Below are positions 1 through 43,369 of a stretch of DNA of 43,369 nt, piece by piece. Positions within the stretch are counted from its first letter, which is position 1. Each line of letters opens with the position of its first letter. Source of the stretch: Syntrophaceae bacterium (lineage in GTDB: Bacteria; Desulfobacterota; BSN033; UBA1163); contig JACAEX010000063.1 in the NCBI GenBank assembly GCA_013388635.1, positions 1-43,369 of the forward strand. Direction: 5' to 3'. The notes beneath the pieces are model-generated. The model made no database searches. It worked only from the letters and a program-made list of their open reading frames with translations, and was not told where the DNA came from. Position numbers and translations under genes: made by a program.

Positions 1-1
1 A

Positions 2-175
2 AAGCATGGAAAAGTCTTACGACTTTACCACACTTCCCACAATGACTTGGATTCCGCTTCACGGAACCCACATTCCCACAAAGCCGACGACGAACTTCTA
101 AAATTGCTTAAACCGATCCAAAAACCATGGTGTGCACTTTTAAACTTTAAATCCATAAAAACGGTGCACTTTTAA
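2..175 (+). other. Open frame running in from the left edge (possible 3' end of a gene)
   Basis: A frame of 57 codons is open from base 2 to a TAA at 173-175 with no start inside the window, so it could be the C-terminal end of a gene lying to the left. The encoded residues are basic and polar (HTSHNDLD, ELLKLLKPIQKPW) and match no family I recognise. The opposite strand is also partly open here and shows a C..CGKCGK pattern, so coding status is uncertain. Its last codons lie in the GTGCAC direct-repeat area. Confidence 0.2.
132..175. repeat. Direct repeat GTGCACTTTTAA, 32-bp period
   Basis: The 12-mer GTGCACTTTTAA occurs at 132-143 and again at 164-175, in the same orientation with start points 32 bp apart (about three helical turns). 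GTGCAC is itself palindromic. The pair lies 30-70 bp upstream of the likely phoH promoter, so it could be an operator, or just the border of a lost element. Confidence 0.5.
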
Positions 176-204
176 TTCTTAAATGACAGAAAAGAGCTAA
201 GAGG

Positions 205-233
205 TTGAAATCCTCGCCTTAAGATGCTATGAT
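205..233 (+). promoter_or_regulatory. Sigma-70-like promoter for phoH-pgpH-ybeY
   Basis: TTGAAA at 205-210 and TATGAT at 228-233 are separated by exactly 17 bp. Transcription would start near 240 and give a leader of about 110 nt before phoH. The leader contains the hairpin at 263-302. Confidence 0.55.
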
Positions 234-262
234 AAAAAAGGATTTTGAATTACGAGCATGCG

Positions 263-302
263 CCCTGCCTCATCTTTCACTTTTAGGAAAGAGGGTCAGG
301 GG
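263..302 (+). other. Hairpin in the phoH leader
   Basis: An imperfect inverted repeat: CCCTGCCTCATCTTTC at 263-278 faces GAAAGAGGGTCAGGG at 287-302 across a short loop. No T-run follows, so it does not look like an intrinsic terminator. It may be a member of the C/G-rich intergenic hairpin type seen elsewhere in this window. The rest of 1-347 shows nothing else I can support. Confidence 0.45.
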
Positions 303-347
303 AAGGGTTTTTCGAAGCAGCCGCTTTAACGGGGTGAAAATTCATAT

Positions 348-1370
<1,023 letters not shown>

Positions 1371-1377
1371 AGAAGGA

Positions 1378-1516
1378 AAATTCTAAATCCGAAACACGAA
1401 ATTCGAAACAAACACGAATTTTCAAAATACAAATGTTCCAAACAAGGGTTTCGAATTTTGATAATTTGAATTTTGGATTTGTTCCGGATTTCGATATCCG
1501 AATTTTTGGAATTTAT
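1378..1516. repeat. A/T-rich long inverted repeat, family A copy 1
   Basis: It fills the phoH-pgpH spacer. The left arm from about 1385 (AAATCCGAAACACGAAATTC and onward) and the right arm ending near 1505 are imperfect reverse complements of about 55 bp each. The shared words are TCCGAAAC, ACGAATTTT and CAAAAT. Two more members of the same style lie at 4973-5130 and 42743-42905. Confidence 0.75.
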
Positions 1517-1551
1517 AATAACTTTTTGGTTGGAAGTCAGTATCACTGTTT

Positions 1552-3939
1552 ATGAACCCATTGGTAAAGAGATTTTTGTCTCACCTTCCTTTTTTTAAGA
1601 CCACCAACGGCTTGAGGGACAGCTCGTGGATGGAGAGGATCAAAGCACCCTCTTACCAAAAGTGGTTCATCGGCGTCGGCCTGGCAATCATTCTCACCCT
1701 GCTCATCTCCCCTACCCTTCGACTTCCTATCCGGGAGTATAACGTGGGAGATATCGCCACCAAGGAGATCAAATCGAATCAGGACCTTCTGGTGGAGGAT
1801 GAAAGGTCAACTCAAGAGAAAAGGATCGAGGCCGAGAAATCCGCCCTTTTGGTATACGATTACGACCCTGCTGTGCTCGGCGATGCTGAACATCGAATCC
1901 GATCCACATTTGAGTCGCTTTCCCACTCGTTTGGAAAGGTCGAAAGGGGGATCGACCAGAATGCCATGCGGAAGAAGGAATGGGAATCCTCGCTCCACAT
2001 TCCCCTCAACCAGAGGGAATGGTCTATTCTGCTGAGGGAGCGTTTCAACCCTTCCGTGGCCGAGGCCGTCTTGACCCTGATCGCCCCCATCCTGAGAAAA
2101 GGGGTCGCCAGCGATAAAAACCTTCTCGACCCGGATTCTGATAAAGGCCTCGTGATCCGGAATATCCAGACGCGTGAAGAGAGGAGGGTCCTCCCTCCCT
2201 TCACATTCCTCGATTTAAGAGAAGCAAAGAACAGGCTTCGGGCTCAGGCAGATCCACTTTCCTCGAGGTTCGGAAGGGAGAAGGCTACGATCATTCTAAA
2301 AATTGCCGAAGCCCTCCTGAAACCCAATCTCACCTTCAATAAGAACGAGACCGAAGAACGGAAGGCCAGGGAAAGGGAGAGGGTAAATCCTGTCTATTTT
2401 CGGGTCAAAAGAGGAGAGGTGATCTTGAGGGTTGGAGATCGCGTGCAGGAGGAACATCTCTTCAAAATCAAGGCGATCAAGAGGGCGCAGGAGCGAGCCC
2501 ACATCATCTCCCTTCTGATCGGCCTTGGCCTCTTAACCTTTCTCCTTTTGGTCAGCCTCTACGAATTTTCGATAAAGAACATTCGGAAGATCGTCCTTTC
2601 CCAGAAAGACCTTCTCTTATTCTCTGCGACGCTTATCGGGATCATTAGCCTTCTAAAACTCTTCCAGCTCTTGACCGATGCCTTGGGAGGAGAGTTTCTC
2701 TCCATCCCCTCTTCTTCATTCCTCTATCTCTTTCCGGTGGCTGCCGGCTCGATGCTGATCCGGATCGTGATCAATTCGGAGGTGGCCATCGTCTTCACCA
2801 TCCTGTCGAGCTACTTCTCGGCCACCCTGATGGGAAACCAGCTCTTCTTCTTCATCTTCGCCTTTGTGGGAAGCCTGGTGGGCGCCCATAAGGTGGCGCA
2901 GTGCGAGCAGAGAAGCATCCTGATCAAAGCAGGCCTCACGGTTGGAGCGGTCAACACGTTAATGATCTTCTCTTATTACCTTATCTCCGGAATCCCTTTC
3001 AAAATGGTCCTTCTTGCTGACCTCAGTATGGGGTTCTTGGCAGGAATGGTAGCATCGGTCCTGGTCCTTGGAATCACACCGATCGTCGAGAGCGTCTTTG
3101 GTTACACGACCGATATCAAACTGCTCGAACTGGCGAACATGGAAAATCCTATCCTGAAGGACCTCATCCTTCAGGCTCCTGGCACCTACCATCACAGCAT
3201 TATCGTGGGAAGCCTGGTGGAGGCCGCTGCCAAATCGATTGCAGCCAATCCGTTGTTAGCCAGGGTGAGCGCATACTATCACGATATCGGAAAATTGAAA
3301 AAGCCCCTTTACTTCATCGAGAATTCAGGAGGCATGGAAAACAGGCATGACCACCTTACACCGACCATGTCAAGCCTCATCCTCATCTCCCATGTCAAGG
3401 ACGGACTGGAGATGGCCCGTGAAACAGGTCTGGGCCAACGGATCGCCCATATCATCCAGCAGCATCATGGAACGAGTCTGATCTCGTATTTCTATGAAAA
3501 GGCCAAAGGAAATCCGGAGACGGAGAGGGTCGATGAGAACGATTTCCGCTATCCCGGGCCAAAGCCGCAGACCAAGGAGGCAGGCATCGTCATGCTGGCC
3601 GATGCGGTGGAGGCAGCCTCGCGCACTCTCTCGGATCCCACTCCAGCGAGAATCCGAGGTCTGGTTCAGCGGATCACAAACAGCATCTTTCTGGACGGAC
3701 AGCTGGAGGAGTGTGAGTTAACCCTCAAGGATCTTCAGAAGATCGAAGAGAGCTTTAGTCGAATTCTGACCGCCCTCTTCCATCAGAGGATTGACTATCC
3801 TGCTTCCCCAACCTCTGGACCCCTTAAGATGAAGGACGATGAAGATCTGGATTCGAAACAGGCAAAAACATATCCGCTTAGACTCAAAAAGAATAAGAAG
3901 GGTGGCCCAAAGGATATTGAGCGAGTTGGGGCTTCCTGA
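1552..3939 (+). CDS. pgpH: Membrane HD-domain phosphodiesterase, PgpH/YqfF type
   Basis: A 795-residue member of the 7TMR-HD family, whose Listeria member PgpH hydrolyses cyclic di-AMP. The order seen is: first membrane helix at about 38-56, a long extracytoplasmic domain to about 310, a cluster of hydrophobic helices from about 313 to 515, then a cytoplasmic HD domain. The HD motifs are clear: TYHHS at about 545-549, the metal-binding H577-D578 in YYHDIGK, and later IQQHHG. The ATG at 1552 is the first in frame after the family A repeat. The gene lies between phoH and ybeY, and its last 101 bp overlap ybeY in another frame, which suggests translational coupling. The substrate (c-di-AMP or another nucleotide) is inferred from family only. 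Confidence 0.9.
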   Translation: MNPLVKRFLSHLPFFKTTNGLRDSSWMERIKAPSYQKWFIGVGLAIILTLLISPTLRLPIREYNVGDIATKEIKSNQDLLVEDERSTQEKRIEAEKSALLVYDYDPAVLGDAEHRIRSTFESLSHSFGKVERGIDQNAMRKKEWESSLHIPLNQREWSILLRERFNPSVAEAVLTLIAPILRKGVASDKNLLDPDSDKGLVIRNIQTREERRVLPPFTFLDLREAKNRLRAQADPLSSRFGREKATIILKIAEALLKPNLTFNKNETEERKARERERVNPVYFRVKRGEVILRVGDRVQEEHLFKIKAIKRAQERAHIISLLIGLGLLTFLLLVSLYEFSIKNIRKIVLSQKDLLLFSATLIGIISLLKLFQLLTDALGGEFLSIPSSSFLYLFPVAAGSMLIRIVINSEVAIVFTILSSYFSATLMGNQLFFFIFAFVGSLVGAHKVAQCEQRSILIKAGLTVGAVNTLMIFSYYLISGIPFKMVLLADLSMGFLAGMVASVLVLGITPIVESVFGYTTDIKLLELANMENPILKDLILQAPGTYHHSIIVGSLVEAAAKSIAANPLLARVSAYYHDIGKLKKPLYFIENSGGMENRHDHLTPTMSSLILISHVKDGLEMARETGLGQRIAHIIQQHHGTSLISYFYEKAKGNPETERVDENDFRYPGPKPQTKEAGIVMLADAVEAASRTLSDPTPARIRGLVQRITNSIFLDGQLEECELTLKDLQKIEESFSRILTALFHQRIDYPASPTSGPLKMKDDEDLDSKQAKTYPLRLKKNKKGGPKDIERVGAS

Positions 3940-4291
3940 AGCTGAGCTGAGCCTTCTCTTTGTCAATGATGTTCAGATTCAAGCATTAAACCGGCGATAC
4001 CTCCGGCGGGACAGACCCACCAATGTCCTTGCGTTTCCGATGAGGGAGGGCGAATTCTCTGCTCTTCATCCCAATCTTCTCGGAGACCTGGTCATCTCCC
4101 TCGAGACAGCCCGGCGTCAAATGAAACGATTCAGGCTGGACGAGACAAACATGATCATCCTCCTGATGATCCATGGGATTCTCCATCTCGTCGGTTATGA
4201 GCATGAGGGATCGAAGAAGGGAGCCCGAGAGATGGCCCTCAAACAGAAAGAACTCCTCAAACAGATAAGGCAAACTGGAATAGTGAAATGA
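3839..4291 (+). CDS. ybeY: Endoribonuclease YbeY
   Basis: A 150-residue metal-dependent rRNA-maturation endonuclease. The zinc motif HGILHLVGYEHE (about 120-131) is the family signature HGxLHLxGYDH, with E for D in the last part. The earlier conserved RDRPTNVLAFP and LLGDLVIS segments are also present. The ATG at 3839 has AAGGA just upstream, and the N-terminal strand matches the usual start of the family, so the 101-bp overlap with pgpH is probably real. The last codons (GIVK and the stop) fall in the TGGAATAGTG repeat at 4276, so the extreme C-terminus is repeat-derived. Confidence 0.92.
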   Translation: MKIWIRNRQKHIRLDSKRIRRVAQRILSELGLPEAELSLLFVNDVQIQALNRRYLRRDRPTNVLAFPMREGEFSALHPNLLGDLVISLETARRQMKRFRLDETNMIILLMIHGILHLVGYEHEGSKKGAREMALKQKELLKQIRQTGIVK

Positions 4292-4343
4292 TGGAAGAAT
4301 GGGATGGTGGCTTTAAAACCTCTTCCCAATATTCCATTGTTCC
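4276..4343. repeat. TGGAAT-type inverted repeat, family E copy 1
   Basis: ATGGAAGAATGGG (about 4290-4302) faces CCCAATATTCCAT (about 4325-4337), forming a stem of about 13 bp. It lies between convergent ybeY and the kinase gene, where it could end transcription from both sides, although no T-run is present. It overlaps the last 16 bases of ybeY. Related copies are at 33932-34100 and 34758-34860. Confidence 0.7.
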
Positions 4344-4351
4344 TGTGTGGG

Positions 4352-4966
4352 TTAGTTGAAAATCCACAGCCTCCGAAACCTGTTAAACCGCTTGAGCCGG
4401 GCCAATTCCTCAGGGGTCATTGAGGAAGGAGAGATCCTCTCTTTCAATTTCAGCAGTCCTCCATAATCCACCCAGCGGAGAAGAGGGAAGAGAATCCGGC
4501 GAAGCATTCCTTTCTCCTTAAAGGAGAAGCTGCTGTTGAAGTCGATGAGAAAGGGCTCACCTCCCTCAGAGATGAGGATATTCCCTTTATGCCTCAAATC
4601 CAGGTGGACCACTCCCCTCTGATGTATTTCTCCAAGCACTTCTTCTAAACGGGTAAAGAAATAAGGGGAAAGAACTTCTCCTCTCTGAATAGGTCTTCCT
4701 GGAATAAATTCCATGGCAAAGGCAAAACGATCGATCCGCTCAACAGGCATGGGAACGCCCGAAACTCCTTTCAACCGGCCGTATATCTTCCATTCCTTCT
4801 CAATTAACCAGAGCCCCAGCGTCCAGCGGAGAAAGGGATTTCTTCTCCGCACATCCTTAACCATGAGGGTCCGGCCTCCCACCTCCACCCGGTTGAGGTC
4901 AGGCTTTCCAAAGCTTCCCCTCGTGATAGAGACAGAGCCCTTCTCGTATTCCTTTCGGTCCACCAT
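4352..4966 (-). CDS. WaaP/Kdo-kinase-like (RIO-like) sugar kinase
   Basis: About 204 residues with a protein-kinase-like fold of the lipopolysaccharide kinase (Kdo/WaaP/InaA) group. The catalytic loop reads GVVHLDLRHKGNILI (HxD...N), and the metal loop is LIDFNSSF, with DFN in place of DFG. Members phosphorylate core sugars of LPS at the inner membrane; here the function is inferred from fold and from the LPS cluster to the right. An upstream TTG at 4985-4987 would add seven residues encoded entirely by the family A repeat (from CGGATTTGAA), so I prefer the ATG at 4964-4966. Neither start has a good ribosome-binding site. The gene is separated from the next envelope gene by the family A repeat, so it may be transcribed separately. 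Confidence 0.72.
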   Translation of the reverse strand: MVDRKEYEKGSVSITRGSFGKPDLNRVEVGGRTLMVKDVRRRNPFLRWTLGLWLIEKEWKIYGRLKGVSGVPMPVERIDRFAFAMEFIPGRPIQRGEVLSPYFFTRLEEVLGEIHQRGVVHLDLRHKGNILISEGGEPFLIDFNSSFSFKEKGMLRRILFPLLRWVDYGGLLKLKERISPSSMTPEELARLKRFNRFRRLWIFN

Positions 4967-4972
4967 TGGTTC

Positions 4973-5130
4973 AAATCCGAAATTCAAATATCGAAGCCCG
5001 AAACAAATTCCAAACCCCAGATCACCTAATGTTCAAAAAAATTCAACGGTTTTGGTTTTTGAGTTTTGAAGATTTGAATTTGTTTCGGATCTCGCCTGCC
5101 CGCCGGTAGGCAGGTGCTTCGAATTTAGAA
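4973..5130. repeat. A/T-rich inverted repeat, family A copy 2, with a nested GCAGGC palindrome
   Basis: The left arm (TCCGAAATTC..., about 4976-5022) and the right arm (about 5068-5130, ...GAATTTGTTTCGGAT) are reverse complements. The right arm is split: between TTTCGGATC and GCTTCGAATTT lies CGCCTGCCCGCCGGTAGGC plus AGGT (about 5093-5115), which has no counterpart in the left arm, where CGAAGC runs almost directly into CCGAAACAAATTC. This is the footprint expected of a small element inserted into a pre-existing repeat. Confidence 0.7.
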
Positions 5131-5135
5131 TTTTT

Positions 5136-5675
5136 TCAAAAGATATTTCCCCAATAAGGTCTACTCAAAATCAACAAGATCCCCATGAGATTTAGGAATA
5201 ATATTCCCTCTTCACTGTTCTCTACAAAATTTTTAAGCCTCCACGAGGCCTTTTCATTTGAATAGGGGGTCAACCGAGGAATGTAGTCAGGAACCTTCTG
5301 GTCATAATCTTCAAACCTCTCCCCGAAAATCTTTTTCAGCCGATCTCCTTCCACCCTCTTCTTATAAGGGATGTAATGAAAACAGAACATAAAGGTGGCG
5401 ATCGCTAAGATATAAATGTTGTCTGCGAGAATGCAGAACCCCGCCGTGATCAGAATCGAACCGATGTAAAGGGGATTCTTTACATAGGCATAAGGCCCGG
5501 TGACCGTCAGCCTCTCATTCTTCTGGAGATGGCCTGCGGCCCAGATTCGGATCCCTTCTCCAATGGAGATCAAGATGATCCCGATCAGCATTCCAGGCGG
5601 GTTCGGCCTGGCAAAAATCACCAGTAGAATCGCAGCGATGAATAGCGGAACCTTTCGCATCTTTCTCACATTCAT
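5136..5675 (-). CDS. Isoprenylcysteine carboxyl methyltransferase-like membrane methyltransferase
   Basis: 179 residues with four to five hydrophobic segments and the ICMT/PEMT hallmark GPYAYVKNPLYIG (about 61-73), followed by a FGERFEDYDQKVPDYIPRL tail that helps form the SAM pocket. Bacterial members methylate small or lipid substrates; the real substrate cannot be read from sequence. The ATG at 5673-5675 has GGGAGG five bases upstream. It is the last gene of the envelope run on this strand, separated from the LAB_N gene by a tandem GCAGGC repeat. A second, truncated relative lies at the other end of the cluster (19375-19719). Confidence 0.82.
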   Translation of the reverse strand: MNVRKMRKVPLFIAAILLVIFARPNPPGMLIGIILISIGEGIRIWAAGHLQKNERLTVTGPYAYVKNPLYIGSILITAGFCILADNIYILAIATFMFCFHYIPYKKRVEGDRLKKIFGERFEDYDQKVPDYIPRLTPYSNEKASWRLKNFVENSEEGILFLNLMGILLILSRPYWGNIF

Positions 5676-5684
5676 GACATCCTC

Positions 5685-5737
5685 CCTGTCTGCCGTCAGG
5701 CAGGCCTGTCTGCCGTCAGGCAGGCCTGCCTGCTGCC
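5685..5737. repeat. Tandem GCAGGC palindrome
   Basis: The 20-mer CCTGTCTGCCGTCAGGCAGG occurs at 5685-5704 and is repeated exactly at 5705-5724, followed by a partial unit CCTGCCTGCTGCC at 5725-5737. The array fills the whole gap between two genes; its right end touches the stop codon of the LAB_N gene and its left end abuts the ribosome-binding site of the methyltransferase gene. Confidence 0.85.
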
Positions 5738-6084
5738 TACCCGATCACCGGCGGCACTGTCCTCTTCTTATGAATAAAGTAGAGATTTCTCAAATAGATA
5801 AAATTCCCGGGCAAGTAGGCTAAGATGAAGACCGGGTCCATGCGGTGAATGGCATAAAGTAGGACAATCAATCCTCCTGCCAGACTGAAATACCAGAAAG
5901 AGATAGGAATGACACTCTCCTTCCTTCTCTCAGAAGCAATCCATTGAACGATAAACCTCATGGTAAACATCGCCTGGCCGATCAAACCGAAGATCAGCCA
6001 GAAGTCGAGTTCAAACCTTGCATATCTCATGGAAAGGTCTCTCAGTAAATTCATCGCAAAGCTGAAAAGTGTCGTGCATTCCAT
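5737..6084 (-). CDS. LAB_N-domain membrane protein (lipid A disaccharide synthase N-terminal-like)
   Basis: About 115 residues with three membrane helices that match the free-standing LAB_N domain: WLIFGLIGQAMFTMRFIVQW, an ISFWYFSLAGG helix, and the ending LPGNFIYLRNLYFI. Such small proteins often sit beside a DPM-like GT2 and an ArnT-like transferase in lipid A decoration loci, exactly as here. I chose the ATG at 6082-6084, which has AAAGGA seven bases upstream; the earlier in-frame ATG at 6106 would overlap the preceding gene. The biochemical role is not known to me, but an accessory part in undecaprenyl-phosphate-sugar transfer is inferred. Confidence 0.82.
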   Translation of the reverse strand: MECTTLFSFAMNLLRDLSMRYARFELDFWLIFGLIGQAMFTMRFIVQWIASERRKESVIPISFWYFSLAGGLIVLLYAIHRMDPVFILAYLPGNFIYLRNLYFIHKKRTVPPVIG

Positions 6085-6085
6085 C

Positions 6086-6802
6086 TTAAATCCTTTCTTC
6101 AATCTCATAATCGATGCGCCGACGCTTCATCCATCTCACACCCAGGAGATCGATGAAGGATCGCACCATGCGATTACGAATGTTATATTTTGACTTTCCA
6201 AACCTCCTCGGATGATGAAAGACCGGCACCTCGATAATCCGATACCCTTCCATCTTCACCAGCGTGGAAAGAAATCGGTGCATCCCATTAAAGACAGGGA
6301 TCTTCTGAACGCATTCCCTCTTGAACACCCGAAGGGTACAGGCGCTGTCTTTGATCTCCTCACCGCTCAGCCGATTCCGAATCGAGTTGGCGATCTTAGA
6401 GGAGATCCTTTTCAGCCACGGGTCCTCCCTCTTCTGGCGCCATCCCGTGGCCATGTCGTAGCGATCCAGATATCCCAGCAACCTGGGAATATCAGCAGGA
6501 TCGTTCTGAAGGTCCGAGTCCAGGGTAGCAATCTTTTCCCCACGCGCCTCTCTCATCCCTGCATAGAGCGCGGTGCTAAGGCCACGATTCTCTTTCAATC
6601 CAATGATCCGCAGGAAGGGATACTGAGAGGCCATCTCTTTCAGGATCTCCCGGCTCCGATCCCGGCTCCCATCGTCCACAAAGATCATCTCATAAGAGAT
6701 GCCGAGGCCCGCCAAGACCTCCGTTAACTTCGGAATCAAGATGGGGAGGTTCTCCTCTTCGTTAAAAACGGGAACCACGACTGAGATCTCAACGGGCTGC
6801 AT
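6086..6802 (-). CDS. GT2 glycosyltransferase, dolichol/undecaprenyl-phosphate sugar synthase type
   Basis: 238 residues with the DPM1-type fold: [15 protein letters not shown]-like start, [19 protein letters not shown] and the metal-binding DSDLQNDP. No C-terminal membrane pair is present, unlike ArnC at 17816. The conserved RRFGKSKYN segment near residue 205 is typical of polyprenyl-phosphate glycosyl synthases. It probably charges undecaprenyl phosphate with a sugar at the inner face of the inner membrane, as the donor for the GT39 protein just upstream. The neighbouring LAB_N protein may help membrane attachment. Confidence 0.88.
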   Translation of the reverse strand: MQPVEISVVVPVFNEEENLPILIPKLTEVLAGLGISYEMIFVDDGSRDRSREILKEMASQYPFLRIIGLKENRGLSTALYAGMREARGEKIATLDSDLQNDPADIPRLLGYLDRYDMATGWRQKREDPWLKRISSKIANSIRNRLSGEEIKDSACTLRVFKRECVQKIPVFNGMHRFLSTLVKMEGYRIIEVPVFHHPRRFGKSKYNIRNRMVRSFIDLLGVRWMKRRRIDYEIEERI

Positions 6803-6811
6803 GACTTTAAT

Positions 6812-8470
6812 TCATCGATTCGAAATCAACACGATATCAATGTCGCCGACCTTTCGCCGGGCTATGAGCTCAACCCGCGGCCTTTCCTCCATCTTCTGAA
6901 ACCGAACAAAATCCCTAAAAGGGAGAAGGCAGAAGACCCTTTCCGAAGATCCCAAAAAATGACGAAGCTCTTCGTTGGTATTTAATTCCGCGATCGGCAC
7001 AATTCCAGTGTAGAAATTATACGCCGCAGCCCCCACTCTTCCGTAGACGCCCAACCTCTCCCCTGGCAATATCCTGGAGGTGATCTCTTCAGAGAGGAAG
7101 CGAGCCGACTTGAATGGATTGGCCAGTGGAAAGATAACCCTTCCTGCATAGAAATACCCGGCTGTCACGATACCGACGATCAGGCAGAGAATGGCCCCAT
7201 AATTTCTAAAACGGTAGAGGACGAACGTGGCGAGGCTTCCGCCGACCAAGAGAAAGGCAATAGGAAGGCTGTAGGGCAGGAACGGCCGGAACCTCATTGA
7301 CACTGCCCAAGGGATGGCCGCACCGGCCAATAGGGCTAACCCCATAAAACCATGGAGTGGAAAGGCCATCCACTCCTGCTTAAAATGATCCATGGAGCCA
7401 GAGATAAAATCGTCCCAGACCTTCCCGACCATCAGGGCAGCAGCCGGATAGAGAGGGAGAAGATAAACGCCCCTCTTACCCTTGGAGAAAGAAAAAAAGA
7501 GAAAGGTGACGGCAAACCATATGACGAGGAGGAGGAAATCCTTCCTTTTCTCAACCATCTCTCTGGAATAACCATAAGCAATGGCTCCGGGCAGAAAAAG
7601 AATCCAGGGAAGAAAATCTATCGGGAAGTTATAAAAATAGTAGTAAATCGGCCGGGGTTTGGCCCAACCTTCGGAAAACCGATCGACCGTGTGCGTCAAT
7701 AGCGTCATATTGAGATAATCGCTCCCTCCTCTGACGACCGCAGGAAGATACCAGGATAAAACGATGCCTACAAAGAGGAGCATCCCTGGAAAGAGTTTCA
7801 TCCCTTTGATCCCCTTCCAATCCCTTTGAATCGCGAGATAGACCAAACCGACCAGAAGAGGAAGGATGAAGCCCACCGGTCCCTTGGCCAGGGTGGCCAA
7901 TGCCATGCCGAGATAGAAACCGTAAATGGCTAACCCCTGCCCCTCTTCTCCCTTGCTGGCGCGGTACCATTTCAAAAAAAAGTAAATCGAAGCAGTGGTA
8001 AAGAATGTGAGGGTTGTATCGATATTGCCCCTTGTGGAAAGATACGTAAACTCCGCACTCGTCGCAAGGATCAGTCCGGAAAGCAATCCTGTCCGCGAGG
8101 CGTAGAGATTCCTCCCCAGCAAGAAGGTGAGGAGCACGGTCAACGTTCCAAACAGGGCTGGAATAAACCTGACCGAGAAGGGCCCAAACCCCTGCCACAG
8201 GTAGGAGGAAAGGGCGACCAGCCAGAAAAAGAGAGGAGGCTTATCCGGGTAGACCTTCCCATTATAGTGCATCAGGATCCAATCCCCCCGGCTCACCATC
8301 TCCTTCGCCACCTGGGCATAGCGGGGCTCATCAGGATTCCAGAGATCCCACTGACCCAGATTGATAAAGTAGAGAACGAGGCAGAATCCTAAGAGCAGGA
8401 CGATCTGGACCCGCTTCTGAGGATAGGCTCCCGAAAATTGTCTTTTCATATCGGTAATTGATCGACTCAA
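6812..8470 (-). CDS. ArnT/PMT-like GT39 membrane glycosyltransferase (second copy)
   Basis: 552 residues with about a dozen hydrophobic helices. The first periplasmic loop carries WNPDEPRYAQVAKEM, with the catalytic Asp-Glu of the family, and then KPPLFFW. These enzymes move a sugar from undecaprenyl phosphate to lipid A or protein on the periplasmic side. The start is a TTG at 8468-8470 with AGGAG upstream; the ATG at 8447-8449 is an alternative. It follows the GT4 gene by 7 bp and precedes the GT2 gene by 9 bp, so GT4, GT39, GT2 and LAB_N form one transcription unit. Its specificity is unknown and may differ from the ArnT-like protein in the arn operon. Confidence 0.88.
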   Translation of the reverse strand: MSRSITDMKRQFSGAYPQKRVQIVLLLGFCLVLYFINLGQWDLWNPDEPRYAQVAKEMVSRGDWILMHYNGKVYPDKPPLFFWLVALSSYLWQGFGPFSVRFIPALFGTLTVLLTFLLGRNLYASRTGLLSGLILATSAEFTYLSTRGNIDTTLTFFTTASIYFFLKWYRASKGEEGQGLAIYGFYLGMALATLAKGPVGFILPLLVGLVYLAIQRDWKGIKGMKLFPGMLLFVGIVLSWYLPAVVRGGSDYLNMTLLTHTVDRFSEGWAKPRPIYYYFYNFPIDFLPWILFLPGAIAYGYSREMVEKRKDFLLLVIWFAVTFLFFSFSKGKRGVYLLPLYPAAALMVGKVWDDFISGSMDHFKQEWMAFPLHGFMGLALLAGAAIPWAVSMRFRPFLPYSLPIAFLLVGGSLATFVLYRFRNYGAILCLIVGIVTAGYFYAGRVIFPLANPFKSARFLSEEITSRILPGERLGVYGRVGAAAYNFYTGIVPIAELNTNEELRHFLGSSERVFCLLPFRDFVRFQKMEERPRVELIARRKVGDIDIVLISNR

Positions 8471-8477
8471 CCCCCAT

Positions 8478-9647
8478 CTATCTCCTCTTCCATCTTCCCA
8501 GCCCGATCATCTCTTGATAAAACCTCTCAACCGCCTCCACCTGTCGATCCAGCCTGAAATCTCGATGGGCCTTCTCATAGGCAGCCCGTCCCATCGCCAG
8601 TCTCAGTTCAGGGTCCCGGAGAAGTCGAAGCGCGGCTCGGGCCAGGCCTTCAGGTGTATCCTCAACGACCAAACCCGAGACGCCATCCTCCACCAGCTCG
8701 GGCAACATCCCTCGATCGGCCACGATCACCGGCTTCCCCATGGCCATGGCCTCTCTCAATGCCCTGGCCGTCCCATCCGAGCCTGCCATCAGGAATACAA
8801 AGATATCCATACAAGCCAGGGTATCGAGGTAGTCCTCTGTCCGATATCCACCGAGGACGACCCACGGCTCAACGCCCAGCCGCTTCATCGGTTTGATCAC
8901 GCTCTCCTCCATCTGGCTGGACCGGCCTACGAGGAGGACCTTGATGTTCGGAAATTCCCCTGAAATCGCTTTGACCGCTTCCAGGAAGAACTCCGTCCTT
9001 CGGTATCTCTGAAATCTCGCCACCATCCCGATGATGATCTCCGAGGGTCCGATTCCAAATGCTCGACGCATATCCTTGAACTCTCTCTGAGGGTCATAAC
9101 GACTCAGGTCTAAGGCCGGCGTAATCTTTCTTACCCTCTCCGGAGGGATCCCGAAATTCTTAACATCTTCTCTTTTCGCCTTTTCTGAAAAGGTGATCAT
9201 GCCATCGGTCAATTGAGAGATGAGCAGGGAATTTCCGAGGCCGGGCTTTAAGGAATCCCGTTTGTGGTCGGTCCGGATGACGATCACGGGACGACCCGAC
9301 CGCCTGGCTGCGATCCCTCCAAGGATATGGCCATGGGAATGGTGGACGTTCAAAATATCGAACTTCTCCTGCCGAAGATACTGGGTCAGGTCTGAAATGT
9401 CTCGCCAATTGATCCAGAAAAAGGAAGGGTGATAGAACCTCACCGAATGGTCCAGTCGAAATCGGTCGGTGGCTTTTATCCCTGCCTGGACCACCCTTTT
9501 CTCTATGCTATCCTCGACCGGAAAAGGGGGCCTTCGGTAGGCAAAGGTCACATCATGGCCCCTCTTCTCCAATCCCTTGCAGAGGTTCAAGGTCGGATCC
9601 GCCGGGCCAGTCCACTTCCAGTTACTGAATAGATGGAGTATCTTCAT
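8478..9647 (-). CDS. GT4-family (GT-B) glycosyltransferase
   Basis: 389 residues, retaining GT4 type. The N-terminal acceptor half starts MKILHLFSNWKWTGPADPT and includes HHSHGHILG. The donor half has VGMVARFQRYRRTEFFLEA, VLLVGRSS and the nucleotide-sugar motif MAGSDGTARALREAMAMG, close to the usual EGFGxxxLEAMAxG. No signal peptide is visible, so it acts on the cytoplasmic face. It sits directly upstream of the second GT39 gene and so probably contributes to the same surface glycan or glycolipid. Donor and acceptor are not predictable. Confidence 0.88.
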   Translation of the reverse strand: MKILHLFSNWKWTGPADPTLNLCKGLEKRGHDVTFAYRRPPFPVEDSIEKRVVQAGIKATDRFRLDHSVRFYHPSFFWINWRDISDLTQYLRQEKFDILNVHHSHGHILGGIAARRSGRPVIVIRTDHKRDSLKPGLGNSLLISQLTDGMITFSEKAKREDVKNFGIPPERVRKITPALDLSRYDPQREFKDMRRAFGIGPSEIIIGMVARFQRYRRTEFFLEAVKAISGEFPNIKVLLVGRSSQMEESVIKPMKRLGVEPWVVLGGYRTEDYLDTLACMDIFVFLMAGSDGTARALREAMAMGKPVIVADRGMLPELVEDGVSGLVVEDTPEGLARAALRLLRDPELRLAMGRAAYEKAHRDFRLDRQVEAVERFYQEMIGLGRWKRR

Positions 9648-9661
9648 TCTTTAAGTAATGT

Positions 9662-9733
9662 AACTCCCCTCGCTCCCCGCCTGCCGGCAGGCAGGTATTC
9701 CCCCTTAAGTTAAAGGGGGATGAATGGGGGTTA
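9662..9733. repeat. C/G-rich inverted repeat, family C copy 1, with a nested GCAGGC palindrome
   Basis: Inner stem CCCCCTTAA/TTAAAGGGGG and outer AACTCCCCTC/GGGGGTT match the cleaner copy at 33099-33149. Between AACTCCCCTC and ATTCCCCCTTAA this copy has extra sequence containing GCCTGCCGGCAGGCAGGT (about 9679-9696), absent from the other two copies, which indicates insertion. The last bases provide the stop codon (TAA, 9731-9733) of the radical SAM gene. Confidence 0.75.
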
Positions 9734-10948
9734 AAGGAAAAAGTTTTCATCCTCGACTTCTTCAATCCGATTAACGTCCTCTCCTGAATGGATCAATCTT
9801 TCCAGCCACCAGTTGGTCTCGTTATAGAAACACCCGACCACACGGCACTCCACAGAGGCATCAAAATCCAATATCGATCTCGCTGTGTTCAGGAGACTCT
9901 CCTTGAGCTTGCTCTCCGTCGTGTAGCCATCGTTCTCACCGATCCTCGCTTCTTTCACTCCTCTGAACGCAGGGCAGTGGAAGATGCCGGACGGGGCCAC
10001 CACCGTCCTGAAAAACGACATATGACACCGTTGAGGTTGTGTTTTTATCTTCTCGGTCTCTCCGCTCAACATCGCCCGAAGGTTGACGCTTTCAAGAACC
10101 TTGATCTGCCCGTTCGCAACCCCCTTTGCCTTCTCCAGACGGATCCGGATCTGTTCTGAGATCTCCTTCTCCTTAGCCCGATCCACTTTTTCGAGGAGGG
10201 ACTCGCGGTGGGTATCTTCCAAGCGGATCAGACAGGGCTTCAATGAGACGTAATCAAAGGCATGTTCTCTTGCCAGTTTGACGGTCTCGGAGATCTCATC
10301 AAGATTTGGCTTCAACTTCATGCCGTTGACTTCCAGGCCCTCCCAGATGATCAGGAAGGAATAACCCAGGGAGACCCTCGGGTTCATCTCCTTCACCTTT
10401 CTCGCCCCTTCGAGTATCCGGCCCAGACGGATCCTGCTCTTGGGCCGGTGCAAATCTTTAAACGTCTCCTCCTTAGCCGCATCAATTGAAATACGAATCC
10501 AGTCCTTCTCCTCAAATAGCCCCGCAACCTCTGCAATCTTATCCATTCTGGTGCCATTGGTTGCGATTCCGAGCTGAAGTCCTCTTCCTTTGATGTCGCG
10601 CACGATCTCAGTAAAATCTTTATGGAGGGTCGGTTCCCCACCTCCGATCAATATGACGGAGAGGAGGCCATGAGAACGGAGGACGTCGATCATCCTCTTC
10701 ACCTCTCCCAGTTTGAGGCTCTTCCCATCGTTGAGCAACCCTGAATCGACGCAGTAAGGACAGGAAAAATTACAGGCCGAGGTCAGGTCCAGGTTGATGG
10801 AGATCGGGCTGAACAGAGGGATATCCTGAGCCGCAGTGTCCTGTTTCGCATTCCTCTGCCACAAAACATACTCCCTGAGCCTGTTGATCGTGGACTCCTG
10901 CCTCAGCTTGGAGCCGAAATCATGCTCTCTGTTCTTCAGCTTTTCCAT
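9731..10948 (-). CDS. Radical SAM enzyme with C-terminal SPASM-like cysteines
   Basis: 405 residues. The radical SAM cluster motif CNFSCPYC sits after LDLTSA (about 60-67), followed by the SAM-binding GGGEPTLH and a TNGT strand, all typical. The C-terminal third holds further cysteines (RCHMSFF, FHCPAFRG, CRVVGCF), as in SPASM/twitch proteins that bind auxiliary clusters. The gene overlaps the Gfo/Idh oxidoreductase by 13 bp, so the two are translationally coupled and likely act on one substrate. Given the surrounding sugar-transfer genes, a nucleotide-sugar or glycolipid substrate is inferred, but peptide modification cannot be excluded. I cannot assign it to a characterised enzyme. Confidence 0.85.
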   Translation of the reverse strand: MEKLKNREHDFGSKLRQESTINRLREYVLWQRNAKQDTAAQDIPLFSPISINLDLTSACNFSCPYCVDSGLLNDGKSLKLGEVKRMIDVLRSHGLLSVILIGGGEPTLHKDFTEIVRDIKGRGLQLGIATNGTRMDKIAEVAGLFEEKDWIRISIDAAKEETFKDLHRPKSRIRLGRILEGARKVKEMNPRVSLGYSFLIIWEGLEVNGMKLKPNLDEISETVKLAREHAFDYVSLKPCLIRLEDTHRESLLEKVDRAKEKEISEQIRIRLEKAKGVANGQIKVLESVNLRAMLSGETEKIKTQPQRCHMSFFRTVVAPSGIFHCPAFRGVKEARIGENDGYTTESKLKESLLNTARSILDFDASVECRVVGCFYNETNWWLERLIHSGEDVNRIEEVEDENFFL

Positions 10949-11886
10949 TTTATCCTCTCCTCAACCTCACTGAAACCGTCATAGATCCTCTTTAGCAAAG
11001 ACATATTGTTCGAGATGTGGGCATATCCGATCAGGGGCGGTGTCTTTTGCCTCACCGCCTCCACGAAATCTCGGACCGATGACTCGAGGGGGTCAGCAAT
11101 CTTCGTCCTCCTGTCCTCGTAGTTAAAATAGATGTCATAATTCGGGAGATCGATCCTCCGAGATACGATCCTGTCGTTGAATCCAAACGAGAAATCGCGG
11201 GGCTGGGCCTCCTGCCTCATAAGCCTGATGAGGACGTCACATCCACCCTTATCAAAGAGATATTCAAACCGGAGGAGGATCTGGTTTTCTTTCGCAGATT
11301 CAAAATCCAGCTGGCTTATCCCTCCCGAGCCAAACACAAAATAGAGCAGGCTCAAGGCATGAGGGACCGATTCTAAGATCATCTCCTTTCCGGAGCAGAA
11401 GGGCGAAAGACTTATAAAAAATTTGTTTCTCTTCCGGACGCTGATCTTGCCGCAGAGTTCCTCATAATACCTTATCGAAAAAGGCCACTGGGAGTTCATC
11501 GCAACGGTCAGACTCTTTTGACCGGCTTTTTCAAAGATGGTCTCGACCATCCTCGCCATATCCCTTTCGTCCGACCAGATAAAGGGCTTTTCGCAAAAGA
11601 TATTTAGCCCTGAATCAATGCATCTCATCAGATATTCGAAATGGGTCCGTGAAGGTGAGGCAATCACCATGGAGTCGGGTTGTTCATTTCCAACCATCTG
11701 ATCAAAGTCTGTATAGGCACGAGCCCGGATCCCATATTTCGCCAAAGCCGATGCCGCATTCCTGCTCGTCTGCTCCGTCGTCCCCAACACAGAGACGACA
11801 TCCGCTCCATTTTTATGAAAATATCTTGCAATATACTCCCCGATCCCGCTCCTCTTTCTGCCAGCACCAATGATCGATACCTTCAT
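10936..11886 (-). CDS. Gfo/Idh/MocA-family oxidoreductase
   Basis: 316 residues. An N-terminal Rossmann fold begins VSIIGAGRKRSGIGEYIA, a slightly lengthened glycine-rich loop, and continues through VIASPSRTHFEYL to FCEKPFI, the EKP motif that carries the catalytic lysine. The C-terminal half is the expected open beta-sheet domain. Members oxidise or reduce sugars using NAD(P). The ATG at 11884 follows a 137-bp spacer with a possible promoter, so a new transcript may begin here. It is coupled to the downstream radical SAM gene. The specific sugar is unknown. Confidence 0.87.
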   Translation of the reverse strand: MKVSIIGAGRKRSGIGEYIARYFHKNGADVVSVLGTTEQTSRNAASALAKYGIRARAYTDFDQMVGNEQPDSMVIASPSRTHFEYLMRCIDSGLNIFCEKPFIWSDERDMARMVETIFEKAGQKSLTVAMNSQWPFSIRYYEELCGKISVRKRNKFFISLSPFCSGKEMILESVPHALSLLYFVFGSGGISQLDFESAKENQILLRFEYLFDKGGCDVLIRLMRQEAQPRDFSFGFNDRIVSRRIDLPNYDIYFNYEDRRTKIADPLESSVRDFVEAVRQKTPPLIGYAHISNNMSLLKRIYDGFSEVEERIKWKS

Positions 11887-11931
11887 GGCTCGTAAGAATC
11901 TCTCGAAAGCTTAATCTTTTCCAGTTCTACA

Positions 11932-11960
11932 AAAATATCCCTATTTTTCAGATTTTTCAA
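11932..11960 (-). promoter_or_regulatory. Possible sigma-70 promoter for the oxidoreductase-radical SAM-GT operon
   Basis: On the minus strand TTGAAA (11955-11960) is followed after 17 bp by TATTTT (11932-11937). It lies in the 137-bp gap after the ArnT-like gene and about 45 bp ahead of the oxidoreductase ATG. The -10 is weak and the area is A/T-rich. Confidence 0.35.
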
Positions 11961-12023
11961 GAATCCCCCAAATATTCTGTTTCCATTACAAAAGTCTCTC
12001 CTTTTTCCTCTTTGTCTCCAGAT

Positions 12024-13565
12024 TCATCGCATTCCTGTTTTGGGACTTATGAAGGCGAGCCTGGCATTCCTCTCCCCGATCTTTTTCTCGAATACCATCT
12101 CCAGTTTCGCGATCTTCTCTAATTCCTCGACGATACTCTCATCTTTGTCTGCCCATAGGTAAAGCCCTTCCTCCTTGATATCTGTAAGTCTCTCGACAAC
12201 CCTGTATCTCTTCCCTGTGATCAGGGGCAACACCCCCTCAAATATCTCATCTGGCATCAGCACGATGATCTCTGATCCCTTTGCCCTATGTAACGCCTCC
12301 CGTGTAAACCCCAGATAGTCCCTCTTCTCTTTCATGGCAGCGTAATAGACCGTCATGAAGGCAGACATAGAGGCGCAAACGACCATCACAAGGCTGAGGA
12401 CGTCTCTTGACCTAAGCCGCGATATGACATAAGAGCTTGTTAGGGATAAAAGTCCAAAGATGATGCCAAGCACCGGCCTCCCCCATAATACTCCTAAAAA
12501 GGGGGCGAAGCACAGGATTGCCGCGACTCCCCATATTACTTTTACGATGAGGCCCTCCCACTTTCGGTTCCCCATACGAGAGAGCCATAAAGCAGTCATG
12601 CAGGCACAGGCAGGATACAAAGGGATGAGGTATAGTCCCCTCTTAGCAGATGCAATGGAGAGGAGAATGAAGGGGCCGATGAACCATGGGAGGTAAGGAT
12701 TCTCCTGAGGCCTCTTAATGAATGAACCAAGGGCTGGGATGAAGGCAAGAGTCCAGGGAAGAAAGTTGAGAGGAAAAACCTTGAGGTAATAAAAGGGGCC
12801 GTGCATATGCCCCAATGCTGCACCTTCAGAAGCTCCGGTGAACCGCATAAGGTTGTTCACCACGATCACCTCACGCAGGAAAGGAAATCCGCCTCTCTCA
12901 TAAAGTGCAAGAATCCACGGGAGTATAGAAATAAGCATGATGGCAAGTATCCATAATGACCTTATCTTCTTAATAATTGAGAGATCCCTCTTGAGAATGA
13001 TGTCCGTAACAACAGCACTGCCGATGATCGCTGGGCCTACCAAACCTTTTGCCATGAAGGAGAGGCCAATGCCTAAGCCCATGAGCACGGAGTACCGAAG
13101 GGTGGATTTCCTGAAAAGCTCTATATAGGCATACATGGCGAGCGTCACAGAAAAGACGAGGGACATGTCCACCTGGATCCACCTAGCAAGCCGAAAGAAA
13201 CTCCCTGAACTCGCCAGTATTCCTGATGCCAAAAGTCCCCTTGTCAAGCCATCTCTTATGGAGACCATACGGAAGGTGACAAATAGGGTAAGACAGGCAA
13301 AGAGGGTCGAGGCAAGCCTGTAAGAAAGGTCATTATCCTTGCCGAAGAGGATACCGAATGTCGCACCGAGCGCATAGTAGAGTGGTGGTTTCTCCAGAAA
13401 TGGTCTGCCGTTCAGACGGGGAACAACGAACTCTTTTCCATGGGCCATCTCAGCGCAGACCCCGGCAACCTGCGGCTCGTCCGGTCTCCACAGGCCGTGC
13501 TGTATCCCAGGAAGCAGGGTTAAGAAAAGGATTGCGGACCACAGAAGGATCGTCCTGTCTCCCAT
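12024..13565 (-). CDS. arnT: ArnT-like GT39 membrane glycosyltransferase (arn-linked)
   Basis: 513 residues with many membrane helices. WRPDEPQVAGVCAEM supplies the acidic catalytic residues, and FLEKPPLYY follows, as in ArnT. ArnT transfers 4-amino-4-deoxy-L-arabinose from undecaprenyl phosphate to lipid A phosphates in the periplasm, lowering negative charge and so sensitivity to cationic peptides. The ATG lies 3 bp after the arnB stop codon, so it is the natural ArnT of this operon. I see no way to separate it from other GT39 transferases by motif alone, so the symbol rests on context. Confidence 0.78.
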   Translation of the reverse strand: MGDRTILLWSAILFLTLLPGIQHGLWRPDEPQVAGVCAEMAHGKEFVVPRLNGRPFLEKPPLYYALGATFGILFGKDNDLSYRLASTLFACLTLFVTFRMVSIRDGLTRGLLASGILASSGSFFRLARWIQVDMSLVFSVTLAMYAYIELFRKSTLRYSVLMGLGIGLSFMAKGLVGPAIIGSAVVTDIILKRDLSIIKKIRSLWILAIMLISILPWILALYERGGFPFLREVIVVNNLMRFTGASEGAALGHMHGPFYYLKVFPLNFLPWTLAFIPALGSFIKRPQENPYLPWFIGPFILLSIASAKRGLYLIPLYPACACMTALWLSRMGNRKWEGLIVKVIWGVAAILCFAPFLGVLWGRPVLGIIFGLLSLTSSYVISRLRSRDVLSLVMVVCASMSAFMTVYYAAMKEKRDYLGFTREALHRAKGSEIIVLMPDEIFEGVLPLITGKRYRVVERLTDIKEEGLYLWADKDESIVEELEKIAKLEMVFEKKIGERNARLAFISPKTGMR

Positions 13566-13568
13566 TAC

Positions 13569-14732
13569 TTAGCGCCTCCGGCTATAGAGGACATCGCGGA
13601 TCTCCTCTACCACCGCCACTACGTCTTCTTCCTGCATGTCCGGGAAAAGGGGCAATGAGACGATTCGCGCGGCCACATATTCGGAGTTTTTGAGAAGGTC
13701 GCGTGATGGGTGGTAACGCTTCCGGTAGTACGACAGCTCATGTACAGCCAGGAAGTGAAGACCGGTGCCGATCTTCCTCTTTCTCATCTCCTCTCGAAAC
13801 TCGTCACGGGTAAGACCCGTCCTTTCCGGATCTATGAGAATCGTATAGATGTGCCAGGAGTGCCGGGAGGGATAAGGGACTCTCGCTGGCCGGATGATCT
13901 CAGGCAGATCATCAAGGAGTCGATCGTAGAGTTCGGCAAGTTTTCTCCTCCGCGAGTTCATCTCTTCGATGCGACGGAGCTGAACAAGTCCCAGGGCTGC
14001 CTGGAGATCTGTTAGATTATATTTCCAACCTGGCTCAACGAGATCATAGCCGCTGGGGACTGCGCCTGCATAGCGTTTCCAAGCATCCTGATCGACGCCA
14101 TGAAAGCGAAGGGAGATAAGGCGATCCCGCAATTTCTCGTCAAAAACCGTAATCAGTCCTCCCTCCCCTGTGGTCAGATTTTTGATGGCGTGGAAGCTGA
14201 ACACAGCCGGGTTTTTCCCAGATCCAATCCTCTTCCCACGATATTCTGTGCCGATCGCATGGGCTGCATCCTCGATCAAGATCAGTCCGTGCTCCTCACA
14301 GAGGCCCTGGAAGACGTCTAAGTCGCATGGCTGACCGGTAAAATGAACTGGGATAATGGCCCTCGTGCGTGGAGTGATGACCTGTTCGACACTGGCTGGA
14401 TCGAGTTGAAAGGTCCTGCGATCGATGTCTGCAAAAACAGGCTGCGCTCCGAGAAGTTCCACCATATTTGCCGGGGATGGCCACGTGAGGGATGCGGTGA
14501 TCACTTCCTGGCCAGGACCGATGCCCAAGGCTTGAAGCAGGATGTGGAAGCCCGCTGTGGCAGAACTGAGAGCGATTCCGAAGGGGGCACCCACATAAGT
14601 TGAAAACTCTTTTTCGAATGCCGCCACCCGAGGACCGGAGGTGATCCAGCCTGAACGGAGCGCTTCGGTCACCTCCTTGATCTCAGCCTCGGTGATGCTT
14701 GGCCGAGTAAATGGAAGAAAAGAATCTCTCAT
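13569..14732 (-). CDS. arnB: UDP-4-amino-4-deoxy-L-arabinose aminotransferase
   Basis: 387 residues, colinear with E. coli ArnB from FLPFTRP to SLPLFPDM. The PLP lysine is K184 in FSFHAIKNLTTGEGG, and D155 in IEDAAHA pairs with the cofactor ring nitrogen. It converts the 4-keto-pentose made by the ArnA decarboxylase domain to UDP-L-Ara4N, with glutamate as amino donor. Its ATG overlaps the arnD stop by 4 bp (ATGA). Full length and no disrupted motif. DegT-family relatives act on other keto-sugars, but the flanking arn genes make this assignment firm. Confidence 0.93.
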   Translation of the reverse strand: MRDSFLPFTRPSITEAEIKEVTEALRSGWITSGPRVAAFEKEFSTYVGAPFGIALSSATAGFHILLQALGIGPGQEVITASLTWPSPANMVELLGAQPVFADIDRRTFQLDPASVEQVITPRTRAIIPVHFTGQPCDLDVFQGLCEEHGLILIEDAAHAIGTEYRGKRIGSGKNPAVFSFHAIKNLTTGEGGLITVFDEKLRDRLISLRFHGVDQDAWKRYAGAVPSGYDLVEPGWKYNLTDLQAALGLVQLRRIEEMNSRRRKLAELYDRLLDDLPEIIRPARVPYPSRHSWHIYTILIDPERTGLTRDEFREEMRKRKIGTGLHFLAVHELSYYRKRYHPSRDLLKNSEYVAARIVSLPLFPDMQEEDVVAVVEEIRDVLYSRRR

Positions 14733-15703
14733 GGTCGCCCTCCTCCGGATTTTTCCACGACGGACTTAAAACCTTCCGTCTCCAAGGTTCCTCTCACTTC
14801 TGCATTGACCTGTTGAACTGAAACCCATCCCTCTCGTCCCTCCACCCTCTGCCTCCCTATAACCGCCCTGCCAATTTGGTCTGAAGGCGGAAGGAGTTCT
14901 CCGAGGGGCACCAAACACCCCTCCCTGATCTGAAACTCCTGTAAGAACGCTCGAAACAGGCCAAGGCAGGATATACCCTCCACCTCTGCATGGATGGTTA
15001 ATACATTAAGCGAATCCGGCCTCATGAGCGAGATAAGGTATCGGTTGTAATTCTCCTGAGTAACCCCATCTCGACCGACCACCTCATCATAAGTGGGAAG
15101 CGTGCTCGGGATCTGAGGTTGGGGCAATATAATCCCCTTGACCACCGGATAAAAAACAGACCTTCCCCGGCAGTCGCTATTGTAACGGAAAGGCAATTTG
15201 GCTTTTTCAAGGAGGGCCTGTTCGGTGATGCGCCATGAAGGAGCGGCAGAACAGATCGGGGAGGTCCCTGTACACTCCCTGATAGCCTCGAATCCCTGAA
15301 CGAGTTGGCGGTGAATCAATTCACCTGTCATGCTCTCGATATGCGTCTGCCAGCGGTAATGGTCCCAGGCGTGAAGACCGATTTCATGTCCTTCACAGGC
15401 CGTGGCCTTGATGACGTGGCTCAGTTCTTTACCGATCAGCGGGCCAGGCCAAAGGGCTCCTCTCAACAAGATATTCCAGCCATAGAGGTTTGGGGCTTTC
15501 GTGCGCCACATTTTGCGGAGGAATTCGGGCCGGAATAACCGCCAGATATGCCTGCCCATGTTATCCGGTCCCACCGAGAAGAAAAACGTTCCCTGCACGC
15601 GATGCTCTGCCAACACCCTGAGCAGGTTTGGCACGCCCACCCCGGTTCCCCGAAATGTATCGACATCAATGCGCAAGCCGACTCGAAACAACTCTTCCGC
15701 CAT
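14729..15703 (-). CDS. arnD: Undecaprenyl-phosphate 4-deoxy-4-formamido-L-arabinose deformylase
   Basis: 324 residues of the polysaccharide deacetylase (NodB) fold. RVGLRIDVDTFRGT gives the metal-binding Asp pair, FFFSVGPDNMGRH follows, and GLHAWDHYRW supplies the His ligands; YNSDCRG and TIHAEVEG are ArnD-specific blocks. It removes the formyl group after the sugar has been placed on undecaprenyl phosphate. The C-terminus runs about 20 residues beyond E. coli ArnD. It lies 109 bp after arnA, with a terminator-like hairpin in the gap, and overlaps arnB by 4 bp. Confidence 0.93.
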   Translation of the reverse strand: MAEELFRVGLRIDVDTFRGTGVGVPNLLRVLAEHRVQGTFFFSVGPDNMGRHIWRLFRPEFLRKMWRTKAPNLYGWNILLRGALWPGPLIGKELSHVIKATACEGHEIGLHAWDHYRWQTHIESMTGELIHRQLVQGFEAIRECTGTSPICSAAPSWRITEQALLEKAKLPFRYNSDCRGRSVFYPVVKGIILPQPQIPSTLPTYDEVVGRDGVTQENYNRYLISLMRPDSLNVLTIHAEVEGISCLGLFRAFLQEFQIREGCLVPLGELLPPSDQIGRAVIGRQRVEGREGWVSVQQVNAEVRGTLETEGFKSVVEKSGGGRP

Positions 15704-15729
15704 TTTTTGCTTTATCCACCGGTTGCAGA

Positions 15730-15756
15730 AAAATACCTCTGCCGCCAGTCAGAGGT
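15730..15756 (-). terminator. Terminator-like hairpin between arnA and arnD
   Basis: On the minus strand ACCTCTG and CAGAGGT form a 7-bp stem around an 8-nt loop (15735-15756), followed by ATTTTT. It is weak by length but correctly placed to reduce read-through from arnA into arnD. All other arn junctions are tight, with only this one spaced by over 100 bp. Confidence 0.4.
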
Positions 15757-15812
15757 GAATGACCGTATGGTAAGGGGTTGAGAGAACACCTGATCAGCAG
15801 CCGTATGGAGGT

Positions 15813-17813
15813 TTACTCCGTCATCCCAAATCCCCCTTCTTCAACTGCCTGGCGGAGGAAGAAATCAAGGGTGCTTGCAACGGAGGTCTCCAGATCGACT
15901 TTCGGCTCCCAGCCGAGGAGCCGTCTCGCATTACGGATGCTCGGACGGCGGTGTCGAAGATCCTGATAACCCGTGCCATAGTAAACACTGCTCTCAATCT
16001 CCCGAAAACCAGCAAAAGGAGGGAATCTGTTGCGTAGCGGGTGATGGTCGAACACCTTTACCAACATCTCCGCAAGCTCCCGGATACTCACCTCATTATT
16101 CGGATTGCCGAGATTGATAATCTGGCCATCGCATTTTTCGCCTTCGTTTTCAATGATACGGAAGAGGCCCTCAATCCCGTCACGGATATCCGTGAAACAG
16201 CGTTTCTGCTTTCCGCCGTCGATCAGCAGAATCGGGCGGCCTTCCACAAGATTTAGGATGAGCTGCGTGATCGCCCGGGAGCTGCCGATCCTCGCTGAGG
16301 TGAGGCTGTCCAGTCGAGGGCCTATCCAGTTGAATGGCCGAAAGAGCGTAAATTTCAGTCCTTCATTTTGCCCGTAGGCCCAGATCACCCGATCGAGAAG
16401 CTGCTTGCTGCAGGAGTAGATCCAGCGCTGCATCCGAATAGGACCGAGCACCAGTTTGGAACGGTCTTCGTCAAACTCCGGCTCATCACACATCCCATAG
16501 ACTTCAGAGGTGGAGGGAAAGATCACGCGTTTCTGGTATTTGACGCAGTAGCGCACGATCCTCAGGTTCTCTTCGAAATCGAGCTCGAACACTTTGAGAG
16601 GATTCCGGACATATTCAATCGGGGTTGCAATGGCCACCAGTGGAATGACCATGTCGCATTTCCGGATATGGTACTCGATCCATTCGCGATGAATGGAGAT
16701 ATCCCCTTCTGAAAAATAGAAGTCCGGCCTACCTAAGAGATGCTTGCAGTAGTTGGACTGGAGGTCCATGCCATGGACCTCGTACTTGCCGCTTTCTAAC
16801 AACCTTTCACTTACCGCGCTGCCAATAAAACCATTGACGCCAAGGATCAAGACCTTCTTCTTTCTCTTCTGCTCTAAACGATCCCGGATTGGAGGGCCGA
16901 ACCTCATCCCTGGAACGAGCGATAGCTCCTCCGCAAGCTGCTCCCCTGTCATATAGAGACTGCCCTCAGCCTGACCATAGTTTACCACAATGGCGTTCTG
17001 AGCGGTTGCGATCGTCAGAGGCCTGATGGAAATAACCGTCCCCGGCAAGTGGTTCATCGCCTCGAGGCCAACCTCTCTGACCTCCCAGAAAAGGCATTTC
17101 CTTTCTCCGATGAAGCTAAACGCCCCGGGAAACGGCTTCGTCACCGCGCGAACAAGATTTCTTATCTCCCGGGCTTTCTTAAACCAGTCGATCTCACCGT
17201 CTTTTGGACGCCGGCCCCCGAAGTAAGTGGCCTGGCTATGATCCTGAGGGATGCGCGGCGCGGTACCGTTCTTGATCCGGGGCAGAATCTCATCGAGCAG
17301 TCTCTCTGCCGTCCAGGCTACCTTTCGGTGTAATGTCAAGGCGGTGTCGTCATCGCTGATCGCGATCCTTTCCTGGGCCACGATATCCCCATCGTCCGGA
17401 CGCGGAGTCATATAGTGGAGCGTAACCCCTGTCTCCTTTTCTCCGTTCACCAATACCCAATTGATCGGAGCGCGGCCGCGGTATTTGGGAAGAAGTGAGC
17501 CATGAAGGTTGAGACATCCGGCCTTCGGGATGTCAAGGATTTCGGGCTGAATGATTTGCCGGTAGTAGAATGAAAAAAGGATATCCGGATTTAGCTCCTT
17601 GATCTTCTCCACCCAGAGAGGATGATTGATGTCGCCCGGCGCAAAAACCGGTATCTTCTCTTCTGCTGCAAGTTCGGCGACTGAATCGAACCAGATGGTC
17701 TCTTGGGGATCGTCTCGATGGGTGAACACACTGACAATCTCAAAGCCATGCTTCAAAAGCGCCTTAATGCCCACACAGCCAATGTTGCTATAAGCCAAAA
17801 CCACACTTCTCAT
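15813..17813 (-). CDS. arnA: Bifunctional UDP-L-Ara4N formyltransferase / UDP-glucuronate decarboxylase
   Basis: 666 residues from the ATG at 17811-17813 (a GTG three bases earlier would overlap the arnC stop by one base). Residues 1-300 are the 10-formyl-THF transferase, with FNLHGS-type active site [15 protein letters not shown] (Asn-His). Residues about 318-666 are an extended SDR decarboxylase: [10 protein letters not shown] binds [11 protein letters not shown] and [11 protein letters not shown] hold the Ser/Glu and Tyr-Lys, and [14 protein letters not shown] contains the arginine specific to ArnA. Both activities of the arn pathway are thus on one polypeptide, as in Enterobacteria. Full length, with no broken motif. 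Confidence 0.95.
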
Positions 17814-17815
17814 CA

Positions 17816-18799
17816 CTATATACCCGACGTGCGATCCTTCTGCATCTCATGAACGAACTGGCTCCTGCCGGTGATATGTGAAATGAGATAGCGAGGCCGC
17901 TCCCTCACATCATAGTAAATCCGTCCGATGTACTCACCGAGCAGCCCCATTCCTAAGAACTGGGCACCGACAAAAAAGAAGAGCAAAGCAAACAGGGTGA
18001 ATACCCCGCCCACGGCCCATTGGGGCCCGTGGATCAACCGCATGACCAGGATGAAAATCCCCAGAGCGAACCCGAACCCGGAAAGGATTATTCCGATCAC
18101 ACTGAGCACACGCAAAGGGAAGGTCGTCATAGTCGTCAACAGATCGAACTGGAGATTGATCAGCTTCCACAATGTGTATTTCGATTCTCCGCCTGTGCGC
18201 TCCTGATGGGGAACCTCGATTTCCGTCGTGCTTCGGGCAAAGCTATTCGCCAGAACTGGAATAAAGGTGCTGTGCCCCCGGCTGCTCAACATCGCCTTAA
18301 CGATATCTCTATGATAGGCACGTAGCATGCAGCCATAGTCATGCATCATGACCCCTGTGATCCTTTGAACAAGTTTGTTCATCATCCAGGAGCTCAGCTT
18401 TCTGAATCCCGTGTCTCTCCGGTTGACCCGCACCGTGCCGACGACATCGTAGCCCTGCCGGGCCTTGTCTACCAAAAGAGGAATCGCCTCTGGGGGATTT
18501 TGCAGGTCTGCGTCGAGGGTGATCACAATATCACCCCTGGAGCAGGAAAAGCCTGCCAGGATCGCCCCATGCTGGCCATAGTTGCGGTTAAGGAAAACAC
18601 CGACCACTTTGTCCCGATGATGCTCTGCCGCTTCACTGATCAGTCGGGCCGAACCATCACGGCTTCCATCATCAACGAGGATGATCTCAAAGGCGATGCC
18701 CAGGCTTTGGCATGCCTCAAGACAGCGCCGGATGAATTCAGGCAGGTTTTTCTCCTCATTAAAGACCGGGACAACGACCGAGATCATGGAAGGTTCCAT
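17816..18799 (-). CDS. arnC: Undecaprenyl-phosphate 4-deoxy-4-formamido-L-arabinose transferase
   Basis: About 327 residues. A GT2 domain ([36 protein letters not shown]) is followed by [12 protein letters not shown] and two C-terminal membrane helices (about 230-300 in this frame), the ArnC layout. It loads the formylated sugar on undecaprenyl phosphate at the inner membrane. I start at the ATG at 18797-18799, which has GAGGGAG eight bases upstream; the longer in-frame start at 18862 would overlap the flippase gene and adds residues absent from the family. It is one base pair-scale close to arnA downstream. Confidence 0.92.
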
Positions 18800-18812
18800 C
18801 AAAGACACTCCC

Positions 18813-19181
18813 TCAGCTTCGAGACAGGAGAAACACTCCAGCAATGATGACTGCAATTCCAATGACCCGCATCCAAGATAGGCTTTCTTGAAAAATGAGG
18901 TAACCCATCAATGTTACTACCACATAGCCGACACTTAAAAAAGGATAGGCATAACTGACCTCCACACGAGCGAGCACCAGCAACCAGATCATGACACTGA
19001 CCACATAGGAGGCCAGACCTGATAAAACGTACAGATTGATCGCCACCTTTTTGACGATGGGAAAGAAGTTTTGAAATTGGAATTCGAAATACCCGATGCT
19101 GAGCATACCCTTCTTGAGAAGCACCTGGGCAAAGGCATTTAACAATACACCTGTTAGAATAAGGGGAATGTATTTAACCAT
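18813..19181 (-). CDS. arnE: EamA/SMR-type flippase subunit, ArnE/ArnF-like
   Basis: 122 residues with four membrane helices and the small-multidrug-resistance fold: [14 protein letters not shown] in helix 1 and [19 protein letters not shown] in helix 3. In E. coli, ArnE and ArnF together flip undecaprenyl-phosphate-Ara4N to the periplasm; only one such gene is present here, so a homodimer or a partner elsewhere is implied. It opens the arn operon. No Shine-Dalgarno sequence precedes the ATG; the -10 element TAAAAT ends 7 bp before it, so the mRNA may be leaderless. The E versus F label is arbitrary. Confidence 0.82.
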
Positions 19182-19187
19182 ATTATA

Positions 19188-19220
19188 ATTTTACAAGGCC
19201 GGGATTAATTTGAGATTAAA
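19188..19220 (-). promoter_or_regulatory. OmpR/PmrA-type direct-repeat promoter for the arn operon
   Basis: Reading the minus strand, TTTAAT (19215-19220) and ATTAAT (19204-19209) are spaced as an 11-bp direct repeat (N5 between them). Ten bases later comes TAAAAT (19188-19193), with a second TATAAT overlapping just after at 19182-19187. A direct repeat ending 10 bp before the -10 is the geometry of PhoB/OmpR-family activated promoters, and TTTAAT-N5-ATTAAT resembles the PmrA box. Predicted start of transcription is at or very near the arnE ATG. Confidence 0.6.
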
Positions 19221-19289
19221 AGAAGATGAAGATTTCTTAATGGGGGCTTCAGTGGATTTTCTGAAAGCTTACTTTTCAAATTAACAAGG

Positions 19290-19333
19290 CTTAATCTTCC
19301 TCTAATCTTCTCTTAATATTGGTCGCTTAGAAT
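19290..19333 (+). promoter_or_regulatory. OmpR/PmrA-type triple direct repeat and -10 facing right
   Basis: CTTAAT (19290-19295), TCTAAT (19301-19306) and CTTAAT (19312-19317) recur at an exact 11-bp step, followed after 10 bp by TAGAAT (19328-19333). The same half-site and the same 10-bp gap are seen facing left at 19188-19220, so one regulator probably drives both divergent genes. Transcription would start near 19340, downstream of the first in-frame ATG (19336), which supports the later ATG at 19375. Confidence 0.62.
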
Positions 19334-19374
19334 GAATGGGAGACGCTGTCACACTATTCTGGAAGTCAACTGTT

Positions 19375-19719
19375 ATGACAAAGGAGAAACTACTTTCCAT
19401 GTTTTCCAGGTATAGAGGATTTTCATATCTTCCTCCATTTTTCGTTATGGCCGTGACATTCTATCAGGAATGGGAAGATGATCATCTGGTTGTGCTTTAC
19501 GAAGAGAAAAAACTTTTGGAAAGATGGGGAGATGAATATCGGGCCTATCTGAATGAGGTTCCCCGGTGGATACCAAACCTGAAAAACTTACATAAGGCCA
19601 AAGAAGACGGGGTTAATTGGATCGATGCCCTGCGGTCTGAGGTTCCATCTCTCTTGGTGATCCTTTTCGGAATCTTTATCTTCGCTATAAAGGAGATTTT
19701 GAGCCCGCTTGTAGAATAA
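19375..19719 (+). CDS. Truncated isoprenylcysteine-methyltransferase-like membrane protein
   Basis: About 114 residues. The part after residue 40 (EEKKLLERWGDEYRAYLNEVPRWIPNL) matches the C-terminal SAM-pocket region of ICMT-like proteins and resembles FGERFEDYDQKVPDYIPRL in the gene at 5136-5675. The GPYxYVxxPLY motif and the membrane helices before it are missing. One N-terminal and one C-terminal hydrophobic stretch remain. The ATG at 19375 has GGAAG nine bases upstream; an ATG at 19336 lies too close to the -10 to be used. It may be a degenerate gene or a small membrane protein with a new role; the well-formed promoter argues for expression. Confidence 0.6.
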   Translation: MTKEKLLSMFSRYRGFSYLPPFFVMAVTFYQEWEDDHLVVLYEEKKLLERWGDEYRAYLNEVPRWIPNLKNLHKAKEDGVNWIDALRSEVPSLLVILFGIFIFAIKEILSPLVE

Positions 19720-19791
19720 TCCAAAACGCTTATCCAGACAATTCGCGGAGGCAAACCCATATGGGGTTCGAAGAAATGGCTTTGAGGAAAG

Positions 19792-21216
19792 CTATGTCTT
19801 TTGAATGGGTAAATAGACGGTGAATGTAGATCCTTTATCTAACTCACTCTCCACTTCGATCCTTCCACCGTGGGCGTGAGCAATCCATTCGGCAATGCTC
19901 AGACCTAACCCGACCCCTCCGGTCTCCTTCGATCGAGACTTATCGACTCGATAAAAACGCTTGAAAATCTTTTCGTGCTCCACCTTCGGGATGCCGATGC
20001 CGGTATCTTTGATTTTAACTAAGGCCCCGTCCCGGTTTTTCTCCACGGCAATTTCGATGGATCCCTTTGCCGTGTACTTAATCGCATTATCGATCAGATT
20101 GGTGAAGAGTTGCTGGAGTCGCACCTTATCCCCAGATATCATCACCTCCTGAAGGCTATTCGCCTTCCAGGCCAATCCCTTCTGTTCTGCAAGAATCTGA
20201 AAGAGGCTGCAGACCTCTTCGATGAGAAGATCTAACCGAACAGGCTCCATCTTCAATTCCACCTGCGAAGAGTCAGATTTGGAGAGGAGGATCAGATCAT
20301 TGATCATCCGGTTCAGGTGATCAAACCGATCGATGAAATGGCTCAACCCTTCCTGATACTCTTCAGGTTGCCTTTCTCTTGAAAGAAGAACCTCTGCCTC
20401 CCCTTTCATTGCGCAGATGGGCGTCTTTAGCTCATGCGAGGCGTCGGCCGTAAATTCAGCCATCCGTTTGAAAGAGCCCTCCAATCTGGCGATCATGTCA
20501 TTGATGGTCAGGATCAGATCATCCATCTCATCCCCTGTCCCTCTCGGATTCAACCGCTCATTCAGATTCTCTGAGCTGATGCTCTGAGCCTTTGAGGCGA
20601 TGTAGCCGATGGGAGAGAGAGACCTTCTCGCCAGGGTCCATCCTCCAACCGCCCCGAGCACCAACACGATAAGAAGGGCAAACAATATATTATTTCTGAA
20701 ATGGACTAAGTTCTTTCTTGCAAAACGAAGATGGGTCCCCAGTTGAATGATTTCAGTCAGTTTCCCGTTCCTATAAACCGGGGTGCTGATGATCCGGTAG
20801 GGTGTCCTCCTGTTCGAAGAAAGAAATCTCTCCCGGGTCTCTCTACCCTTCTTAGCATTGGTCAACACCTCATCATGAATCACATATCCCATCTCTCCAA
20901 ACCCTTTTGAAATGTAGAGCGGTTCGCCTTCTTTATCTAAAATTTGAAAAAAGAAGGGATAATACTTTCTCACCATCACTTCATCCTCGAATCTCATCAA
21001 GAAATATATCTCCTCCGGTCCCTGAGACAGAACCTTCTCCATCTCTGTCGTCTCATCGAGAAGAAACTGATCGATCTCCTTAATGAGTTGATGACTCAAT
21101 CGCAAATAGAGAAATCCGCAAATAATCACGGTGGATACCATAAAGGTAAGGATGTACCAGAGGCTCAATTTGAAGTCAGTCCTCCGGTAGAACTTACCCC
21201 CGATCTTCGAGGACAT
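19792..21216 (-). CDS. Two-component sensor histidine kinase
   Basis: 474 residues: membrane helix at about 19-40, a periplasmic sensing part of about 130 residues, a second helix at about 178-200, a HAMP linker, then the H-box FTADASHELKTP (about 256-267), the N-box FTNLIDNAIKYT and the G-boxes DTGIGIP and GGVGLGLSIAEWI. This is a complete class I kinase. It overlaps the response regulator by 23 bp and lies next to the arn operon, so it is a functional candidate for a PmrB-like sensor. I do not see a clear ExxE iron-binding motif that would make it a true PmrB. The signal is unknown. Confidence 0.92.
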   Translation of the reverse strand: MSSKIGGKFYRRTDFKLSLWYILTFMVSTVIICGFLYLRLSHQLIKEIDQFLLDETTEMEKVLSQGPEEIYFLMRFEDEVMVRKYYPFFFQILDKEGEPLYISKGFGEMGYVIHDEVLTNAKKGRETRERFLSSNRRTPYRIISTPVYRNGKLTEIIQLGTHLRFARKNLVHFRNNILFALLIVLVLGAVGGWTLARRSLSPIGYIASKAQSISSENLNERLNPRGTGDEMDDLILTINDMIARLEGSFKRMAEFTADASHELKTPICAMKGEAEVLLSRERQPEEYQEGLSHFIDRFDHLNRMINDLILLSKSDSSQVELKMEPVRLDLLIEEVCSLFQILAEQKGLAWKANSLQEVMISGDKVRLQQLFTNLIDNAIKYTAKGSIEIAVEKNRDGALVKIKDTGIGIPKVEHEKIFKRFYRVDKSRSKETGGVGLGLSIAEWIAHAHGGRIEVESELDKGSTFTVYLPIQKT

Positions 21217-21874
21217 ATCCGACCCCCTTCACCGTATGGAGAAGCTTGGGCTCAAAATCCTTATCGATCTTATTCCTGAGATGAGAAACATGGACATCGA
21301 TCACATTGGTTGCCGTGTCGAAACGGTAGTCAAAGATCTTCTCAGAGATCATCGTCCGGGTGAGGATCTGACCGGGATGCCTCATAAAGAATTCGAGAAG
21401 GGCATACTCTTTGGGAGTGAGTTCGATCTTCGTCTTTTCGCGGAAAACGCGATGGCCATCGACCTCCAGGATGAGATTGGCCACTTGGAGCCTTGAGGGA
21501 GGGGTGACGATCTTGTCTCGCCTCAGGATCGCCCGGATCCTGGCCAGAAGTTCATTGAAGGAGAAGGGTTTGGTCATATAATCATCCGCTCCAAGATTTA
21601 ACCCCTGGACAATATCTTTTTCCGAGTCCTTCGCGGTCAGGAATATGACCGGGGTATGAATCTCCATTTTCCTCATCCTTTTCAAAATCTCGATGCCGTC
21701 CATCTTCGGAAGCATGATGTCAAGGACAATCAAATCGTAACCCCTGTGAAGAGCTAAGAATAATCCCTTTTCTCCATCCAGGGCGACATCGACCGAAAAG
21801 GAATTTTCCAACAGTCCCTTCTTGACAAATCGAACGATGTCTTTATCGTCTTCGACCAATAAGATCTTCATCAC
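21194..21874 (-). CDS. OmpR/PhoB-family response regulator
   Basis: 226 residues from a GTG at 21872-21874, or 225 from the adjacent ATG. The receiver domain has the acidic pair E8-D9-D10, the phospho-acceptor D52 in LIVLDIMLPKMDG, and the conserved K in MTKPFSFNE. The C-terminal winged helix ends VIDVHVSHLRNKID...TVKGVGYVLE, the classic DNA-binding domain. OmpR-family proteins bind tandem 11-bp direct repeats, and such repeats occur in the divergent spacer at 19204-19317. It is translated just ahead of the kinase gene and probably co-transcribed with it. Confidence 0.94.
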   Translation of the reverse strand: MMKILLVEDDKDIVRFVKKGLLENSFSVDVALDGEKGLFLALHRGYDLIVLDIMLPKMDGIEILKRMRKMEIHTPVIFLTAKDSEKDIVQGLNLGADDYMTKPFSFNELLARIRAILRRDKIVTPPSRLQVANLILEVDGHRVFREKTKIELTPKEYALLEFFMRHPGQILTRTMISEKIFDYRFDTATNVIDVHVSHLRNKIDKDFEPKLLHTVKGVGYVLEDRG

Positions 21875-21931
21875 CCGCTACTGATAAAAGATTTTTCTTT
21901 CCAAAAAGAGCTCAATCCGACCTGATCAAGG

Positions 21932-23347
21932 CTACCTCCCCTCAGGCCTGGCCACTCCTGTTCGGATCGCGGCCTCCCTCACGCTACTGGCCACCTTCTC
22001 CGGAACCCTTCGGTTCATGACGCTCGGGATGATATAGTCCTCGCTCAGTTCCTTCTCACCGACCATGGAAGCAATAGCGTGGGCCGCTGCAAGAAGCATC
22101 TCTTGATTGATCTCCCGGGCATGACAATCCAGAACACCCCTGAAAAGGCCCGGGAAACAGAGCACGTTGTTGATCTGATTGGGGTAATCAGATCTGCCGG
22201 TGGCGACCACCTTCGCATACCGTGCTGCCTCTTCGGGCATGATCTCAGGATCAGGGTTGGCCATTGCAAAAATGATCGGGTTCTTGGCCATCTTCTTGAT
22301 ATCTCTTGAACGGATCACCCCTGGCTGAGAAAGGCCGATAAAGACGTCCGCCCCTTTCATCGCCTTGGAGATCGTGCCCTGAATCCTCTCTGGATTGGTC
22401 TGTTCAGCGATCTCCTCCTTGATCGGATTCATATTCTCCCTCCGTCCCTTATAAAGAATTCCGCTTCGGTCGCACCCGATGATCTGTTTCACCCCTGAGG
22501 AGAGAAGGAGCCGAATCGAAGCAATCCCCGCTGCTCCCAATCCGCTCACCACCACCCGGATATCTTCAAAACGCTTATTGACCAGCCTCAGTGCATTGAT
22601 CAGCCCGGCCAGAATCACCACCGCTGTTCCGTGCTGATCATCATGAAAGACCGGAATGTCCAGCTCTCTTTTCAGCTGGGCCTCGATCTCAAAACAACGG
22701 GGAGCGGAAATGTCCTCTAAGTTGATGCCGCCGAATCCGGATGAGATCGACTTGACCACGGAGACGATCGCCTTCGGATCCTTGGTGCTCAGACAGATGG
22801 GAAAGGCATCCACCCCACCAAATTCCTTAAAGAGCATCGCCTTTCCCTCCATCACCGGCATGGCGGCCTCCGGCCCGATATCCCCGAGACCCAGGACAGC
22901 GGTCCCGTCCGTCACAATGGCAATGGTATTCCTTTTGATCGTGAGATCATAGACCTTCTCTCGGTCCTCATGGATGGCCATGCAGACTCTTGCCACTCCA
23001 GGGGTATAGGCCATTGAAAGATCCTCACGGGAGCTGAGCGGAATCTTATTCTTTATCTCGATCTTTCCGCCCCGGTGGATCATGAAAGTCCGATCCGTCA
23101 CACTGACCACATCGGCGCCTTCAATCCTCTTCACCTGCTCCACCACCTTCTGACCCATCGGGATGTCTGCGACGCTGACGATGATGTCCCTGATCGTGGT
23201 GTTCTTCTTGAACCCCACAATATCGATCGCTCCGATGTCTCCTCCTGCCCTACCAATGGCAGAGGTAACCTTTCCGAGCATCCCGGGTCTGGTGATGAGC
23301 TCGACCCGCATGAGAATGCTATAACTTGCGCTGGGTGTCCGGATCAT
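21932..23347 (-). CDS. NAD(P)-dependent malic enzyme with N-terminal ACT domain
   Basis: About 471 residues. An ACT-like domain (ELITRPGMLGKVTSAIGRAG, about 10-80) precedes the malic enzyme: MAYTPGVARVC, TDGTAVLGLGDIGPEAAMPVMEGK, FHDDQHGTAVV with the metal-binding Asp pair, and the NAD fold VVSGLGAAGIA. It oxidatively decarboxylates malate to pyruvate in the cytoplasm; the ACT domain suggests amino-acid regulation. I use the ATG at 23345-23347 because AAGGAG lies seven bases upstream; the longer start at 23404 has no such site. It has no E. coli MaeB-style C-terminal phosphotransacetylase domain. Upstream is a family F repeat. Confidence 0.92.
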   Translation of the reverse strand: MIRTPSASYSILMRVELITRPGMLGKVTSAIGRAGGDIGAIDIVGFKKNTTIRDIIVSVADIPMGQKVVEQVKRIEGADVVSVTDRTFMIHRGGKIEIKNKIPLSSREDLSMAYTPGVARVCMAIHEDREKVYDLTIKRNTIAIVTDGTAVLGLGDIGPEAAMPVMEGKAMLFKEFGGVDAFPICLSTKDPKAIVSVVKSISSGFGGINLEDISAPRCFEIEAQLKRELDIPVFHDDQHGTAVVILAGLINALRLVNKRFEDIRVVVSGLGAAGIASIRLLLSSGVKQIIGCDRSGILYKGRRENMNPIKEEIAEQTNPERIQGTISKAMKGADVFIGLSQPGVIRSRDIKKMAKNPIIFAMANPDPEIMPEEAARYAKVVATGRSDYPNQINNVLCFPGLFRGVLDCHAREINQEMLLAAAHAIASMVGEKELSEDYIIPSVMNRRVPEKVASSVREAAIRTGVARPEGR

Positions 23348-23405
23348 AGAATCACTCCTTATCCGATTTTTCCAGATCTCTCCTCTTCCCGAAGAGATCT
23401 TCATA

Positions 23406-23462
23406 CCTAAAATTGAGCAAATTTCACAATTTTTAGAAGAACAGGAATGCTGAATCGCTCAG
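23406..23462. repeat. Family F intergenic repeat, copy 1
   Basis: Shared words with the copies at 28128 and 28761 are CTAAA-TTG, CACAATTTTTAG, GCAGGAATGCTGAATCG (here ACAGGAATGCTGAATCG) and a terminal CAG. CTAAAATTG (23407-23415) pairs with CAATTTTTAG (23427-23436). Confidence 0.65.
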
Positions 23463-23502
23463 AAGTTGTGAATAAGCAGCCCTGATGCAGCCAGAATAGG
23501 AA

Positions 23503-25869
23503 TTATCCCCTTCTCCCCCGCATGGCATGAAAGACCTTTTCAGAATGGGCTGGAAGGTCTCGGATCCTCACCCCCACGGCATTGGCAACCGCATTGATAA
23601 TGGCCGGAGCGGTCGGGATGTTGGGCATCTCTCCAATCCCTTTCGCTCCGAACGGTCCATATCGATTCGGGTCTTCGAGGATCATCGGAACGATCTCAGG
23701 TGCATCCATTGCAGTCGGAATCATATAATCCTGGAAATTCAGGTTCTGAACCTTGCCCTCTTTTAAAAGCACCTCCTCCATCATGGCATAACCCAGCCCC
23801 ATCATAATTCCGCCTTCGATCTGGCCCTCGACCAGGATCGGGTTGATCGCCCTTCCGATGTCGAAACAGGCGACCACCTTGATCACCTCCACATGTCCGG
23901 TCTTCGTATCGACTTCGACCTCAGCCATTTGGGTATTGTAGGTATAGACGAAATAGGGATAGCCTTGTCCGGTCTCGACATCGAAAGACGGCCTGGGCGG
24001 AGCCCACCAGCCCTGGCCCATCATCCTTTTGCCTGTGGCCAGGGCCCTCCGGGCAGCCTCCTTAAACTCAACCCCTCTGGTCTGATCATCCCGATCAAAG
24101 ATCAGACGATTCCTGGCCACCAGTCGTTCTGCGGGCACTCCAAGAATCTCTGAGGCCGCCTCAAGGATCGATGCCTTGACCGCCTGTGAAGCCATGATAA
24201 TCGCATTTCCCATCAAGGTCGTGGAGCGAGAGCCAACGGTCGGCCCTGCCTCTGGAACGATGTCCGTATCCGGAACGACGATCCTCACATCCTCGATCCT
24301 GACTCCCAGCTCTTCGGCTGCGATTTGAGCCAGGACCGTGTGAGAACCCTGACCCATCTCCGTGATCCCGGTGTGAAGGATGACCGAGCCGTCCTCATGG
24401 ACATAGACATTGGCGCCGCATCCATCGGAGAAGGTCCCAATGCTTGTCCGGTACCAGCCGATGGCCATTCCCACTCCTCTTCGCTTCTCAACCTTCTCCA
24501 CCTCTTCCTTAGAGGGAGGAGGCCTCCATCTCTTAAACCATTCAAACTGATCGGCTGCGCTCCTCATCGTCTCCTTCAGGGCAATCGATTGATCCAAGAC
24601 CTGTCCGGTCGCCGTGACCGATCCAAGTTCAAAGCAATTCTTCATCCTGAGATCGTAAGGGTTCATCTGAAGGGCCTCTGCCAGCTCGTCGATGATCGAC
24701 TCGTGGACAAAGTTGACCTGGGGAGCTCCAAACCCTCTCATGGCGCCACCATAAGGGTGATTGGTGTAAACCAGATACCCATCGACCTTCACATGGGGGA
24801 TGACATAGGGTCCTGGAAGCATGATCACCGCATGGGCGTGTGTGCCTCCTGCAGGTGGGATGATCGGACCCAGGGAGGCGTAAGCGCCCTGTTCATTATA
24901 GATCGTGCCTTCGAGGGCTGTGAGCGTCCCATCTCTCTTTGCTCCCACTTTGCACTGGATGATCATGGGATGGCGCTTTGCCGTGGAGAGGGTGACCTCT
25001 TCCCTCTCATACTCCATTCTCACAGGCCTTTTTGTCTTCCACGCTAAGAGGGCTGCCCTTACACCGATATCAATGGAAGAATCCTCCTTTCCTCCGAAAC
25101 CTCCTCCCAAGTGCGTTTGAACGCACTGAACCTTGCTGATTGGAATATGGAGCACAGGCGCTATATTCCGCCTGACGGTAAAGGGTGCCTGCATCGGGCC
25201 TTTCACCGTAATCGTCCCATCCTCGTGGGGGATGGCCATGGCCACATCCGGCTCCATATAGGCATGCTCGACAAAGGGCAAGGAATAGGTCTGTTCAACG
25301 ATCACCTCTGCCTCCTGAAACCCCTTCTCCGTATCTCCCTTTCTTATCCTGACCGTGGTGAGAAGGTTCCCATTCTCATGAACCTTTGGAGCCCCGGGTT
25401 TCATCGCCTCAACAGGTGAAAAGACCGCGGAAAGGGGCTCATACTCCACATCGATCAACTTGAGGGCCTCGATCGCAGCCTCCTCTGACTCCGCTGCGAC
25501 CAGAGCCACTCCGTCTCCTATAAACCTCACCTTCTCCCCACAGATCACGGGTTGATCCGGGATGATCGCGCCAAACCCATTCCTTCCTGGAACATCCTCT
25601 GCCGTTAAGATCGCCACCACGCCTGGCAATGCCTTTGCCTTCTCCACATCCACCTTCTTGATCAGGGCATGGGCATGGGGACTTCTCAAAACCTTTCCGT
25701 GTAAGAAACCAGCCTTATCAAAATCGGCACCAAACTTCAGCCTTCCGGTCACCTTTTCATAGCCATCCTTGCGGATGACCTGCTTGCCGACGACCTCAAG
25801 CTCCTCTTTAGCCAATGGGATCTCGACCTTCTTCTCCTTCAGGATGACCTTTCTCTTCTCTCCTTTCAT
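23503..25869 (-). CDS. Xanthine dehydrogenase family, molybdopterin-binding subunit
   Basis: 788 residues, the catalytic large subunit of a molybdenum hydroxylase. Molybdopterin motifs are LGGGFGGKED, GGAMRGFGAPQ (the XDH-type loop, not the selanyl-cysteine AYRCSFR loop of CO dehydrogenase form I), EMGQGSHT and GPFGAKGIGE, which ends in the catalytic Glu. It hydroxylates an aromatic or aldehyde substrate using water as the oxygen source and passes electrons to the 2Fe-2S subunit. No signal peptide is visible, so it is cytoplasmic. The operon order is SDR, FAD, FeS, Mo. The substrate cannot be named from motifs. Confidence 0.93.
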   Translation of the reverse strand: MKGEKRKVILKEKKVEIPLAKEELEVVGKQVIRKDGYEKVTGRLKFGADFDKAGFLHGKVLRSPHAHALIKKVDVEKAKALPGVVAILTAEDVPGRNGFGAIIPDQPVICGEKVRFIGDGVALVAAESEEAAIEALKLIDVEYEPLSAVFSPVEAMKPGAPKVHENGNLLTTVRIRKGDTEKGFQEAEVIVEQTYSLPFVEHAYMEPDVAMAIPHEDGTITVKGPMQAPFTVRRNIAPVLHIPISKVQCVQTHLGGGFGGKEDSSIDIGVRAALLAWKTKRPVRMEYEREEVTLSTAKRHPMIIQCKVGAKRDGTLTALEGTIYNEQGAYASLGPIIPPAGGTHAHAVIMLPGPYVIPHVKVDGYLVYTNHPYGGAMRGFGAPQVNFVHESIIDELAEALQMNPYDLRMKNCFELGSVTATGQVLDQSIALKETMRSAADQFEWFKRWRPPPSKEEVEKVEKRRGVGMAIGWYRTSIGTFSDGCGANVYVHEDGSVILHTGITEMGQGSHTVLAQIAAEELGVRIEDVRIVVPDTDIVPEAGPTVGSRSTTLMGNAIIMASQAVKASILEAASEILGVPAERLVARNRLIFDRDDQTRGVEFKEAARRALATGKRMMGQGWWAPPRPSFDVETGQGYPYFVYTYNTQMAEVEVDTKTGHVEVIKVVACFDIGRAINPILVEGQIEGGIMMGLGYAMMEEVLLKEGKVQNLNFQDYMIPTAMDAPEIVPMILEDPNRYGPFGAKGIGEMPNIPTAPAIINAVANAVGVRIRDLPAHSEKVFHAMRGRRG

Positions 25870-25884
25870 GCTCCTCTTTCCCCT

Positions 25885-26358
25885 TTAAGATCGGACCGAT
25901 TTGGCCGCAGATTCGATGGCCTGAATAATCTTTCGATAACCCGTGCATCGACAGAGGACGCCCGATATCCCGATCTTGATCTCGTTCAGAGTTGGTTCTG
26001 GATTCTCATCTAAGAGGGCCTTGGCCGAAAGAAGCATGCCCGGAGTACAGAAACCGCACTGGATCGCTGCCTTGTTGAGGAACTCCTTCTGCAGGGGATG
26101 GAGCTCTCCATCCTTTTCGAGGCCCTCAACAGTCAGGATCTTTCCTCCGTCTGCCTTCATGGCAGGGATGAGGCAGGAGGGAACCAGCTTCCCGTTGAGG
26201 ATGACGGAACAGACACCGCATTCCCCCTCTCTGCAACCGACCTTCGTCCCTGTCAGTCCCATTCTCTCTCGAAGGACATCGACGAGCATTTCATCGGGCT
26301 CCACCTCAAGCGAGACAGACCTTCCATTGACCTCCATCTGAATCACTGATTTAGACAT
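25885..26358 (-). CDS. Xanthine dehydrogenase family, 2Fe-2S subunit
   Basis: 157 residues. The ferredoxin-like first cluster is held by CREGECGVC and a later Cys in VPSCLIPA; the second, helical cluster is held by QCGFCTPGM and CRCTGY. This is the standard small subunit that relays electrons from the molybdenum site to FAD. It overlaps the FAD subunit by 8 bp and precedes the molybdenum subunit by 15 bp, so all three are one operon. Full length and complete. Confidence 0.95.
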   Translation of the reverse strand: MSKSVIQMEVNGRSVSLEVEPDEMLVDVLRERMGLTGTKVGCREGECGVCSVILNGKLVPSCLIPAMKADGGKILTVEGLEKDGELHPLQKEFLNKAAIQCGFCTPGMLLSAKALLDENPEPTLNEIKIGISGVLCRCTGYRKIIQAIESAAKSVRS

Positions 26359-27268
26359 CTTTCCCCTCCAGTTGCTCCAGACATTTTCGAATGGCCCTCT
26401 CCACCATCACGCCGACCATCTCTCTTCGGTACTGCGAAGAGGCACGGACATCCGAGATCGGTTGCGACTCCCTCATCGCAGACTGAGCTGCCTCCTGAAT
26501 TGAACGATCATCCAATCTTCTCCCGATCAGAAATGCCTCTGCCTGCTTTGCACGAATCGGGGTCGGCGCCACAGATCCGAGGCCGATCCGGATCAACTGA
26601 CACGTCCTCTCCTTTCGGTCCATCGCGAGGAGTACAGCAACGCTGACCAGGGCCAGATCCGCAGCCTTCCTCCTTCCAAGCTTCAGGAAGGTGGCGGACG
26701 CATCTAATCGAAGTTCAGGGATGATGATCTCTTTTAAGATCTCTGAAGGATTGAGAACCGTCTGGCCTGGTCCCGTAAAAAAAGAGTCTAAAGGAACCTC
26801 CCTCTCCCCTTTTCCTCCGGCAATCTTTGCCTTTGCTTCAAATATGAGAAGAGGGGGGGCGAGATCTGCCGCAGGCGAGGCATTGCAGAGATTCCCACCC
26901 AAGGTGCCTAAATTTCTGATCTGAGGAGTGCCGATCTGTGAGGCTGCCTGGGCCAAACAGAAGGCTTTTTCTCGGAGGACGGAGGACTGGGAAAGATCCT
27001 TGGGAGTGGCCACTGCTCCCAACCGGATCAGGCCATCCTCTGATCTGATCTCACCCAATCCAGGGATACAGGTGATATCGACCAGGGCCTTCACCCCGAA
27101 TCCTTCCTGTCTCATCCGGGCCAGGAGATCGGTCCCTCCTGCGATGACCCTGGATTCTCCTTGAAGCTCTTCCAGTATCTGGACCGCCTCTCCAGGAGTC
27201 TTGACCCGAAAATACTTTTCCCAGCAGGGTTTTTTCCACAAGTGCGACTTAGAAACAGGATCTCTCAT
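26351..27268 (-). CDS. Xanthine dehydrogenase family, FAD-binding subunit
   Basis: About 305 residues. FAD-binding motifs are VIAGGTDLLARM and IRNLGTLGGNLCNASPAADL. The C-terminal CO-dehydrogenase flavoprotein domain follows. A longer in-frame start at 27478 would overlap the SDR gene by 158 bp and encode low-complexity residues; the ATG at 27266-27268 has AGGGAAGG just upstream and begins right before the conserved KYFRVKTPGEA stretch. No extra 4Fe-4S insertion like that of 4-hydroxybenzoyl-CoA reductase is evident. It is the second gene of the operon. Confidence 0.92.
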   Translation of the reverse strand: MRDPVSKSHLWKKPCWEKYFRVKTPGEAVQILEELQGESRVIAGGTDLLARMRQEGFGVKALVDITCIPGLGEIRSEDGLIRLGAVATPKDLSQSSVLREKAFCLAQAASQIGTPQIRNLGTLGGNLCNASPAADLAPPLLIFEAKAKIAGGKGEREVPLDSFFTGPGQTVLNPSEILKEIIIPELRLDASATFLKLGRRKAADLALVSVAVLLAMDRKERTCQLIRIGLGSVAPTPIRAKQAEAFLIGRRLDDRSIQEAAQSAMRESQPISDVRASSQYRREMVGVMVERAIRKCLEQLEGKDV

Positions 27269-27320
27269 AACCTTCCCTTTCTGAAAGGTCTTCCTTTTTA
27301 AGACCGCCTGCGAGACATCA

Positions 27321-28085
27321 TTACGAGGCCAGCCAACCCCCATCGATTGGAATGATCTGCCCGGTGATATAGTCCGATGCCTCGGAGCTGAGGAAGACGA
27401 CGGTCCCTGCCAGATCCTCAGGGACCCCGGTCCTTCCGAGAGGAATCCGGCTGAGGACCCATCTTGCCCTCTCCTCATTCTTGAAGAGATCAGCGGTCAA
27501 GGCAGTTTCGTAGTAACCGGGAAGGATCGCATTCACGTTGATCCGATAAGGTGCCCATTCCACAGCCAGGGCCTTCGTCAATTGAGCCACCCCACCTTTG
27601 CTTGCCCCATAGATCGAGATGTTTGGCAAACCGATCACGCTGGTCAGCGAAGCGACATTGATGATCTTTCCCTTCTTCTGTTTGATCATCTGCTTGCCCA
27701 CCGTCAGACATGAAAAAAAGACAGATTTCAAATTGACTGCCATCAGACCGTCCCAGTCCTGCTCTGTCATCTCCACCGCAGGCTTTCGAACCTGAGTCCC
27801 CTGGCTGTTGATCAGGATGTCAATCCTCCCAAAGGCCTCGAGCACCCGATCCACCATCCTCTGGATGGCCATCGGCTGGGAGATGTCGGTCGGAAGAGCA
27901 AGGGACCTTCTTCCCCGTCCCTTCAACTCTTTCTCCAGCTCCTCGAGAGAAGAGGAGGTTCGGGCGACAAGCGCCACATCAGCTCCGGCCTCTCCGAGGG
28001 CCCTGGCCATGCCCTGGCCCAGTCCCCGGCTTGCTCCGATGACAATGGCCGTCTTCCCTGCTAAAGAGAACTTGTCCAATACCAT
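27321..28085 (-). CDS. Short-chain dehydrogenase/reductase
   Basis: 254 residues of classical SDR type: cofactor loop GASRGLGQG, NSQG where NNAG is usual, catalytic Ser in NVASLTSVIG, and YGASK with the Tyr-Lys pair. The ending DYITGQIIPIDGG is typical of FabG-like and gluconate-5-dehydrogenase-like members. It heads the molybdenum hydroxylase operon, 52 bp before the FAD subunit, so it probably acts on an alcohol or keto intermediate of the same catabolic route. The specificity is unknown. Confidence 0.9.
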   Translation of the reverse strand: MVLDKFSLAGKTAIVIGASRGLGQGMARALGEAGADVALVARTSSSLEELEKELKGRGRRSLALPTDISQPMAIQRMVDRVLEAFGRIDILINSQGTQVRKPAVEMTEQDWDGLMAVNLKSVFFSCLTVGKQMIKQKKGKIINVASLTSVIGLPNISIYGASKGGVAQLTKALAVEWAPYRINVNAILPGYYETALTADLFKNEERARWVLSRIPLGRTGVPEDLAGTVVFLSSEASDYITGQIIPIDGGWLAS

Positions 28086-28127
28086 AATCTTCGATCCTTC
28101 CTCCGGAATGATCTCGAATTTCTATAT

Positions 28128-28184
28128 CTAAATTGTGCGAATGGCATAATGTTTATGGGGAAGCAGGGATGCAGAATCGTTCAG
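28128..28184. repeat. Family F intergenic repeat, copy 2
   Basis: CTAAATTGTGC (28128-28138) faces a diverged partner at about 28144-28157, followed by GCAGGGATGCAGAATCGTTCAG, close to the ends of the other two copies. It lies in the leader of the SDR-hydroxylase operon. Confidence 0.5.
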
Positions 28185-28238
28185 ATCAGATCAAAAAACC
28201 CTTATTAAAAGTCAAAAAAATCTATCTGTGAAGCCAAA

Positions 28239-28273
28239 CAAAAAAGCCGTCCCGTGACGGTATTTAGCTTTTT
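28239..28273 (-). terminator. Terminator-like hairpin in the leader of the SDR-hydroxylase operon
   Basis: On the minus strand CCGTC-ACGG-GACGG (28247-28260) forms a tight GC hairpin, followed by CTTTTTTG; weaker outer A/T pairs extend it. The gene on this strand begins only at 28085, so the hairpin would act before the operon rather than after it, as an attenuator or as the end of a short RNA. A TTGACA at 28292-28297 with a weak TAAAAA 17 bp away could be the promoter. The remainder of 28086-28402 holds the family F repeat and nothing else recognised. Confidence 0.45.
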
Positions 28274-28402
28274 ATCTTTAATTCTTATCTTTGTCAATAT
28301 CCTCTTCCGTCCCTCCGGGTGGGGCGTTGTCCGATGGTGGATCATCTGGGTTGATTTTTAAACCTCTTCTGTGCAACGATGGGAAAGCGAGGTGCAAGGG
28401 AA

Positions 28403-28771
28403 ATGGGCTTCAAAATCGTTGCCGATCTGGTTGTCCTGATCCATTTTATCTGGATCCTATTTCTCTTCCTCGGCGCACTCTGGGGGTTAAGAAATGGGGC
28501 TGTAAAAATCCTTCACATCTCCGGCCTCCTCTTTGCTTTTTTGATTCAGATATTCGACTGGCACTGTCCTCTCACGCACCTCGAGGTCTGGTTAAGAACA
28601 AAACATGATCCGGCGATCGCCTACACAGGCTCTTTCATCATCCACTATGTGGAGAGGATCGTTTATATGGAGATTTCACGTCCGGTGATCGTTCTCTTTA
28701 CCATCCTTCTCTGTGGAATGAATGTGTGCCTCTATTTCAAAAAAAGCCAAATTTTAAAAGACCTAAATTGA
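28403..28771 (+). CDS. DUF2784-family membrane protein
   Basis: 122 residues with about four membrane helices. The family pattern is clear: ADLVVLIHFIWILFLFLG at the start, WHCPLTHLEVWLR in the middle and YTGSFIIHYVERIVY after it. The function of DUF2784 is not known. An ATG at 28379 would add eight residues without any ribosome-binding site; AAGGG lies close to the ATG at 28403, so I use the shorter form with modest certainty. It is a single gene transcribed away from the hydroxylase operon. Confidence 0.8.
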   Translation: MGFKIVADLVVLIHFIWILFLFLGALWGLRNGAVKILHISGLLFAFLIQIFDWHCPLTHLEVWLRTKHDPAIAYTGSFIIHYVERIVYMEISRPVIVLFTILLCGMNVCLYFKKSQILKDLN

Positions 28772-28821
28772 ACGATTCTCACAATTTTTAGGGAGAGCAG
28801 GCAGGAATGCTGAATCGTCAG
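28761..28821. repeat. Family F intergenic repeat, copy 3
   Basis: CTAAATTG (28763-28770) pairs with CAATTTTTAG (28782-28791), and ACGATTC (28772-28778) is exactly complementary to GAATCGT (28812-28818). The two pairings interleave in the order a-b-a'-b'. It overlaps the last codons of the DUF2784 gene and lies 36 bp before the peptidase ATG. Confidence 0.65.
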
Positions 28822-28856
28822 GATTAAAAAAAGTAACCATATAAAGGAGGAATGAA

Positions 28857-29927
28857 ATGTTCGAGCTCTTTAAACGATTGGTGGAGATCCCTGGAGGAAG
28901 CGGATTTGAGGAGAAGGTGATCGAATTCATCTCCGGCGAGTTAAAAAAGAGAATCCCCGATGTCTCAATCGATCGCATGGGCAATGTGATCGGGACATTG
29001 GGGAGGGCCGAAAGATCGGTGATGGTCTGTGTCCATACCGATGAGGTATGTCTAATCGTCAAGTATATTGATGAGAAGGGATACCTCTACTTCGATCTCA
29101 ACGGGATGATCGACGTGCGGGCTCTGCTCAGTACAAAGGTCGATATCTGTACAGAAAAAGGGATTCTTACTGGCGTCATCGGCGTGAAGAGCGCACACCT
29201 GATGACCCCCGAGGAGATGAAGCAGCCCATCGCCCTCTCCGATCTCTGGATCGATGTGGGCGCTGAGGATGCTGAAGAGGTGAGGGCCTGGGGCATCGAG
29301 ATCGGTGACCCCATCGTATTTCATCCCAATTTCCAGCCGATCGGCAAGGAGACCATGATCAGTAAGGCGATCGATAACCGCGCGGGTTGTGCCATCCTCC
29401 TCGATCTGGCCGGTAGGATGAAATCAGAAAAGATTGATTACCGTCTATTTTTCGTCGCTGCGGTCCAGGAGGAGATCGGTTCAAGGGGAGCAAAGGTTGC
29501 TGGCCAATCGCTTCAGCCCGATATGGCGATCGTCCTCGACACCCTGCCTGCCCGGGATCCGGCCACCCCGGCCCAGCAGACCACAGCAGAATGTGGAAAA
29601 GGACCTGTGATCCGCTCCATGGACATCAGTGCCATGGGCCAGGGAACGATCTATTCGAAGAAGATCCGTCAAAGGCTGATCGCCACAGCGGTCAAACACG
29701 GGATACCGCATCAGATGGACATCTTCAGGACCTGGACCGACGCCTCAACCATCCACACCTCAGGAAAGGGCATTCCCTGCGGGGGTCTCTACATCCCCCG
29801 GCGCTACAGCCATTCGCCAGTGGAGTTGGTCAAATGGTCCGATGTCGAAAGAACAGCAAAGCTGCTATATCTCTTCCTGAAAGAACTAAATGCAGCGGCC
29901 ATTGATGATCTCATCCGTAAGGTCTGA
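28857..29927 (+). CDS. M42-family metallo-aminopeptidase
   Basis: 356 residues. Metal-binding residues are seen in VCVHTDEV (H60, D62), KAIDNRAG (Asp bridge), QEEIGSRGAK (catalytic Glu and ligand), VLDT and RYSHSPVE (last His). M42 enzymes are cytoplasmic dodecamers that trim N-terminal residues from peptides, some acting as glucanases or deblocking enzymes. The ATG has AAAGGAGG nine bases upstream, one of the best ribosome-binding sites in the window. Its stop codon faces the stop of dctM with a single base between them. Confidence 0.92.
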   Translation: MFELFKRLVEIPGGSGFEEKVIEFISGELKKRIPDVSIDRMGNVIGTLGRAERSVMVCVHTDEVCLIVKYIDEKGYLYFDLNGMIDVRALLSTKVDICTEKGILTGVIGVKSAHLMTPEEMKQPIALSDLWIDVGAEDAEEVRAWGIEIGDPIVFHPNFQPIGKETMISKAIDNRAGCAILLDLAGRMKSEKIDYRLFFVAAVQEEIGSRGAKVAGQSLQPDMAIVLDTLPARDPATPAQQTTAECGKGPVIRSMDISAMGQGTIYSKKIRQRLIATAVKHGIPHQMDIFRTWTDASTIHTSGKGIPCGGLYIPRRYSHSPVELVKWSDVERTAKLLYLFLKELNAAAIDDLIRKV

Positions 29928-29928
29928 T

Positions 29929-31236
29929 TCAGCGTCCCATCATTCCCGGCAAAAAAAGTGCAATTTGAGGGCATAGGGTGATGAGAAAAGTGACAAACAG
30001 GATGGCGATGAGAAAGGGCAAGGTCCCTTTGAAAACCTCCTCAAGGGTTGCATCTTTCGCGATGCTCGCCACCGCAAATACACAGAGCCCCATCGGAGGG
30101 GTGATCAGCCCTGCTCCCATCATCAGGATACATATGACCCCAAACCAGATCGGGTCAAATCCAAGGTTCAATACGACCGGAAAGATGACAGGCAGGGTGA
30201 GAACCATCATGGAGATGGCATCTAAAAAACAGCCGAGCAATATATAAATGAGAACGATGATTGTAAGGATGAGATATTTTGAAACACCAAGCCCGGCAAT
30301 CCATCCTGATACCTTCATGGGAATGGTGGACAGGGCCAAGAAATAGCTGAATACATTTGCGCCCGCAACCAGAAAAAGAACCATGACAGCGATGCGGAGC
30401 GACTCCAAAAGGGAGTCAAATAGCGTCTTCCGATCCAATCTCCTCTTCACCAGCGCCATCAGAAAGATCAAAGTCGCGCCGACCCCTGCTGCCTCATTTG
30501 GGGTGAAGAGGCCGGAATAGATTCCTCCGATGACAAGGATAAAGATCGCCACTGTCTCCCCTATCCCTCTCAGAGCGGACAGTCTCTCCTTCCAGGAGAC
30601 GGCCTCTGGACTGCTCGGAGCAAGATTGGGTTCAAGTCTCACCCAGAAATATAGAATCGCCATAAAGGCTCCGGCCAGGATCAGGCCGGGAAGGATCCCT
30701 GAAATGAGAAGTTTTCCAATCGACTGTTCCGTCAACATGCCGAAGATCACAAAGCCGAGGCTGGGCGGGATGAGGAAATCTATCGTTGCTCCGGCTGCGA
30801 TCGTTCCCGCGGCCAGCTTCGGCGAATAATGGAAGCGCCTCATCTCAGGATAGGCGACCTTCCCAAAGGCAGCCGACGATGCCACTGAGGAGCCCGAAAT
30901 CGCGGAGAAGCCGGCGATCGCTGCAATCGTCGCCATCCCCAGGCCACCCGGAAGTCTGCGCAACCACTTGTCAAACGTCCCGTAGAGATCGCTGCTAAGC
31001 CCTGAGATCTCCGCATAGCTGCCCATGACGAGAAAGAGAGGGATGATCGTGTAAGGATAATGGTGAGATGTTTCGTAAACCGTTCTGGCGATTAGGGGAA
31101 GGGCAGCCTTGAAAGAAGTCAGATAGCTGACTCCTAAAAACCCGACAAACATCAAAGAGAAGGCAATCGGCATGCCGATGAGGAGGAGAAAAAAGAGGAG
31201 GCAGGAACCGACCATACCTGCTGCGACAGGATCCAT
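29929..31236 (-). CDS. dctM: TRAP transporter large permease (DctM)
   Basis: 435 residues and about twelve membrane helices. It has the DctM pattern: FLLLIGMPIAFSLMFVGF, PLFLVMGSYAEISGLS, a GFSAISGSSVASSAAFG loop near the substrate site, and GLITPPMGLCVFAVA. It forms the sodium-driven channel of a TRAP transporter together with DctQ. Its ATG overlaps the dctQ stop by one base (TGATG). The substrate is probably an organic acid or related anion, given the family, and may feed the nearby malic enzyme or hydroxylase; this is inference. Confidence 0.93.
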   Translation of the reverse strand: MDPVAAGMVGSCLLFFLLLIGMPIAFSLMFVGFLGVSYLTSFKAALPLIARTVYETSHHYPYTIIPLFLVMGSYAEISGLSSDLYGTFDKWLRRLPGGLGMATIAAIAGFSAISGSSVASSAAFGKVAYPEMRRFHYSPKLAAGTIAAGATIDFLIPPSLGFVIFGMLTEQSIGKLLISGILPGLILAGAFMAILYFWVRLEPNLAPSSPEAVSWKERLSALRGIGETVAIFILVIGGIYSGLFTPNEAAGVGATLIFLMALVKRRLDRKTLFDSLLESLRIAVMVLFLVAGANVFSYFLALSTIPMKVSGWIAGLGVSKYLILTIIVLIYILLGCFLDAISMMVLTLPVIFPVVLNLGFDPIWFGVICILMMGAGLITPPMGLCVFAVASIAKDATLEEVFKGTLPFLIAILFVTFLITLCPQIALFLPGMMGR

Positions 31237-31724
31237 CAGGAAGACCTCCCCTTAAGCTTCCTGATCGTCTCTGTCAGATCGATCAGCAGTTCGAGGCATA
31301 CAAGGAAAGCGGCCAGTCCGACGAGGAGTCGGAAAGGGTATTGGGGGATCCTGAGCATATCCGAAACGGTGCGCTCTTCGATTCCGATTGCCCAGCCCTG
31401 CCAGGCAAGAAGGCTGAAGAGGATCAAGCTGAGCAGGGTCGTCACCATTTTGAGGATGAGCTGAAACCGAGAGCTAAGCCGGGAGGTGAATAGAGAGACT
31501 CCCACATGGGCCTTCACCTGTTGGGCATGGGCGAGCCCTAAGAGGATGAAGACGGCTAACATATATTCTGATAGCTCGATCACGCCTGCAATGGGACGGC
31601 CGAAAAAATCCCTGCTGATCACCTCGCACGTCGTAATCACCATCAGGGGTATCAGAAAGAGACTTCCCGTGCCAGCGATCAACCGATTCAATGATTGTAT
31701 CGCCTTCTTCAACGGATCCTCCAT
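31236..31724 (-). CDS. dctQ: TRAP transporter small permease (DctQ)
   Basis: 162 residues with four membrane helices and the DctQ signature RDFFGRPIAGVIELSEY followed by LGLAHAQQVKAHVGVSLF. It bridges the binding protein and DctM. Its start follows a 239-bp spacer with two types of repeat, so dctQM could be uncoupled from dctP. Complete and typical length. Confidence 0.92.
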   Translation of the reverse strand: MEDPLKKAIQSLNRLIAGTGSLFLIPLMVITTCEVISRDFFGRPIAGVIELSEYMLAVFILLGLAHAQQVKAHVGVSLFTSRLSSRFQLILKMVTTLLSLILFSLLAWQGWAIGIEERTVSDMLRIPQYPFRLLVGLAAFLVCLELLIDLTETIRKLKGRSS

Positions 31725-31763
31725 CCTATCATCTGAGCAATCCCCCGTTGCTGCGTGGACCCC

Positions 31764-31930
31764 CCTGTCTACCGGCAGGCACGAACCGTGAAAAAGATCC
31801 TTTGGTGATGGTTAGGGTTAAGGTTAGGAGGCTAGTTTGGCCTAAGGGTAAGGGTTATGGCCAAGGGTTTAAAGCCAAATGACCTAACCCAACAACAAAA
31901 CCGGCATCCTTGCCTTTGCCTTTACCCATG
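31764..31930. repeat. GCAGGC palindrome plus T/A-rich inverted repeat, family D copy 1
   Basis: CCTGTCTACCGGCAGGCA lies at about 31765-31782. Family D follows from 31806: GGTTAGGGTTAAGGTTAG at the left faces ACCTAACCC further right. The right portion includes CCTAACCCAACAACAAAACC and then GG, which matches the copy at 36014-36158, where 16 extra bases interrupt it. This spacer lies between dctP and dctQ. Confidence 0.65.
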
Positions 31931-31963
31931 AATTTATTTTCCACTTAAACCCCTTTTATTCTC

Positions 31964-33028
31964 CTATCTCCATTCGGGTGGAAACGCAATGACTTTGACA
32001 CCCCTCTTTTCGCACTCCTCGTTGTACATCCTCACCACCTCTTTGGCCGGAAGCCCCTTTGCCTCGAGATCTGAAACCCACCTCCGGGTCGCCTCCCTGA
32101 ACCCTTCATACCAGCGCTCGGCCTCCTTTGACGGAAGGGTGTAGAGATCCACCTTTTTATCTTCGATCTCCTTCATCATGCTCTTATAGACCTCCCTCGT
32201 CAAGCCGCCTGTGGTTTTGAATGGGTTATGACAGACATCCTCGAGCACCGGTCTCAGGTCTTCGGAGATCTTCTTCCAGCTCTCCATATTCATCACGACC
32301 CCTTCAGATACACACCCGAATGTCGTGACCACGCCGTACTTCGCGATCTCGTGGAGTCTATAGGCAAGGGCTAAAGGTGGACAGGTCACGACCCCATCAA
32401 TGGTCCCTGTCTCCATGGCCAGGTAGACATCGCCAAGGGGCATGAAAACAGGCTCAGCACCGATGGCCTTGATATAATGGGTTTGATGTCCTCCGGGCGT
32501 CCTGATCTTGAGGCCTTTCGCATCCTCGAGCCTTCGGACCGGTTTCCTCGTCCACAAGAAAGACTGGATGCAGCCATTTAACTCGATCATCTTCACCCCT
32601 TGAAATTCCTTATGGAGAACCCGTCTGTACATCGCATTGCCGATCTCGGTTGCAATGTCTTTTCCATCCACCCAGGCTGCAAGAGAGAGGACATCGGTCA
32701 AAGGAAACCTGCCGGGCGTCCATGTCGCAGTGAAGTAGCCCATGTCGGAAAGGCCCTTTGCAACGATATCGTAATGTTCAGGACCCTTTCCCAAGGCAGC
32801 ACCTGCAAACATCGTATAATGGATTCGGTCTTTGCTCCTCTTCTTCAATTCTTCGAGCATCGGGATCCAGACGGTCCTCACCTCTCTGCTCAAAGGAGGA
32901 TGCCAGGTGCTAAATCTCAGATTGGCCTGCGCATGGGCTAAGTGATAATGGCCAAAACCGGTCCCCAACGTAATCCCACCGATCAGTGAATTTCTTAAGA
33001 AATCTCTCCTTGTAAGTCCGTTGCCCAT
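31964..33028 (-). CDS. dctP: TRAP transporter substrate-binding protein (DctP), Tat-exported
   Basis: 354 residues. The N-terminus has a twin-arginine motif TRRDFLRNS followed by a hydrophobic stretch and AHA-QAN cleavage-like residues, so it is exported folded to the periplasm. The mature part fits the DctP fold: FSTWHPP, a GAALGKGPEHYD loop, and IRTPGGHQTHYIKAIGAEPV, including the Arg that contacts the ligand carboxylate in this family. AGGAGGT lies nine bases before the ATG. It supplies substrate to DctQM to its left. Confidence 0.9.
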   Translation of the reverse strand: MGNGLTRRDFLRNSLIGGITLGTGFGHYHLAHAQANLRFSTWHPPLSREVRTVWIPMLEELKKRSKDRIHYTMFAGAALGKGPEHYDIVAKGLSDMGYFTATWTPGRFPLTDVLSLAAWVDGKDIATEIGNAMYRRVLHKEFQGVKMIELNGCIQSFLWTRKPVRRLEDAKGLKIRTPGGHQTHYIKAIGAEPVFMPLGDVYLAMETGTIDGVVTCPPLALAYRLHEIAKYGVVTTFGCVSEGVVMNMESWKKISEDLRPVLEDVCHNPFKTTGGLTREVYKSMMKEIEDKKVDLYTLPSKEAERWYEGFREATRRWVSDLEAKGLPAKEVVRMYNEECEKRGVKVIAFPPEWR

Positions 33029-33098
33029 TTCTCAATACCTCCTATCCCATTTTATGCTTCTCCCCATAAAATATTTCAACCCTTTCTTCAGCTTCTCG

Positions 33099-33149
33099 TA
33101 ACCCCCCTCTATTCCCCCCTTATGTTAAGGGGGGATGAAGGGGGGTTAT
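33099..33149. repeat. C/G-rich inverted repeat, family C copy 2
   Basis: TAACCCCCC...TTCCCCCCTTA and TAAGGGGGG...GGGGGGTTA form a near-perfect hairpin around TGT. This is the cleanest copy and serves as the reference for the interrupted copy at 9662-9733. Confidence 0.8.
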
Positions 33150-33193
33150 CAGAGCAGGATGCTACCCACACGGAGGCCCGAAGAGCCTAAAAT

Positions 33194-33922
33194 TTATTTT
33201 TTCCACAACATATAATCTAACTTGATGTTTGAGAGGGAGCGGAAGATATTCCCCTTTACCTTGGGGTTCTTCCTCTCCAAATTTTCGATCAACTCCTTGA
33301 TCTCTTTTCGCTTGGTCTTCCCTGAGCTGGGACATCCGCTCGGTCCAAAAGGCAAACCCATCTCACGGGCAAATCGCTCGATCTTCTTCTCCTCAATCAG
33401 GGCCAGAGGCCGGATCAGGGTGATCTTTCCCTTAAACAGGGCTTGAATGGGAAGCATCGTGCTGATCTCGGCACTGTAGAAAACATTGAGAAGAAAGGTC
33501 TCGATGATGTCGTCCTTGTGATGGCCCAGAGCGATCTTATTGCATTTCAACCGATGGGCAAGATGAAAGAGTCGCTTCCTTCTCTCCCATGCACAGAGGA
33601 AACAGGGGTTTTCCCGATTCTCCGGGCCATTGGCCCTGATCCCGATATCGGTGAACTCAATGTGATGAGCGAGCCCTTCCGACTCAAAAAATTCTTTCAG
33701 GATATGGGCACGTCCGGACCCAAATCCCAGATCGATATGAACCGGAACCAATTCGTAATGCGTCTGGACTCGTTTTCTCCGTTCGTGAAGCAGATGAAGG
33801 AGCGTCAGACTATCCTTCCCTCCCGAGACGCCCACTAAGATCCGATCCCCATCCTGAATCAGACCGTACCGGTGAATCGCCTTCCCCATCAGACTTCGAA
33901 TCTCTTTTTGCCAGTAAATCAT
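33194..33922 (-). CDS. ttcA: TtcA-like tRNA 2-thiocytidine synthetase
   Basis: 242 residues of the PP-loop ATPase family: VSGGKDSLTLLHLL binds ATP, CFLCAWERRK gives the CxxC that holds an iron-sulfur cluster, and GHHKDDIIET is the second family motif. TtcA thiolates cytidine 32 of certain tRNAs. The final third is of usual length. The PP-loop CxxC layout also occurs in other TtcA/TtuA-group enzymes, so the exact base is inferred. It is followed by a family C hairpin and preceded by the family E repeat. Confidence 0.83.
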   Translation of the reverse strand: MIYWQKEIRSLMGKAIHRYGLIQDGDRILVGVSGGKDSLTLLHLLHERRKRVQTHYELVPVHIDLGFGSGRAHILKEFFESEGLAHHIEFTDIGIRANGPENRENPCFLCAWERRKRLFHLAHRLKCNKIALGHHKDDIIETFLLNVFYSAEISTMLPIQALFKGKITLIRPLALIEEKKIERFAREMGLPFGPSGCPSSGKTKRKEIKELIENLERKNPKVKGNIFRSLSNIKLDYMLWKK

Positions 33923-33931
33923 AAATCAACC

Positions 33932-34100
33932 GCATAGCGCAGAGCGCATAGAGCATAGCGCCACAAAAAATAGTGCTAACTGGAATAATGGAATAGTGGA
34001 ATGTTGGGTTTACCGAGTTATTTACAAAACCATTATTCCATCATTCCAACATTCCATCTTTCCCCTGCCTTATACTCTTTGCTCCATGCTCTATGCTTTT
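33932..34100. repeat. TGGAAT-type inverted repeat, family E copy 2, with GCATAGAGC outer arms
   Basis: The core: ACTGGAATAATGG...GGAATGTTGGGTTT (33979-34011) faces AACCATTATTCC...AACATTCCATC (34028-34058). Around it, GCGCATAGAGCATAGCG at left and CTCCATGCTCTATGC at right (34082-34097) form outer arms. The right arms lie inside the coding end of the glycosylase gene. Confidence 0.75.
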
Positions 34101-34724
34101 AAGAGGACATCTATCACACTTCGGTATCTTTTTGCACACTGCCTTGCCTAAGTGAACAAGGAGGGCATGGTATTCATTGAATAGCTTCGCATTCAGAGGA
34201 AGATGGTCCATAAATAACGTCTGGACCTCCTCATAGCCCGCATTCTCAGAGATCATGCCATGCCGTGAAAGGATCCTCTTCGTGTAGGCATCGACAACGA
34301 AAATCGGCTTTTCCAGGCCATAGAGGAGGATGCTGTCCGCGGTTTCAGGTCCGATGCCTTTAACCGTCAGGAGCTTTGTCCTTAACGTCTTAAGGTTTTC
34401 TTTTCTCATCCGCTCAATATCCCCGCCATAATTTTTGAATAGAAACTCGATGAATCCCTTCAACCGATCCGCCTTCATCCGGTAGTAGCCCGATGATCTG
34501 ATCAGCCTGGCAAGCTGAGACCTCTTAAGTCGACGGACCCCCTCAGGATAAAGAACTCCCTTTTCCTTAAGATTCTGAATCGCCTTCTCCACATTTCTCC
34601 AGGAGGTATTCTGGGTGAGGATCGCTCCGACCATCACCTCAAAAGGCGTCTCTCCAGGCCACCAGTGCCGCGGACCATAAGCCTGGTAAAGTCTTTGGTA
34701 AATGTTCATGAGGAGTCGCTGCAT
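34041..34724 (-). CDS. EndoIII-like DNA glycosylase (HhH-GPD), probably monofunctional
   Basis: 227 residues. The helix-hairpin-helix is LLTVKGIGPETADSILL and the catalytic Asp is in FVVDAYTKRIL. The Lys used by E. coli EndoIII for strand cleavage (GRKTA) is Glu here (GPETA), as in MagIII-like alkyl-base glycosylases. The iron-sulfur loop is CKKIPKCDRCPL, with only three cysteines; the fourth would be expected a few residues later, where the sequence becomes SIEHGAKSI, encoded by the outer arm of the family E repeat. The C-terminus therefore seems to have been replaced by repeat sequence. It may still be functional or may be in decay. Confidence 0.82.
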   Translation of the reverse strand: MQRLLMNIYQRLYQAYGPRHWWPGETPFEVMVGAILTQNTSWRNVEKAIQNLKEKGVLYPEGVRRLKRSQLARLIRSSGYYRMKADRLKGFIEFLFKNYGGDIERMRKENLKTLRTKLLTVKGIGPETADSILLYGLEKPIFVVDAYTKRILSRHGMISENAGYEEVQTLFMDHLPLNAKLFNEYHALLVHLGKAVCKKIPKCDRCPLKSIEHGAKSIRQGKDGMLE

Positions 34725-34757
34725 GAGACTTTACCTGTAGCCTAATCTTCTGAAAAA

Positions 34758-34860
34758 ATGGAATCTTGGAATGATGGAATAATGTGAAAAAGTGCTGTTC
34801 TAATGGATTGGTTAAAGACAATTCCTATCCCGAAGACCCATTCTTCCAATATTCCATTGC
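34758..34860. repeat. TGGAAT-type inverted repeat, family E copy 3
   Basis: ATGGAATCTTGGAATGATGG (34758-34777) faces CCCATTCTTCCAATATTCCAT (about 34837-34857) in reverse-complement register, with a long unpaired middle. It occupies the gap between the glycosylase start and the permease stop. Confidence 0.65.
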
Positions 34861-34865
34861 TTATC

Positions 34866-35996
34866 CTATTTTAGTCTCTTCTGGAATCTCAGGGAGGCTA
34901 AGAGAATCGTCAGCCCTCCCAGCACGGCCAAGGCCACCATCTGGGGCCAGAGGATATCCAGGCCGATTCCTTTCAAAAAGACCCCGCGGATGATGACCAA
35001 GAAGTACCGCAATGGATTGACGTACGTGAGGTGTTGAACCCACACCGGCATGTTTTCTATCGGAAAGGCAAACCCCGAAAGGATAAACGCAGGCATCATG
35101 AAGAAAAAGGTTGAGATCTGCGCCTGCTGCTGAGTGGCAGAGATCGTGGAGATGAAGAGACCCACGCCCACGGAGTTCATCAAGAAGAGAACCGTGCCTG
35201 AAAGGAGAAGGAGAGGGTTTCCTCTGAGAGGGACCTCAAACCAGAACACGCCGATCAGAGCGATCATGATCACATCGAGAAGGCCGATCATGGCAAAGGG
35301 AAGGGTCTTTCCCAAGACCAATTCCCAGGATCGAATCGGGGTCACCATGATCTGTTCCAGAGTCCCGATCTCCCTCTCTCTTACGATGGCCTGGGCCGTT
35401 AGGATAATCGGAATGAGAAAGGCGATGGAAGCGATCACCCCGGGGACATAGAAGAGACGGCTCTCAAGGTTCGGATTGAACCAGATCCGGTGATGTAAGT
35501 CCACGCCGGCCTCTTCAAAACGGACCATCCCTTCACGATTCAACCGCTGGACCATCATACTGGCAGAGTAGTCTCCTAATATTTGACCCACATAACCCAG
35601 CGCGATCATCGCGGTATTCGACTCGGTCCCGTCGAGCACGATCTGAACGGTTGCTGTCTCCCCCTTCTTCAATCTTTTTGAAAATCCGCTTGGAATCTCC
35701 ATGCTCAGGACAATATCACCCCTTCTGATCAGATCCTCGATCTCCTTCGGGCTCTTGGGATAGGAGACGATTTTGAAATACTTCGAGCTTCCGAATCGTG
35801 AAATCAGATCTCTCGAATCCACGCTCTGGTCGACATCTCGCACCGCGGTCCGGATATTCTTCACGTCCAGGTTGGCTGCATAACCGAATACGATCAACTG
35901 AAAGATAGGTGGAAAGATGAGCGTCACCCTGAGCCGTCTATCCCTGAAGACCTGGATCAACTCTTTGACAAAAAGGTAACGCACTCGGCTAAACAT
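34866..35996 (-). CDS. ABC-2 type permease (YbhR-like)
   Basis: About 376 residues: one N-terminal helix (RVTLIFPPIFQLIVFGYAA), a large extracytoplasmic domain with VLDGTESNTA, then five helices containing VREREIGTLEQIMVTPI, the coupling segment typical of the DrrB/YbhR group. It pairs with the permease at 36168. An in-frame ATG at 36054-36056 would add 20 residues encoded by the family D repeat, so the ATG at 35994 is preferred. The gene is separated from its partner by that repeat. Likely a component of an efflux or lipid-related exporter. Confidence 0.88.
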   Translation of the reverse strand: MFSRVRYLFVKELIQVFRDRRLRVTLIFPPIFQLIVFGYAANLDVKNIRTAVRDVDQSVDSRDLISRFGSSKYFKIVSYPKSPKEIEDLIRRGDIVLSMEIPSGFSKRLKKGETATVQIVLDGTESNTAMIALGYVGQILGDYSASMMVQRLNREGMVRFEEAGVDLHHRIWFNPNLESRLFYVPGVIASIAFLIPIILTAQAIVREREIGTLEQIMVTPIRSWELVLGKTLPFAMIGLLDVIMIALIGVFWFEVPLRGNPLLLLSGTVLFLMNSVGVGLFISTISATQQQAQISTFFFMMPAFILSGFAFPIENMPVWVQHLTYVNPLRYFLVIIRGVFLKGIGLDILWPQMVALAVLGGLTILLASLRFQKRLK

Positions 35997-36013
35997 AAAA
36001 AATATTGGGAAAC

Positions 36014-36158
36014 GGGTTGAGGTTAGGGCTACGAGGCCCGTATCGTTTAGCGTCAAAGGGTTAAGTTAGAAGATTTAAAAAACCTTTGGCCTAACCCTTG
36101 CCTACCGCAGGCATTAACGAAACCGGATTCTTAACCTTAACCTTGACCTCAACCTGAC
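36014..36158. repeat. Family D repeat copy 2 with a nested GCAGGC palindrome
   Basis: GGTTGAGGTTAGGGC at left and ACCTTGACCTCAACC at right are reverse-complement-like. Inside, GGCCTAACCC is followed by TTGCCTACCGCAGGCA (36098-36113) and then TTAACGAAACCGG. In copy 1 the same flanks read CCTAACCC-AACAACA-AAACCGG, so the 16-mer is an added block. Confidence 0.65.
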
Positions 36159-36167
36159 CTTTTATAG

Positions 36168-37301
36168 TTATCTCAACTCTTTCTTAAATATCCGGATGGC
36201 CACCCAGAGCCCGAACTTCGCCATCCCGATCAGGATGAAGGTTTCAGTCACGAGAAAGGAGATGTCAGCTCCCTTCAAAAAGATCTCCTTGACCATGGTC
36301 ACATAATATCGGGGCGCAATTCCATAGGTGATGATCTGGAGCCATAAAGGCATGTTCGATATGGCGAAGGTGAAGCCTGAAAGGAGAAAGGTGGGGAGAA
36401 AACCGATCACCATGGCCATCTGATTTGCAAAGATCTGAGTCCTCGCAAGCGTGGAGATGGTCATCCCGAGTGCCAGGGCAACGAGGATATAGATGGAGGA
36501 GAGGAGAAGGAGAAGGATCAGGCTCCCTCGAAATGGTACCTGGAAGACCCGTTGGCCCATGAGAACAGCCAGACAGAGATCAAGAAGCCCCAGGAAAAAG
36601 TAAGGGAATAGTTTTCCGATGATCAGCTCCCCCTTCCGAACCGGAGTCGAGATGAGAAGCTCCATCGTTCCCCTCTCCCACTCCCGAACGATCACCTGGC
36701 CTGTGAGGAGCACCCCGATGATCGAAATGATCACGGCCACAAGCCCCGGGATGAAATAGTTCTTCGATTCCAATTCCTCGTTGAACCAGATCCTTGTCCG
36801 GCCCTCCACCGGAAGATCCAGCCTTTCCCGCCCCATTCGTTCCACCTTTAAAATGGTCTTCTCACGCGTGTATTCCCTTGCAATGGCCTGAACATAACTG
36901 AGGATGATGTTGGCCGTGTTGGAATCGGTCCCGTCCAGCAAGACCTGGACAGGGGCCTTTCTTCCTGACTTGACGGTCTTTGAATAGTCCCATGGGATCA
37001 CCAATCCCATCTTCACCCGACCCTCGTCGATCACTCTCTTCATCTCCCTTTCATCCTTTGCAAAAATTCGAAGACTGAAATAGGGAGAGGCGCTGAATCG
37101 ATGGATGAAGGAGAGACTCTCCTGACTTTGATCGCGATCGAGAACAGCGAAATTCACCTTCTTCACATCGATCGTAACCGCATACCCAAAGAGGAGCATG
37201 AGGATGGCAGGCATCAGGATCACCAGCCCCAGGCTCCTCGCATCGCGGAAGATATGGAGAAACTCCTTCTTGGCAATCGCCCAGGTGCGGGAGAGCTTCA
37301 C
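36168..37301 (-). CDS. ABC-2 type permease (YbhS-like)
   Basis: About 377 residues with the same plan as the neighbouring permease: N-terminal helix LGLVILMPAILMLLFGYAV, an outer domain with VLLDGTDSNTA, and VREWERGTMELLISTPV. The GTG at 37299-37301 overlaps the ATPase stop by 4 bp (GTGA) with GGGAGG upstream. An ATG at 37361 would overlap the ATPase by 64 bp and encodes residues foreign to the family. The two permeases probably form a heterodimer. Substrate unknown; the E. coli YbhFSR system exports drugs and sodium. Confidence 0.9.
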   Translation of the reverse strand: MKLSRTWAIAKKEFLHIFRDARSLGLVILMPAILMLLFGYAVTIDVKKVNFAVLDRDQSQESLSFIHRFSASPYFSLRIFAKDEREMKRVIDEGRVKMGLVIPWDYSKTVKSGRKAPVQVLLDGTDSNTANIILSYVQAIAREYTREKTILKVERMGRERLDLPVEGRTRIWFNEELESKNYFIPGLVAVIISIIGVLLTGQVIVREWERGTMELLISTPVRKGELIIGKLFPYFFLGLLDLCLAVLMGQRVFQVPFRGSLILLLLLSSIYILVALALGMTISTLARTQIFANQMAMVIGFLPTFLLSGFTFAISNMPLWLQIITYGIAPRYYVTMVKEIFLKGADISFLVTETFILIGMAKFGLWVAIRIFKKELR

Positions 37302-38233
37302 CTCTGATCCTCCCTCTCGATCAAAGAGACAAAAACATCCTCCAAGGAGGGCCTGATCCAATCTGTTCCTTCCAAAAGAACGCCGTGTTTCTGAAACAGG
37401 GCAGAGATCTCCCCCTCTAAATCGGCCTTCTCCTTTCCGATCACGTGGAGCCGATCTCCAAAGACTGCGGCCTCAGAGATCCAGGGTTCCTTTCTTAGAA
37501 GGTCCAGGGCCGGAATGAGCGGATCGGCCTTGACCTCCAATACCCCTTGAGAAAGGGTCTTCAGTTTCAGCTCTGATGGGGTCCCTAAAGCGACGATCTT
37601 CCCCTGGTAGATCAGGGCCAGGCGATCACAATACTCTGCCTCGTCCATGTAGTGGGTGGTCACAAAGGTCGTCACACCTCTCTCTCCCATCTGCTGGATA
37701 AGACCCCAGAAGTTTCTTCTTGAGACCGGGTCCACCCCGGACGTGGGTTCATCGAGAAAGAGGATTGACGGCTCATGGAGGATCGCACAGCCCAGTGCCA
37801 GACGCTGTTTCCAGCCGACGGCCAGTGTCCGCGTGATCCGGTCCCGAAGCTCCACGAGTCCGGCCATCCTCAGGGCCTCCTCCTCCTTCTCCTTCTGGAG
37901 CGAACCCGATAGACCATAAATCCCTCCAAAAAAATGGAGGTTCTCCAGAACGGTCAGGTCTTCGTAAAGAGAAAACCTCTGGGACATATAGCCGATCACC
38001 TCTTTGATCCTTTCCGACTCTTTCATGATATCGAACCCTGCCACCTTACCCCTTCCAGAGGTCGGCATCAGAAGGCCACAGAGGATGCGGATGGTGGTCG
38101 ATTTCCCAGCGCCATTGGGGCCGACAAATCCGAAAATCTCTCCCGCCCTCACCTGAAAACCGATATGGTCTACAGCGACAAACTTCCCGAATGCCTTGAC
38201 GAGGTCTTCCACCTCAACCGCAAAGGAGTTCAT
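37298..38233 (-). CDS. ABC transporter ATPase, equivalent to the C-terminal half of YbhF
   Basis: 311 residues: Walker A GPNGAGKST, Q-loop YMSQRFSLYEDLTV, Walker B ILFLDEPTSGVDP and the H-loop in VTTHYMDEAEY. The signature is AVGWKQRL instead of LSGGQ, a variant typical of the C-terminal half of fused YbhF. A second ATPase of the other type lies just upstream at 38469, so the two halves of YbhF are split into separate genes here. It energises the permeases that follow at 36168 and 34866. Confidence 0.93.
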   Translation of the reverse strand: MNSFAVEVEDLVKAFGKFVAVDHIGFQVRAGEIFGFVGPNGAGKSTTIRILCGLLMPTSGRGKVAGFDIMKESERIKEVIGYMSQRFSLYEDLTVLENLHFFGGIYGLSGSLQKEKEEEALRMAGLVELRDRITRTLAVGWKQRLALGCAILHEPSILFLDEPTSGVDPVSRRNFWGLIQQMGERGVTTFVTTHYMDEAEYCDRLALIYQGKIVALGTPSELKLKTLSQGVLEVKADPLIPALDLLRKEPWISEAAVFGDRLHVIGKEKADLEGEISALFQKHGVLLEGTDWIRPSLEDVFVSLIEREDQR

Positions 38234-38254
38234 AACAATCCCCGGAAAAACAAA

Positions 38255-38407
38255 AACCTTAAGTCTAAAGGTAAAGGTGAAGATGCCTTATACCATCCTG
38301 GCTTCCTAACCTTGGAGCTTATCCGTAAATAATGATTGTTTATAATATCCCCCTTTGTAACCATCCTCTATTCCCCCCTCAACTTTAGGGGGGACGAAGG
38401 GGGGTTA
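38255..38407. repeat. Short T/A-rich block and C/G-rich inverted repeat, family C copy 3
   Basis: AACCATCCTC...TTCCCCCCTCAA and TTTAGGGGGG...GGGGGGTTA (38359-38407) match the hairpin at 33099-33149. The preceding 38255-38317 has AACCTTAAG/TAACCTTGG elements loosely like family D. Together they fill the 235-bp gap between the two ATPase genes. Read-through is required if all exporter genes share one promoter. Confidence 0.65.
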
Positions 38408-38468
38408 TTTGTGGATAAGTTCTTAGCCAATAAACCATGGACAATTCCTATGGTTCATGGGTGGACAA

Positions 38469-39395
38469 TTATTTACTCTTCCTCCCTTGGACAACGGAGA
38501 TAAATGCGTCTTCAAGCGACGGCTTGACCTCCCTCAAATCCAGAATCTCAATCGCCCTTCCCCTGAGAACCTCTCGAATCACCCCCTCCCCTTCTTGAGG
38601 ATCATCGACCAAAACATGGATCTTATCTCCGGCCAGAACGAGGCTATGAAGCGATTCATTCCCCTCCAGGGCCTTCATCCCCCTCCGATGATCCTCCAAT
38701 CTCACTTCCAGAACCTTTCTCCCTGTATGCGCTTTCACAGCAGAAGGGATGTCAACGATCAATAGTTCTCCTTCGTAGATCAAGCCGATGCGATTGCATC
38801 GCTCGGCCTCATCCAGATAGGAAGTGGAAAAAAGAATGGTCACCCCTTCTTTTAACAACTCGTAAAGGATGACCCAGAAATCCCTTCGTGAGAGAGGGTC
38901 AACGCCTGTGGTGGGCTCGTCCAAGAAGAGGACCTGAGGGGTATGGATCAGGGCGCAGATCAATCCTAATTTCTGCTTCATCCCACCGGAAAGATCCTGG
39001 GCCTTTCGCTTTCCGAAGGGCTCCAGGTTGGCAAAGCGAAGGAGCCTTTCGATCCGACCTCTCCTTTCCCTCTTTGAAACCTGATAGAGGTCTGCATAAA
39101 AATGGATATTCTCAAGGACGGTCAGGTCTCCGTAGAGTCCAAATCGCTGGGGAAGATAGCCCACCTTCTCCCTCAAGGCCTCGGCCTCTTTTCGAATATC
39201 ACATCCGGCCACCCTTGCCTCTCCTCCGTCAGGGGCAAGGATTCCACAGAGCATCCGGATGGTGGTCGTCTTTCCAGAGGCATCGGGTCCCACCAGACCG
39301 AAGATCTCACCGCTCTTCACCTCAAGGTTCAGTTGCTTTACTGCGGTCAATGCTCCAAAGGTCTTTGTCAGGTTGGTGGTTTGAATCGATAGCAT
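38469..39395 (-). CDS. ABC transporter ATPase, equivalent to the N-terminal half of YbhF
   Basis: 308 residues. Walker A reads GPDASGKTT, close to the GPDGAGKTT of the first nucleotide-binding domain of YbhF. The signature LSGGMKQKLGL, Walker B VLFLDEPTTGVDP and the switch region TSYLDEAERC are intact. It follows hlyD by 17 bp. It probably pairs with the ATPase at 37298 to form a heterodimeric motor; the split is noted separately. Confidence 0.93.
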   Translation of the reverse strand: MLSIQTTNLTKTFGALTAVKQLNLEVKSGEIFGLVGPDASGKTTTIRMLCGILAPDGGEARVAGCDIRKEAEALREKVGYLPQRFGLYGDLTVLENIHFYADLYQVSKRERRGRIERLLRFANLEPFGKRKAQDLSGGMKQKLGLICALIHTPQVLFLDEPTTGVDPLSRRDFWVILYELLKEGVTILFSTSYLDEAERCNRIGLIYEGELLIVDIPSAVKAHTGRKVLEVRLEDHRRGMKALEGNESLHSLVLAGDKIHVLVDDPQEGEGVIREVLRGRAIEILDLREVKPSLEDAFISVVQGRKSK

Positions 39396-39412
39396 CTAAG
39401 CGTCGTCTGTTG

Positions 39413-40417
39413 CTAAGGTTTCGTAGTGGGGAGTGGCGTCAGGATGATTTTCCCATCGGCTGGCATTCCGGGCTTCAACTCCCGGTCCTGATTTGGGATG
39501 TCTATTTTGATCCGGTAGACCAGAGTGACCCTCTCCTTCTCGGTCTGAATCTGTTTGGGTGTAAATTCAGCCTGGGAGGAGATGAATGAGATCCTCCCTT
39601 TGTAAACCTTTTGCGGCCGCAGGTCGGTGGTCACCATCACCTCCTGGCCCCACTTCACCCTGCTCAGCTCCGTCTCCGGGATATAGGCCTTCAGCCAGAC
39701 ATTCTCAATCTCTCCAAGGGTGAGGATCGATGTCCCGGGATTGACCACCTCGCCCACCTCCCCGGATTTGACCAGAACGATCCCGGAAACCGGGGAGTGG
39801 AGAACGGTATAGCCTAACTGGGTCTCTGCCAATCTCAAAGAAGCCCGGGCCTGTTCCACCTGGGCCCTGGCGTCCTCGATATCCTCCTTTCTCGGCCCCT
39901 CCTTGACCAGATGGTAGTTTTCCATGGCCTTCTGCAATGCAGCCTGTGCGATCTTATATCCTGTCTCCGAATTATCCAGGGTCTCCTGGGGAATCACGCG
40001 CCTCTCAAAGAGCATCTTCATTCGTTCGTATTGCGTCCGTTTATTCTCCAAATCGAATTGCGCCTGCTGGAGCACAGCCTCCGCCTCCCTCAACTCCTCC
40101 GGCCGAGAGCCTGCCAGGAGCTTTTTTAACCGGGCCTCGGCTGATCTCAGTGTGGCCTTCGCCAATTCGAGACGCTGCAGGAGATCCTCCTCGTCCAGTT
40201 TGGCGAGCACCTTCCCTTTCTCAACCCAATCGCCTTCCTGCACGAAGAGGCTGACAATCCTTCCCGATATCTTGAAACCGACATTCACTTCTGTGGTTTC
40301 AATATTACCCGAGACCTTGAGATAGGGCTCTCCCCCTTGCCTGTCCCTGGTGTAGAGATAGAACACGACCCCACCCATAACAGTTAGGATAAGAACTAAA
40401 ATGACCAATCGCTTCAA
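39413..40417 (-). CDS. HlyD/YbhG-like membrane fusion protein
   Basis: 334 residues with an N-terminal anchor (LVILVLILTVMGGVVFYLY), a biotinyl-lipoyl-like first half (VSGNIETTEVNVGFKISGRI), a long helical hairpin (about 75-190, rich in Ala, Glu and Leu) and the second lipoyl half TVLHSPVSGIVL. It spans the periplasm and couples the exporter to an outer membrane channel, not found here. The start is TTG at 40415-40417, with GGAGGG 12 bases upstream. A consensus promoter precedes it, so it heads the exporter operon. Confidence 0.92.
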   Translation of the reverse strand: MKRLVILVLILTVMGGVVFYLYTRDRQGGEPYLKVSGNIETTEVNVGFKISGRIVSLFVQEGDWVEKGKVLAKLDEEDLLQRLELAKATLRSAEARLKKLLAGSRPEELREAEAVLQQAQFDLENKRTQYERMKMLFERRVIPQETLDNSETGYKIAQAALQKAMENYHLVKEGPRKEDIEDARAQVEQARASLRLAETQLGYTVLHSPVSGIVLVKSGEVGEVVNPGTSILTLGEIENVWLKAYIPETELSRVKWGQEVMVTTDLRPQKVYKGRISFISSQAEFTPKQIQTEKERVTLVYRIKIDIPNQDRELKPGMPADGKIILTPLPTTKP

Positions 40418-40452
40418 CGTTAGGCTTTTCCCTCCAAATTTTCGGCACGCAA

Positions 40453-40481
40453 ATTATAGATTCTAATTCTCCCCGTGTCAA
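40453..40481 (-). promoter_or_regulatory. Consensus sigma-70 promoter of the exporter operon
   Basis: On the minus strand TTGACA (40476-40481) and TATAAT (40453-40458) are both perfect, with a 17-bp spacer. Transcription would start near 40446, about 29 bp before the hlyD TTG. No operator-like palindrome is evident around it. On the plus strand TTGAAT (40522-40527) and TAAGAT (40544-40549), 16 bp apart, could serve relA. Confidence 0.75.
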
Positions 40482-40558
40482 AATATTTAAAAGGACATGG
40501 TGAGGGTTGTGGAAAACCCACTTGAATTTTCCAATAGTTATAGTAAGATAAATTTGAG

Positions 40559-42724
40559 ATGCTGAGATTCAATGACATCCTGGAAAGGCTTTTGACCTAC
40601 AGCCCGAATGCGGACACCGACCTTTTGAGAAAGGCTTATGTCTTCTCTGCGAAAGTCCACATAGGCCAGGTCCGTCTCTCCGGAGAACCTTACCTCATCC
40701 ATCCCCTTGAGGTCGCCGGAATCCTGACCCAGATGAAACTTGACATTGCGAGCGTGGCGACAGGGCTCCTCCATGACGCAGTGGAGGATACGCTGACCAC
40801 CCTCGAAGAAATCCGGGAGAACTTTGGAGAGGAGATCGTCCAGCTGGTCGACGGCGTGACCAAGATCAGTCAGATCTCCCTTCGCTCCTCTGAAGAGGGA
40901 CAAGCAGAGAACTTTCGAAAGATCATTCTGGCCATGGTCAAGGATATCCGGGTCATCCTGATCAAACTGGCTGACCGCCTCCATAATATGAGAACCCTCA
41001 AGTTCCACTCTTCCGAGAGGCAGGTGGAGATCGCGCAGGAGACCCTCGATATCTATGCTCCGATTGCCCATCGTCTTGGAATCGATTGGGTGAAGTCAGA
41101 GTTGGAGGACCTGGCCTTCCAGTACCTCCATCCCGATCTCTACCAGCAGATCCAGACCAAGATTGCAAAAAAAGAGAAGGAGAGGGCCCGCTATATCGAT
41201 GAGGTGAACCGCACCCTGATGAAGAAACTCTACGAAAACCACATCGAAGGCGAGGTGACCGGCCGTCTCAAGCAGATCTACAGTATCTACCGGAAGATGA
41301 AGGAACAGAATATCGATCTCGATCAGGTCTACGACATCACCGCCTTTCGGGTCATCGTCAACAGCATTAAGGATTGTTACGATGTGTTGGGGATCATCCA
41401 TTCCCTCTGGAAACCCATTCCGGGAAAGTTCAAGGATTACATCGGCCTGCCCAAGGAGAACATGTATCAATCCCTTCACACCTCGGTCATCGGACCCTAT
41501 GGAGAGCGGATCGAGATCCAGATTCGGACTTACGAGATGCACAAGGTCGCTGAAGAAGGGATCGCAGCACACTGGAAGTACAAGGAAGGAAAGGTCCTGG
41601 AGGAAGCGGATGGTAAACGGTTCACCTGGCTGAGGCAGCTCTTAGAGTGGCAGCGGGATCTCAAAGATAACGCAGAGTTCATGGAGAGCGTGAAGGTGGA
41701 TCTCTTTCCCAACGAGGTCTATGTCTTCACGCCAAAGGGCACCGTGAAACAATTTCCAATCGGCGCCACACCCATCGATTTTGCCTACAGCATCCATTCT
41801 GACATCGGAAATCACTGCATGGGTGCGAAGGTCAACGGGAGGATCGTTCCCCTGAAATATGAGCTCCGGAGCGGAGATACGATCGAGATCATGACCTCTC
41901 CCGGGGCCAGGCCGAGCAAAGACTGGCTCAAGTTTGTCAAGACATCACGGGCCAAGACCAAAATTCGTCAATGGTTCACAGCCGAGGAGAGGGAGAAGTC
42001 GATCGCCCTCGGAAAAGAGATCCTGGAAAAGGAGCTTCGCAAATACAACCTCCAGCAGGCAAAATTGATCAAATCAGGAGAGCTATCCAAGGTGGCCAGC
42101 GATTTCAGTTTTCAGACGGTGGAGGACCTGATCGCTGCGGTCGGCTACGGAAAGGTGACCGCCAATCAGATCGTTGGAAAGATCCTGCCCCAGGAGAGAT
42201 TAGAGGAGCAGAAACAGGGGCTGGAAGAGGGCCGCATCAAGACCCTGATAAAAAAGATCACCCGTGGCCCGAGAGACGCGCTCCTGATCAAGGGGGTGGA
42301 CAATGTGATGGTCCGCTATGCAGGATGTTGCAATCCCCTTCCCGGTGACAAAGTGGTCGGGTTCATCACTCGAGGCAGAGGGATAACCATCCACACCGCG
42401 GATTGCCAGAATGCGATGGCAGGGGATCCCAACCGAAGGGTCGAAGTGGAGTGGGACTCTACCAAAGAGTATATCTATCCGGTGCGTATTCGCGTCTATT
42501 CGGACGATAAGAGGGGCCTGCTGGCCGAGATCAGCAACTCCATCACCTCCAATGAGGCAAACATCAAGAATGCCATGGTCAATACGACAGAGGACAGTAA
42601 GGCGATTGGAACCTTTGAACTCGAGATCAGGGACCTAAACCACCTGAAAAAGGTGATCAAGGGGCTCGAAAAGATCAAGGGCGTCAATCGAGTGGAACGA
42701 CTGAGGATTGAAGCTCAGGCCTAA
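40559..42724 (+). CDS. relA/spoT: Bifunctional (p)ppGpp synthetase/hydrolase, RelA/SpoT family
   Basis: 721 residues: a HD hydrolase domain with HPLEVAG (H48) and the H72-D73 pair in LLHDAVEDT; a synthetase domain around 240-350 with DITAFRVIV and KDYIGLPKENMYQSLHT; a TGS domain near 385-445 (VFTPKGTVKQFPIGATPIDF); a zinc-finger-like CCNPLPGD; and a C-terminal ACT domain. Both catalytic sites look intact, so this is the bifunctional Rsh type that makes and degrades (p)ppGpp. The ATG at 40559 is close to a possible -10, giving a very short leader. A palindrome ends the gene. Confidence 0.95.
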   Translation: MLRFNDILERLLTYSPNADTDLLRKAYVFSAKVHIGQVRLSGEPYLIHPLEVAGILTQMKLDIASVATGLLHDAVEDTLTTLEEIRENFGEEIVQLVDGVTKISQISLRSSEEGQAENFRKIILAMVKDIRVILIKLADRLHNMRTLKFHSSERQVEIAQETLDIYAPIAHRLGIDWVKSELEDLAFQYLHPDLYQQIQTKIAKKEKERARYIDEVNRTLMKKLYENHIEGEVTGRLKQIYSIYRKMKEQNIDLDQVYDITAFRVIVNSIKDCYDVLGIIHSLWKPIPGKFKDYIGLPKENMYQSLHTSVIGPYGERIEIQIRTYEMHKVAEEGIAAHWKYKEGKVLEEADGKRFTWLRQLLEWQRDLKDNAEFMESVKVDLFPNEVYVFTPKGTVKQFPIGATPIDFAYSIHSDIGNHCMGAKVNGRIVPLKYELRSGDTIEIMTSPGARPSKDWLKFVKTSRAKTKIRQWFTAEEREKSIALGKEILEKELRKYNLQQAKLIKSGELSKVASDFSFQTVEDLIAAVGYGKVTANQIVGKILPQERLEEQKQGLEEGRIKTLIKKITRGPRDALLIKGVDNVMVRYAGCCNPLPGDKVVGFITRGRGITIHTADCQNAMAGDPNRRVEVEWDSTKEYIYPVRIRVYSDDKRGLLAEISNSITSNEANIKNAMVNTTEDSKAIGTFELEIRDLNHLKKVIKGLEKIKGVNRVERLRIEAQA

Positions 42725-42734
42725 CCTTAGGCCT
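42717..42734. other. Perfect palindrome across the relA stop codon
   Basis: AGGCCTAACCTTAGGCCT is an 18-base inverted repeat with 8-bp arms and a 2-base centre. The stop codon TAA lies inside it. There is no T-run, so it is not a classical terminator. Confidence 0.5.
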
Positions 42735-42742
42735 TGCTGTAT

Positions 42743-42905
42743 GCAAAGCCAAAATCCCAAACTCCAAGTCACAAATCCCAAACAGTATCCAAATTCCAAT
42801 TACAAATGACCGGCCCTCACCCCTGTGGGGAGGGGGTGAGGGGGGTCGAGATTTCGAATTTGAATATTGGAGCTTATCTGGAATTTGGTGCTTGGTATTT
42901 GGTGC
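42743..42905. repeat. A/T-rich inverted repeat, family A-like copy 3, with a C/G hairpin at its centre
   Basis: CCAAACTCCAAG...CCAAATTCCAATTAC at left faces a right arm reading GAATTTGAATATTGGAGC...GGTGCTTGG. The centre carries CCCTCACCCC facing GGGGTGAGGG (about 42811-42843), a separate hairpin. It fills the relA-rpmB gap. Confidence 0.65.
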
Positions 42906-42908
42906 TTA

Positions 42909-42923
42909 TCCTGTGAAACAGGA
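42909..42923. other. Hairpin directly after the rpmB stop
   Basis: TCCTGT-GAA-ACAGGA forms a 6-bp perfect stem touching the rpmB stop codon at 42924-42926. Without a U-run on the rpmB strand it is a weak terminator or an mRNA-end stabiliser. Confidence 0.4.
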
Positions 42924-43115
42924 TCAGGCTGCTTTGGTCACCCATCCTGAGCGGAGGCATCGGGAACAGACCTTCATTCGAACCGTCCTTCCCTCTTTGT
43001 TGGCCGTCACCTTGTGGAGGTTGGGATACCAGACCCTCCGGGTCTTATTATTGGCGTGGCTCACATTGTGGCCAAAAACCGGCCCTTTCCCGCATACATC
43101 ACATACCTTAGCCAT
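42924..43115 (-). CDS. rpmB: 50S ribosomal protein L28
   Basis: 63 residues. [23 protein letters not shown] at the start and [12 protein letters not shown] at the end give the two CxxC pairs of the zinc-binding form of L28. The ATG has GAGG eight bases upstream. A single-gene unit between relA and the transposase tail, with no rpmG neighbour in view. Confidence 0.96.
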
Positions 43116-43157
43116 TTTTGAACCTCAAAACAATTTTTCATATTTTTTAACATACCC

Positions 43158-43369
43158 TCAACTAAGTTGCAAGGATAGGGTGCTTTTTATCTCCCCATGT
43201 TTATTCCGGATGGCCTTACTCCATAGGAAAGAAGGGGGACGCTGGTTCTGAAACAACTTAAGATATTTCTTTAAGTTGGGCATTTCCTCGGAAACGGCCA
43301 ACCGATTGACCGATGAAGTCGTCACCCCAAGAAATCGCGCCACCTCGGCACCTGAATAACCCATCCTCC
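43158..43369 (-). CDS. C-terminal end of a probable RAYT/IS200-like transposase (partial)
   Basis: Only the last ~70 codons are in the window; the frame is open at the right edge. GYSGAEVARFLGVTTSSVNRLA is a DnaA-C-like helix-turn-helix found at the C-terminus of REP-associated tyrosine transposases in deltaproteobacteria. These enzymes move short palindromic repeats, several kinds of which are present here. The tail beyond KYLKLFQNQ looks less conserved. Alternative: a stand-alone HTH protein; the catalytic HUH part would decide and lies outside the window. Confidence 0.55.
   Translation of the reverse strand, partial: RMGYSGAEVARFLGVTTSSVNRLAVSEEMPNLKKYLKLFQNQRPPSFLWSKAIRNKHGEIKSTLSLQLS

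Follow-up and report, generated by a model that had tools for sequence, protein, structure and literature searches.

The locus raises a simple question: do the two mirror-image sets of TTAAT-like half-sites that lie between an arn operon and a small membrane gene form regulated promoters, and if so, which regulator reads them? The original prediction had proposed OmpR-type promoters under a nearby regulator, forming a circuit for lipid A modification in a deltaproteobacterium. Its host assignment agrees with our analysis of the window (the whole 43,369-nucleotide stretch of DNA), whose nearest named relatives are Syntrophaceae MAGs within the Thermodesulfobacteriota. To our knowledge, no control of lipid A remodelling of this kind has been described in this uncultured deltaproteobacterial lineage, and neither the motif TTAATCTT nor polymyxin or lipid A control in Syntrophaceae turned up anything relevant in literature searches. 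Here, we propose as the likely arrangement that the region holds two divergent class-II promoters driven by a linked, copper-type response regulator (type A), the left one leading into the arn operon and the right one into a truncated methyltransferase gene.

Two divergent promoters share a four-part operator

Both half-site sets are present with the exact 11-bp step, and the -10 elements TAAAAT and TAGAAT stand exactly 10 bp beyond them, as had been predicted (Table 1). On the minus strand, the left promoter reads ATTAA (19241-19237)-GAAATC-TTCAT (19230-19226)-CTTCTT-TTAAT (19219-19215)-CTCAAA-TTAAT (19208-19204)-CCCGGCCTTG-TAAAAT (19193-19188), with 0 mismatches to the four-half-site pattern; on the plus strand, the right promoter reads ATTAA (19280-19284)-CAAGGC-TTAAT (19291-19295)-CTTCCT-CTAAT (19302-19306)-CTTCTC-TTAAT (19313-19317)-ATTGGTCGCT-TAGAAT (19328-19333), with 1 mismatch. 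The two operators face away from each other at a distance of 38 bp, and in both an inverted ATTAA half-site lies exactly one 11-bp step outside the first direct half-site. The left set had been described as TTTAAT-N5-ATTAAT, which was correct in its elements, its step and its gap but overlooked the third direct and the inverted half-site, while CTTAAT-N5-TCTAAT-N5-CTTAAT on the right was complete and correctly spaced except for the inverted half-site.

Table 1. Features of the window and of the putative small RNA locus.
Feature	Position	Strand	Basis
arn operon remainder	12024..18862	-	family-model best matches
arnT-like	12024-13565	-	best match, below cut-off
arnB-like	13569-14732	-	best match, below cut-off
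arnD-like	14729-15703	-	best match, below cut-off
bifunctional arnA	15813-17816	-	equivalog cut-off passed, 1089 vs 777 bits
arnC-like	17816-18862	-	best match, below cut-off
arnF-like SMR/EamA subunit, first arn operon gene	18813..19181	-	ArnF model E 1e-18, below its cut-off
left -10 element TAAAAT	19188..19193	-	gap to last half-site 10 bp
left operator	19204..19241	-	ATTAA inverted; TTCAT, TTAAT, TTAAT direct, 11-bp steps; outer spacer GAAATC; sequence read
right operator	19280..19317	+	ATTAA inverted; TTAAT, CTAAT, TTAAT direct; outer spacer CAAGGC; sequence read
right -10 element TAGAAT	19328..19333	+	gap to last half-site 10 bp
small membrane gene, in-frame PEMT/ICMT-type (LmtA-like) methyltransferase remnant	19375..19719	+	aligned to relatives of 184 and 197 aa
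sensor histidine kinase, type A, heavy-metal-type	19792..21216	-	TIGR01386 288.8 bits, cut-off 292.55
OmpR/PhoB-family response regulator, type A, CopR/PcoR-like, proposed activator	21194..21874	-	family models
putative small RNA	G000:C46:81546-81635	-	operator and -10, then ~90 nt without open frame (L158, L109)

TTAAT is a common AT-rich word, and the three direct half-sites alone, with 2 mismatches allowed, are not enriched in the window's own genome (5 matches against 6 for the control), so that chance repeats next to ordinary promoters had to be considered. The full operator behaves differently in pattern searches run genome-wide against a reversed-pattern control. A genome search for the 11-bp motif had been suggested as a check: with up to 2 mismatches allowed, the 3.4-Mb genome yields three copies of the four-part operator, namely C46:81654 and the pair of window promoters, and none of its reversed control. 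Across the 16 family genomes searched the operator gave 47 matches against 5. The tripartite pattern with one mismatch likewise gave 3 matches in the own genome and 0 for the control.

The spacing points the same way. Among 71 sites gathered from relatives by their half-sites alone, with the -10 ignored, TAnnnT lies at a gap of 10 in 33 and at every other gap in 6 or fewer. A profile of the three direct half-sites, the gap and the -10 selected 40 sites. In 37 of these, the bases placed exactly one 11-bp step before the first direct half-site match the inverted one in at least 4 of 5 positions, against at most 3 sites at any other offset; this is an independent confirmation because that position lay outside the profile. 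Built without own-genome sites, the profile scores the window operators at 45.8 and 43.7 bits, compared with -6.5 for the runner-up position in the 43-kb window and a maximum of 6.9 in 1500 dinucleotide shuffles of the region; it is thus independent of the own genome, though not of the motif idea, since its training sites in relatives were first found by TTAAT half-sites. With spacing and synteny conserved as well, we reject the chance-repeat reading, to which we give almost no credence, on the gap-10 preference, the inverted half-site, the rarity of the operator in the genome and the profile scores. The layout is that of class-II activation, with tandem half-sites in 11-bp steps placed over the -35 region at a fixed distance from the -10, and the predicted match to OmpR/PhoB-family spacing is supported by the window sites and by those in relatives. 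Judged from the sequence, two genuine divergent, mirror-image activator promoters of an already known general kind are therefore a real and well-supported feature of this region. Further operator matches precede unidentified genes in relatives (G003:C16:1198, G003:C27:2411, G003:C146:21635, G005:C19 and G005:C35) and may mark additional regulon members.

The promoters lead into lipid A genes

The arn operon expected to the left of the promoters is borne out as a single operon with homologues of arnA, B, C, D, T and F, of which arnA alone passes its equivalog cut-off. From standard -10 geometry, the left transcript is predicted to begin with the A of the ATG of the arnF-like gene, at 19181, and would thus be leaderless or nearly so. 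The right start is predicted at about 19340; an ATG at 19336 lies upstream of it, and translation probably begins from 19375 for that reason.

Alignment with full-length relatives (184-197 aa, PEMT family, weakly similar to LmtA) shows that the small gene keeps both ends in frame and is missing an internal stretch of about 80 residues that includes the GPYSFVRNPLYIG core. The SAM-binding core is absent, the product has no Pfam match, and with this core missing it is probably inactive as a methyltransferase. The full-length relatives are linked to arn genes in G007; in G002 they stand under the same operator. An internally deleted, in-frame methyltransferase behind an intact operator-type promoter was seen in the own genome only.

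A copper-type regulator as the likely activator at the arn promoter

An OmpR-family regulator and a kinase are indeed encoded nearby as a linked pair (Table 1). The regulator's best family model is the heavy-metal model TIGR01387, despite a score below cut-off (267.4 against 279.2 bits), and the closest solved structure to its DNA-binding domain is PcoR, so that by sequence it is best described as CopR/PcoR/AgrR-like rather than PmrA. A true PmrA (BasR) circuit, as in Salmonella and Klebsiella, would account for the hexamers and their 5-bp spacing, which match the PmrA box CTTAAT-N5-CCTAAG (PMC3973317), for its position on pbgP/arn promoters (PMC3973317; PMC4660055) and for Thr187, Asn188 and Val192 of PmrA, which appear to be kept in the recognition helix when published residue numbers are matched by eye. 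Yet the regulator reaches only 191.5 bits against the PmrA equivalog model, whose cut-off is 330, and lies next to heavy-metal regulators, and neither the inverted box nor the third direct repeat belongs to the PmrA box. We have rejected PmrA membership on the model score and consider such a circuit very improbable. The predicted resemblance to the PmrA box consequently holds for the direct-repeat half of the operator, with its head-to-tail CTTAAT-type hexamers upstream of arn, but not for the four half-sites, one of them inverted, the invariant 10-bp gap to the -10 or the regulator's family.

Synteny and spacer class connect the left operator with the type-A regulator. In G001, G002, G004, G009 and G012, the operator lies directly behind the type-A kinase, and ArnT-like, arn or methyltransferase genes come next; G018 has a degenerate operator with a gap of 11 after its type-A kinase orthologue, and in G003 the operator precedes arnT, apart from the kinase. 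The full order of regulator, kinase, operator, arn cluster, oxidoreductase and radical SAM gene is kept in G009 (L101, G009:C117), and its oxidoreductase and radical SAM genes match the neighbours of the window's arn genes at 9731-11886. The outer spacer GAAATC is found at the kinase-linked lipid A promoters, at the G003 arn promoter and in the left window operator, and in no other operator. Of 9 genomes with type A, 8 have it at lipid A promoters (in the ninth, G007, contigs break there), compared with none of 13 without type A (Fisher p ~3e-5, calculated by hand and ignoring kinship); these counts are not independent, as adjoining genes are inherited together. On spacer class and synteny, we regard type A as the best candidate for the arn promoter. 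The right operator has no such tie, and its spacer, CAAGGC, clearly fits neither spacer class.

We infer that, upon a signal, the phosphorylated type-A regulator would occupy the four half-sites, one inverted and three direct, in 11-bp steps. With the last half-site falling between the -35 and -10 positions, at a 10-bp gap from the -10 hexamer, the bound regulator would stand in for a -35 element and recruit a sigma-70-type RNA polymerase. The left promoter would then fire the arn operon, probably as a leaderless transcript, leading to Ara4N addition to lipid A, and the right promoter would fire the truncated lipid-A-type methyltransferase gene.

A paralogous regulator may share the operator

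The family holds two related regulator/kinase pairs, the type-A pair of the window and a type-B pair whose regulator (G000:C99:15661-16323) is 58% identical to type A and has a similar recognition helix (TNVIDVHVSHLR in one, TNVVDVYVNYLR in the other). Type B could control either window promoter or both, by itself or through cross-regulation with type A. In f2 genomes, the operator lies at type B's own promoter (G017, G020 and G021), which suggests that this regulator group reads a TTAAT-type half-site, and type B probably shares its half-site with type A; the same operator also precedes HtrA (G017, G020 and G022). Type B is also present in family genomes without type A that keep the operator of the small RNA described below, and as this holds for the half of the family lacking type A, at least one other regulator must use the operator. 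Type A is missing from G013 as well, yet an operator with the spacer AATATT still stands before ArnT there. The Pseudomonas regulators CopR, CusR and CzcR, which cross-regulate through a common GTAAT half-site (PMC11195947), offer a precedent for such ambiguity. Against this, the GAAATC spacer of the left operator is confined to genomes with type A, and type-B loci in the own family have no operator. The type-A regulator's own gene also has none in front of it. We consider control by type B rather unlikely, and its involvement may lie chiefly at the right promoter. Thus, of the predicted lipid A circuit, the arn half is tied to the linked regulator, while the right operator is not and has the paralogue as a rival reader.

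In other families, the operator has type-B-like kinases on one side and a small gene together with HtrA on the other (L062, L063, L125, L079 and L080), which suggests an older envelope-stress regulon.

The third operator precedes a putative small RNA

The C46 site was at first taken for a promoter aimed at no gene, a view that was dropped when an alignment of relatives showed a small-RNA promoter. The putative RNA contains CUCUUUCCUCCUC as a conserved segment and closes with a terminator hairpin that has T6-7 at its end; 5 of the 14 terminator pairs show two-sided compensating changes. It occurs in 16 of 17 family genomes, one copy each, with a second, weak match in G003, and it matches no Rfam family. 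Envelope small RNAs such as MicA, MgrR and CpxQ are under two-component control, and the candidate resembles them in being a short, terminator-ended RNA, behind a promoter predicted to depend on a regulator, with a C-rich segment that could base-pair with Shine-Dalgarno sequences; it differs in its lack of an Rfam match and its restriction to its own family. We claim no targets, because matches to GAGGAGGAAAGAG in the own genome number 44 against 67 for the control and only some lie before open frames. In another family, G018 and G019 carry an analogous operator, -10, CUCC-containing leader and terminator (L082, L083 and L123). This putative small RNA appears to be previously undescribed and is the most useful lead of the analysis.

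Discussion

The type-A circuit that we favour is closest in plan to the AgrR box of Cupriavidus metallidurans, in which an inverted 6-4-6 repeat and in-phase direct repeats are both needed for class-II activation (PMC7380067). The likeness extends to the class-II position, to a regulator that is nearest the heavy-metal group and to the 6-4-6 plan itself, found here with CTTAAT half-sites as ATTAAG-AAAT-CTTCAT on the left and ATTAAC-AAGG-CTTAAT on the right. In contrast to AgrR, whose half-site is TGTMAT, the half-site here is TTAAT/CTTAAT, and the window-type operator adds two further direct repeats, which invariably lie towards the promoter. The targets differ as well: AgrR serves silver and copper genes, and the operators here precede HtrA, lipid A genes and a putative small RNA; no metal genes were seen beside the operators found, which adjoin envelope genes and the small RNA.

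Taken more broadly, these data can be read as a family-wide envelope-stress regulon of Syntrophaceae-like bacteria. In this reading, which we put forward tentatively and with somewhat less than even confidence, two copper-type paralogues would share a four-half-site code and be distinguished by the spacer that separates the inverted half-site from the first direct one. Together they would govern HtrA, the modification of lipid A and a conserved small RNA that includes an anti-Shine-Dalgarno segment. For this uncultured deltaproteobacterial lineage, the analysis provides a precise operator code for lipid A remodelling, and it suggests that arn can come under a copper-type regulator in place of PmrA. 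The same operator leads to a putative new small RNA family, and paralogues with near-identical half-sites and different spacer classes would offer a clean case for studying insulation versus cross-talk between two-component systems.
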